64,000 bases of DNA, taken from Pneumocystis sp. 'macacae'. Its lineage: Eukaryota > Ascomycota > Pneumocystomycetes > Pneumocystales > Pneumocystaceae. The stretch is from the NCBI GenBank assembly GCA_018127085.1, contig CM030728.1, positions 248,001 to 312,000 on the forward strand, given 5' to 3'. The position numbers and the translations under genes were made by a program. The notes beneath the pieces are model-generated. The model did not search any database and was not told the origin of the DNA. It saw nothing but the letters and a program-made list of their open reading frames with translations. Positions within the stretch are counted from its first letter, which is position 1, and each line of letters starts with the position of its first letter. Positions 1 through 64,000 of the stretch are shown here, piece after piece.

Positions 1-1287
1 TGCTAATTCTCTTGTTTTTTGTAATCCACAACTCTTTAGAACCAATTCGTAAGTCTATATACGTCAATATAAATAATAATTAAATGATCTAATACTCGAT
101 ATATGTCTCCAGTATTAGAAAAATTTCGTTTTATAATAGGACCTAGCTCAGGATATTTTTCCCATGCAAACAAAACAGGAGCTGTTACTAGCCCAAGTTT
201 CAAATCCATTTTTACTGGCTTCCCAAATGCTTTTTCAGAAACAGTGTAATCCAACATATCATCTGTTAACTAATGATATAAGAATTTATTTTTATTAATA
301 TTAATTAAACACCTGGAATGCTAGACCAAGATTTTTACCATAAAGATAAGCGTTATCTGCTATTTCAGTGGTACAGCCACCAAGTAATGCACTGGCTCGA
401 CAACTTTTTGCTATTAGACTTGCTGTTTTTAAGTATGTTTTTTTTAAATAATTATTTAAAACATCATCAAAAATTAAAAAATTTCCTTCTTTGTCTAAAA
501 TTTCTTTTAATTGCATAAATTCCCCTTCTACAAGATTTGCTATCACTGTAGCTAAAAGTTCAATTACTTCTGCATTTCTTAAACGAGCAAGAGCAAGAGA
601 TGCTCTACCAAGAAGATAATCTCCAGCCAATATTGCCATTTTGTTTCCAAATACATGATTTCCACTCGGTATACCTCTTCTGATTTCAGAGTTATCAATA
701 ACATCATCATGAAGTAAAGATGCAGTATGAATCATCTCTGTAATTTCTGCAAGTCTTCTTTGAGATGGGTGGATATCTGTTTTCATTGTATCCATCTTAA
801 TTTGATATGAAGAGAGTGGTTGATTTAGATCATTATCATTTACAATATTTGTAGATGATATAGGATTGTTATATTTGTGATACATGTTGTCACTCCAGTT
901 TTTAATTTTCGGAGCATGATTAGTTGCTTTTGATACTAAAAGAACAATAAGTGGTCGAATATGCTTTCCTTGTGTTTGAATATAATAATTTGCAACATTA
1001 CGAAGAATAGGATGACAAGAATCAAATAATTTTCGAATATTATGTGTTAAATGAGACATTTCCGATTCCACCAGTTTTATCTGGTTGGTATACAAACTTG
1101 TATTCATTTCTTCTGTAGTTTTTGATGAAAATTTTAATGTTTCATACATATTTGAAAACTGGTTGGTAGACTTCATTATAAAGCGTTTTTGAGACCATTT
1201 TATGACTAAAATAAAACATTTTTTATTTTGAATAGTTGCATATTTCCTTATAAAAGGTCTTTGTATTATTTTTTTTGTAAAAAACAT
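1..1287 (-). CDS. coq1: Polyprenyl diphosphate synthase COQ1, 3' end cut by the window edge
   Basis: This is a mitochondrial trans-prenyltransferase that builds the polyprenyl tail of ubiquinone. The first exon (1287 down to about 316) encodes a basic, Arg/Lys-rich N-terminus that fits a mitochondrial presequence. It also carries the first Asp-rich motif LLHDDVIDNSEIRRG (DDVID near residues 194-198) and GEFMQLKE. A short intron follows, and the next exon carries the second Asp-rich motif as LTDDMLDY followed by SEKAFGKPVKMDL. A further intron ends near position 42, and the last visible residues (KSCGLQKTRELA) match the C-terminal helix of the family. The C-terminus lies outside the window. 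There is an insertion-like stretch near residues 125-170 that is rich in Asn and Lys. Confidence in the family is very high. The tail length made cannot be read from the sequence. Confidence 0.95.
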
Positions 1288-2568
1288 GAAAAAATTAATT
1301 TCTTGTTTTTTGAACCTTAGAGGTCAAGATGAATAAAAATTAACTTACAAATAAATGTAATAAGAATTACGGATTTTGATTTTTCTTTAAAAATGAAATA
1401 AATTCGTACTTTGTTCTTTATTAGGAAAAGGGTTTTATAGATTTTTTTGAAACATCGTAAAAATTTAGATTTTGTATTTTAAATTAATGATATGAATCTA
1501 AAAGGTAAAGTATGAATCAGAAGATATATATTATTTGTGTTATTACATGAATATATTGCATTTTATAGTGTCTAGTTATTTTTATGATTTTACAAGATTA
1601 AATGTTATTTTTGAAAGTAATTTTTTATTTAAGAATATAAAATGTATTAGTTTTTTATGTTTTATTTTTATTGAAAAGGGACAGTGATAAATATGTTTGG
1701 AATAGTAAAAATACATTAATTGTATATTTTAACGAATTATTTCTGTATAATTTTGTGAAAATGATAATGATGTGTTATTTTAATGATAAATTAGTAAATA
1801 ATTTTTAATCCACTTCAAAGCACTCTTAAGCCTCGATAAGCTCAATAAAATATTTAAATTATAATTGATTGATATGATATAATAATTATAAAAAATTTTA
1901 TATGATAGAGTTTATATATAATAAAAATTATTTGTGTAAAATTGATTTATTTTTTTTTTATAAATTTGTATGTTTTTGAGTAAACGGATAATATAAATTA
2001 ATATTTAATAAAATTAATGATATAATTTTAAGACTTTATGCCATATTACTAAAATTATTCGAATCAATATAATATAGCTATTTAATGTTTTATTTACAAT
2101 TGTAAATACTCTTATAATAAAATGTTTTTAAAAATTTAAAATTTATTACTAGTCTTTTAAAAAAATTTTAAAATTAAAAATTATTAATGAAATATTTGAT
2201 AAATTTCTTTATATTGCAATTTCTTTGTAAATATATTTGTGAAAACTTTAACTATCATGTAATTATTTTTGGTATCTTTTTTAATATTTATAAAAATATA
2301 TGATTTCCGTTTTAAAATATTTAATAACTTTTTTATTTAAATTTTGATTTATATGTAAAATCAATGATATCGTACGTTTAATTATTTTTAAATTTCAGTG
2401 AATTTGCTAAGATGATCAAAATTTTTGATTTAAACACTATTAATCCTTTTTTTTAAAATTAAAAAATATTTCTCTTGTAAGTTATAAATTTTTTTGAATA
2501 AGAATTAGTTTTTATGATAATATCAAATAATTAAATATATTTTTTTAAAAAAATGTTTTTTAATAATA
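1288..2568. other. Gene-free AT-rich spacer
   Basis: This stretch of about 1.3 kb lies between the COQ1 start and the CMR1 stop. It should hold the COQ1 promoter and the CMR1 3' region. GC is extremely low (6 of 60 bases in 1861-1920), with long A and T runs. I see no open frame that resembles a protein and no RNA gene. Confidence 0.6.
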
Positions 2569-4192
2569 TTACATTAAAAACTGTTCTTCTGGAGGAAGAT
2601 ATGCAACGATTTTTCCTGATGCTGATCCTCCCACAACCCAATCTTGAGTTGGATGGAATTGACATACAGCTGGAACGGCTGTAATTTCTTCATTATTACC
2701 TAAACGAGAAAGATAAATCCCTTTACTGCTATAAATATCAATGTATCTTGTTCAATATATTAGTTGAAAGTTTAAAATTATTAATATTATACCTTTGCAT
2801 ATTCCCAATTGTGAACTTCTGTATACCAGAAGATGGATTTTCATGCCATTGTGCACGTAAGATTGTGACCCATCTTCCTGTTTGATTATTATGCTTAATA
2901 GTATATGTTGGTGATAAGTCATCTAACTTTGTATCAATGTTCCACAACTTATAATTTGGATTATCAAAAATTGTAACTGTATCATCATAACTTGTTGCAA
3001 CAATTGAGCCTTCAGAATTCCAGAATGCAGAACTGACACTTAAACGTGATGTATATATGCCTAGATGTATTGGTTTTTTAGAATTATTAATTGTACGAAG
3101 ATCCCATATCTTCATTGTACGATCCAACGAAGCGGTGCAAATAAGATATGGAGAAGATGTATGGATAGAAAGTCCGCCTATTTTTTTATCATGTAATTGG
3201 TAAGATGTAACATTTTGAGAATTAAGATCTTTTATTATAAATTGACCATCAGTTGTGGTAAGATATATTTGATCTCCTTTAGGATGGACAGTTAATGCAG
3301 AAATCAAGGGTATTATGTTCAAACTATTACTTTGTTGGACGTATATTTCTGTTGATAACTCTTTGTCTAGATGTAAAGCACGAACCATACCATCATATGA
3401 TGAAGAGTAAAGTATATTTGTAGAAAAAGGATTAAACTTAAGTGATGAAATAGATCCTGAATGCAGTTTGTAATGATGAATCAATGGCTCTTCTAATGTT
3501 TCTTCTTGATCATCATCTTTTATCGTATCCGTTTTGGATCCATCCATATCCCAAATGCCCATATTACCCACTTTATCTCCCGCAAATACAATTTTTTTAG
3601 TTATACTAGGATGAATACTAATAGATGATATTCTTTCTGGAACAACCTTTAAGTATTTTGGGTCCCATTTTTTGTATAATTTAAGAGATTGCATTTTTTG
3701 CTTTAATTGAGAAATATCCTTGTCTACAATTTCAGCAGATTCATTTTTTTCGTAAGATTCATGTATAGAATGTGTTATTTCTTGAACTAGTTCCCTAGCT
3801 TTTTCCCAATCATATGATTCTCCGATAATATCACTTAATTTCAAATCTCCATGTATACGTACACGCTTTGTTTGTTGTGTTTTTTCTTTTAGATCTATTT
3901 CTTGTGGTTTATTGTCTACATCATTTAATTTCAATGATAATCCAAGAAGTCTAGATGAACTTCTTCTGGGAAAAGTACTATAGTCTTTTTTCTCTTTTTT
4001 TCTATCTGAACCTTTTTTTTTTGTAGAATTATTTTTAATGTTTGTTTCTTTTTTTAAAATATTGTCTAATTCAAGTTGCCTAATTTGATATTATAAATTT
4101 TTAAAAGAATAACTTTATAAATACCTTAAAAGTTCTTGATTTCTTTTAATATTTAATTGTCTCTGACGTTCATATTCATTAATCTCTTGCAT
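2569..4192 (-). CDS. cmr1: WD40 DNA damage-binding protein CMR1
   Basis: This WD-repeat protein belongs to the Cmr1/WDR76 family, which binds DNA and is linked to replication stress. A small first exon encodes MQEINEYERQRQLNIKRN, the usual coiled N-terminus. The second exon has a Lys-rich linker, then KRVRIHGDLKLSD (a family hallmark), then the beta-propeller with KIVFAGDKVGNMGIWD, LHSGSISSLKFNP and LICTASLDRTMKIWDLR. A final exon (about 2569-2737) ends with VCQFHPTQDWVVGGSASG, typical of the family C-terminus. Introns lie near 4080-4130 and near 2740-2790. The start at 4192 is the first Met of the conserved N-terminal coil. Confidence 0.93.
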
Positions 4193-4522
4193 TTTAGGAG
4201 TTAGTTAATGCGTTTTTTAAAAAAGTAATCATTATTTCTTTTGAAAAATGTTTTTAAATAGAAAAAATTAAAGTTTTAAATTGCATAATATGAATATTTT
4301 GAAATAATGTCAGTATTTCGTCTAATTTGATTTTAATATGTATGTTTTAAAGTTTTCAAAATTAGTAACAATTATATAAAAAATATTTTTCTGTTTTTTT
4401 TATTTTTTTATAATTTTAATATTTATTTCTGAGTTAAAACTCACGTTATTCTTAATTTTTGTAATAAATTTATATGAAATGATCTAGTAAAAAAGAGTTA
4501 TTAAGTCTTAAAAATACACATT
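4193..4522. other. Divergent spacer between CMR1 and MTF2-like
   Basis: About 330 bases separate two divergently transcribed genes and so hold both promoters. The DNA is A/T-rich with T-tracts. I see no recognisable specific site and no coding signal. Confidence 0.5.
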
Positions 4523-5395
4523 ATGAATGAAAATATATTTAGGTTTTTTTTTTTCAGCTTTAACAAAATATTGAATAGCTTTATACAGAAAAAAACAAAA
4601 AATATTTTAAGATCTATATCATATATAACTATAACTAAGTATCCGTCGCAAATTACACAGTTTATAACTTTAGATAAAAGAGTAGTTTTTTGCAATAAAA
4701 TATTAAAGGTTGTGTATTTTTCGAATTATATTCATCCAGATAATATTATAAATTCATATGTCTCAAATTTATATCAAAATCGTAGTTTTTCTAAAAATCT
4801 AAATCAAAATAATGTTAAAAATCCGGAATGGTACTCGTATTATAAAAAAATAGAAGAAGTTATGTCTAATATAGAAACTGATATTGAACTTTATGAATTT
4901 ATTGAGAAATCAATATTTGAACCTTTTAAAGAACAATTATCAGAAAGCAAAATCAATAAAAAAATACTGAAGCACCCTGTTCTTCAATCTTATTCTTTGT
5001 TGCTTTTGAAAGCAATGGAAATATTTCGACAGGAGTTTCAAGATTATGTATCTGTTATCACAATATTTGAACGTATCAAAAGTCATGGCCCAGAATCATT
5101 CGTTATGGGGTGTTCATCTGATGTATATAATGAAGTATTAATAGCACGGTGGGAAGGATGGTATGATTTGTTTGAAATTGAAAATCTTTTAAATGAAATG
5201 AAGATGAATTGTGTTATAAGAACAGAAAAAACTTTGAAAATTCTTAATAAAATAATACAAGATGTTCAGAATATGCATTTTCAGAAACAGCTTGTAAATG
5301 ACGTTTTTTTATCAAATAATAATGGTACATGTTTTGAGCGTCTAAATGTTATCTATAATGAAATTTCAGAAGAAGTTTCTAAAGTAAACAAGTAA
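4523..5395 (+). CDS. mtf2: Mtf2/Nam1-like mitochondrial gene-expression protein
   Basis: This single-exon gene encodes 290 residues. The C-terminal half matches the fungal Mtf2 domain, with GPESFVMGCSSDVYNEVLI, then ARWEGWYDLFEIENLLNEM and a conserved-position helix after it. In yeast Mtf2/Nam1 couples mitochondrial transcription, RNA processing and translation. The N-terminus is basic and rich in Phe, Lys and Asn without acidic residues, as expected for import into mitochondria. The assignment rests on motif memory of the family and is strong for the domain, less so for orthology. The gene has no intron, which is unusual in this window. Confidence 0.75.
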   Translation: MNENIFRFFFFSFNKILNSFIQKKTKNILRSISYITITKYPSQITQFITLDKRVVFCNKILKVVYFSNYIHPDNIINSYVSNLYQNRSFSKNLNQNNVKNPEWYSYYKKIEEVMSNIETDIELYEFIEKSIFEPFKEQLSESKINKKILKHPVLQSYSLLLLKAMEIFRQEFQDYVSVITIFERIKSHGPESFVMGCSSDVYNEVLIARWEGWYDLFEIENLLNEMKMNCVIRTEKTLKILNKIIQDVQNMHFQKQLVNDVFLSNNNGTCFERLNVIYNEISEEVSKVNK

Positions 5396-5741
5396 TTGTT
5401 TTGATAAAAGAGAAGTAATTTTATTTTTCGACCTATTTATTTAATTTGCATAAGTTTTTTAAATTATACATACATCTATATATAGGCATGGTTTATTATA
5501 TATATAGATTTATTGTTTTTCATATTATTTTATATTTATTTGCAAATATTTATGTTTTCTTGTTTTTGTTCATTGAAGATAAGCTATATACCATTTATAC
5601 TTTATGGTTTGATTTTATTTATGGATTTATAAATATAAATATACGCAAGTATATAACCTGTGACCGACGATTTTAAAAAATAAAATTTAAAAAGTATTTT
5701 TTTGAAACTAGTTGTAAGACTTTTAGAAAGATTTATAAAAA
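5396..5741. other. Spacer between MTF2-like and ACP1
   Basis: A 346-base AT-rich spacer with TATATA tracts near 5470-5510. A 76-codon open frame at 5446-5676 has the composition of random AT-rich DNA (Phe, Ile, Tyr) and no family resemblance, so I do not call it a gene. Confidence 0.5.
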
Positions 5742-6270
5742 ATGTTTTTTAATAGAGTTTGTGGTGTTTCTGTTTTTTTTCGAAATTTTATACTTCAAAA
5801 TAGAACAGATATTAGGAAAATAGATATAAAATATGTACCAAGTCGATTTTACTCTGCAGGGCATTTATCAAAAGAAGATATTGAAAAACGTATTATAGAT
5901 ATAGTCAAAGGGTTTGATAAGGTTACCGATCCATCAAAAGTAAGAATATTGTGTTAAAAAGGGTACAAAAGAACTTTTCATGCATTATTTAAAAACCCTA
6001 TTTATATTTTATATTAGTATATAAGACAGCAATTAATAGTTTTTAGATTACGCCTACGTCGAGTTTTTCTACTGATTTAGGATTAGATAGTTTGGATACT
6101 GTTGAAGTTGTAATGGCTATTGAAGAAGAGTTTAATATTGAGATTTCAGATAAAGATGCAGATGAAATACGAACTGTTGGTGAGGCAATTGCATACATTT
6201 CTAATCATCCAGACGGTATATTTTTTGTATTTTTGGGATTATATCAGCTAATTTTTGAATAGCTCGTTGA
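5742..6270 (+). CDS. acp1: Mitochondrial acyl carrier protein
   Basis: Three exons (5742-5939, 6047-6215, 6263-6270) join in frame to 124 residues. The mature part contains [20 protein letters not shown], where the Ser of DSL is the 4'-phosphopantetheine attachment site, and ends [13 protein letters not shown]. The N-terminus ([20 protein letters not shown]) is a mitochondrial presequence. The protein carries fatty-acyl intermediates for mitochondrial FAS (lipoate synthesis) and is an accessory partner of complex I and of Fe-S assembly. The last exon contributes only two residues plus the stop; reading through the intron instead would add an unrelated tail. Confidence 0.95.
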
Positions 6271-6851
6271 TGTTTTACTATCTCTATATTTTTGGGTTAT
6301 TCGTTGTTTTATTTGTTATTTAAGTCGTTTCTGCGTTCTGCATCTTTTTTTGTCTATTTTCATAACATTTTTATATTTTTTTATTTAAATTAATATTATT
6401 TATATTTTATAGAATGTTTTTCGGTATAGCGTAATTTCATATTTAAAAAAATAAAAATATTATTTGGGAGTATGATTTTCTCTTTAAGGATGGTTTCTTG
6501 AATGTCCTTAAGATGCCTGTTTTAAGATTATTTATTAGAAATTGGAATATAAATTATATATTTTTTTATTTTTAATCGTTCATCGTATTTTTGAAGATGA
6601 GCTTTATTAAAATTTCGAAATTTATTAAAATTTCTAATTTCTTTTAACTGAAGTTGTATTTCTCAATTATGTTATTTATTATTTATGTATGATGAAAATA
6701 GACATTGTTTTTTTTGTTTTTTGAGACTCAGCTTTTATTCATTTTAGGTCAAAAAAAGATAATAAAAATATTTGAATTAATAGGAATAGAAGTGTTTAAA
6801 AAGTCTATTTAAATTTCTTTTTAGACGTATTTAGGTCTTAAAGGCTTAAAA
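6271..6851. other. Spacer upstream of VPS74
   Basis: A 580-base AT-rich, T-biased stretch between ACP1 and VPS74, both on the plus strand. It should include the ACP1 3' end and the VPS74 promoter. No gene or RNA is recognisable. Confidence 0.5.
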
Positions 6852-8047
6852 ATGTCTTCTGGACTTTCTCGTCGACGTGTTGGCAATTCAAATTCAAGTG
6901 GATTTGTTGAAACATCTTCGTTTTGTAATCAAGAAAAGAATTTACACAGTGCTTTTCAGGGACAAAAGTACCACACTATTGATAAAGTAGGTTGTAAGGT
7001 TGTCTGTGATCCTTTAGATATTGTGGAAGATCAAGAAAGAAGTAGACAGCCATGTCTTACGTTGATGGAAGAAGTATTGCTATTAGGTTTAAAGGATAAA
7101 CAGGTATTTGTTAATTAAAGGTGTTAAATTCCATGAATGCAGTGTTTTCTAAGGTTTCAAAGGGTTACTTGCCTTTTTGGAATGATAGTATTTCGTATAT
7201 TCTTCGAGGATGTATTATTCTGGAGTTAGCATTTAGAGGACGTATTCAAATGTGTCATGATTCACTCAGAAGGCGATATCCTTTATCAGATTGTTTGATA
7301 GAAGTGGTAAATGATAAGGTAACGGGAGAGGTTTTGTTAGATGAAACTCTTAAAATGATGAAAACAAGTGAAAAGATGACAATTAGTTCTTGGGTAAATC
7401 TTATGAGTGGTAATTTGAGATGTTTGATTTATATATATTGAGTAATTTGTTCACAGGTGAAACCTGGAATTTTATGAAAATTGGATATCAATTAAAACAA
7501 GTTCGTGAGCGTTTAGCAAAAGGGTTGGTTGATAAAGGTATTCTTCGTACTGAGAAAAGGAATTTTTTATTATTTGATATGACAACTCATCCCGTATCGA
7601 ATAACATGGTTAAAGACGATATTCGTAATCGTTTAATGGTTATGCTGACTGCTTCTACAATTATTTTACCTAATAGTGCATTTTTTCCCGAGACAATACC
7701 AATGAAACATCTTCGTGTTATTTCTTTAGTTTGTGCTGCCTATGCTGCAAATGTTCTAGAAAATGTTTTTTCATCTTCTGATTATGAGATTCGAGAACGT
7801 GCTTTTAATCGTGTTGATGAATTTTTTAGAGATTTTTCTCAATGGCCTTTTACAATTAAATACAGTGGTAATATTGGTTGTATGAACTCTAGTTTAGCAA
7901 ATGTTGTAGCAGAAGAAATACGTGGAGGAAAAGATAAAGAGTTGCAATTGGAGATAGTTGCTGCTGTTCTTCAAAGTATGTTTTCTTCTATATTTATTTT
8001 AAAAAATAACATTTATAGTATTTACGCGCTTTGATTGTATATTGTAA
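6852..8047 (+). CDS. vps74: Golgi PI4P-binding protein VPS74 (GOLPH3)
   Basis: Four exons (6852-7103, 7163-7409, 7457-7975, 8019-8047) join in frame to 348 residues. This GPP34 family protein binds PI4P and sorts glycosyltransferases in the Golgi. Landmarks are [24 protein letters not shown], split over exons 1 and 2, then [38 protein letters not shown] and [11 protein letters not shown]. The small last exon supplies the expected tail IFTRFDCIL after EIVAAVLQ. The N-terminus is Ser-rich with a basic SRRRVG stretch, as in other fungal members that contact COPI. Confidence 0.96.
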
Positions 8048-8358
8048 TTATTTTATCCAGTCTTTCTGAATCTTTGTCCATGGTATCTTTTTGTTTATTC
8101 TGTTTATTCCTCAATAAACTAAATTATTTTTCTTTTTATTGATGGATATTTATATTTCATTATTAATTATTTTATATTTTTTTATTTGTTTATGATATAA
8201 AAATTGCTTTAATTATCATTTTTCATCTATTAATTTATTCATTATTTTAAAAAATATGTAATTTAATATTTATTTTAATATTTTTTTTTATTTATCTTTT
8301 AAAGACTTTTATGCTTTTGAAAAAGATTGGGAATTAAACAGAATTATTATTACATAAC
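8048..8358. other. Spacer before the complex I gene
   Basis: About 310 bases of T-rich DNA with no coding signal. It carries the VPS74 terminator region and the promoter of the next gene. Confidence 0.5.
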
Positions 8359-8970
8359 ATGGTCTCTATTTTGTCTGAAAGGCAATATACTGAGAAAGAT
8401 GCTATTTATTCTGGACTTAAATCTATGACGATTTCAGGTTCTGTAGGATTGATGGTTTCTGCTGTTCAGAATTCCATAATGAAAGATCCTGGGAGCATAA
8501 GAAGCATTATGAAACGTACTGGGGGAACGATTGGAACATTCGGTATTTTTTTTATGTTTTTTGCAAAAGATTTACGTCTTTTTTTTATTTTTAGCTATTG
8601 TAGGAGGATTATTTTCATTTACTCAGGCTTTTGTTTCTAATCTTCGGAAAAAAGATGATTCACTGAATCCATTTATTGGAGGACTTATTTCTGGTTCTAT
8701 TGGTGCTATAAGAGGTATTTATGAATATTTGATATAGTGATACGCAAAGTTGATATATTAGTACGGTCTTTTTCTGCGATGGCTGGCTATGGCTTGGGTT
8801 TTGCATGTATTTTGGGGTTTTTTGATTGGTGTGGAGGGACTTTAAATGGGATATATTATGATTTTTGTGGAAAAGATGTAGGAAAATTAAAGGAAACACT
8901 TTTTAAAACAGAATATAGGCGACCCAGATCGGAAATTGTCAAAGCAATTGGGGGTGGACGTGGTGTCTAA
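8359..8970 (+). CDS. Complex I accessory subunit, NDUFA11/B14.7-like (Tim17/22 family)
   Basis: Exons 8359-8542, 8595-8714 and 8762-8970 join in frame to 170 residues. The protein has Gly-rich membrane segments of the Tim17/Tim22/Tim23 fold: SGSVGLMVSAVQN, FAIVGGLFSFTQAFV and GGLISGSIGAIR. The C-terminal part, with MAGYGLGFACILGFFDWCGG, resembles the Neurospora 21.3-kDa complex I subunit. I chose the 47-nt second intron over a possible 23-nt one, because 23 nt is below any workable spliceosomal length. Complex I is absent from Schizosaccharomyces, so this gene supports a Pneumocystis-like host. A Tim22-type translocase is the main alternative. Confidence 0.75.
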
Positions 8971-9370
8971 ATGAAGATAATATTTATAAGGTCTTTTTTA
9001 CCTTTATTTTTTATATTTAATTATTAGCATTATTTATATTGAAATCAACAGTTTTTCAAAATCATTCATTCATCTTTTTAATGTGTTCTTTAAAATAGTG
9101 GTTAAGCATATCAGAATAAATTGGGAAGATTTCATTGTTTTTTATTTTGTATTAAAAGAAAGATGAATAATTGATAAACAATTTTATTTTTATTATTTAA
9201 GAACATTATATAAGGAGAAATTGTTTATAAATAAAAGGTTTAATATATTATCTCTGTGGGTCTTCTCTGTAATATTTAATAGACATGTTTTCGATATATT
9301 TTTAATATATTTTTATTTTTTTTATCATTTTTTTATATTTTAGATAAGTCTGATATTGCAGTTAATATCG
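8971..9370. other. Spacer upstream of tubulin cofactor C
   Basis: About 400 bases of AT-rich DNA between two plus-strand genes. A 5' non-coding exon of the cofactor C gene could lie here (an AG acceptor-like site sits at about 9343), but nothing is certain. Confidence 0.4.
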
Positions 9371-10512
9371 ATGATACCCTTGAAGGATGCATCACAAGCT
9401 TATTCTGTTTTTATGTCAAAAAAAAAAAGTATTTTTCTCCTTTTTTTATAATATTGGGATTTATTTGATAATTTAGCATTAGATAATAGGGTTTTGGAAC
9501 TTTCTCAGTTTTCAAATGGTGCAGAAAAAGACCAATTAATAGAAGAAACAGGTCGTCAAATTCAAGACTTAAATGATGCAATATCAAGCTCTATTTCATT
9601 ACTTACAAGTTATGATAGTCGTGTATTGAAAGAGGTCGTGATATTTTATTTTATTTCGTTACTGAATATAATGTTAAAATAGCAATTGGATAAATTATAT
9701 ATATCTTATTTGTCATTAAAGAAAGATGCACGACCTAAGGTGAATTTTGGGTTTAAAACGCATTCAGAGGTAGATTGTAATCGAAAGGAGTTTAATAAAC
9801 AAAATACTATGGAATTGGGTAGGATTAGATTTGTTTTTGAAGAAAATAAAGTTGAAAAAATAATTTTAATAGTCTCTATGTCTTCAAATGATTTGGTTTT
9901 GATCCAGTCTGAAATGCATTTTTTACATATAAAAAAAAAGATTCATTTATATAAAGAATATTCGAATAATGATATTAATATATCAAATGCGTTACTATGC
10001 ATATATTTGGTTCATGATTTAGGATGGCATAGTTTAAACGTTCGTCATTTTAGGGATAGTTTTGTCCTGGCAAATGGTATCAGTGGGCCTGCGTATATTT
10101 CTGATTGTCAAAATTGTACTTTTATTATTTTCTGTCATCAAGTAAGTTTAATGATTTATAAAAAGTATATCGTCTTATGAACTAAGTTTCGAATGCATGA
10201 TTCTAAGAATATAAATGCATTAATCTCTTGCAGATCAAAGCCAATAATAGAAAATTGTACTGGAATTAGATTCGGACCTAACCCATATGATAAAGTATAT
10301 TTTAAGTATAAATAAGTTTTTATATTAAATCCAAAAAGGATTCTTGTAAAACATGGAATGAAGTTCAGGATTTTGGATGGTTAAAACAAAACAAAAGTCC
10401 GAATTGGGATATTATTCCAGAAGAGGATCGTTGGGAAGTTGGTAAATGGGAAAATATAATTTATAACACTAAAGAAGTATCTGATGTTATCAATCTTATT
10501 TGTCAAAAATAA
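9371..10512 (+). CDS. cin2: Tubulin-folding cofactor C (TBCC domain)
   Basis: This multi-exon gene encodes the cofactor that triggers GTP hydrolysis on tubulin during alpha/beta dimer assembly. The N-terminal part has a predicted coil (GRQIQDLNDAISSSISLL) like the spectrin-type domain of TBCC. The C-terminal beta-helix domain reads NGISGPAYISDCQNCTF, then after an intron FRMHDSKNINALISCRSKPI and IENCTGIRFGPNPYDK. The Arg in SCRSKPIIE corresponds to the catalytic arginine finger of TBCC/RP2. The last exon gives WNEVQDFGWLKQNKSPNW, the usual C-terminus. The start at 9371 is the least certain part; it gives one short exon ending at an A-tract before GTATTT. Confidence 0.88.
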
Positions 10513-10617
10513 AAATATCGTACAATTATTTAAATATTTTATAAGTTCTAGATTTTCTAAACATATATAAGATATTTGTCAAGAAATAATTAAGAGTTTC
10601 CTTTGTTTTTCTGTTTT

Positions 10618-11863
10618 CTAATCATGATTATTTATAACTTTTTCGGTTTTTTTAGGTTTTCTGTTTTTTTGTTTATTTATTATGTCTTTGTCTTTAATTT
10701 CTTTTATATTTTTTTGGAGTTTTAATTCATCTTCTTCGGAAGCTTTTGAATCTTTATTAGATTTTGATTCTTTAGTTTCTTTTTCTTTTTTTTCAACTAC
10801 TTTTTGTAAATGGGTATGTTCTTCATTTTCAATTTGTTCACAAGCTTGTTTTGTATTTTGAGTTGCTTTTGTGTTTTTTTTACCAAAACTTTCTTTTGGA
10901 CTTTTATTTTCCTTTGGTTTTATACTTTTGTTACTAGTACGATTTGTGTTTTGTTTTCCTCCTCGTCCACGTCCTTTTCTTGTAGATTCATCTGTTCTTG
11001 AAGATTTTAAGTAATAAATGTTTTAAAAAAATAAATAATACATACCTTTCTATTTTTACTTTATCGCCTTTTGGTATAAGTGGTCCAGAAAATACAAAAA
11101 AACCGTCTTTTGATGCTGCAATTTCTTCTAAAAATAACTCAGAATCATCAATAAAAGGATCAAGAGTATCATATTCTTCTTCCTGAATCCTTCTTTTTCG
11201 TTTCTTCGGCCCTACAAATGGTTCTTGACTTAGATGTTCATTTTCTTTTTGTATTATAGGCTGTTTGGATTTTCCATCATCTTCCATATTCGACTCTGAC
11301 TCATCTCCCTCATCAGATTCTGCATCATGGTCAAACTTTGACATCCCAAACTTCGTTAAATTTGCTGCTTGTAATGGATGTAATGCTGCCCATCCATATT
11401 GTTTCTCTGCTTCACGAGCAAAATTTACGTAAACATTTATTTGTCCTTTCAAAGGAACATGAATACGAATTGATGGTTTTTCTTTTATAGAAATGCAATT
11501 ACTGGACAACAGGTTGTTTGCACATGTTCCTCCTGATATAGGAGATGATAATGAGTTTTTTGATTGAGAAAGTGTCAAAAGTGAATATTTGGGTTGGGAA
11601 GCGGTTGTTAACTGTTTCTCTTGTTCAAAAATAGGAGTAGAGTGATCTCGTTCCTCTTCATTAATTGATTCATTTGTATTATTTGTTAAAGTAGGGATTT
11701 GTGGTAATAATAAAGATTCCTGCTGGTTTGGAAATTGATCATTATTTACTATACCAATCTTGTTCAAATGTGTTAAGTCTTCTGATATTGTCTTCTGGTC
11801 AATAACATTTTTCACATTGGTACTCTGATTATCTTCCTCTGTTTTTTTGTTGGAATCAAACAT
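10618..11863 (-). CDS. hpc2: HIR histone chaperone subunit HPC2 / ubinuclein
   Basis: Two exons encode a protein with the Hpc2-related domain, EEEYDTLDPFIDDSELFLEE followed by DGFFVFSGPL, which binds the Hira/Hir subunits and histone H3.3/H4. Upstream, IRIHVPLKGQINVYVNFARE and KQYGWAALHPLQAANL are typical of fungal Hpc2. The N-terminal third is low-complexity Ser/Asn/Gln. The second exon (10618 to about 11005) is Lys-rich and begins with RKGRGRGGKQ, an AT-hook-like basic patch. The gene converges with cofactor C, with only about 105 bases between the stops. Confidence 0.88.
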
Positions 11864-12132
11864 ATTTTAACATAGTCGTTCGTAGAAAATGATGTCTCGA
11901 ATCTTAGAAATAAATTGTTGAATATGTATATTTTAAAATAAAATAAAAATACATAATACTTGCTTTTTTGATGTTGAAGAGCCTTATGTATGGAGATAGT
12001 TTGCAGATTTAGGATATGATGTACTAAAAAATAAATTAAAACATATCTTTCTTTTTTAAACGTTTTTTGTTGAAAAAGTACAATTGTTTTTTAATAAATC
12101 ATTTGAAACGAATATCCTTATATTTTTGTGCT

Positions 12133-13675
12133 TCAAAAATCGCAATATTGATACCATCTGGGGAAAGCTACAACATCTTTTATATTTTTTATACCAGCCA
12201 AATAAGCAATAAAACGATCAAATCCAAGTCCAAAGCCACCATGTTTGGTTGTTCCCCAGCGTCGAAGGTCAATATACCACGATAAATCAGATATTTTCAT
12301 TTTAGATGTAATAATCGATTCTTCGAGTATATGTATACGCTCTTCACGTAAACTTCCTCCTGCTAATTCTCCTATTTCCGGTACAAGAAGATCAAAGCAG
12401 GAAACTGTATTTTTATCATCATCTTTAGAAGAGTCATTATTAAGACGCATATAGAAAGGTTTTAATTCTTTCGGATAATTTGTAATAAAAACTGGGTTGC
12501 ATATATATTTTTCAGTTAGCCATTTTTCATGTTCTGTTTGTATGTCATCTCCGTACTTTGGAGGGAATTTAAATTGAACTGATGAATTTTTTAAGGCATT
12601 GATTGCTTCTGTATATGTAATTCTAGTCCAATGTTTTTTTAGTAAAAAATTCCAACGATCTTCAAGATTTGTTTGATTTTTTGTATTTATTTTGTAGCTT
12701 TTAGAAATCAGTTCTTGTCCAATAGAACTGTTGCTTAAATTTTCTACTGAATTATGGATCATTTGTTCTATAATGGATATTAATTCTTCTAAATTATTAA
12801 TAAAAGAAATTTCTGCTTCCAACATATAAAATTCTGCTAAATGTCTTGATGTCTGACTTTCTTCTGCTCTAAATGATGGACTTAAAGACCATACTTTTGA
12901 TAATGAATGTGCTAGTGCTTCTAAATGTAGTTGTGTTGAAACTGTTAAATATGTTGGTTTTTTGAAAAAATTCGTTGATTCATTTTTAGCTTTTACTTGG
13001 AACATCTTTCCAGCTCCTTCGCAATCAGATGATGTTAAGATAGGAGGGTGTGTTTGAATATAATTTCTATTAGAAAAAAACAATGATATAGTTGATATTA
13101 AAAAGGATCTTAGGTGCAACATCCTAGACATATATTCTGTATATAATCTAATATGTGCTCTTTTTCTAAGGAATTCTGCAGTGTGATTTTTTTTTTGCAA
13201 TGGATATGACTAAAGTAATAAGTTATAATAAAAATATGGAAAATGAATACCGATGGATCTGCATATCCATATATGTGCACATCATTAACGTGAAGCTCGT
13301 ATTCTTGTTTTTCTTTTGATCCTCCTTGTGCTTTCGTATATAATCCTGTTAATTTTACACTACAACCTGTTGATAATCTAATTTTATAATTATGTAATAG
13401 AAATACAAAGCAACAAAATACCTTTTTGCCTGCTCTGGCTTGAATACAGATTGCAAGTTTTTTTCTGTTGTTCCATCATTAATAGTTGCAAATGTTACAT
13501 TTTTCATTTTTCTTAAAGATTTTATCCAGCCATTGACTATAATAATTTCTGTTGGTGCTATTTGTTTTTCACTTATTTCTTTAATATTATAGACATTGGG
13601 CATTCCAGCATTATGTATTCTTCTTTTACAGTAGTTTAAAAGCATATTTCTTTTATAAATACTATATAGTTGCAT
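12133..13675 (-). CDS. slm5: Mitochondrial asparaginyl-tRNA synthetase
   Basis: This class II synthetase attaches Asn to mitochondrial tRNA. Exon 1 has a short presequence and the start of the OB-fold (IIIVNGWIKSLRKMKNVTFA). Exon 2 continues it (CSVKLTGLYTKAQGGSKEKQ), and exon 3 begins SYPLQKKNHTAEFLRKRAH. Motif 2 is seen as SPSFRAEESQTSRHLAEFYM, and motif 3 as GFGLGFDRFIAYLAGI. The motif that follows the Asn-specific loop (LAGGSLREERI) is also present. Length (about 500 residues) suits the organellar enzyme. The cytosolic enzyme has an N-terminal extension that is missing here. Confidence 0.93.
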
Positions 13676-14807
13676 TTCAAATTATTTAGAGTTTACTAAA
13701 ATTTCTAAAATTTTATAAATTATTCTTTTAAGTTCAAACTACAGATAAAATGGCTGTCCAATTCTTTCTTCTATCAGATATAGTTGTTTTTCTTTGATTC
13801 TCTTAAAAACAAAATATAGTTTTTATTTTTAAGACTATTAGAAAGTTTTTTGTTGACTTAACATGAAAAGCCAATGTGTTTATAAAGAATTAATTTTATT
13901 TATTAAATGGGGTTTATTATATTTTGTTTTTTTTTAGAAATTTGATTTGTTTTCTTTCTAATTTTATAAAAATAATTATTAATAATTATCATGACTAAAA
14001 AAAATTGAAAAACAAATTATTTTTTATTTTTATTATCAAATAATTGAAAAAATGTATTTTTTAATTTTTATTTTTTTCTTTTTATATGTATATCATTATT
14101 AGTATTTTATAAGATAAATTTTATCGAATATATTTTATAATAAAACTTATATTGGTTTAAAAAATAGTAATAATATATAATTTTATATAAAATTTTTTTT
14201 TATAATAAAAGTATATAGTTTTTTAAATATAAGCATTTTTTTTAAATTAAACAATAAATTTATTAACTACTACCATTTAAAATTCAAAACATTTTTGATA
14301 GTCAATATAAATATTAAGAATATCTTCAATATTTTTCAATAAGGTTTTGAAATAACAATTAATATTATTAAATAAGTGTAAATTTAGAATAAAAATGTTA
14401 AATGAAATTAATTAAACAATCTAAATTTTGACATTATATTATATATAAATAGATAAAAAACATATAAAAAATCATTTTCATATAACCATTTTACAATTTT
14501 TATAAAAATAGTATTTATTTTCTTTTATAGATTTTAGACATAATATACATGAATATTATATAATTTAATATATTTGCATACGAAAAATTGAATATCCTAG
14601 AATTTCGCAACAATCAACTGTTGATCGTTAAAAATTTTGATAAAAGATATTATTAAGAAAGCATCAGAAAACCAGAACTAACATATAGAAATTTGCTTTT
14701 AGAGGAAAACTAGAAATAAGTTTTTATATGTTTTTAAATAAGTTTAAATAGTAGAATATTAAAGAATTTAGAAAACGAAATATAGTTTAAATATTATAAA
14801 AAAATCA
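13676..14807. other. Divergent AT-rich spacer between SLM5 and SEC24
   Basis: About 1.1 kb of DNA with very low GC and long A/T runs. It contains both promoters and probably a SEC24 5' untranslated region. I see no coding frame and no RNA gene. Confidence 0.55.
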
Positions 14808-17800
14808 ATGGACTCTCGTCCGCATGAAGGACAAACTTCAAATTCATCGCATGGGGATCAAATTCATGAGACTTTAAGGACACCTGTAACTCCATATTTT
14901 CCGGAAAACTCGCAATTTTTAGCACCAGAATTACCAGAACAGACACGACAAAATATGCCTCCACCAATGTCATATTCTCAATCCCACCAATATGGAAACA
15001 CTGCATCGTGCTTACCTTCTGATCACAGATCCTTTTCTGATAATATTCATTCAGCAAGTACTCAAACAAAATCAAAGCGGAGATATGCTTCTCATCAATA
15101 TGATTTTAATGGTCCGGATACTACTATGGATAAGAATTATATGTCTCCAAATCCGAATTGTCAAGGACAGTTTGCACCTCCGACGTATGTTATTGTGTTA
15201 GCTTTTATTATGTTAAAACTTTTAGTCAAGGATATTGGCCATCTAGTCCTTATCCAAGTATAGATATGGTTTCTAATCAGTTTTCTCATATGGGGATGGA
15301 TTCTCCGTTACAGCAAGTTTCTTTTCTGTTTTTATTGTAAACATGATTTAATTGTTTTGTTAGAGTCCTATTACATCCGGATTTTCTCTTAACCCTTTAA
15401 TTTCTGTGGACTTAATAGGACATCCGCCTGACATTTCGGATTTAAAGCGTCTACCTCCGTCACTTATTTTGCCTTCTAATGTACATGTTTAGTTAAGCAA
15501 TTTAATTTAACACTAACATAGACTAGGCATCTTTAATGCAAACAGAAAAAATAAATTGTGGTCCAGAATACTTACGATCTACTTTAAATGTAGTACCGAA
15601 AAATAATAGTCTTCTTAAAAAATCTAAACTTCCTTTTGCATTAACAATTCGTCCTTTTATTATGCTTACTGATGATGAGGAAAATGTACCTTTAGTCTCT
15701 GATACTATTATTGCTCGCTGTCGCAGGTGTAGATCATATATAAATCCTTTTTCTATATTTATTGATAGTGGTCATCGTTGGAAATGCAATCTTTGTTCTA
15801 TGACTAATGATGGTAATTAAGATACTTTTGTATAATTAAATTCTTATTTTATATAGTTCCCTCTGCTTTTTCTTGGGGACAGCAAAATAAACAAGCTGAT
15901 CAATGGAAACGTGCAGAGCTTACTCATGCTGTTGTTGATTTCTTAGCACCTAGTGAATATATGGTAATTTATTTATGCCTTTTTTGTGATTATTAATTTT
16001 TTAGGTTCGACCACCTCAACCTCTTGTATATGTATTTTTGATTGACGTTTCTTATCCTGCTATAATGTCAGGTAATTTTTCTTGTTTTTAATATTAGTTT
16101 TTAAAAGATTAGGTATGGTGGCAACAGCAACTCGTACAATCCTCGAGTCTCTTGATTGGATTCCAAATCGCGATCAACGGACAAAAGTTGGGTTTATTGC
16201 AGTGGATAGTTCGTTGCATTTTTTCAATCTTTCTAGTAAAGATCAAGAACCATCTATGCTTGTTGTTAGTGATTTAGATGATCCTTATCTTCCTCAGCCT
16301 AGTGATCTTTTAGTTAATGTTTTTGAATGTCGGAAAAATATTGAAACTTTGCTAGAGAAGTTTAATGACATGTTTAAAAATACTCAAAATTCGGGAAATG
16401 CTATGGGTCCTGCTCTTAAAGCTGCTCGTAAACTTATTCAGAGTGTTGGAGGGAAAATTGAATGCTTAATGAATAGTTTGCCTACATTAGGTGATGGAAA
16501 ACTTTCTGTAAGGGAAGATATCAAGTTTTATGGGACTTCTAAAGAGTCTACTTTACTCCAAGTTCAAAATTCGTTTTATAAATCTTTTGCTGTAGAATGT
16601 TCAAAAAGTCAAGTTACTGTTGATATGTTTCTATTTTCTTCTCACTATCAAGACGTTGCATCTCTTGGTAATGACATATGTTTTTATTATGATTTTTAGT
16701 TTTAATTTATTAGCATGTCTTCCTCGCTACACTGCAGGACAAACTTTTTATTATCCTGCATGGAACGCTGGCCGTAGCGAAGATATAACGAAATTTGCTA
16801 GAGAATTTAGTGGTCATTTAAGTCAAGAAATTGGTCTTGAAGCTGTTATGAGAGTTAGAGGATCTTCTGGTAGTTTTAAATGTTTTTTATAATTGTTTAT
16901 TTATAAAATAACTAGGGCTTCGCGTTTCTGCTTTTCATGGAAACTGTTTTTATCGTTCAACTGATCTGTGTGCTTTCCCATCATTTCCTCGTGATCAAGG
17001 ATATGTTGTTGAAATATCTATAGATGAACAAATTGAACGTCCATTTGTTACTTTGCAGGCAGCTATATTATATAGTTCATGTCATGGTAAAGCATTATAT
17101 AAATTATAGTATATGTTGGTTTATAAATTTAGGCGAAAGGCGAATTCGTGTTATAACTGTAGCTATTCCAACTACGAGTAATTTGGCTGATGTATATGCT
17201 TCTGCTGATCAAATTGCTATTATAAAATATCTTTCTGTAAAAGCATGCGAAAAAGTGTTTTTATCTAAATTAGAGGATGCAAATAATATAATCACAGAGA
17301 AATTAGTAGATATTTTGGATTCTTATAAAAAGAATTTGGTTTTTACAAATACAGGGGTTTCTACATTTTCTATATGCTCAAATCTTAGACTTTTGCCTCT
17401 TCTTTGTCTTTGTCTTCTTAAAAATGTGGGTATTATGTTTTTTTGGGGTTATTAACTAATTAAAGCTTGCTTTTCGTAAATCTTCTTTAATTCCTAGTGA
17501 TGTAAGGTCATTTGCTCTTTGTCTTTTGTCTTCGTTACCGACTGCAACATTAATACCATTCCTTCATCCACGATTTTATTCTTTACATAATATGCCTGAT
17601 GATGCTGGATTACATGGAGCGAACGGAATTATTCTTCCTCCAGAAATGAATCTTACTTCAGAAAAAATTGAATCTCATGGATTATATTTGATTGATGATG
17701 GTCAGATCCAATTTCTTTTTATTGGAAAGGATGCTGTATCTTTACTTATTCAAGATGTATTTGGATTGTCTGATATTTCTCAATTGAAACTTGGAAAAGT

Positions 17801-18101
17801 ATGTATTATAATTAAAAGATGATTTTTCTCATTTTAACATCTTTAGATGACACTTCCATTACTTGATAATTCTTTTTCTATTCGCGTTAATAATATTATT
17901 TGCAAATTAAGAGAATACGATAGGGGTAAAACTACATGGCCACATTTATATCTTGTCAAGCAAGATGGTGATCCTGCACTTATTAAATGGTTTTTCAGTA
18001 ATATGATAGAAGATCGCCAAGACGGCATCCCTTCATATTACCAATATATAAATGAGCTCAGAAATCGAGTAAGGTTATTCATATCCTCATACATATTATA
18101 A
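14808..18101 (+). CDS. sec24: COPII coat cargo adaptor SEC24
   Basis: About ten exons encode a full-length Sec24. The N-terminus is disordered and Pro/Gln/Ser-rich. It is followed by the zinc finger ([11 protein letters not shown] with the second CxxC as KCNLCSM), the trunk/vWA fold ([18 protein letters not shown] and [18 protein letters not shown]), beta-barrel, helical ([12 protein letters not shown]) and gelsolin domains. The end, [19 protein letters not shown], is typical. In the cell it binds Sec23 and selects ER cargo into COPII vesicles. A second family member, SFB3, lies 3.5 kb downstream on the same strand. Confidence 0.96.
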
Positions 18102-18620
18102 CTCTTAAGTAGATTATATGTTAATTGCTTCTTATGAAGTTTACTTTTATACATAATACTAGAAATACATTCCAATTTCTATATACATTCTTCATCTTCA
18201 TCTATATTTTAAATCTTTGGATTATTGTTAACTATTTTTAATATTCTAATATAATTTTTATTTTTTGCCTTATTTTTTAATCTTAATTATTTTAATTTTC
18301 TTTGTTCTATTAACGCTTATCCTTTTCTATAATTTAACGTACACTAAACGTCATAGGATTGAATTAATATATTTAAAGACAAATAATACAAGGAAAGTAG
18401 TAAATAAAACCAAATTTGAGCACGTTTAAGAAAAGTAACAACCGTATAATTACAGTTTGTTTTTTCAATGAATTTTTTGCGTTTTTTGAAATTAATTTGA
18501 CGTGCTTGTTCGATTATCTGTTCTGCTGTGCAGAGCATTGTTTTTGTAATTAAAAAGTGTTTGAAACAGATCGGATCGTTAATTTTATTCGTTTTTATAA
18601 TTTTTGACGGTTTTTTAATT
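18102..18620. other. Spacer between SEC24 and the MAP kinase
   Basis: About 520 bases. It is T-rich up to 18330, then somewhat less AT-biased up to the kinase start, which may be a transcribed leader. There is an open frame in line with the kinase start from 18528, but it adds a hydrophobic stretch that no MAP kinase has. Confidence 0.45.
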
Positions 18621-20052
<1,432 letters not shown>

Positions 20053-20541
20053 CAGTGTTTTGGGTTATATTTTAATAAATCTGTTTTGTTTATTTTAAAT
20101 ACATGCTTCTTTATTTAAACACTTTAATAGAAGCATATAATTATTCATTTGATATTATTTATATGTTTCATATTTTTCAATACGCGTATTTATTATATTA
20201 TTGTTTATTTTGTTAATTTTATTATAAATATTATTATTATAATTATGTTAAATATAATACGAGAATATTTATATTTTTTTCTGTAGAATATTTTAATTAA
20301 ACCATATTTGATATTTTAAATCTTCTAAAATTAGTTTAAAATAGATTGATTTTTGATTCTAAATACGAAGTATGATCTATATTGGTTAATCTATAAAAAA
20401 TAAATTCCAGAAAATCATTTAAGAAAATATAAATTTAGAATTCTAAATTAATATCACTAAAAAATATGAAATAATATTGTTTTAAAAGATATATTGTATC
20501 GTTTAAAATATTATGAAATAATTACTAACTTAAACATAACA
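20053..20541. other. Convergent spacer between MAP kinase and HEM4
   Basis: About 490 bases of AT-rich DNA between two stop codons. It probably contains both 3' untranslated regions. No gene is visible. Confidence 0.5.
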
Positions 20542-21364
20542 TTAATATTTAAATGATTTTTTTTTATAATTCATAATTGCGTCTAAAAGAGAACTTGCTT
20601 CTGGATGTTGTGCTATCACTTTTGTTTTTATGTTCCATTTATCATTTAAATGTTTTGATGTTGTAGGACCAATTGCGGCAATTTTAAAGCGTGAAATAAT
20701 TGATGCTTTTGTGTATTTCATTAAGATATCAGACCCATAAGGACTAAAAAAAACAATCCAATCAATATTTAACATTTGATTATTAATAACATTATTAAAA
20801 AGAAGTTTGAATTTTGTAGATTCTTCCATTTTATAAACGACTAATTCTTTAAAAATAATACCTGAAGATATCATTTTTTTCTCAAATTTATCCATTCTTC
20901 TATATCCTGCCAAAAATAATATAGGATTTTTATCTGTATGAAATGATATGATAAAATCAACAAGTAATTCTATATTTCCCGTTTCTTTTCCAAAAACTTT
21001 ATTAAATCCTAAAGCCTTTACTGCATCAAAAGTAGCAGGTCCAACTACATAAACTGTTATATTAAAAATTTGCTTAAGTTCATCCTTATCTGATTATGAG
21101 TTTTTTAAATGCTATTTTCATGAAATACAAACCAATACACGCTGAAACTTCTTTAAAAGCACAAACAGAGTTTTCACTTGTAAAAATAAATGCTGAAAAT
21201 ATAGTATATGGACAACTTTTTAAGAGATGTCCTAATTTCTCTTGATTAATAAAAATGCATTTTAAAATAGGAATAAATATAGGATAAAATCCTGAATTTT
21301 TAAATAATTTTTCGTAATTATCATTAGAAATGGATTTTTTTTTAAAAAATATAACAGTTTTCAT
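20542..21364 (-). CDS. hem4: Uroporphyrinogen-III synthase HEM4
   Basis: This enzyme closes the linear tetrapyrrole to uroporphyrinogen III in heme synthesis. Two exons encode about 250 residues, with an intron near 21090-21153. Exon 1 has the start MKTVIFFKKK and IFTSENSVCAFKE (the family's TS-N-AV motif). Exon 2 has ITVYVVGPATFDAVKALGF, then ILFLAGYRRMD, DWIVFFSPYGSDIL (typically FTSPSG) and FKIAAIGPTTSKHL. The C-terminal HPEASSLLDAI is also typical. In-frame upstream codons exist up to 21508 but are low-complexity, so the start at 21364 is preferred. The gene is divergent from SFB3. Confidence 0.87.
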
Positions 21365-21553
21365 TAAATCATTAATTAACGTTAAAACATTAAATTTATT
21401 CATTTTGACGTTTATGAAATTAAAAAAAAAATAGATTTTTTTAGAAGTTTCTGTCATCAAAAAATAGTTTTTTTGAAATAAAAAAAAATATTTTTTACTT
21501 AGTTTCACATATTTATCTTTTCTTTCTTTTTTTGATCAAAAATAGGCTAAATT

Positions 21554-24500
21554 ATGTGTTCAACTTCCCTTTACTCTGAATCACATGATATAAAGCAATC
21601 AATAAGGATTTCTGGAAATAATGATACTCAAAAACCTTGTGATAATATTTTAGAAAGATATAATGTTTCTTCTTTGAAGGGTATTTTCTTATATATACTA
21701 TTATTCAAGAAAATATAAAAACTATAGATGTTTCGATGACAGCATCATCAACAGATGATAAAGAAAATGAACCACATGGAAATTCAAATGAGACATATAG
21801 AAAGTCTTTTACCTCTCAAGTTTCAGAAAATAGTTCTATGGAAAATTTACAACAACAGTGTGGTAGTTTACATATTTCAAAGTCTTTGCCACAAAAGCGT
21901 AGATATAAAGCAGTTAGGACATATGACTTATCATACAGCTATATGGCTGATTCTCCCTATTCTCAGAATTTCCAACACTATCCATTACACAGCAAACCGT
22001 TTTCTTTGATTCCTACTCTAACTGATCAAACAGAAGTGAGAAATCCTCAATTTATATCGACTAATCAAGGTGGATCTAAAATTGACCCAGAAAAAATACC
22101 TTCTGAAGTCTTTGATTATGAAATGTTACAAGAAATTTATAAACGTAATATATTTTTCACTATGGAATCATATCTTCTTCCCAAAGCAAATACGGATTTT
22201 ATTGCCGTAGACCAGGGGATTTCTTCTCCAAAATTTGTTCGATTGGCACTTAGGAGTATACCAGATACTAAAGAGTTGTTAACATCTACTTTTTTACCTA
22301 TTTCTATGGTTATTCAGCCATTTGCTCAACAAAGACTTGAAGAACATCCTATTCCTTTAGTAGATTATGGGGAGATAGGCCCACCAAGATGTCGAAGGTG
22401 TAAGGGATATATTAATCCATTTATGAATTTTATACAAGGAGGATCAAAATTTGTATGTAATATGTGTTTGTTTCCGAATGATGTTGGTACAGAATGGTTT
22501 TCTCCTTTGAATGGTGTTGGAAAGAGACAGGATTTGGATCATAGACCTGAGCTTAGGTATGGTACTGTGGAATTTTCTGTTCCTAAAGAATATGAAACAT
22601 GTCCTTCTGAACCTATAAAAATGATCTTTGCCATTGATGTTAGTGAAACAGCTATTCAGAAAGGGGTGCCAAAAGTTGCTTCAGATGCTATTATTAAAGC
22701 TTTATATGGACCTTCAGATAAACCTTTCCCTTCTGGTTCTAAAATTAGCATTGTTACTTTCGACCGTGTTTTGCATTTTTATAATCTAACTGTAAGTAGT
22801 GATTTTATTATTTTTGTAACTTAAACCATTGTAGCCTTCATTGAATGATCCCCAAATGTTAATTGTTTCAGATATAGAAGACGCTTTTATTCCCTTATTT
22901 GAAGGATTGTTTGTTGATCCGTATGAATCAAGGTTGTTTTTATTTTTGTTTTGTTTTATATTTAATGTATATTTTAGACATATTATAGAAATTGTTTTAC
23001 GTTCTATTTCAACACTCTTTAATGATCTTAAAGTTCCAGAACCTGCATTTGGCGCATTAGTTCAGTCATCACTTGATGCATTGGTATTTTAATTGTATTA
23101 TAATAGATTTAATTAATTAATTTAGAAAAAAACTGGTGGAAAATTAATTGCTTTTTTAAGTGCATTACCCACATGGGGACCGGGAAATCTCAGATTTAGA
23201 GAAGATTCTAAACTTTATAATACAGATAATGAAAAACAATTATTTACTTCACAAAATGTTTATTGGAATAATCTTGCTAAAAAGTGTTTGACTGCTGGCA
23301 TTGGCGTAGATTTATTTCTCTTTCCAACTCTTTATATAGATATTAGTACAATAGGTATTTATTTAATTTTAATTTAATTATCATAACTTTATTAGGAGTT
23401 TTAGCAAGTGTTACTGGGGGTGAAATATATTATTATCGAGATTTTATAGAAGAACGTGATGCACCTAAAGTTATTAAAGAATTTGTTAGAAATGTTACTC
23501 GTGAGCAAGCTTATCATGTTCAAATGAAAGTTAGATGCTCTAATGGACTAAGTGTTGAACAGTATATTGGAAATTATATACAAAGGAAATCGTCAGAGTT
23601 AGAACTTAGTGTTATTGATTCTGAAAAAGCAATTTCTGTTATTTTTACACACGATAATAAGTTAGATCTTCGATCTAACATTTATTTTCAATGCGCAATA
23701 TTGTATACTACAGCAACAGGTTATCGTCGTTTAAGATGCTATAATGTGGTTGCATCTGTATCTTCGAACGCAAGTGATATCATCAAGCATATAGATATAG
23801 ATGCATGTATTACAGTTTTAGCTAAAAATGGTAAACTTGTTATAAATTATCATTTTATATTTAATTAAAATAGCTTTACTTAAAATTATGAAAAGTTCTC
23901 TTAAGCATGTTAGAGATGAATTAACAGAAATATGCATTGGTGTATTAGCATGTTATCGGAAAAGTATCTCATCATCTATACCTACTTCTCAGTTAGTTCT
24001 TCCTGAAAATTTAAAATTATTTCCTATATATATATTGTGTTTATTAAAATTACCTGCTTTAAAGAGTAATTTATATATATAATTTATTAATAGGCTAAAG
24101 ATGTAAACAGGCGGAAATATCCAAAGTGATTTGCGAATGCAAAATGCTCATTATATATTAGCAATAGGTGTTTGTGCGCTTATTTCTTTTATATATCCAC
24201 GGATTCTGCCATTACATAATTTAAAAGATGATGTAAGTTTTCTTTTGTTATTATGAAATAGTATTTAATATACATATAGATGGGATTTCCTGATGAAAAA
24301 GGGAATTTGGTTTTCCCTAAAGCTATCAGAGCTTCTTCTTTATATTTAGATGAAGGAGGTGTTTATCTAATATGTATGTTATTTGGTTGCGTTTTCTAAT
24401 ACTTACCATATAAAGTTAATGGGTTTGAATCTATTTTATGGTTTCATAGTTGCGTATCATCTGATTTTTTAAAAAATCTTTATGGAGATAATGTTTTGAA

Positions 24501-24863
24501 ACTTTCGGATATTAATATTCGTTCTGCTCTTTTGCCGAACCTGAATACTCACCTTTCGATCCAAATTAGGAATATTTTCCTCTATTTGAATACTTTTTAT
24601 CCCGGAAAAGCTTTGATGGCATATGTTTCACGACAAGGACTTGATGAATCTGCAAATGAATTTATGGCTCAGCTTGTAGAGGACAAATATAGCAGTTCTT
24701 TGTCTTATATGGACTTTTTATGTTTTATTCATAGGCAAATTCAGCTAGAGGTAAATAAAAATTATATATTTTTATTTTTCTTATACAATTATAGCTATCA
24801 GGGAATCGTCATACATATGATTTTAAAGACAGTTTCCTCAAATCATGGCAAGGGCGATTATAA
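21554..24863 (+). CDS. sfb3: SEC24 paralogue SFB3/LST1 (COPII adaptor)
   Basis: This is a second full-length Sec24-family gene with about ten exons. A first exon starting at 21554 (MCSTSLYSESHDIK) joins in frame through a short intron to the exon beginning near 21734. The zinc finger reads CRRCKGYINPFMNFIQGG, with the second CxxC in FVCNMCLFPNDV. The trunk has KMIFAIDVSETAIQKGVPK. The first position after the zinc finger (GTEWFSPLNGVGKRQDLDHR) is typical of Sfb3/Lst1 rather than Sec24. In yeast it helps export Pma1 and other large cargo. The last exon ends YDFKDSFLKSWQGRL. Confidence 0.92.
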
Positions 24864-24970
24864 AAGTATAATTATATTTATTTTTACTGTTTTTTTATAT
24901 TTTCCTTTTAATTTTTGATTGGTACCGTTCACAAAAGATTTATCGTATTAGCTAAATTGTAAATAAAATA

Positions 24971-25498
24971 ATGGAATCTAAAAAAAATATAGAAATACCT
25001 GTAAAAGATGAACAGGCTTCTCGTGTATTGGAGAATACAACAATGAAACGTTGTCGTATTTGCATGTCATTTAAAGATTGGATGCAGCAACAGGGTTCTA
25101 CTTTACCTAATAAATATAACATTTTATCTGATATAAATGGGACTAAATTGAATGATTGTCCACCTGATTCAGAGTCCTTGGGTCGCGCAGCATGGACCTT
25201 GCTTCATACAATGTCTGCAAACTATCCAAAATCGCCAACTGTGGAAGAACAGTCTGAGATGCGTAATTTTTTAATGATCTTTGCAAAACGTTATCCATGC
25301 TCTTATTGTGCTAAAGATTTTCGTGAATGGATGCGTCGGGAAGAGAACCAAGTAATGGTAGGTGACAGAGAGGAGTTATCATTATGGATGTGTCAAGCAC
25401 ATAATGAAGTGAATCGAAAACTAGGCAAACCTGTTTTCGACTGTAATAAATGGAGAGAACGGTGGCTAGACGGATGGAAGGATGGTCATTGTGGGTAA
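24971..25498 (+). CDS. erv1: FAD-linked sulfhydryl oxidase ERV1
   Basis: A single exon encodes 175 residues. It has the shuttle cysteines (KRCRICMSFKDW), then DCPPDSESLGRAAWTLLHTM, the FAD-proximal redox pair YPCSYCAKDF, and the structural motif WMCQAHNEVNRKLGKP followed by FDCNKWRERW. Erv1 reoxidises Mia40 in the mitochondrial intermembrane space and is linked to cytosolic Fe-S assembly. The stop lies 33 bases from the convergent TPS2 stop. Confidence 0.97.
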   Translation: MESKKNIEIPVKDEQASRVLENTTMKRCRICMSFKDWMQQQGSTLPNKYNILSDINGTKLNDCPPDSESLGRAAWTLLHTMSANYPKSPTVEEQSEMRNFLMIFAKRYPCSYCAKDFREWMRREENQVMVGDREELSLWMCQAHNEVNRKLGKPVFDCNKWRERWLDGWKDGHCG

Positions 25499-25531
25499 CT
25501 GGATATATTTCTGTGTTCTTTTGCACTGAAA

Positions 25532-28320
25532 TTACAATGTTAATGTATATTTTGGCAACTGGATGGAATGAATTGGATTATTCGGAGATTTAATATCAGT
25601 AAGTAATTCTAGTACGGAAAGAACCTCTGATGGCTCTGGAAGATGCCAGTTTGCTGCTGTAGCCTAACGGAAATACATAAGATTTATATTAAAATAGGGA
25701 AAGTAGATATACTTTATTTGATGCACCGATAGTCACTGTAAAGTATGGTTTATCTTTTAGATCATGTCTTTGTTTCAAAACGCGGAACATGTCTTTTGAT
25801 TCAGTATTTTCTAAAAAAGTTCAAACTGAATTACCTTCGTCTGTTTTATCATCTCCTGTACTAAAGACAAAATCCGGTTTTTCATCTTTGTACATATCTA
25901 ACAACTGACTTGCTACTCTACCCTTGTTGATGAAGAAAGGCCGAACTTCTATATTTGCTTTCCCATTCAATACCTCAACATCATAATTCGAGGTGATAAG
26001 ACTCTCTAAATGATTTTGGCATTCCAATGCTTGAAAAAGGCCGTAGTCTGGATCTGCACGACGATAATGCCACGTAAGTGTACACCTTTTTTGTTCAATA
26101 AATGAGCCTATACTATGTTGAAGAATAAGGAATCATATAGAGAAAACATTTACCCTGTGTGCGTTCTGTATAGTACTCGAAGATTTTATACACATCTTCT
26201 TGCCATGATAAGTCCATATTTTCTGTGAGATCTACCCAATCAGACGTATTTGGGAAACGCATAAAACAGCCATGTTCAGCACTGGCAGTTTAGCTAGTGG
26301 ATATTTTGCAGCGTTTAATCCCACCTTAGTCCCAATTGAGGAATATTATCAAACCATTGTGCTAAAAAATTCTGGTCACGCCCAGAAATTATCCATACTT
26401 GGTTTCTAGGGTTTTCTGCCAGTGCCTTCAAAACACATATAAGTCGTTGAGACGGAATAGCAACGAGCGGGTCCTTAACAATTGGCGTTAATGTTCCGTC
26501 ATAGTCAAACAAAAACAACCGATTATTCGCCTGACGATACGTATCTGCCAATAATACTGTATCGACAATAGGTGTAACCTGGTTATAATTAAAAGTCGCT
26601 AGATTCGTTAGCAATCGCGATATAAAGGACGAAGTCCATGTCTGAATGGTATTCTTAGTCACATAATTATACAGCTTGACCTGCCGCGCCTTCTTCTCCG
26701 CCTCTGATATACAAAGCGCCTCATTGATCTTCTTTGCTGTGTCCTAGACCACCGTTGGCTTCTCTTCATCAAACTTCCCACTGTACCGCCACATCCCACG
26801 GATTAACCTGGATTGCATCTCGAAGAGCATCCTTCGTCCCCGAAAACTCCGACAGCAGCAGCGGCCCATTGTTCCCCTTCTGGCATATAACATACTCCAG
26901 ACTCGTCGTATTCATACTGTCCCTGATCGCCGTAATAATCCCCACATCCCCCGACCTCAGAAGCGCAAAATACTCATCCTTCTCCAAATACTGGTGGTAG
27001 TGGTGCACCGGCGTAAACTCCAGCGACCCATACGTCCCGTTTATCTCCGCCACCAGATCCTGCACCTGCTTCTCAAACTTCGATGTGTCGTCGTTCACCG
27101 GCGACGTCACCTGGATAAACACCACCTGGTTCCTCCACCTCGAAAACTGCTTCAGAAAACTCTCAAACGCCCGCAGCCCCTGCAGCACCCCCTGCACCTC
27201 GTATATCTTTGCACTCCCAATAAGTATCTTCTTGTCCGAGTACAGCTCCCTGATAAACTGCATCTTCTCCTCCGTCTTCTGCGTCTGCGACTCCCGCTCA
27301 ACATACTCCGCATCAATCCCCATCGGAACCACCTCTATCGCCACATACGCCCCATTCACATCAATCCCCTTCCCTATAGAGTCAAACCCCAGCACCCGCG
27401 TGCATGTGCTCACAAAGTGTCGCGAGAAAGAGTAGCTCTGGAACCCAATCATGTTCGCCCCAAGCATCCCCATCAGTATCTCCTTCCGCTCTGCCCCGTC
27501 AGCCCCTCATCCCCCATCCCCCACTACATACTTGGAAGACACCGGAAGATCTCGGAGCTCGGAAACGGCCCATACACAAACAGCCCCACATATGCATCCG
27601 GAATCTTCTCCCGCACAAGCCCCGGCACCAGCAGCAGGTAGTAGTCATGCACAATTACTGTCCCCGTTATTCCCGCCTCCACTCCATCCACATACTGATG
27701 TCTCCCGCCCCATACACCCCCGCAATCGCCTCCACATATGCCTCGTTGAACCTCACATAGTCCTCCCAGCACGCCTGCTCCCCCCACTCCCCCGTTGTGT
27801 TGCTCCACACCCGGTAGTGGAACAGCGGCCACAGCACTACTCCTCTGCAGCCCCTCTACATACTGGGCGTCCTACCTGTGTTTGCATACCTCCTCCACCG
27901 CGACTGCTGCTCAACTGTCTCTCCCGACCGCGCGTCTCCCGCCTCGCCCAGCATCCAGACCGGCACAATCTCCTGCCCACTGACTCTTGCGAACGACGCA
28001 ACAAAGTCCTCCTTGTTTTTCCCGCTTACTGCGACCGCCCCGCCCTCTGTGCTGTCGACCCCGATCTCCCCCGTCCACCCCACCACCACTGTCTTCCACT
28101 CTGTCTCCCGCGACAGCCACGAGATAGACGAGAAGACCGACGACTTGCCTCTTCTCGCCCGGAACCTCTGTCTGTAAGCTGCTTCCTCTGCCTCTCCCCT
28201 ACCCAGTCTCCGCTCTTTGGGTCCAGGAACGGCCTGTATGGGATGCTGCTGCATGCATAGACGACTCTGCCTGAGCAGCCCAGCGGCCGCTGTGCGCTGG
28301 GCGGCACTGTGCCTGACATG
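25532..28320 (-). CDS. tps2: Trehalose-6-phosphate phosphatase TPS2
   Basis: Ten exons join in frame to 802 residues: 28203-28320, 27876-28167, 27696-27842, 27532-27657, 26787-27490, 26325-26743, 26154-26281, 25835-26107, 25733-25792 and 25532-25673. The N-terminal two thirds is the glycosyltransferase-20 fold (SVFSSISWLSRETEW, VLWPLFHYRV, IIIVHDYYLLLVPG, PFPSSEIFRCLPKRKEIL, GMLGANMIGF). The C-terminal phosphatase has the HAD nucleophile motif LFDYDGTLTPIV, IISGRDQNFL, SAEHGCFMR and the metal-binding STGDDKTDED. It removes phosphate from trehalose-6-phosphate made by TPS1 (55.5-57.3 kb). In the synthase-like domain the usual DGMN is DSMN. Composition changes sharply within this one gene: the phosphatase exons are about 33% GC and the first exons about 65-70%. 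Confidence 0.95.
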
Positions 28321-28419
28321 TGCTCGCGGCTGCTTCCGCCGCCGCTTTGGGCGCGCACATCTGGAGGGCGTGTACAGTGCTGGGTCATACAGTGTATTGT
28401 GCACGGCGTGCTACAGTGT

Positions 28420-29007
28420 CTAGTTGATGATCTGTGCAGCCTCGGCGAGGATCTGTATTCCGTCTGCGCCAATGGCCCTTGCGATGTTTGGGTTGCACAG
28501 GAACGAGATGCTCATCTTTGCTGGCGGTCTTGGGGCGTTGGCGGGGTGGATGGGTGCAGTGTGGTGGACGCTGTGGTCCACGAGGATCCGGATTGATGCA
28601 GCAGGATGGACAGTGTCGGCAGAGAGAGTGTCGGTGGGGCGGGGGGCGGAGGGCTGTGGTGCAGAAGGGCCCGGGGGAGCAGCGGGTGCATAGGGCGGGG
28701 GGACGCTGGAGGTGTGGACAGTGTGTGCGTGCTGGCGCAGGTTGTCGAGGCGGGAGAAGGTCCGGCCGCAGAAGCATCTGAAGGGGCGCTCTCCGGTGTG
28801 TTTTCTGGGGTCAGGAGGACAGAGAGAAGAGACATACCTGATGTGGCGGGCGAGATGCTCGTTGCGGGAAAACTGCATGCGGCAGGAGCCAAAGCCAGAG
28901 CACTGGAAGGTCTTTCTCTTGGGGCGCGGGTTGGCAGGCAGCGCTGCCATCGCTGCGTCGGCGCACCGCTTGCGGGCACCAGACGCGCATATATGCGGGT
29001 GGCGCAT
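28420..29007 (-). CDS. C2H2 zinc-finger transcription factor
   Basis: Two exons, 28838-29007 and 28420-28804, are separated by a 33-nt intron whose removal joins HLARHIR to KHTGERPF. Two C2H2 fingers result: [20 protein letters not shown] with RHIRKH, and [20 protein letters not shown] with TVH. The finger pair and the KRKTFQC lead-in match a widespread fungal family of two-finger regulators. I cannot name the orthologue. The rest is Pro/Ala/Ser-rich and ends AEAAQIIN. The start is ambiguous: Met at 28950 (165 residues, [13 protein letters not shown]) is more likely than Met at 29007. It lies about 100 bases upstream of TPS2 on the same strand and is divergent from CUE3. Confidence 0.85.
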
Positions 29008-29069
29008 ATAGCGCGAGGGAGCAGTGGATGGGTGGACAGAGATACCCGGGAAGAGCGGGGCGGGCAGAG
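28951..29069. promoter_or_regulatory. Divergent zinc-finger/CUE3 promoter at the GC summit
   Basis: The two preferred start codons (28950 minus, 29070 plus) leave 119 bases. GC is about 70%, so no TATA-like box is present. This is the only promoter in the window made of GC-rich DNA. It lies within the peak of the composition gradient. Exact transcription starts cannot be seen. Confidence 0.45.
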
Positions 29070-30832
29070 ATGGGGGAGGAGTGGGAGGGGGCGGTGGAGG
29101 GGTGGACGCGGTGGCTGCGGGGGTGTGCAGGAGACAGGAGGTTTGGGGAGTGGGTCAGGGGGGGGGAAGAGGGGCTGGGGGCGGTGTGGGGGTTTGTATA
29201 TGCGTACATGGAGGCGCATACACCGCGGAAAAACGCGGACGAGCAGGGGTTTACGGGGGGGACGGAGACGAGGGCGGAGGACGAGCTGTCGGAGGCGGTG
29301 TTTGTGGTGGTGGAGCGGGCACTTGTGGAGGGGGAGTGGGTGTTGGGACAGCCGTTTGTCCTGTTTGACTTTTGTGTGATGTATGCGGCGGACAGTGTGG
29401 AGCGGGTGGTGGAGGTGGTGGAGCGGGTGTCCCGGAGGGCGGAGGGAGAGGTGGTGGCAGCGGCAGAGCGGGTGCGGGCGGAGTATATGCGGGAGCTGGA
29501 GGGGCTTGGGGAGGGGAGGATGGGGGGGGAGAGGGAGCGGGTGCAGCTGCAGGCGCTGACGGTGTTTGTGCGGGTGTGTGGGGGGGCGACGGGGGTTTTT
29601 GTGGAGGAGGGCTTTGTGGGGTGGGTGGCGAGGGTGTATGAGGGGGGGGGGGCGGGGGTGGGGGGGGAGCTGCTGTGGCTGGTGTTTACGCTGTTTACGT
29701 CGTTTCTATGGGAACCGCGGGTGTGTGAGCAGATTGTGCGGGGGGTGAGGTGGCTGTATGAGGAGTGGGTGGGGGGGCGGCTGGTGCGGGACCTGGTGCT
29801 GGAGACGGAGATTGTCGAGCGGTTCTACGAGGCTGCGCTGTTTTCGCAGGAGATAGTGTCGGAGCTGCGGGCGCTGAGGGAGGGCGCGGATGCGGGGTTG
29901 CTGGGGCAACCGCTGCCGGGGGAACGGTTGCCGGGGGAGGGGCAGCTGCGCGAGCTGTTTCCGGGGTGCAGCGACGCGTTTGTAGCAGAGTGTCTGCGTG
30001 CACACGACGGAGACGTCGAGGCGGCGGCGTGGAGGATTCTCGAGGAGAGCGGTGCAGCAGGGAGGCAGCAGTGCGGGGATGCAGGTGTGCACAAGGAAAG
30101 GTAAGCACGGTGCTGGGGTAGGGAGGGGTGCTGATGACAGTCTGACGGGGTGCCTGGATGTCCGGACACACATGTGTCCGGACAGTGTAGATGCTGTCAA
30201 GTCTTTGGCTGGAGGAAATGGGATGGACAGAGCAATGGAGATATCAAGAATATACAGGGGAAAGAAGGGGTATGTATGTAGAAAAATGCTATGGTTCTGA
30301 GGGATAAAGATATGTATCAGCGGATGCTATGTTGGAGGACAAGTTGTTTGTGCGTGAACACAAGCATATGATAATGGAGTCGCTGCTTGCTAATGATGAG
30401 GACGAGAAAGACGATACATATGAGGATGCAGGCTCTAGTGAGGGGGAGGCATGGGAACAGTCGAGGGTGAACAGAGTAGATGGGGTGCTGTACACAACAT
30501 ATATGGTGTCGCCAGAAGTCTTTGATCGGACGGTGGAGGCGCGGCGATCATCTGATAGAAAAGAGCTTCGTATGAACACAGGGATGTCTGATGAGCAGAT
30601 TGAGTGTTGGAAAATGATGCTGGACAAAAATGTGGGTGCATATGTATTTATTTTTGTGCTGACTTTGAAGCCTCGACAAGCAGAAAAATATCAAGACATG
30701 TATGGTTTTTCAGGGAGCGAAGCACCGTCTTTAGCCAAATGGAACAGTGATAAGAATGGTGATTTTAGTAAAAACACTTGCAAACCACAATTTTTCAATA
30801 CAAGAGGCAAAAAGAGCAGAAAAAATAGATAA
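29070..30832 (+). CDS. cue3: CUE-domain protein CUE3/ASCC2 (ribosome quality control)
   Basis: Exons 29070-30100, 30141-30269, 30310-30631 and 30671-30832 join in frame to 547 residues. The CUE domain near residues 290-330 ([20 protein letters not shown], then [10 protein letters not shown]) binds ubiquitin. After it come [10 protein letters not shown] and ADAMLEDK, then the C-terminal signature [20 protein letters not shown] with [19 protein letters not shown]. This matches yeast Cue3 (Rqt3) and human ASCC2, part of the complex that splits collided ribosomes. The N-terminal 280 residues are biased to Gly, Val, Glu and Arg because most codons end in G. A start at 29028 (14 extra residues) is possible. 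The last two exons are back at 35-42% GC. Confidence 0.88.
29159..29667 (+). repeat. Cluster of long G-runs (G-quadruplex-prone)
   Basis: The plus strand carries G-runs of 8 (29159-29166), 11 (29642-29652), 5 (29654-29658) and 8 (29660-29667), with many shorter runs between. The last three runs are separated by single bases and satisfy the usual four-run quadruplex pattern. They lie in the CUE3 coding strand and the reading frame stays open through them. Confidence 0.75.
30159..30184. repeat. Perfect 12-bp inverted repeat
   Basis: Arms TGTCCGGACACA (30159-30170) and TGTGTCCGGACA (30173-30184) are exact reverse complements, separated by two bases. The repeat lies in CUE3 exon 2 as modelled, just after the 30101-30140 intron. 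It could form a hairpin in DNA or RNA. Confidence 0.8.
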
Positions 30833-31157
30833 ACATTTTTAAATGATAACAGGGATGGCAGACGTGCAATAGTTGGAAATGAATATATTCTAAGGATAAC
30901 TACTTAATGTAATTACAGTATATGATATCTAGTTTTTCATTTAAGTATTCAAAATTAATATACATACTTTATTCAGCTATTTCATAAAGAAATATGAATA
31001 TCATAAATGGTATGATTATCATTACAGTTATATCTGTTAATGTGTTTCAGTTATTTTAGCTAATAGTCCAAGGAAATATATAAAAAATACATTTACATCT
31101 TACTTTTAATTGTACTGATAGGATGCCTTGACTTGAAGGATAAGTTAAAGTGTGTTT
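30833..31157. other. Convergent spacer CUE3 / orphan protein
   Basis: About 325 bases in which GC has returned to the AT-rich background. No gene is visible. Confidence 0.5.
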
Positions 31158-34005
31158 TTATGATATCGTAAAAACACTTGGAATAATAATTTTGTTAGGG
31201 CGTATTTTGTTAGGAGTATCTGTTTTAGTTACTTTATAAGACATTGTTGACATGTTAACAGCTTTTTCATATGCAGAAACCAAATGTTTGTGACGGGACA
31301 ACATGTTTTTAGTAGAATCTTTAGCTTCCGTGTTTTTGATTGAGAAGTCAGATGGTATGCTGATTTCTGAGTATGCTATTTTTGTTTTTTTTAAATCAGG
31401 AGACTCTGAATTTGAGTTATTTTTGCACTTGTATTTATAATCAAATGAGGTAGAAAAAGGTGGATTAGGTTTATTTCGATTATTCTTATTTATTGATTTT
31501 GACCATGAAAACGATGTATTTTTTATGCACGTTTGTTTTATATTAATTAGAGAGTTTACTTTTGTAGACTCATCAAAATTAATTGATTTGAACTCTTCAA
31601 CAAGGTTATTAGATTTTCCGTTATACAATATTCCGTTTTTCTCATTTAGGGGATCCATAGCTAAAGTTGAACTAGACGACATAGTATGTAAAGGATACGA
31701 TTTTTTAAATACGCTATCATCTGTATTGCTATTGTTTTTTTGTAATAAGAAAACAGGTGGAATAATAATCTTGCTTCTTGCATTAAAAGACTCATTTGAT
31801 TTTTTCTCTATATTTTTATTGTTCTTTGAAAATTCTTCAGGAACAATTATAGGAGCGTTACATGTAGCCGAAGAATAATTGATTAATGGTTTTTTTGATT
31901 GTGATGTTGAATCTTTTTTTGAAATTTGAAAATGCTTATCTTCAGCGTTTTTTGTATTCTCAATGATGTTTGGATTATGTCTATTTAAATCAAATGTATA
32001 AATTTTCGAAGCCTGTCCTTCCATAGATTTTAGAATCGAACTAATATTTATTTCATCTTCTTTTAATGCAAATGTTTTATTATAACTACTTTTTTTATTA
32101 TTGGAAATTATAGGATTCTGAGGTTTAGAATTCTCTTTTTTACTAAAATCTTTAATTGACTTATTTGTTTTTAAGGGAGCATTCTCTGCATTGACTTTGA
32201 TATTCTGGGAAGATACATTAAGTCTTGAAGTTTCAAACGTAGATCCTAGAAAGGAGTTCTTATCGCAATTGTTGAGAAATATTGAAGGAATCCTAACTTT
32301 TCCTTTTTTTTTAATTTTTTTTTCTGTGAAATGTGGGTTTTTAGTATTATTGAGTGGTAACGGTGTAGATATTGTATTCTTATTTCTAATTTGTATCTTT
32401 TCTGATCTTTTTTCATATTCCGGAATAGATTTAAAACTATTTTCAGAAAGATTTTTTGTTCGTGATATTCTTGAAATATTTGATCTATCCAAATTCATTG
32501 TTGAAAAAGATAATATAGAATTCGTTTTATCTTCTAAATTAGAAGTGTCAAAAAAGTTATCTATTGAATTCTGATAATTAATTATATTGTTATTAATTGA
32601 CAATATATCATCTCTTTTTTCCCATTTATATAGAGGTATTTCTTTTTTTTCAATAACCTTGTCTTTAGGTTTTATTTTTAAGGAATTATTCTGTGTTGAT
32701 TTATTTTTAATACACTGTTTATTCGTACAATTACTTTGATAATTCATTGGTTTGTGATATTGCAAACTAGAGTAATTGGTTTTTGTTTCATTAAAAAATG
32801 GCGAACTAAGTTCTTTGTGAACAATTAAATCTGGCGATGTATCATCATTAAATATTCCCATAGGCTGATGATTCTGTTTCATAAAAGGCGTGAATGGATA
32901 GATATTGCTTTGAGATGATATAGTATCTTTTGAAGAATAAGGAGATATTTGTATTTTTTTTTTTGAAAAATAATTTGCACGTTTATTCCCAATATGGTAT
33001 TTTTTAGGACTATAATTCTTTGCATTCATATTAGTATACAAATTGCATGGTGATGTACTTGGAGGAAATAATGATTGTTTTAGTGAAATTTTTTGACAAA
33101 GACTGTGCATACCAGAATAAGCGGAATAATTTCCTTTATTACTATATCCCTTGTTTTCCTTTTTCTCTAGTTTATACGAGTAATTTTTTCTAATTGAATT
33201 TGAGGAGAAATTTTCTTTTGCATCCATAAATATTTGTGGTGAAACACTTGATGTTATAGGAGATATTGCATGTGCATAGTCCGAATAAATCTGATGCATT
33301 TTAGTTATTGGTGTTGTATGTCTCGACGTTTGTGTTCCTTTCGTTTCAAGAATTTTTGGGGGTTTTGAAAAACAATCAAGTAATTTAGACAATAGTATGT
33401 TTGTTTTTGTTATTGAGTAAAGTTGCTTAGTGACTTCTTGCATTATTGATGATTGAGCTTCTTTTCGATATATATTTTCGTTTAGTAATTTTACAGGGCT
33501 TGAAGATAATATTTCTTTATCATCTTCTGATATTGTTCCATACATATCAATAAACATAGGAGGGTCAGATGTCTTCAGATCATGTTCCAATGTCCTTGAA
33601 TGCTCTTTTTTAAAAGCTTTAATTTTTGAAAACTGGAAAAAAGGTCGTTTGTTTTTGTCGCTTGTCTTTTCTTGCAATAAATTCTCATTTTGCTCAAAAC
33701 GCATTCCATATGAACTTTCTGGATTTGAAGAATGCACTTCCTGTTTTTCTTTGTATTTTTCTAAATAATTAGGTTCCTCTTCTGATTTTAATGGTGGTTT
33801 TAATTTAAGCGACATTGCAAGAGTATACAATTCAGTATTTGTAACTGGAGAACGTATTCCGTAAAACCAGCGGCACCATTCTGGGCGCTCAATACTCTTT
33901 TGCCCTTTCCATATTTCTTTAAGCGATGTTGCATCAATTCCATCTTCATCTTCCTATAATATTATTAACTAGTTGTTATTTAAATCGGAAAAAAAGGTGA
34001 ACCAT
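31158..34005 (-). CDS. Unrecognised large disordered protein with repeated I-x-[IV]-P-x-x-F motifs
   Basis: I do not recognise this protein. The main exon runs from about 33953 to 31158 (over 900 residues). It begins EDEDGIDATSLKEIWKGQKS, then ERPEWCRWFYGIRSPVTNTE, the only part that looks folded or conserved. The rest is Ser/Asn/Lys-rich and likely disordered. Five similar motifs occur in the C-terminal half: VRIPSIF (32271-32300), IIVPEEF (31827-31857), IIIPPVF (31733-31775), ISIPSDF (31338-31370) and IIIPSVF at the very C-terminus (31179-31196). The 5' end is uncertain; one frame-consistent option is a first exon consisting only of ATG at 34003-34005. The motifs could be docking peptides for one partner (inference). 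Confidence 0.7.
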
Positions 34006-34276
34006 AAAGCTTTTACTGCTGTTCAATCAGAAATTACAGTAATTTTATACGCAATGATGAATCAATGTCTTTTCATAGACTTCATTCGATCTTTTTCTTT
34101 CGGTACAGCGTTTGTTGTGATCGATGCTGTTCGGGTGTTTGCCTGTTGAGTGAGATATAAAAAAAAAGGTAAGGTTGAAAAAAAAAAAATGCATTAAATA
34201 ATGATTCATGTCGCAATATTGATTCCATTAGATAATTACAAGTGCAAAAAAGTGAATGTTCTGAATAATGTTAGGT

Positions 34277-35603
34277 TTATTCTTTGTTCATTGATTTAGC
34301 AGTTGCAATGGCATTTTGCTTTTGCTGATAGGTTTGACATGGAGCACTCTTTCTTACACTTCGTATTTCATCATTAGCATATCCTGGGATGCGAATATTC
34401 CAATTGCGTTCAAGATGTAATTGGACGTCTTTAACATCTAGTGTATCGGATTTTCGATATTTGGCTAATCGACATGCAAAAGAAACAACAGATTCTACAA
34501 ATTCATCGGCAACCTCTAAAAGAAGCTTTAAACAGTGAGTAGGTTTTATATTTTTAAGAGTAATGTCTTGCCTCTTCGACGTCAGGATCGAGTCGTTCAT
34601 CAGGATTAATTTGCTTAACAAGCTCTTGAAGCTTTCGTTTACTCAGGATACGATTGTTGTTATCAATGTCGTATTGCGGTGGCTTTGAAATGCTAGGTGT
34701 ACTCATTAAAGGTGTTGTAGTATATCCAGAAGTTAATGTAGGCCTTGATGGAGGAACTGCAACTGGAACGGGAGGCTTGACATTTATAACTTCTGGAATT
34801 GGTGGCATTTTATCAAAAGAAGTATGTATATTCGTGTTTGATATGGTTTGGCCTGTTGTTTGCTGGTATGGTAAATTTGTTGCTTGCTGAACAGATGAAG
34901 CTTTTGGAATACCCATAGAGTTTTGTCGATATTGCTGCATCCCAGATGCTACAGACGCTTGATTTTTGTTTACCTGTTGCATTTGTTGAGCCTGAAGTTG
35001 CATTTGATTTATTGGCTGCATAGATGCTCGTTGCTGCATGGTTATATTCATTGCCGCTTGATTCTGTTGAGCCTTTTGCATCATAGGTGTCCCCTGATAC
35101 ATGTTTCCCATTTGAATTGGGCCCTCTTGTCCTTGTACATTTTGCATTTGTTGTATCTGGTGAAATTGGTGATTTGCTTTTTGAATATGCATATGATATG
35201 CATTTAGCGCTGCAACTTTGTCATTGTGTTCCTTTTCGAGCTCTTCTTTTTCTCTAGGTGTCAGATTTGGGCGCGATAATTCTGCCTTGATCTTGGATAA
35301 TTGTTCTTTTAGTTCTGATATCACTTTTACAAGGTGTTGCGTTGTCTGTTGCATATGACTTTGAATATCAAGTGCCTGTTTTATCCCATGCCCAACTGGA
35401 GCATTTTGTTGCCGAATGTTCTGCGTTTGAAGCATTTCAACGCCTGTGTTTGATGATGATCCACTCTGAATAGCCAGAAGTTTTTGTTTCATTCTACAAA
35501 CATTTTGGTATAGCGCTTGCCCTTGTGGAGTCTGCAACCCCGCTTGTTGAGCTGCTTGCTCATATTTTGCTATTTGTGTTTGAAGATCTTGAAGTTGGGA
35601 CAT
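34277..35603 (-). CDS. taf12: TFIID/SAGA subunit TAF12
   Basis: Exons 34572-35603 and 34277-34525 join to 426 residues. The N-terminal half is Gln/Met-rich with coiled stretches (LTPREKEELEKEHNDKVAAL). The histone fold is split by the intron: KRKLQELVKQINPDERLDPD and VEE before it, LLLEVADEFVESVVSFACRL and KSDTLDVKDVQLHLERNWNI after it. This H2B-like fold pairs with TAF4 in TFIID and ADA1 in SAGA. The join only keeps the conserved VEE-LLLEVAD sequence if the 46-nt intron starts with GC (AG/GCAAGA) and ends AAAG, a GC-AG intron. Confidence 0.95.
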
Positions 35604-36125
35604 TAATTTCTCTTAAAGACGATTAGAAATAGTTAAGAATGATATCAACGTCTTTATGACACTCGTTTTTATTCACAATTTGTGTTTATATTTCTTTGAT
35701 CTAAATATTTTACTTCTTTTTTTACTTTCTTTTAAAAAAATAAATAATTTACTGTTTTCTGATATGCGTAAATTCTCTTGTATTACTCAAATATTGCTCA
35801 AAAATAAATAATGTTCTTACAAATCGTTTTTTTTTCTTTTTCTAACTCAATCTATTTTCCAATTCAGTCTTTTTCCATTCTTATTTCCCTACTTTTTTAT
35901 TTCTATTAAAACTCGTTTGCCGCTTTTTTCTAATGTGATGCTCGTCGTTCGCTTATCCTTGTTCCCTTGGTTATAATTGTCATGGAAATCTTACACTGAT
36001 CATTTTAAGTGTTGCCATAGAAACATGTATAATTACAAGTCACAATTATAATTTGTCAGATTATCTGGTTTTTTTGAGAAAGAAAAAAATATACTTAAAG
36101 CTCCAATAAAGCTTTAAAAAGCTAA
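35604..36125. other. Divergent spacer between TAF12 and RPS20
   Basis: About 520 bases holding both promoters. It is T-rich on the TAF12 side. Near RPS20 there are several mixed-sequence blocks (for example 35940-36060) that may be ribosomal-protein promoter elements, but no specific site can be named. Confidence 0.4.
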
Positions 36126-36628
36126 ATGAGCTATAGTATGGGGTCTTTTGAAGTATTTTTTGAATATTAACTCGAAAATACAGTTTCAAAAGGAGAAGAA
36201 GCTGCACCAAGGTTACATCGGATCCGTATTACTCTAACTTCACGTAATGTAAAGAATTTAGAGAAAGTTTGTTCGGATTTGACACGTCGTGCAAAAGATA
36301 AGAGTATGTTTTAATGAGGTTGAAAATGTATCTAAAGAAGCAAAGATTTGCGAGTAAAAGGCCCTGTTCGGCTGCCAACAAAAGTTCTGAGGATTACAAC
36401 ACGAAAAACACCGTGTGGTGAAGGATCCAAAACATGGGAAACTTATGAGATGAGGATTCATAAGAGGATTATTGAGTAGGGAGAAATGGTGCGGTGCCTT
36501 GTTTTAATGAATTTAGTTTGCATTCACCAACAGAGACTGTGAAACAAATTACTTCGATAAATATGGAGGCGGGAGTTGAGGTGGAAGTAACAATTCAACA
36601 GTCTTCTCAGTCATCACTAGGCGTTTGA
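36126..36628 (+). CDS. rps20: 40S ribosomal protein S20 (uS10)
   Basis: Four small exons: 36126-36135, 36184-36303, 36346-36475 and 36517-36628. The first gives only MSY plus one base. The protein reads [20 protein letters not shown], then [40 protein letters not shown] and IHKRIID, followed by [15 protein letters not shown]. This is the complete family length with a short Ser/Gln tail. It is a small-subunit head protein. Introns are 42-48 nt. No long open frame is present, so the gene is easily missed without splicing. Confidence 0.96.
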
Positions 36629-36867
36629 TAGATTTTTATAGTTATTGAAAAATAATATGGTAGTTTTGCATAAATAGAAATATTTTTTATATTAAGATGT
36701 TATTTGTTGAAATATTATGTAGAAAACCAATTTATTTCAAGTTAATAGTCCATTCGCCGTGTTTTATTGAACGAGTTTTATATGCTATTTCATTGCAATT
36801 ATAGATTACATTTTTACTGTTATTAATTATTTTAGTAAATATTGATTTTTCTGAAGAGTGAGGAATA

Positions 36868-38337
36868 TTAACTACGTAAAGAAAAAGGCGGTTCTATTTC
36901 CGGAATTCCCCCTAGTGTAAATGTTTTTGCTTTAAATGCTTCAAGGGCTGATGCCGGTAAGTCTGATTCTGATAATGAATTAGATATATCATGATTTGGT
37001 AAAATTATTTCTGAATTATTTGTTTGCTGAATAGGTGTTAAAAATGCACTTTTGAAAGACTAGAAAGAATATTAAAGAAGAAAAAATAGCAATAAAAGGC
37101 TAACTTCTTGTAGGGTTGGCTGAAATGTAAATGCTGATGTGGGAGTACTGTTAAATGCAAATGTTGATATACTAGTCATATTAGATGCAAATTGAGATGT
37201 CTCTATTTTTTCTTGATTTATTTGAGGAATGTCTGATGTGCTAAAAACAGATAAATGTTGATTAAATGCTGATTTATAATTGAGTGCAGATTGTGCTTGA
37301 GTTGGATTGAAAACGTTGTATTGATTAAAGACAGAATTATGTGTATTTGATATTAAATATGATGGCTGATGATTTATTTTAGAAACAGAATTGCTTTCAA
37401 TCCTTGTTGGTACTTGAATAGATAGCGTATTGCTAAATATAGGTTCACTAGAAGAGGTAGTGCTTAGTAAAGAGCTGTGCGTTCCAAAAGGAAGTGTATT
37501 AGATGAGTTCGGATAAAAGGATGAAAAAAATTGGTCTTCCTTTTTAAATAAAGAGGATGTATATGGCTCTATTTTTCCGAATGCGTTGCTTTTGACTATT
37601 AGTTTTAGTCTATGGTATTTATAGAACAAAAACCTAGAATGTATTGGCATAGGCATACTGCTTCCAAAAGATGAATGAGTTTTTGTTAAATTTATTTGCG
37701 TTGAGAATGTAGAAAATGCAGAAGGGTTGGATGGAAATATGTTAGAAAAAATGGCATCGATATTTCCTGAAAATTTCCCATTTAGCAAATTTATTGCTAT
37801 CCTGCATGCTTTTTTTGAATTCCGGATTATATTGTTTTTTAATCCTTGAATCTCTTCAGATAGTTTTTTTACTATATTTTGCTAAAAAATCAACTTGAAC
37901 TAGAAAAATATTTTTGACAACATACATAGCCATAAAAGTCCATATTTTCTATATATTTGTATGCAATTGTCCTTAATTCTTCAGGAGAAATATCTTTTCC
38001 TGAAATTAAGTTTGGATGTCCTTTTCCAGTACCATAGCATGTAAATGGCCACTGCGGATGGTCTTTACCTAGATCATCCTCGATTAAACTTTCGCTTATT
38101 TAAATTTAAGTAATTTATAGAAAAAATCCGAAATACTCACTTTATTGTATGATTAATAATATTAGAGTTAAAATGTTTTTGAAAAGATCTATCTAGTCCA
38201 AAAAAAGCGCTCTTTTCTACTTCAACATGTTTATTACGACAATTATCTCCAAATTTGCATCTTCCTAATAAAAATAAGCATTAAATTTCCTATTTCCTGT
38301 GAAAAAGGCCTTCTAAGAAAAATCTACAGACAACCAT
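36868..38337 (-). CDS. amo1: CCCH zinc-finger nucleoporin AMO1/NUP42
   Basis: This multi-exon gene starts at 38337. The N-terminus MVVCRFFLEGRCKFGDNCRN with KH is a C-x7-C-x5-C-x3-H finger as in fungal Amo1 and Nup42. Next comes AFFGLDRSFQKHFN, and then, after an intron, a conserved fungal block (YGTGKGHPNLISGKDISPEE). The remainder is a Phe/Asn/Ser-rich segment with scattered FG, SF and AF pairs (SSFGSSMP, NAFGKIE) and a C-terminal IPEIEPPFSLRS. The protein sits on the cytoplasmic face of the nuclear pore and helps mRNA export. Intron 1 (38265-38309) lacks a GT donor; the join needs a GC donor. Confidence 0.82.
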
Positions 38338-38387
38338 CGCTTTAACATCTGCGGTCTCGTTGCTTTGCCAACGTGCACGTGTTAAAA
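38338..38387. promoter_or_regulatory. 50-bp shared promoter of AMO1 and ELYS-like genes
   Basis: The start codons of two divergent nuclear-pore genes are only 50 bases apart (38337 minus, 38388 plus). The segment contains CACGTG-like sequence (ACGTGCACGTG), a possible bHLH E-box. Any transcription signals for both genes must sit here or within the coding starts. Confidence 0.5.
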
Positions 38388-39520
38388 ATGGAAATAAAAA
38401 TGAAGGTACTTTTATGAAAAAAAACACATTTGTTGAGGAATTGATGTAATAAACTGTTTTTATAGACTTTAGAAAGCTCTTTTAATAAGATTTATTCTCA
38501 AAATTCGAAGGATTTTCCATATAATGTTCAGTTATTAAATACAATTAAAAATTTTCGTAAAATACATAATGGAAAACTCTTTTTTGACCTTTTATTGACA
38601 GAAATTGCTTTTGTATCTAAACGTAAGTATAGTATAATTTATATTTTTTTAAATTTTTATATCTTAAATCTTAGCCGAAAAACTTTATCCTCCTAAAACG
38701 CTTTCTGATCTTAAAAAATTGTATTTTGCAATTGAAAATAGTAAAATTGATGAACTAAAGAAGAACTGCTACCATTATTATGTTCTTAAAGATTGGAATA
38801 TGGATGAAAAATTTTCAAATGATGTTTTTATTCCCATTATTTATAGAAAATTAATGGATAGTTATTGGTATCTTGATAGAATGCGATTTCAGGTAATTTA
38901 TTTAAAAATCTACTTTCTATATTCTTGATTTTTAGGATGCTTTTTCTAGTCTTTGTACACCTAATTTGGTACCTAATTTTCCAGAGAAAATTCTTAATTC
39001 ATTTTACTTTCTTTCTGGTGAACGTGGGTCTCATATGACAGTTGCATATGCAAGTTTAATGTCTCTTCCTCTTGATACTGATGAGAAACTTAATCTTTAT
39101 ATGTCTGCTTTGATAAAAGTAGATATTCCATCTGCTTATTTTTTTTTGGTAAATTAAAATATTTAATTTTGATATTATTTTTAAAACATGGGTTAGAAAT
39201 GTTGTCTTACTTCAAAAGTTATTTTTTTTGAAAAAATCATTGAACACTGTCTTTCTACGCCACAGTCTATAAAATGGATTTTAGAATTGCCGTTTACAAA
39301 GGAAGAAGAAGAACAGTTAATAAATTATCTTAAAAAAATATCTCATACATTATCAAAAAAAATTCTGTTCATATATTTGATTAATAAAGGAAAAAGGATT
39401 GAAGCTATAGAATTATCTAAATCCGTAGGAAGTGATTTTTCCAAAAGCATTGAAATTGCAGATTTTCTTAAAGGGTTGGATAAATCACTTTTACCGATAG
39501 AAAAAAAAATCATTTACTAA
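38388..39520 (+). CDS. ely5: ELYS-like nuclear pore protein
   Basis: Five exons (38388-38405, 38466-38632, 38675-38892, 38936-39148, 39197-39520) join in frame. The alpha-helical protein has the features of the ELYS-like domain, including DSYWYLDRMRFQDAFSSLCT, VPNFPEKILNSFYFLSGERG and the helix KVDIPSAYFFL. Length (about 310 residues) fits the short yeast-type ELYS, such as fission yeast Ely5, which binds the Nup107-160 outer ring. Its head-to-head position with AMO1 agrees with a nuclear-pore role. Sequence identity in this family is low, so the call is good but not certain. Confidence 0.72.
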
Positions 39521-39658
39521 TGTTTAAGTTTATATGAAATAAAATTATATATATTAACAAATTTTTATGTTTTAAATGTAAAAATTATGTTTTTATAGAA
39601 AAAGTTTAGGATTTATAAATATTTTTTTGAAATTACTTATCATAATCTTATTTTGGGA

Positions 39659-40744
39659 CTATGCATCAATAAAATTTTTTACATCTATACTATAGATTAG
39701 AAAAAAAAGTGAAAAATCTTACTAAATCACCTTGAAGCCAATTAACATATTCTTTTTGTTCTTTATAATTAACATATTCAGGAATAAATAATGCTAGTGA
39801 TGTATTTATTGCACGTTCTTCCAAATAATGTTCAAACATAGCCTGAATATCCTATTTGTGTTAAACAAAAAGCATAAACTAGTACTTTATACTTCATCTA
39901 AGCTATGAAAGGATGGCCCTATATATGTGCCGCGTCTTTGCCAATCTGCTTCTGCTGTTTGAGCTAATGCAAGATTCTCATCTTTGTAATATAAAATATT
40001 ATCTATTATAAATGCACCGTCTTGCGCAACTGCGTCAATTACTAAAGCACCAGAGCCAGGCTAATGATATATTAAAATGATCATTTTTCTATTTTCTTAC
40101 CTTTGCGATTGCAATGTTACAACGCACAAGAAAGCTAAATGGTGTATTTTCTTGTTCGAACTCAGAAGCTTCTTTTGTTTTTAATGTTTCTTTTTGCATT
40201 TGTTCATTTTCATTTTCATGGGTATAAAAATCATCTGATTCCATATTATTGATGTCTGAAACAGAAAACGTTATGCTAATTCTATGAAAAATAAGAAAGC
40301 ATGTATATTATTTTTAAAAAATACTTTTCATCTTTAAATTTGCGAACAAGTTCTACTTCATTACTATTTTGATGATCAATAATCTAAAATAATTAGTATT
40401 CGAAAGTAAATAGTATCTTCATATACTTCGAATACGCCATCTTCTATGAATGTTTTTATATTTTCTGGAATCTCTTCTTTCATTAACGACATTTCATGCT
40501 TAATTTCTGATCCAAGTTTCGTGCTCAGTTCTTTACTAGCTAAAGCAATATTAAATAACTTTATTAAAAATATAGAAGATATTCCTGCACTATATCTATC
40601 AATGGGAGGGCTTGTCGAAAATTTAGCTTTTTGAGAAATATATGCTGTTGTGAATAAGTAATTTTTGGATGTAAAAATGCGAGATTTTAAAAAATGTTGG
40701 TATGCTAAACGAAAAAATCTCTGTCCTAAACGTAAGGAATACAT
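39659..40744 (-). CDS. mam33: Mitochondrial acidic matrix protein MAM33 (p32 family)
   Basis: Exons on the minus strand encode a p32/gC1qBP-family protein. The N-terminus is a basic presequence (MYSLRLGQRFFRLAYQHFL). The mature part has LGSEIKHEMSLMKEEIPENI, then VELVRKFKDEK, an acidic loop (MESDDFYTHENENEQ), and SPF-type strands (FSFLVRCNIAIAKPGSGALV, IDAVAQDGAFIIDNI). The C-terminal helix has HSLDEDIQAMFEHYLEERAI and EYVNWLQDVKNFIDA. The trimeric doughnut protein assists mitochondrial translation. The last splice uses the second of two adjacent acceptors, which restores NWLQDVKNF. Confidence 0.9.
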
Positions 40745-40941
40745 CCTAGATATGCTTGTTTTATATATATAAGATTTTGTTATGTATATTTCAGAATTTT
40801 TTTTTTAAAATTGGTTGCGATTTAAAAATATTTTTCCTAAAAAAAAAAAAAATATAATTTTATGATGCTTGATGTGTCCATTATGCTTTATATATTGATA
40901 TATATCCAGTATTACCTTCTATTGTATATATTATTGTTTTA

Positions 40942-41565
40942 TTAAACTTTTTTTTGAACATAGATAAATTTTAAAATATGAAGATCGTTATAATTTCCAG
41001 ACCAATTTTTTAGTGCAAGTACGTTTTGTGGATCTGTTAAATCTGGTACACCTGAATTTTGTTAATCTAATTTGTTTCTATTTCTTATGAAATAGTTACA
41101 AAATCCGCTTTCATATTCATTTTGTTCATTATCTAGTAAATGTTTTAATGCTATTTTTTTGGAAGAAAAGTGTTGGTGAACATTAGAAGATGAGTTCTCA
41201 TGTATTTTAGTTTCATTTCGATGAATATATCTATTTTTATTAATATGTGATAGTTTATTAAAAAATGGAAAAAACTTTTCAACCACTGAACTTAGTTCAT
41301 CCTGATTTAGTTTTTCAATATTCTCTAATTCGACATATGATTTAAAGTAGATATAACGAGCAACTATTTGAATTAGTAATATTAAATATAGTAAATATAT
41401 TTTACTTTTCATATCCCGTTCTTTTTCACGTTTCTTTTGAGCTTTTTTAAGGCGAATGTCTCTATCAACAGAACGTTGGATCTGTTTGGCTTTTCGAGAT
41501 CGAGGATGTAACGTTCCTTTGTTTTTTTTTTTCTGAATTTTTCTTAAATTTAGGATTTTTGGCAT
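40942..41565 (-). CDS. tma16: Translation machinery-associated protein TMA16
   Basis: Three exons. The start is MPKILNLRKIQKKKNKGTLH followed by PRSRKAKQIQRSVDRDIRLK, a strongly basic coil typical of Tma16. Middle exon: VARYIYFKSYVELENIEKLN and a predicted helix with ESGF. The last exon provides VPDLTDPQNVLALKNWSGNY and DLHILKFI, the diagnostic C-terminus. Tma16 is a 60S biogenesis factor that binds pre-ribosomes. The small exons would otherwise read as hydrophobic intron translations. Confidence 0.88.
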
Positions 41566-41833
41566 AGCCTACTGATGATATGAAGGTTTAGTTGTTAGGT
41601 ATATAAAATATATTTTAAATAAAAGAAAATAATAAATTAATACTTTGATCCCTAGGTCGCGATTTATTATGAGAAAATGGTGGGATACATTTTTTTATAT
41701 ATAATATTTTTCTTATTCTTTGACTTAGTATCTCGTAATTGATGTAAATAGAAATACAAAAATTATTTTAGAAAATAAAAAAATCTAAAAAGTAAAATAC
41801 TAACCAACATGCAAAAATACGAATACATGAGAT

Positions 41834-42514
41834 CTAGCTCATGGTAATGGCAATAATGCCTAATTGCGCCTTGATAATGTAGCTGCTAAAGGCTTGTGTG
41901 ATCTTGGATAAAGCTAGAATAGAAATATGAGTAACAGGAGTAACTATAATAAGCGAAATAGTTCCTAATAACACGAAACTGAAACTTGTTCAATGATATT
42001 TGTTGATAGAATATAAGGTAACGAATTGAAAAGAGAGAAAGTTATAGAAATACCAATTAAAACACATGTAATAGTTGCTATTTTGTGTAATAGAAACATA
42101 TTTAGAAATATCTTTGAAATATTAAAGAATCCATATGAATTATTTCCTATATCTTGTAATGAATTGATGTCTCAAATAATATTATTTGATAATATAATAC
42201 ATATTCTTAATAATAGATTAATTTTCTCATAAAGTCATTAAAAATATGCTATTGAATCTAACGAAGACATTGTTAATATTCTTTGTTTGAATATTTATAG
42301 TGCCAAGCATGTTAGTGTTACTAAAATTATTAGAAACATTATCGGCATCTAAATGTTTTATTTTAAATAGGTAAAATAAATTTGTTTTTTTGATATATAA
42401 GTTAAAGTTATATATGCTATGAGACTCATTAGTAATTAAAGAAAATAAATATCGAAAAAGGGCACCAAAACAAATACTAGAAATAATGAAAAATATATTT
42501 GAGAAAGATTGCAA
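41834..42514 (-). CDS. Putative multi-exon membrane protein, function unknown
   Basis: I do not recognise this gene. A minus-strand frame starting at 42514 begins MQSFSNIFFIISSICFGALF, one likely membrane helix, followed by an Asn-rich loop. Further down, an exon at 41834-41984 encodes FVLLGTISLIIVTPVTHISI, then LALSKITQAFSSYIIK and a stop, a second hydrophobic segment in a region with higher GC than the neighbouring spacer. Intervening exon borders cannot be fixed. TM-loop-TM architecture is compatible with SUR7/PalI-type proteins, but no motif proves this. It may also be two unrelated fragments. Confidence 0.35.
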
Positions 42515-42973
42515 TGAGAATTTTAGACCTTATTAACTAAAACTTTAGTATATAAATATCTTTATAAAATATATAAAATAAATAGGTCATTCTGATGATT
42601 TTAAATACTAAATAAGTAAATGTTGTTTCTATTGAAAGTAATTTTTGAAACCAGCTTGTTAATTAAAATGGATACTTTAAAGAAATGAACTGCTTAGATT
42701 AAATAAGAAGTGCTTTATAAAAAGAATTATTGTTAAATAGTTAATAAAAAAATAAAAATTTCTACCAAACTATTTTCTTCATTGATTACATTTTTACGGT
42801 AACCGTTAATAAGTAGTATATATATAAGGTTAATTGAAAGTTAACTTATTCTATTTATAATTATTTTAAATAAAATTAAAATATATAATAAATAGATTGG
42901 AAATATATATTGATCTTATTTCTTGAAAGTTCGAATATGTTTATTTTTTTCCAAAGATATATAACCAAGTTTA
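42515..42973. other. Spacer between putative membrane gene and EXO1
   Basis: About 460 bases of very AT-rich sequence. It contains the EXO1 3' end region. I see nothing else. Confidence 0.5.
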
Positions 42974-45084
42974 TTAAAATATTCTTTTTTCCATTTTTTC
43001 TATATCGCTTGATAATTTGAAACTAGATGGTAGTTTTCTAGCATGAGATATATTTTTAGGTAATTTGCATTCAACAATTGGTTCTGTGTCAGGAATTATA
43101 ATAGTATTTTGAGTAGCTATTTGAGATAGAGGAAGATCTGTTTTAGTAAGATTTTTTGAAGTATGTGTAAATAATTGGCGCCAGCTTGAAATAACGCTAT
43201 TATAAGACTCTTTATCTTCATAGATATTAATTTTAGAAGCTTTTTCGTCTATATCTTTTTCTGAAGAAATATTATTAAACCAAGGACATTTATTTAATAT
43301 ATGACTTCCGGAATTTTTAGTAGTATCTGATAATTTAATATGATTAGAATAAAAATCATTGAAATTTGTTTTAGTCTTTCTTTGGTTAATCTTTCTCGGG
43401 CTATTTATATTTTCTTCAATTTTTATTTTATTTGGTTCTTCAAACATATAAACACCTAATTTTCTTTTTAACTCTGAAGAATTATTTTTGTTAGAAACGA
43501 GTTTTATAGGATAGTTATTTTTCTGATCTATTTTTAGTACCGGTGATACTAGATCCAATGGAATGCTGTCTTTTAAACATTTTTCTATTGCTTGTTTAGA
43601 TGTATCGCTTATTAATGGTTTTTCTGGACTATTTTGAAAAGACAAAGTTTGTAATCGAGAATTATCTATATGTGTTGAAGCTGAAATGTTATTAATTAGA
43701 GAGCTTATATAAGGATATTTTTCTAACCAAACAACGGCATAATAATATTACCATCAAAAGTACTATTATTTTCATGTTTAGTAAAAATTTGACAATCATT
43801 TATAGGCTTAAAAATTAATATATTCTAATAAAATACAGTATTTACCTGTGTATTCTTTTTAATTTGAGAAAGCATTCTACTATTATTTGATGATAAAATT
43901 GGGAGCCTAGTTATTGGATTGATTTCACCACGTATTAGACCCTGAAGAATATCTAATGGTATATCAGGCCCTACGATCTTATCGATGTTATCGTTCAATG
44001 GAACTTCCGGTTCGTTCCACATGACAACGCATCTTTTATTTAAACAATATACGCGTTGATGCATAAATGTTAAATTTGCTAAATTAAATTGCGTTTCATA
44101 ATCCGAAGGGATTTTAAGTGTATATTCTAATTTAAGTGCTCTTAAAAGCTAAGTCTGTTCAGACTATATAATTCCTTTTATATTTTAATGAATTTACCTG
44201 ATCAATTGTTTTATATTTTTTTAATAGACGATATGCCGTTTTTAATCCTATACCTCGAATACTTGCTAAGTAGTCGCAACCTGAAAGAATTGCCATATGT
44301 CGAAAATTCTCGTCTGTCCATCCAGATAAGTCTATTTCTTTGACTTGAGGGAATTTTTCTCTTTTAATTTCAATACATTCTCCATATTGGTCTAGTTTTA
44401 AAAGAATACATTTACATCCAAAAACTAGGAGATCTGAATCTTCCGTAAGAATCGCATCAATCTTTCCTTGCTTTTCTAAATATGCTAATTGAGCATCTGC
44501 TTCATATGGTGCAACAATATAATCAATATTTTCGCGTTTTAGTGCCTTATATTCCGTTAATTCAGATAATTGCAAAACAAGTCGTAAAACCTTGATAAAT
44601 TCATACGCCATTTCAGGCGTTACATTTATGCATTTCTGAAATTGTTCCATAGCCAAGCGTCTTTTATTTTGTGCAAGAAATTCTAAACCTTTAGCTTTGC
44701 TTTCTGCTCTTCTTTTCCCCCTTTGATTTTCTGTTTCAGATTTGCTTGGCAAATAACCTCCATCAAATACAATAAACATTTTGATGCCATAATGTTTTAG
44801 CATTTTAACACGATGCATTGCATAATCTACATATCTTCAAAAAATATGTTAATAACGTGGATTAAATTCAATTTAAAATACCTTTCAGTAGATATCCCTA
44901 ATGCAAGATCCCAAGCACATGAAAACGCGCCCTTATAGAGCCATATATATGCATCTATGCCTATCGTTTTTCCAGAGTATTGTTTTATATGTGTTTTAAC
45001 CTATAAATATCAAGAATGAACAAAAAAATATATTCAAATAACCTGTATTGACTTAAGAAGAGGAAGAAGACCAGAAATCCCCAT
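42974..45084 (-). CDS. exo1: 5'-3' exonuclease EXO1
   Basis: The first exon begins MGISGLLPLLKSIQ, the invariant XPG N-terminus. The next has IGIDAYIWLYKGAFSCAWDL. Then KMFIVFDGGYLPSK, the XPG-I region (YIVAPYEADAQLAYLEKQGK and ILTEDSDLLVFGCK), and the helix-hairpin-helix (HMAILSGCDYLASIRGIGLK). The catalytic carboxylates D, E, D are all visible. A later exon has QRVYCLNKRCVVMWNEPEVP, an Exo1-specific stretch. The C-terminal region (42974-43645) is disordered and short, with possible mismatch-repair docking segments not identifiable. The enzyme works in mismatch repair and DNA end resection. Confidence 0.95.
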
Positions 45085-45461
45085 TAGAATTTTTTTATAC
45101 CAAAAAATTAATCGAAAATCCTGTTAAAATGTATGTTGTTTGATCGTTCTCGCGACCTGGCTTTGAGTTTAAATTGAGTTTATTAATGAATTTACACTTT
45201 GTGTATAATTAGTATTATTAAATATTATTAAATTATTAAATATGTATTTTATGTATTTTTAATGTGTAGAACCGTGTATTTTCAGATTTTCTTTAGTTAT
45301 TTAGGTATTTGGTGTTTTGTATTTTTGATAAAGAATGAATAAAATCAGTTATAATTAAAAAATTTTAGGACTAAGTCTAAAATGTTGAAATAAAAAGGTA
45401 TCATGAATTTAATAAAAGAATGCTACATTATTTACAGTTTCATAAAGAGCAAAATGATACA
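45085..45461. other. Spacer between EXO1 and HEL1
   Basis: About 380 bases upstream of EXO1 and downstream of HEL1. The run near 45230-45350 is AT-rich. No gene is visible. Confidence 0.5.
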
Positions 45462-47310
45462 TTACTTCAATGGAACATTAAATGACCATCTATCTTCCAA
45501 AAATCCTCTTGCTGTGTCTTCTAGTAGAATTTCTCGGCGATTACTAACATATACTGTTTTATCTAAAACAGCTTGCTTTAATTGAGATATTTGATCAATA
45601 TTGATGGGTTTTTCACAAAGGCCACTGAGACTTTCTACGGCCATTTCTAAATCTCTTTGATTGTCTTCAAATATCTCAGTTGCATTGTTTCTTGCAAGGT
45701 AAAATGAAAAAGCATACGTCCTAATGTGTTTAGCAATGTTTAGCGGTAAATTAAGAAAAAAAAAAAGATATACCATTTCAAAGTCTGTCTACATTGACAA
45801 AGAATATCAATTGCTTATTTTTCTTAGAAAGATTATCAATTCTAAATGGTAAGCATTTACCTCTACGGAGAAATTGAACCTCAATCCATGACATATCAGA
45901 TGTAATTTGCAATTGGGCCATTTTTTTTTCTGTTCTAAGATAAAGTTCTCTATCTAATTTAGCAGATTGTTCATGATTTGAAAATCTGTTATAATACTGA
46001 GAAAAGGTAATGTTAATAAGTTTTTACTATTTATTAATATATACGCACATGTAAATAACGTTCTAGTAGCGCACGAGAATGTGCCTGCTGATCTCGAAAA
46101 TCAATTTTACTTTTTTCGTCATATCGATTACAATTATACCAACTTGTACCATGTTCACTCCATGGACCAGTACATACCCAACAAAATTCATATTTGCATT
46201 TTTTGCAAATCATATGATTGCATCCACCGTTTTTTTCGATAGTAGCATTACATTTTGGACATTTTTTTGTATTTGCCGAAATCCAGTTCGCTGTTTCAGA
46301 ATCATCCTCACATTTCTTTAGCCACATTCTTACTAATACACATATGCAAGGTTGGTGATCTGAAAGTCCACACCCAAAACAAAATCTTTGACCACAAAGA
46401 CAAACGACTGTAGGAACAATTGATGTTAACTGTCGTTGTTCTATTTTGCATTTAATTGTGTATTCACAGTTAGGTGCTGGACAATAACGAAGATGCTCAT
46501 TATCACTGACATATGTACGATCAAGAAAAGCAATGTATCTAAATGTTTTAAAGATATGATATGTTATAAAAAACAGATACCTTCGAGATATTTCTGGTGA
46601 AACAAGAAGTTTAACTGCTTGTTCTGTTATAATAAATTTACATTTTTCTCCTGGACAATGAATTCTACATGACTCTCCTTCTTTAATTTTTTGTGTAAGA
46701 TAATGTTCATAGCAATGTTTACAATAACGATGACCACATTGTAATGCATATGTCTGAATGTTTTGTTTATCTTCACAGCATATCTCACAGATGAAGTCTG
46801 GAATTATTCTTAATTCTGGTGCTGTTGATATGTCTGTTGTAATCCCAACTGTTTGTAAAATTGTTTCTGGATTATCCATATATTGTTCGATCAGTCTCTC
46901 TTTATTCCATCTAAAATGACGAAGAAGGGTAGCTGACTGTTCTTCTGATATCCCAAACATCCCCGAGATATGCTTAATATGATTGTCTATTTTTATATCA
47001 GATATTTTGCATACTATAACTTACGCGTATATACTTTGATCATGACGAATATCTTGTATTGACTGAACGCAAAAGTCTACTTCATATGTTTTCCGCCGGC
47101 CTTTTTCATCTATACATACTGAAAATGTATCATTGTCATCAAATTCTACTTCTACTTAAATATGTAAATATCTTTAAAAAATACTAATTTTTCATAAAAA
47201 GCGCATACAACGCGTTTAAACACACCTGATTCATCCATGCTATCCTCTAAAATTCCATTATTCGACATTTCATCAAATACTTCTTCATCACTGAATTCTT
47301 CTTCTGACAT
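45462..47310 (-). CDS. hel1: RBR-type E3 ubiquitin ligase HEL1 (Ariadne family)
   Basis: The gene starts MSEEEFSDEEVFDE at 47310, an acidic N-terminus. A UBA-like segment follows (ATLLRHFRWNKERLIEQYMD). RING1 (CEICCEDKQNIQTYALQCGH with YCKHC), IBR (LRYCPAPNCEYTIKC to CCxC-type CFGCGLSDHQPC) and RING2 come next. RING2 reads KKCPKCNATIEKNGGCNHMI and carries the acceptor Cys in that motif. The Ariadne domain then has QQAHSRALLERYLH, and later TYAFSFYLARNNATEIFEDN and DLEMAVESLSGLCEKPI. Yeast Hel1 helps degrade excess histones. Small exons near 45800-46000 join in frame. Confidence 0.94.
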
Positions 47311-47597
47311 TTTAACTTTTGACTTACTAGTTTTAATAGTCCTTTTTTAAAATAATTATCAATATACCCAGTAAAAACATGTAACTTTTTCATAAAATAC
47401 CTATACTTAACTGTTTTTTTAGCCCTTTAGGGCTTTATGATTATGATTGATTTTGATGTCAATTCATCTGTCGTCGTGTGTACATGAGGTTCAATAGGTA
47501 TATATAAAAATAAGGTGAAAAAGAGTTAATGTAAAATGTATAAAATAGATAGTTTTTTTGAAAATATGCATTTTAGAGTGAGTTTGTGTGTGTATTT

Positions 47598-49995
47598 TTA
47601 ATCTGATGTTTCTTCTGCATTTTGGAGCCATGTGACGAATTTTGCACCTATTTTGTATAGTCTTTTTTTTTCCAGAGAGCCTTTTTTTGCCTTTGGATTA
47701 TTAAACCATGTATAAATATGATCTTCTTCTACGATATTCTCTATATAGAACAATTTCAGAAGATTTGGAAAAGACTTCATGTATTCGATTCGTTTTGAAC
47801 ATAATTCTTGTAAGATGAGTATAGTTTCTTCTCTATCTTCATCTGTAAATGTCATTTTTTCGAGCAATAAGATCCACTTTTTTATGTGTTGTTGAATAAT
47901 TTCTTCTATTGATTTTCCTTCTTGTGATAATAATTTTAAAATTTGATTGAGAAATGCCATAATGATTATATGTCGTACCTCTGAATAGCTTACATTTGTA
48001 CTCATTCTTAAAGAATGGATTTCTAAAATAACATTTTCTATAGCATGGTTTTCATCGAATGCTTGTTCTAAGCCTGCTAATGCTTCTCGATAAAAATATT
48101 CATTTGCCGTATCTGATTCATCTGACATGGTTGTCATTGTTGTCGAAGAACGTCTTTGTGGTTTGTCAAACTCTTCTGAAGGTATTGATGAAAGCGATGT
48201 ATCACTTATAGTTATTTTTTCCATGTTATATACTATAAATATTAGAATCTATATTTACGTATTAATTGACAAACTGAGAGATGAAAAATTTTTCATTTTG
48301 GTTTCAGATTCACTGTCTTCATTGGATGATTCACTATCAGTATAAATATATCCTTTTCCTTCTATACCAACAACAGTATGATTTGTTGATCTAAATGTAT
48401 CATCCTTGAGATCTTTTTTTGAAAAAAAGTTAGTTAACCGTATATCTCCTGAAACAACCATTTCGTCTGATATTTTTACTCCGAAGGAAATAATTGCACC
48501 ATCTTGTATAATACATTTCTTTCCCAAAATAACGTCATTTGCTATTATTGAACTAATTATTTTGCACCCACTGCCAACAACAACATTATCCCATATATAA
48601 GAGTTTTCAATTATAACATCATTACCAATTATGCAATTTTTTCCGATTGTAGAATTTGTTATAGTTGTATTTTCAAAAAGTTTTGTTTCAGAACCAATGA
48701 TTATTTTTGATCCAAGACTAAGAGATTTTGGAAAAATAACATTTTCATCTTTGTAAATATGGCGCCTTAAGTATTCATAAGATTGATCAGGAAGAAGATT
48801 ACTATCTGGAACGTATGGATATGACCATCTGCAAATAATATCTCTCCTATAATATGTTAAATACATATTTCATTATAGGAAGAATATAAAAACTACGTAA
48901 TAATACTATAAGATTGAAAACTCTGGATACAGGCAGCATAGTTGTCTTCAGCTATATAACAATAAATTGTTTTCCCAAGTAAATCGCTTGTCAAAATTCC
49001 ATGAACGAAATCCCTTCGTATTTCTTGATAATCAAAATTCTCTGTAAACAGTGCAGGAACCTTTCAAAAATAAATAAGTCATTTTTATAATTTCAATTAC
49101 TGAACAAACCTCAGGAGAACATATATCAATATTACAATCAATCAAATCATTTCGAATTTCAATTTCAGTGTGATCATTAAATATTTTGCTCTCTATAGAA
49201 ACAAATTTTGTTCTTGGCTTTATTTGAACTGGCTCATAGTGTAGACATCGGAATGTATTTGCTTCTATTACAAATATTGATGTTTCGGACCTGATTCTAT
49301 CAATTTTTAGTAATATTTATCTTTTAACATAAGCCTAAAAACCTTGTACGATGAAATGGATTTGTTTTTCGAACAAGCATTGTCATAATAGCATTTTTGT
49401 TCATTTGTTTTCGTGTATTATGTTCCATCAATATATTTTTAAGTGGAACATTGCTTACAACATCTCCATTAATCAGTACAAAATCTGTTTCAATTAGCTT
49501 TCTTGTATCCATTTCACGTAATGCATCTCCTGGTGATAGGCCTTCTGAAGAAATAATCGTATACACTGAAAATGGAGACGCTGGTTGATTCCATTTGGAT
49601 TGTCTAAAAAAACAAAAATAAACTTGTTAGAATAGAATATATAGTCTCTTTTATCATATTACTCGATATATTCCTTTATTTTTTGAGCATGTGCATAGCA
49701 AAATATATAAACTTCTTCAACACCGCCTAACGCCAAAAACTCAAATGTATACTCAATTAGTGGAATATTTGCGAGTAATAAAAGACACTATAATGTTCAT
49801 TATTTTTTCTATTTAAAAATAATCTACTCTTGGTTTTTCCAGCGTTAATGGTTTAAATTGATTGTTGTATGAATCCGCAAGAATAATAGCTTAAATCATT
49901 CAGTTAAAAATATTTAAACTTGAAAAAATTTTACCCTTAAGTACTTTTTTTGGTTCTTCTAGCTTGTTGTTTATGTTTTTTGTTGATTTTGCCAT
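47598..49995 (-). CDS. gcd6: eIF2B epsilon subunit GCD6
   Basis: The gene encodes the catalytic epsilon subunit of eIF2B, the nucleotide-exchange factor for eIF2. The N-terminus reads VLKAIILADSYNNQFKPLTL (nucleotidyl-transferase-like fold), then FVLINGDVVSNVPLKNILME. A left-handed beta helix follows (NTTITNSTIGKNCIIGNDVI, IENSYIWDNVVVGSGCKI). After an acidic linker (TDSESSNEDSESETK) the final exon has the W2-type catalytic HEAT domain with AIENVILEIHSLRMSTNVSY and the aromatic/acidic end (HIYTWFNNPKAKKGSLE). The start at 49995 is MAKSTKNINNKLEEPKK. The last intron joins SLSIN to TDTSLSSIP in frame. Confidence 0.94.
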
Positions 49996-51238
49996 CTTTT
50001 ATTATTGAAAATTGAGATTATAGTTCTTGCTGTTCGACGTTAATTGTTTATAGCACAGTTGATAAGAAATATATAAAATATACGAATAATATTTTTAATG
50101 TATTTTTTACATTAATATGTATTTGTTTTAAGTATTTTTTAATTGATATGTAAATAGGATATGTTTATTATTATATGTTTTGTATTTCAAGTTTTATAAA
50201 AGAATAAATTGTGAAAAAAAATTAAATAAATTAATGTAGAGATAACCTTTTTTATGTTTCTATGTTCTATTTATTATAATAATGTTTTCTGCAATAAAAA
50301 TCGGTTTTAGAATGATATAATTGGTTTAATTTTTTAATAAATATTGATGATATGATTTATCATAATTAGGCATAGAAAAGAACTTAAATTTATATTTTAT
50401 ATGAAAAATATCATTTTTTATTTTCTACAGTATTTTTTAAAAAAATATAAATTTGATGATGTATGAGTTTTTTTTGTTGAGAAATGTTATACTAAAAATA
50501 TTTAGAACTAGTTTTATTTATTTATATTATCGATTTTTCTATTTTGTTTTTTTGGTTTTTGTGTATTATAGTATTTTAGTGTTGAAATTATACTCTTTTT
50601 CTTGATTAATGATGTTTTCATTATAAAATTCTTGTATATTTTTAGGTTTTTAAATTAATGGTTAAATTCGATAGGATTTAATTTTTATAGAAATATCTTA
50701 AAATGTTGTGTTTTTTGTATTTTTTTGTTTATTGTATATATTTTTTGTTACTCTTGATATTTAATGGATAAAATTGAATTGATTGGCTTATTGTTTAATA
50801 TATATAGGATTTTTTTATATTAATGAATGAAATAAAGTCTTTGAATGTTTATTTTTTCTTTTTCATTTCTTATAGAATAATTAATTAAAAATATGTTTGT
50901 GGCATTACATTTTGTTTTTTTTGTATAAATGTCTTTCTGAAGATGTTCTTGGGTTCACTTAATATATTCTATTATTAGGCTCCTGTATTTTTTTTTTATA
51001 TAACTTATGATATTTTAATTTCACTCGTTATTCAATTGTATTGGATCATTTTTTATTTTATAAAAAAATACATCTAAAAAGTTTAGAAATTGCGATGGAT
51101 GTGTAGGATTCTGTTTGTATTATATCTTTTTAATTGATATTTTGGTTTTTTTTAAAAAATATCTTATTAACTATTCAAGGTATATTTTTTTGTTTACAGG
51201 AAAAAGGCTTTTGATTCTTGAGGAGTGTTTTTTATACT
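49996..51238. other. Divergent AT-rich spacer between GCD6 and mitoferrin
   Basis: About 1.24 kb of very AT-rich DNA, T-rich on the plus strand towards the carrier gene. Both promoters lie here. I see no frame that looks like a protein. Confidence 0.55.
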
Positions 51239-52399
51239 ATGAATACGTCGTATGAATCTTTTTCTGACGTTTATGAGTATGAAGCTCTTCCAAAAAATTC
51301 ATCTTTTTTAGCGAATATCCTAGCTGGTGCCTTTGCTGGTATAATGGTACTTTGAAAACTTTTAAAAGATATTTTATTCTGCCCTTTTCTTACTTTTTCT
51401 CAGGAACATACTTTAATGTATCCTATTGATGCAATAAAAAGTATTTTTTATTTGAAAATACAAGATCTTATATGTTGAGTTAGCCCGGTTGCAAATTATT
51501 AGTTCTCCTTATGTTATTCATACAAGTATAATACGGTCTTTGCATTGGATGGTTTCTTCTGAAGGTATAAAATCTTTGTGGAGGGGTATTTCTTCTGTTG
51601 TTGCTGGTGCGGGCCCTGCACATGCTTTATATTTTGGAACATATGAGTTTGTGAAGTATCAGTTTAGGGTATATTATTCCCAACAAGATGGTGTATTATC
51701 TACAGGTATTTTTGTGTTCAAAATATTTGAATGGTATTAACAGGTTTATTAGTAACGGCTGGTGCTTGTGCAACTATTGCTTCAGATGCTTTGATGAATC
51801 CATTTGATGGTACGATATGATTTTTGCTGTAAAAACTCTCTAATCTTTCTATATTAGTAATTAAACAACGAATGCAGATTCGCGGCTTTGAATATGCGTC
51901 TGCTGTTGCTTGTGCTCGATTGATTTTTAAGAGAGAAGGTCTTTGGGCATTTTATATTTCTTATCCTACGACTCTCACAATGACTATTCCTTTTGCTGCA
52001 ATACAATTTTTGGTTTATGAATCTTCGTTAAATATTTTGAATCCTCAAAATACCTATAATCCTATTAGTCATATTATATCAGGTGGCATTGCAGGTGCAG
52101 TGGCTGCTGCAACAACTACACCTTTAGATGTTGTAAAAACATTATTACAGACACGTGGAACGTCTTCTGATGACAAAATTCGTAATTGTAAGGGTTTGAA
52201 AGGCGCAATTGGAATTATTTATGAAAAGTATGGACTAGAAGGCTTTATACGAGGTATAAAACCTAGAGTAGTAACTGCTATACCAAGGTATGTCTTTTAA
52301 GTAGATAAAAAGAATTCTAATAAAAGAAGTACGGCTATATGCTGGATGTCTTATGAAGCTGGAAAAGAAGTGTGGTTACGATTTTCGAAAAACATATAG
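51239..52399 (+). CDS. mrs4: Mitochondrial iron carrier (mitoferrin, MRS3/MRS4)
   Basis: Six or more exons encode a full three-repeat mitochondrial carrier. The signature P-x-[DE]-x-x-[KR] is seen three times: YPIDAIKTRLQ, NPFDVIKQRMQIRG and TPLDVVKTLLQTRG. The motif LAGAFAGIMEHTLMYPID (Met and His in helix I) is characteristic of mitoferrins, as is GPAHALYFGTYE. The last exon ends AICWMSYEAGKEVWLRF. It carries ferrous iron into the matrix for Fe-S and heme synthesis. The intron after YPIDAIK is 46 nt. Confidence 0.94.
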
Positions 52400-52717
52400 T
52401 TGAATGGTGTTTGTAGCGATAATGAGCATAAATTCCTTGTATAAGAACTGTTCATCTTTAAGATTTTATTGCAATTAAATCTACAATAACATGTAAAAAG
52501 GTATATATTTATTTGCCATGATGATTGTTCATGGTAGCATTTTTTGATCATAATGTTTAATAAAATGGCAAAATAAATTTTTATCTAAATTCTATGACTC
52601 TATCCTTAGTCAATCATTCATACGGTAAATATGTATTTATGAAGAATTATATATATTCAGCGCGTTTGCAAATAATTTTGATATGAATTTTGCTCCATTT
52701 TAACTACTATATTGTAT
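52400..52717. other. Convergent spacer mitoferrin / SAP1-type gene
   Basis: About 320 bases between two stop codons. AT-rich; no gene is visible. Confidence 0.5.
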
Positions 52718-55121
52718 TTAACTCTGTATACCAAATTCTTTATTGAATTTTTCGAATTCTATTAATCCCTTTTGACTTACGCTTGGCCTAATTGATCGAA
52801 GACTTGCTTTGAAATCATCTATGCAGATAGGTCGAATTAAATCCTGTCTAGTTGTTAACAGGGCTTCTCCTAAAGATCGAAGTGGCCCCATTGCTGCATC
52901 TTTTGTTAAAGCAGTGATATCAGATCCCGAATATCCTAAAATAATTAAAGAAATAGAAATGTAAAAATTTCAATTACCTTCAGTAATATCAACTAAACTT
53001 TCTATATCTTCGTTTGATAATGTATGAGTTTGATACTTTAATAAATATAGAATCTGTTGCATTCTTGTACTACGCTCGGGTAGTGGTATATATTGCCGTC
53101 TAACCTAAAGACTATCAGAGCAATTATATGATATGCTGGAATACTACAAATCTGCGTCTTGCAGCTTCGTCGATTGACCATGGAATATTTGTTGCTGCTA
53201 ACACTAAAACTCTTGGAATGGGTTCTGACACTTTTCCCACAACAGTTGTTGCCAATGATGACCATTGAATTAAAAATTCTGTTTTTAAACGTCTAGATGC
53301 TTCGTGTTCATTCCCATCTTCTCTTCTAGAAGACAAAAGAGCATCTATTTCATCAACAAAGATAATACTGGGAGATAGCTCTTTTGCTAAAGCAAATAAA
53401 GCACGTACAAGCTTCTCAGACTCGCCGAGCTAAATGATAAGAATGATTGATAAGTGTTATGTAGTACTTACGAATTTAGACATTAAAGATGACGCTGATA
53501 TTGAAAAAAATGTAGACTTTGCTTGAGTTGCTGCTGCTTTTGCAAGCATTGTCTACCAATATTGATTATTAGTTTAAATAATAACAATAAAAAGACAATA
53601 TACTTTTCCTGTGCCAGGAGGACCAAATAAAAGAACACCGGTAGCTGGTTCTCTTAGACCACTAAACAAATCTGGTCTTAATAAAGGATATATAACAGTT
53701 TCTTTAAGAGTATTCTTTGCTTCTTCTAAACCAGCTATATCTTCCCACAAGACTTCATCTCCTTTAAATACAATATCATTTATAATTGTTTGTAGTAAAT
53801 TCTCATCAATGATGTTTTTAAGACTATTGATTGCCCGTTGTTCTCTTGTTTCTTTTTCCCTTATGTTTGTTTTTTCAATCCTATTTTGTGAGTTTAAAGA
53901 AATATTTTTAAAATTATTATGAAGAGTTATTTCACTTTCATGTTTTTGATCCTTTACAGGACTAACATTATTATATTTTTTTTTATATGATCCATAAATG
54001 TCTTTGCTAAGTGTATTCGATGATACAAAGTTCAAAGATGAATTTTTTTGTATTGATTTTCCTGATGTAATTGATATGTTTTTTTGTGATGTATGATATA
54101 AGCTTGTAAAGGAAGATGGTTCTAAATCTGATGTTGGAATAGAGGTTGAAGGAATATGAGTTGATGGCTTATAAAATATTGAATGTTGTTTAAGTGTTGA
54201 ACCTGACGATTCATCGACCATATCGTTTTTGTTAATATATGGGTCTATATAATCATTCGATTGAAATTCTCCAGGAATAGGATATGCTTTAGGTGTTCGA
54301 TATTCATTTAACGATGTTTTATATGATGTAGAAAATAAAGATGAACAGAGTTGAATAGTTGAATCGTTTAAACGTTGAGGACTATCTCCATTTGTTTCGC
54401 TTGTTTTTAATGAATGGACAGCTGAATTGACTCCGCTATTCCATGCGTATAATGCAGCTTTTCCTGCATTGTTTTGCACTAACGATGAACGAGATTTTGC
54501 TTGACGGAGTGTTTGAGGAAATTGTTTAGGTTGAGAAGTCCTTCTAGTTCTTTGATAATGTTCTTCAGGTATTTCTTTTTTAAAACTTTTATTTTTGAAT
54601 AAATTTTCAAAGAAAAAACCTTTGTTTGGGTTTGATACTCGTATGGATTGTGAAAAAACGTCTTTATGTTTCTGAAAGCTTGATACTCGTTGGATTTTTT
54701 TTAAGAATGAAAAATAGTATTCTCCTATTTCTCTTGAACAATGGTTAATGTTTCCTGATGGAAGAAAATTGCTGTTACTATCTCCATAAGCAAAACTTCC
54801 ATTACTAATAACGCCAAATAACTCAGGGTCCGCTTTAATAGAAACACATAATGTTAAAATTTTCGATTTCGCTTGTGAACAATACATTTCTATCATTTCT
54901 TTCATCTGTCTTTCTGATTTTTTGCAATACCAAATAGAAGATTTTTTTAAAATATATGAATTATGTTCCACTGCTTTGAGGATTGATTGATATATCAATA
55001 TTGCTTGTAAAACATCTCCCTTACGTTCATATTCTGCTGCACCATTCTTTCTAATATATATTTGTTTGTATAACTCTTTTATATTTAGATTTTCACTTTT
55101 TATGTTTTCTATTTGATTCAT
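52718..55121 (-). CDS. sap1: AAA ATPase of the SAP1/YTA6 (meiotic clade) group
   Basis: The N-terminus has an MIT-like three-helix region ([20 protein letters not shown], then [20 protein letters not shown]). A long Ser-rich linker follows. The AAA module has [20 protein letters not shown], Walker [11 protein letters not shown], Walker [15 protein letters not shown] and the sensor region [20 protein letters not shown]. It ends [20 protein letters not shown] and a C-terminal helix with [12 protein letters not shown]. Family members resemble katanin, fidgetin and Vps4. The exact role of Sap1/Yta6 is unclear in yeast (cortical localisation has been reported). Confidence 0.9.
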
Positions 55122-55510
55122 GTCATTATTTTATATTTTTCGTTTTTTTTTTTTTTTTTTAATTTTTTTTTCGTACCAATACTTAATGATACTTGAATCT
55201 TTATCAGTTTCCTTGTTTTATATTAATTTCCAACGTACCTTATCTCTTTTCGAATATAAATCTCCTTTTAGTATTTTCGTTCTTATTCGGCATGATTCGG
55301 TGTTGCTTAAAATAGAAATCGGTAAGTTTTGTGCATAGTAATAATTAAAATGAAAAAATATAGTAAAACAAATAAAACCAATGTTCAATAGTATACTGTT
55401 GTAAGAATCTGATTGATTTATTGAATTTTAAAAGATTTTATAAAAGTATGAAAGTTTGAAAAAAAGAAAGACATGGTCATGATAAGTGTGATTCTGATTC
55501 CGTGAGAGAA
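55122..55510. other. Spacer between SAP1 and TPS1
   Basis: About 390 bases with a long T-run near 55141-55170. It is upstream of SAP1 and downstream of TPS1. No gene is visible. Confidence 0.5.
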
Positions 55511-57273
55511 CTAGTAATTGAATTTTCCATATTTTTTGTAAGTCTGTAATAAAGTGTGTAAGAGAAGGAAATGTATATGGAAAACATACAAAGAAATCCG
55601 CTTTAATTCGTTAACAAATGATTGCCCCCAGAACGAGCTAGTATACTTGTTAACGTAGCGGTAGAGTTTTTCGTGATTGGATTTTCGAAGATCTTCTGGC
55701 ATTGTAATTGCATCGTAAATGGCGTTTGCAAGTTCAGTGACCTATACAAAATATAAAATTATATATTTATGATAAATCGGAATATAATGGTAACTTACAT
55801 TCCAAGGATTGACAATTAGACTTCCATTGAGTGATTGAGCTGCACCTGCGAACTCACTAAGTATCATTACGCCATGCCTTTCTTGCTGAGTACAAATGTA
55901 TTCATAAGACACCTAAAATAAGTCTTAAGTTTATATTAGATACATACGCACCAGGTTCATTCCATCTCGTGTAGAACTGACAAGACATATGTCAGAAACT
56001 GCATATAAAGCAATCAATTCATCAAAGCTAATACTTTTATGTATAAAATGAATAGGCATAAATTCTATACTGCCGAATTTTCCATTAATTCGTCCAACTA
56101 GTTCGTTTACAATTGCTCTAAGATTTTGATACTCTTCAACATCTTGACGTGATGGTACTGCAACCTGTACAAGAACAACTTTTCCAATCCATTCAGGATG
56201 TTCTGTAAGGAAAAACTCTAGAGCATGAAGTTTCTGTGGTACGCCTTTAATGTAATCTAATCTATCTACTCCAACAATAATTTTAACATCTTGAAATTTT
56301 TTTTCTAAAACTTTTATTCTTTCTATTACTTTGGGTTGTTTAAGGCCCTGTTGAAAATTAATGAATAAATATCAAATCCTGCGCTATTACTTCTGTAAAT
56401 TTATCCGGATCGATACCAACTGGAAATGCACCAATATTAACAAATTTTCCATTAAATTCTACACCATTTGGTAGCGTATGAAGATTTAGAATACGAGAGC
56501 AAGATGAAAGAAAGTGTCTAGCATAATCATAGGTGTGAAACCCAATTAAATCACAGTGCAAAACTCCATATAAAATTTCGTTACGCACTGGTAGAATTCT
56601 AAAACATCAGAAAAATCATAGGTATATAAATTTTTAAACCTATAAATTTCACTACTTGGAAAAGGAGTGTGAAGAAAAAACCCTATTTTTACATTTTGAT
56701 ATTTTTTGCTCATTTTTTCTCTAAGCATAGCTGGAAGAAGCATTAAATGATAATCTTGAACCCATATTAAATCCCCATCTTGAACAATAGAACATATGAG
56801 TTTTGAAAACGTCCAATTTGCTTCCCTGTATGCATCCCAGGTAGGTTCATCAAATTTAATTTCGTCTGGATGATAATGAAAAAGAGGCCATAAAATACTA
56901 TTACTAAATCCATTATAATGTCGATCAGCTAGCTCATTATCCATAAAGACTGGAATAGCATTGTATTCTTCATGAAGTTTGGATATAACATATTCTCTTT
57001 CTGATTCTTGAATTTCTACACCTATCATTTTTTTTAATATTTTTAAATATTGTACTTTTTTATACCTGGCCATCCTATCCATAAAAAAGAAATAGACTTT
57101 TTAAGACCATTTAGCGCACTTACAAGTCCCCCTGAGGACATATTAAATTCATATTCTTTTTTGTTCTTTCTCTTAATTGTAATTGGAAGTCGATTAGAAA
57201 CAATTAGTAGGCGGGTATCATCATGGTTGATCACTAACTCTTCAGAATTTTTTAGCATTTTAAAAAAACTCAT
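55511..57273 (-). CDS. tps1: Trehalose-6-phosphate synthase TPS1
   Basis: This GT20 enzyme makes trehalose-6-phosphate from UDP-glucose and glucose-6-phosphate. Motifs include LLIVSNRLPITIKR, the Gly-rich MSSGGLVSALNGLKK, FLWIGWPG, VQDYHLMLLPAMLREKM and GFFLHTPFPSSEIYR. Later exons have LDRLDYIKG (positions 56240-56270) and RDGMNLVSYEY, the intact donor-binding motif. The C-terminus is WGQSFVNELKRIS plus a short hydrophobic tail. Unlike TPS2 it keeps ordinary AT-rich composition. TPS1 has about seven exons. No phosphatase domain is present. Confidence 0.96.
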
Positions 57274-58270
57274 ATAACGAGTAATTTTGTGTTCTTTTGT
57301 GTGATTTTTCTTAAGTTTTTTATATTTTCTAGTGTTATCAAAAAGTTGGTATTTTTTGAAAACTTTCGATGTGACTAAAATTAATTATTGAAAAAAAAAA
57401 TACAAAGTAATGATGAATATGATTTTTTGTGCACATTTTTACTGAAATTTTGAGAAGACTCTTAGTAGCTATAGGCTTTTGTTCGTATAGATTTGTGTAT
57501 AAAGTTTGAAAAGAGAAAAAATTATACTAAAACTAAGCTAAATATACAACACTGAGAATTTCCTAGTATATTTAAAGTATTCTTAATTTTCATGTGTCTT
57601 AATACCTGTAAAGATTGTTTTCTTGGAGATAAATGAACAACGATTTCTTTGATGGACAATTTGCTATGCTATATTGATTTAATAGTGTTAATATTGAAAA
57701 CCTAATTTTTATTGCTAATAATTGTAGTTTTAATGTTTTTTGAATGTTTTCTTTCAAAAAAAAGAGCTAATCATTCATGAAATTATTGTCACTTGTTTCA
57801 ATATATTTTTTTGGATTTTTCTTCTTTATATTGGGCTAGGCTTTGTATTTTTTGTCTTTTGAGGGATTATTGATCAGCTTTGAAGATTAATTTTCTTTTT
57901 AAAGCATTTTTTCATATTTGAACTCGACCTAGGCGGCTTTTAGCGATATAATTAAACGCTATACATGAAACAATAAATCCTGCTTTTTTAGTTTTTAAGA
58001 TTTGGAGGAAAAAACATTATACCCATAAGGTGGAAAAACTGTTATTGTCCTTAGGCCTTTATTTTTAACAAATTTCTTACTTACTGCTTTTCGTGAATAT
58101 AATCTCTCTTCTTCTTCTGTCCTAAATGATGAAAAAATTACCCGTAAATTTGGCAGTGCCTATTTTATTATTAGATCTATTGTATATGTGCAATCTGTAT
58201 ATGAGTGTAGTCTTTTTTACCATTTTTTGTTATCTATTTTTATTATGCAGTTCTTTGTCGTTCTGTCGAG
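57274..58270. other. Divergent spacer between TPS1 and APL2
   Basis: About 1 kb holding both promoters. AT-rich with several T-runs; the stretch 57900-58100 is less extreme. A hydrophobic frame at 58126-58317 overlaps the APL2 start in another frame and is not a convincing gene. Confidence 0.5.
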
Positions 58271-60838
58271 ATGGTAGAGCGTGGCCTCCGTACTCTTCAG
58301 GGTCTCTGGAAGGGTAAGTTACACATAAAAGCATATATATATACTTTTAATGTATATTAGGAGAAACATATGAGCTCAGTGTGGGTTTAGTTTCCCAGTA
58401 TGCGCATGAAAGGTTTGAGATGTATATATATATAGACACTTTAATTAGAATAGAAAAGAAGCGATTCGACGTACAATTGCTGCAATGACTCTTGGAAAAG
58501 ATGTCTCTGGACTTTTTCCTGACGTCTTAAAGAACATTGCAACACCAGATCTTGCTCAGAAGAAGTTGGTCTATTTATATTTGATGTATGGTTATTTTTA
58601 CATACGATGCTTATTTGGTGACTTGAATACAGGAACTATGCTAAAACACATCAAGATTTGTGTATTCTTGCTGTTAATACATTTGTTCAAGTGGGTTTAT
58701 TTGGATATATACAATGTATAACGGAACATGCAGGATTCGGAAGATCCAAATCCTTTAATACGGGCATTAGCTATTAGAACGATGGGTTGTATCCGTGTTA
58801 GTAAGATTGTTGACTATCTATTTGAACCATTGCGAAAAACTTTGCGTGTATGTAGTTGAAGTATTGTCTATAACTTACACAAAATATGCAGGATAATAGT
58901 GCATATGTAAGAAAAACAGCTGTAATATGTGTTGCAAAGTTATTTGATATAAGTCCTGAAGCTGCTATTGAGAATGGATTTTTGGAAATATTACAAGAGT
59001 TGCTTAATGATACTAGCCCAATGGTATAATAGAATGATATTCTTAGTATATACTTTGATGATTTTAGATTGTAGCAAATGCAATAGCAGCATTGATTGAT
59101 ATTCGTGAACGAGCGCCTAATCTTCAGATACAAGTTGTTACACCTTTGAGACTCTCGAGAATGTTATCTGTATTGAATGAATGCACTGAGTAATTGATAG
59201 TGTATACATTGTATTTGTCTTATGTGAGTTTAGATGGGAACGGGTTATGATTTTAGGTGCATTAGCAGGATATACAGCTTCGAATGCAAAAGAAGCAGAA
59301 AATATTTGTGAGTATGTAACACCGCAGTTTCAACATGCAAATATGAGCGTTGTAATGGCTTCTATACGAGTGGTAATGTGTAATTTACCTTTTGTGAGCA
59401 AAGATATGGCGAAGCAGCTTATACGAAAAATAACACCATCTTTAGGTAGATTCATATTTTGATTTAGTACTTTTTTGAATAGAATGATTATAGTGACTCT
59501 TATATCGTCTGTTCCTGAGGTTCAATATGTGGCTTTAAGAAATATTAATCTTATTCTTCAAGAATATCCTAATATTCTTAATAAGGAGATTAAGGTTTTT
59601 TTTTGCAAATATAATGATTTGGAATATGTAAAATTAGAGAAACTAGATATTATAATAAAGCTAGCAAATAAGCAAAATGTTGATCAAATACTTATGGAGT
59701 TAAAAGAGTAATATAGATTTTTGTTGAATCTTTGGAAAATTTCTTATATATTAAGGTATACTTCAGAAGTAGATGTCGATTTTGTTAGGCGTTCTATTAA
59801 GATTATTGGCCAATGTGGTATAAAAATTGAAGAAAGTGCAGATAAATGTGTTAATCTGCTTTTGAATCTTATTAATACAAAAGTGAATTATGTGGTTCAA
59901 GAATCTGTTATCGTTATTAAAGTTAGAAATTAAATATTTGTATTCATTAAAAACTAATCATAAAAGGATATTCTTCGGAAATATCCATATGCTTATGATG
60001 CATCTATACCAATTATTTGTGAAAATATGTCTTTGTTTGATGAACCTAATGCAAAAAGTTCTTTTATTTGGATTGTTGGAGAGTATAGTGAGAAAATCAG
60101 TAACTCTCGGGATATTTTGGCATTATATACTAGAAATTTTAAACATGAAGATACACAGGTTTTCATATGTCTTTTTTTATACTTTGTCTCATCAAATCAA
60201 GACTCAGTTACAACTTTTAACTGCAACGGTTAAATTATTTTTAAAAAATCCTTCAGAGAATGAAGAAATTATACAAAGAATTTTTGAAATAATAACAACT
60301 GAATGTGACATTCCAGACATGCGTGATCGTGCTTATATTTATTGGCGTTTACTTTCAAGTAACTTTGAAATAACAAAAGTATATCTTTATATTGAAAAAA
60401 ATACTCTAATGCTCTACAGGAAATTGTTTTACCGAATAAAATACCTGTATTTGACAAAAAGCTTTCTCCTCGTTTATTAAAAGAGCTAATACTTGAATTC
60501 TCAACGCTTTCATCAGTTTTTCATAAATTGGTTCCAGCATATATAAAACTAGATAAAGATGGAAATGATTTAATGAAACAAAGAGCTATAGAGTATGTTT
60601 TTGAGTTTATTTGAAAGTTGGTAATTATTGTAGGGAATATATACAAATAAATAGTGAAAACAAAATTCAGGCTAGTTCTAAAAGAAATTTAGAAAATCTT
60701 TTAGACATTGATTTTGACACTGAAAATGCTTCGAATTCAATAGGTGATTCTTTTGAGTCTATACAGGGGTCATTTGGTTATAATTCCATTAAGTCCACAA
60801 ATGTAGATGATTTGTTGGGTGTTTTTGGTTCAAATTAA
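58271..60838 (+). CDS. apl2: AP-1 beta-adaptin APL2
   Basis: About 12 exons encode the trunk of a large adaptin. Exon 1 starts [14 protein letters not shown], and the next begins [20 protein letters not shown]. Typical armadillo repeats follow: [55 protein letters not shown] and [20 protein letters not shown]. The C-terminal stretch is a short hinge with [11 protein letters not shown], close to the clathrin-box consensus, then [12 protein letters not shown] and the stop. No appendage domain follows, as in yeast Apl2. The protein works in clathrin-coated vesicle formation at the trans-Golgi and endosomes. Confidence 0.93.
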
Positions 60839-60931
60839 AAAAATGGATTTACTAAGTATAGATATATTAGACTTCTATAGTAGATGTAGATTTTTTAATA
60901 TGACATAAGGTGCAAATGGTTTTTACGGTTA

Positions 60932-61385
60932 TTATTCTGTTGGGTTGTTTTGTTGTAATTTAGACCATTCTTCTGGCGTATAATCTTCCTAGTATATTTT
61001 AAAATATGTAGGGACTGTGCTTTTAATACAAACCTGTGAAAATGCATGAAGTTTGTTTATTTCTTCTTTTAATGCTGCATTTACGAGTCGATGCCGGGCA
61101 AGTAGATTCATATTGCAAAACCGTTCTGAAACAACTTTATAAGACTTAGAGTGCATATTAAGCATTTTTTTTTTCGAATACCCTGACACCTGAAGGCATT
61201 TCCACAGCCTCCTACTTATATTAAACAAGTAAGCTCCTAATATCTGTTTTCACCTGAGACATCTTGAATAATCTACTTAATTTTAGTATATAGAATGTTA
61301 AAGAGATATATTTAACTGTTTCAACTGCATCTAGACGCTCTTTTAATGCCTGTTCAAGCATTTTTGTTGTAATCCGAGCTGCCAT
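60932..61385 (-). CDS. bol2: BolA-like protein BOL2
   Basis: Small exons on the minus strand. The first starts MAARITTKMLEQALKERLDA. A middle exon gives GGCGNAF, joined through an intron to SYKVVSERFCNMNLLARHRL, then VNAALKEEINKLHAFSQ and finally EDYTPEEWSKLQQ. The sequence GCGNAF contains the conserved Cys, and the ARHRLVN motif contains the conserved His, that bind the [2Fe-2S] cluster with a monothiol glutaredoxin. The BolA2/Fra2 protein takes part in cytosolic iron sensing. One join near 61260 (DVSG) is inferred. Confidence 0.85.
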
Positions 61386-61468
61386 GATGCTTTTTTTAGT
61401 TAATATGATTTAATTATGGGTTGATGATTAGTCGTTGCTATGATAACATCAGAGCGGTATTGATTACA

Positions 61469-62582
61469 ATGAGATCTTCAGGATGGTTAACGACTTTGAT
61501 TCAAGGAATAGAGAGATTGTATCCTAAATCACTTGCTGATTCTTCATGGGATAATGTTGGATTATTGTTAGAATCCCCTGTAAAAAGATCTGGTCAAAAA
61601 CGTGTTCTTTTAGCCATAGATCTTACAACATCGGTAGCAGATGAAGCATTGAGAATGCATCCACCAGTAGGTGCTATTATTGCCTATCGTAAGCTTTGTA
61701 TATATTTTAAATGACTGTTTTTATTTGATTTTGCTAAGATCCTGTGATTTTTAAGCCTATTAAGTCGTTGACATTGAGTGATCCTTCCCATAAAATGTTA
61801 CTTCGTTTAGCAGTAAATTGCATTTTTTCTTTTTCTTGTATATTTATTCTTCTTTAGACCTCAGGAATAAGCGTTTATTCTCCTCATACAGCAATGGATG
61901 CTGCAGTAGGTGGTATAAATGATTGGTTAGCAGATGGCATTAGTGATGACAAGTGTATTGAAAGAACGGTGATTGTTCCTGCTAAGCATATAGATGGTTT
62001 TTTGTTTGATACTTGATATCTTTGTATATTGAATAAGATAGGTGGATCTATGTCTAATAGTATAGTTGGTATGGGGAGGATTGTTCGCTGGGAAGAGCCT
62101 ATTTCAATTATTACTTTGGTGGAAAGAATTAAGAAATTTCTTCATTTGAATCATATTCAATTGGCTCTTTCGGATAAGCATAAGAAGGAAGGTGGTAGGC
62201 AGATATATAAAATTGGAATATGTGCTGGTTCAGGTAGTATGCTAGAAAAAATAAAGACATTAAAAAATATAGGTGGATCTATTTTAAGAAATGTGCATGC
62301 TGATGTACTATTTACTGGTGAATTAAGCCATCATGATATATTGAGTGCAATTGAAAAAGGAATTTCTGTTATTTTATGTAAAATTATGATTTCTTTTTTA
62401 GTTTTTAATTATATTCTTAGGCGGGCATTCGAATACAGAGAGAGGATTCTTGTCTTGTGTAATGAAGAAGCGACTTCAGGATGTTCTTTGCGAGGAATTT
62501 CGTGACATACAAGATGACGAAATACTAATACCAGAAGTAGTAGTAAGCGAGGCAGATAAAAATCCTTTAGAAATCGTATAAA
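61469..62582 (+). CDS. nif3: NIF3-family protein (DUF34)
   Basis: The gene has several short introns. N-terminus MRSSGWLTTLIQGIERLYPK, then SLADSSWDNVGLLLESP (the diagnostic D-N-x-G) and VLLAIDLTTSVADEAL. Next exons give FKPIKSLTLSDPSHKMLLRL and SVYSPHTAMDAAVGGINDWL. The C-terminal half has GICAGSGSMLEK, DVLFTGELSHHD and CGHSNTERG, with the metal-binding HHD and H-x-N-T-E-R. These are conserved across bacteria and eukaryotes, but the biochemical role is still unsettled. An upstream Met at 61421 is possible. It is divergent from BOL2 with a gap of 35-83 bases. Confidence 0.95.
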
Positions 62583-62700
62583 TACTGTATTTTTGTCCAT
62601 AATTGGTTAGGTAAGGTTTTATGACGTATGATCTAACATTCTGTGAATAATGTAAAGAAACTACATATTATAGATCTTCTGTTTTTCTCTGTATTAATAA

Positions 62701-63177
62701 TTAGCCCAATAATGTTGATAATGTTCCTATATGTGCAAGCGTTGGTTCCAGTATAGCAATAATGGATTCTATGGATTTTGCATTGTTTTTCATCTAAATT
62801 TGATTATTTTTTCCTTTTAAAAGATGTTTTTTTCACTTTTTGAATGGTGTCCCCAATAGAAAGAAGCTTTGTATAATTATCATAAACTAGTATTTTTTTT
62901 TCGCATTCTAAGCTATGTATTTCTATCAAATTTACTAATTAGATATTTTTTTTATTTGAAAACCTTGGATTAATGTATTTTCTAGATTTAATAGGCTTTG
63001 GGGGTCACTGCATAGAGCGTCTTTAACGTATTGCTCAATATCGAAGCCATCTGCATCAAGTTTTGGTAGTTGTGTTACAAATTGAGTAGTAGGTGTATCA
63101 AGTTTATAAAATTCTCTTAAAGTTTGTTTGATTCGGATATCTTTATTATATTTTTCACTATTCTGGCAAAGGCTCAT
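62701..63177 (-). CDS. vps51: GARP complex subunit VPS51 (short form)
   Basis: Two exons encode about 150 residues. The first reads RIKQTLREFYKLDTPTTQ, then FDIEQYVKDALCSDPQSLLN with LENTLIQ. The second gives IHSLECEKKILVYDNYTKLL and SIGDTIQKVKK, and ends SIIAILEPTLAHIGTLSTLL. The YxKD and VYDNYxKL motifs define Vps51. The short length matches yeast Vps51 (164 residues) rather than the long metazoan form. It tethers endosome-derived vesicles at the Golgi. Confidence 0.88.
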
Positions 63178-63376
63178 TTTTATTTTATTTAAGTTTGAAT
63201 CAATATTTTATTTTTTGATATTTTAGAAAGTTTGAAATCGTGATGGAAGGGGGAATTTTTTGGTATAAGAAAAAATCAAATATGATGTTTTATATAATAA
63301 GGAAAGCTAAATAAAACGAGTATTTCAGAATACAAATGTTGTGAATAAATTCCCTACATACTCGGTTTTATATATA

Positions 63377-64000
63377 TTACGTATTTGTATCTACGGGCAT
63401 TATATCATTACCACTTGTAGGTTTTTCAGAATTTGGACCAGAAAAATATTTAACAAAAGACAAACCGAGAGGCCTATTTTCTTAAAAAAAGATGTGATAA
63501 AATAAGTGAGAATGTTTACCTCCCGCCATATTCATATCCTTGGAATTTTGCTGGAGAGATTAAATAAGTACCAAAAAAGAAAATACATACATATGGCAGT
63601 TTGCGCTGTAATAAGTGCATCAAAACGAACAACGCCTGCACCCTTTGATCGACCAGAAGGCTCATATTGTATCTCAGCTTGTTCTACTTTGCCAATTGTA
63701 GTAAAAAGCTCAACCAAGTCTTCGTTACTGGTTGACCAAGGCAACTATTATAAAGATTAGAAACACAAATACGTCGAAGTTATTAAAAATTACATTTTTA
63801 ACATAAATGGTCTCACTAGGTTCGCCGTTTCCCGTGGCCCCATCAGTAAAGTCGTTAGGAGGAAGCGGGTTTTCGTAACCATTTCTACTATAATTCCCAC
63901 CATAACCACCACGAAATCCTTCATTATATCCTCCACGAAACCCACGATTACCAAAACTCGGGGGACCTGCAAATCTATCTTCGCGAACTTCAATAATACG
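63377..64000 (-). CDS. RRM RNA-binding protein, GBP2/HRB1-like, cut by the right edge
   Basis: Three minus-strand exons are visible, and the N-terminus lies outside the window. The first visible part is [20 protein letters not shown], with RGG-type Gly/Arg repeats, then [12 protein letters not shown]. The next exon starts an RRM ([20 protein letters not shown], then [20 protein letters not shown] and [14 protein letters not shown]). The last exon reads [20 protein letters not shown]. The final RRM arrangement and the LGLSFVKY ending resemble Gbp2/Hrb1, SR-like mRNA-export proteins. Other RGG-RRM proteins remain possible. Confidence 0.75.

What the first reader, a model, noticed from the sequence alone, without database searches (positions are those of the whole stretch)
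26300..30800. A 4-kb GC island with smooth shoulders in an AT-rich fungal chromosome
GC rises from about 33% to over 70% and falls again over roughly 4 kb, crossing exons, introns and intergenic DNA of three intact genes. The left shoulder lies inside TPS2 and the right shoulder inside CUE3. This is the pattern expected if repair at a recurrent double-strand-break site has favoured G and C for a long time (GC-biased gene conversion), as described in mammals, yeast and some plants. I know of no described case in Pneumocystis. The summit is at about 28.3-29.9 kb. Selection on expression is unlikely because introns share the shift.
Basis: partly seen in the sequence, partly recalled or inferred. 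Interest (0 to 1): 0.88.

Follow-up and report, generated by a model that had tools for sequence, protein, structure and literature searches.

The report
GC islands with mirror-image strand bias
In the macaque lung fungus Pneumocystis macacae, many stretches of about 4,000 bases have become very rich in G and C, with C piled up left and G right of a central point, as if something that keeps happening at that point, most likely DNA breakage and repair, rewrites the sequence one strand at a time.

Summary
The island is real: GC rises from 28% to 0.59-0.71 over about 4 kb, across three intact genes and their introns. The genome (P. macacae) has 33 candidate sites. Of the 19 whose sequence I could read, 19 have C left and G right (one, L029, only weakly). 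At fourfold sites the polarity holds in genes of both orientations, switches inside one exon (RRN3) and persists at a convergent gene pair, so transcription and codon choice do not explain it. Symmetric GC-biased gene conversion alone does not either: right of the centre, in + genes, G is 0.70 (background 0.08) while C stays near background (0.08). TPS2 shows a burst of P. macacae-specific changes confined to the island's inner part (32 against 5 in P. jirovecii). Best explanation: recurrent breaks at fixed centres, probably meiotic, whose repair favours C on the 3'-tail strand and hence G on the newly made strand. The break is inferred, not shown; a replication origin is the main rival.

The parts
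26766..30353 (.). GC island core (400-bp smoothed GC above 0.48); shoulders reach about 26,300 and 30,800
26766..28360 (.). left arm: C-rich on the + strand (200-bp skew -0.28 to -0.52 up to 28.2 kb)
28361..30353 (.). right arm: G-rich on the + strand (200-bp skew +0.21 to +0.71 from 28.4 kb)
28200..28500 (.). switch zone; best single point about 28,361
25825..28319 (-). TPS2 (trehalose-6-phosphate phosphatase), start codon to near the C-terminus; the last exon was not modelled. Left shoulder and left arm
27491..27531 (-). TPS2 intron, 41 nt, + strand C 24, G 3: shares the bias
28420..29154 (-). C2H2 zinc-finger gene (open stretch; true start not fixed), read against the local G-richness; fourfold sites of its last 150 codons G 46, C 9 on the + strand
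28805..28837 (-). probable intron of the zinc-finger gene; + strand G-rich (13 G, 5 C in the 33 bases printed)
29028..30832 (+). CUE3-like gene, PMAC_003316; right arm and right shoulder

Best explanation
The island marks a place where DNA is repeatedly broken at or near 28.36 kb and repaired outwards for about 2 kb on each side. Repair changes the sequence in a strand-polar way: on each side the strand that runs 5'->3' towards the centre (the 3' single-stranded tail after a break) gains C, so the strand running 5'->3' away from the centre (the one newly made in break repair) gains G. Breaks scattered over some hundreds of bases mix both polarities near the centre, which gives high GC without skew there. 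The rise in GC is then largely the sum of two one-sided biases and not a symmetric preference for G:C pairs. The same process acts at dozens of places in this genome. Shown: the islands, the polarity in 19 of 19 read, its independence of gene strand, the lineage-specific burst in TPS2. Inferred: that the trigger is a break, that it is meiotic (SPO11), and whether the bias lies in mismatch correction or in errors of repair synthesis.
For: 19 of 19 islands, with midpoints set by GC alone, have negative skew left and positive right; mean difference 0.54 against 0.003 (sd 0.12) in 26 non-island segments of the window; paired p = 4.6e-12. Mean profile: on the left C climbs from 0.15 to 0.43 while G stays at 0.15-0.20 until about 900 bp from the switch, then reaches 0.26; the right is close to the mirror image. 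Fourfold sites: 29 of 30 gene-side units follow the side. Arms average 2.07 and 2.21 kb. TPS2: 32 P. macacae-derived against 5 P. jirovecii-derived residues at 27.5-28.3 kb, 9 against 6 at 25.5-27.5 kb. SPO11 Toprim domain in the genome, E 9.2e-32. Islands of contigs C1-C10 are spaced more evenly than random.
Against: No break or crossover map. The polarity is opposite to the human meiotic-break mutation footprint as I read its passages. No shared motif at the centre beyond simulation. One island (L029) has a left/right difference of 0.16, within the background range (maximum 0.22). In genes read inwards the minor base also rises (0.23-0.27 against 0.08), so a symmetric or coding-strand component exists too. 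The matching SPO11 frame holds one in-frame TAG (an intron or a defect; not resolved). The spacing test rests on a list that may be incomplete.
Confidence: 0.5

Rival explanations
1. Constitutive replication origins: the leading strand becomes G-rich on both sides of a fixed start point.
For: Same polarity as origin skew (recalled from bacteria and Candida); fixed centres; wide, even spacing.
Against: Mean skew is near zero beyond about 3.3 kb on both sides, whereas origin skew should run for tens of kilobases; the window outside the island shows no such switch. It does not explain GC rising from 0.28 to 0.65. The TPS2 shift is absent from P. jirovecii.
Confidence: 0.15
2. Ordinary, strand-symmetric GC-biased gene conversion at a stable meiotic hotspot.
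For: Smooth GC peak through exons, introns and spacers; burst of changes towards GC-coded residues in one lineage.
Against: Predicts equal rise of G and C on one strand. In right-arm + genes fourfold G is 800 of 1144 and C 95 of 1144; in TPS2 at 26.9-27.5 kb C is 71 of 82 and G 0 of 82.
Confidence: 0.12
3. Transcription-linked asymmetry or R-loops spreading from a bidirectional promoter, or codon choice.
For: 22 of 30 gene-side units are read outwards and 22 of 22 of those are G-rich on the coding strand; regression finds a coding-strand effect about half as large as the side effect.
Against: 7 of 8 inward-read units are C-rich on the coding strand, as are the zinc finger here and UCH in L036. 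L036 is a convergent pair and keeps the polarity. RRN3 switches from C-ending to G-ending codons inside one frame.
Confidence: 0.06
4. Assembly artefact, contamination or foreign DNA.
For: None found beyond the odd composition itself.
Against: The genes are Pneumocystis orthologues in one frame across the left shoulder and, for CUE3, the right one; P. canis TPS2 and CUE3 carry consecutive locus tags; 19 islands share one architecture; the assembly used Nanopore and Illumina reads (PMC7940399, passages). Raw reads were not examined.
Confidence: 0.02

Closest known systems
Runaway GC evolution in gerbils (PMC7403616, PMC6573468; passages read)
   Same: Lineage-specific GC surge that changes conserved proteins and is ascribed to recombination.
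   Different: Clusters visible at megabase scale; in the passages 'GC skew' means excess GC, and no strand switch was seen there. Here about 4-kb islands with a strand switch.
Human meiotic-break mutation footprints (PMC7615360; passages read)
   Same: Strand-asymmetric changes over about 2 kb on each side of a break.
   Different: C>N and A>N changes on the tail strand, as I read it; the islands gain C on that strand.
GC-skew switch at constitutive replication origins (recalled, not looked up)
   Same: C-rich to G-rich switch at a fixed point.
   Different: Origin skew reaches far and does not raise GC; here it fades by about 3 kb.
CpG-island promoters with R-loop skew (recalled)
   Same: GC-rich, G-rich RNA-like strand away from a centre.
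   Different: Here the sign does not depend on gene direction.
Pneumocystis centromeres (PMC10327204; passages read)
   Same: Kilobase-sized genic regions at fixed places.
   Different: One per chromosome and on average 3.9% lower GC in P. murina and P. carinii; no GC figure for P. macacae centromeres was in the passages I saw.

Membership tests
GC-biased gene conversion hotspot | Local GC peak in coding and noncoding DNA alike | tested here: met
GC-biased gene conversion hotspot | Excess of changes towards G and C in the lineage | tested here: met
GC-biased gene conversion hotspot | G and C favoured equally on a given strand | tested here: not met
GC-biased gene conversion hotspot | Coincides with mapped breaks or crossovers | not testable with these tools
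   no map held
GC-biased gene conversion hotspot | Meiotic break enzyme present | tested here: met
   PF21180 match at C12:220,493-220,945, E 9.2e-32, one in-frame TAG
Constitutive replication origin | Skew switch with G-rich leading strand | tested here: met
   19 of 19 islands
Constitutive replication origin | Skew extends over replicon scale | tested here: not met
   mean skew near zero beyond about 3.3 kb; 12-18 islands per outer bin
Constitutive replication origin | Early firing or ORC binding | not testable with these tools
   no data held
R-loop / CpG-island bidirectional promoter | Sign of skew follows transcription | tested here: not met
Centromere | One per chromosome | tested here: not met
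   1-3 candidate islands in each of the ten longest contigs
Human-type break mutation footprint | Loss of C and A on the 3'-tail strand | tested here: not met
   C is gained on that strand; human pattern from passages; holds only if the switch is the break site

The most novel reading that the evidence does not exclude
Base composition at dozens of fixed centres is driven by a strand-polar process that favours C on one strand (G on the other) and not G:C pairs as such. The strand switch would then be a sequence-readable mark of break or initiation sites to within a few hundred bases, and the GC island its by-product: a compositional drive not described before.
Probability: 0.45. Interest if true: 0.92.

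Novelty: new variant of a known kind. Interest (0 to 1): 0.86.

Why it matters
It would separate two things that are usually confounded, GC bias and strand bias in break repair, and it gives a map of candidate hotspots (or origins) in an organism that cannot be cultured. A conserved enzyme such as TPS2 is being rewritten by it, so tests of adaptation in Pneumocystis that ignore the islands may find false signals of selection.

Tried and rejected
Replication, transcription, codon choice, centromere and foreign DNA were considered as above. A shared motif at the switch: 6- to 8-mers within 250 or 400 bp of 19 switches stayed in or close to the range of second-order simulations (one 7-mer at 250 bp was in 15 windows against a simulated maximum of 14 in 60 runs). 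The apparent excess came from comparing balanced with skewed composition. Cytosine deamination of the outward strand on top of gBGC would predict T above A on the right; AT skew shows no left/right difference (p = 0.97). A composition-based coding score and a residue-type score were poor guides to real frames, the latter leaning towards G-rich coding strands; Pfam was used instead: 60 frames with a family; 8 proteins, 6 with a family. Two of the domains used are below Pfam's curated cut-off (SUZ12-like Zn in L020, aminotransferase in L029). The F-box gene in L021 was left out because it lies outside that island. The first-order z-scores printed are wrong (integer overflow) and are not used. 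The first TPS2 model had faulty joins (see below); its counts (35 against 4 in the inner part; 8 against 6 outside) are replaced (32 against 5; 9 against 6).

No paper describing this was seen in 10 searches, of which only listings were read except for the papers named; most subscription papers are not in that library.
Full report
WHAT IS THERE. The window comes from Pneumocystis macacae: its CUE3-like protein is 100% identical to PMAC_003316, and the window is contig C9:248,001-312,000 of an 8.27-Mb genome held in 19 contigs. Background GC is 28%; it climbs from about 26.3 kb, holds 0.59-0.71 between 27.7 and 30.2 kb, and is back to background by 31 kb. TPS2 (minus strand), a C2H2 zinc-finger gene (minus) and CUE3 (plus) lie in it with recognisable domains. 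TPS2 splices into one frame through seven GT-AG introns of 35-46 nt and starts at about 28,319.

THE MISSED FEATURE. The + strand is C-rich on the left (200-bp skew -0.28 to -0.52 between 26.6 and 28.2 kb) and G-rich on the right (+0.21 to +0.71 from 28.4 to 30.7 kb), with the change at about 28.36 kb. The zinc-finger gene is on the minus strand but sits in the G-rich arm (fourfold sites of its last 150 codons: G 46, C 9 on the + strand), so gene direction does not set the sign.

HOW MANY. I searched the genome for runs of 16 G/C letters next to A or T (complete lists, lists cut). Grouped by hand they give 33 places including this one, leaving out 4 homopolymer runs and 8 places that carry one shared sequence (six are within about 12 kb of a contig end; contig lengths of C15 and C16 were not seen). 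The first 20 regions in contig order were fetched: 18 of the 33 places and two of the homopolymer runs (L028, L035). The 18 are islands with plateaus of about 60-70% GC; the two homopolymer loci are not. The other 14 of the 33 could not be fetched. Further candidates appear, unverified. Of places I could not fetch, three show both C-rich and G-rich words (C11:401-405 kb, C13:233-236 kb, C14:580-581 kb); all three have C left and G right. I saw no opposite order within 5 kb in these lists (one search lists 100 of 121 rows).

THE POLARITY. With each island's midpoint set by GC alone, 19 of 19 have negative skew left and positive right; the mean difference is 0.54. The weakest, L029 (-0.03 and +0.13), differs by no more than some background segments do; 4 of 26 background segments show the same signs by chance. 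Mean composition about the switch: on the left C climbs from 0.15 to 0.43 while G stays at 0.15-0.20 until about 900 bp from the switch, then 0.26; on the right G climbs to 0.43 while C is 0.18-0.25, and 0.28 next to the switch. A and T are lost alike, and AT skew does not differ between sides.

NOT TRANSCRIPTION, NOT CODON CHOICE. I scanned 60 frames from the islands with Pfam (28 gave a family) and 8 more proteins (6 gave one). At fourfold sites inside those domains, plus one TPS2 exon and CUE3 exon 1, + strand letters are: left, + genes C 308, G 140 of 605; left, - genes C 393, G 79 of 642; right, + genes G 800, C 95 of 1144; right, - genes G 81, C 52 of 191. Background coding-strand values are C 0.068, G 0.079 (967 sites in seven long frames of the window, not individually verified as genes). 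29 of 30 gene-side units follow the side. The exception, a weak aminotransferase match in L029, lies right of that island's skew switch but left of its GC midpoint. A coding-strand effect exists as well (coefficient 0.76, 95% interval 0.13-1.56, against 1.58, 0.76-2.11 for side). RRN3 in L026 goes from C-ending to G-ending codons within one frame. L036 is a convergent pair, DEAD helicase left and UCH right, both read inwards and both C-rich on the coding strand. First and second codon positions shift the same way. Within TPS2, C makes up 71 of 82 fourfold sites at 26.9-27.5 kb with G at 0; towards the switch G appears (8 of 34 at 28.1-28.3 kb), as expected if centres are scattered.

HISTORY. 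TPS2 of P. carinii, oryctolagi, canis and jirovecii lacks the shift. With the first three as outgroup, 27.5-28.3 kb holds 32 P. macacae-derived and 5 P. jirovecii-derived residues among 152 polarisable sites; 25.5-27.5 kb holds 9 and 6 among 434. In the inner part GARP residues are 69 of 225 in P. macacae and 43 of 225 in P. jirovecii. In CUE3, GARP/FYMINK counts over alignment columns 1-385 are 135/37 in P. macacae, 46/124 in P. murina and 90/66 in P0002, an unnamed, probably transcript-derived relative that is nearer to P. macacae (60% identity) than the others are (33-41%). P0002's first 77 columns are rich in alanine and C-type residues (G-type 14, C-type 21, Ala 20), unlike P. macacae (34, 8, 8), as if in that species the centre lay further right. 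Its species is unknown, so this is only a lead.

MECHANISM. Three processes share the observed polarity, in which G accumulates on the strand that runs 5'->3' away from the centre: break-repair synthesis, leading-strand replication and outward transcription. Transcription is contradicted. Replication skew should reach further than 3 kb. Break repair fits arms of about 2 kb, the lineage-specific burst and the even spacing (21 islands in contigs C1-C10; smallest gap 76 kb, P = 0.0056; distance from contig ends, P = 0.0013; the list may be incomplete, so these values are provisional). SPO11 is present. Why repair should favour C on the tail strand is open. Biased mismatch correction needs heterozygosity; errors of repair synthesis do not, and may suit a self-fertile fungus better (recalled biology). 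Strand-directed mismatch correction set by break processing is documented: in mouse cells 60-80% of corrections favoured the strand with the longer 3' flap, with no GC preference (PMC9001825, abstract and discussion read). The human break-mutation footprint has the opposite sign as I read its passages (PMC7615360).

LITERATURE. The P. macacae genome paper (PMC7940399, passages) has no occurrence of 'GC content' or 'GC-rich' in its main text. The gerbil papers (passages) use 'GC skew' for excess GC. The centromere paper (PMC10327204, passages) reports lower GC at centromeres of P. murina and P. carinii.

VERDICT.

Noticed in passing
L017, L018, L019, L020, L022, L023, L027, L029, L031, L032, L033: Degenerate tandem arrays with a unit of about 11 bp (GCATAYA every 10-11 bp or its reverse complement); runs of four or more units in 11 of 19 islands, 2.66 copies/kb in islands against 0.15 simulated and 0.36 in flanks. 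GCATACANNGCATACA with one mismatch allowed has 62 matches in the genome against 2 for the reversed control. Position relative to the switch varies.
   Followed up: partly
genome-wide; PMC7940399 (passages): P. macacae is reported to have 190 species-specific Arg/Gly-rich 'RG proteins', nearly half of them subtelomeric. Some of the rest could be products of GC islands, since Arg and Gly codons are GC-rich; not tested.
   Followed up: no
C3:306, C4:553169, C8:480287, C10:472864, C13:6509, C15:374631, C16:10593, C16:338686 (genome G000): The same GC-rich sequence recurs at eight places, at least six of them within about 12 kb of a contig end.
   Followed up: no
G000:C12:220493-220945: SPO11 Toprim match with one in-frame TAG; an intron or a defect, not resolved because the letters were withheld.
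   Followed up: no
P0002 against P0001 (CUE3, columns 1-77 of alignment A2): The nearest relative's N-terminus is shifted towards C-type residues and alanine, where P. macacae is shifted towards G-type residues: the centre may have moved between species.
   Followed up: partly
window 1-64000: AT skew on the + strand is negative in most 1-kb windows, inside and outside the island.
   Followed up: no
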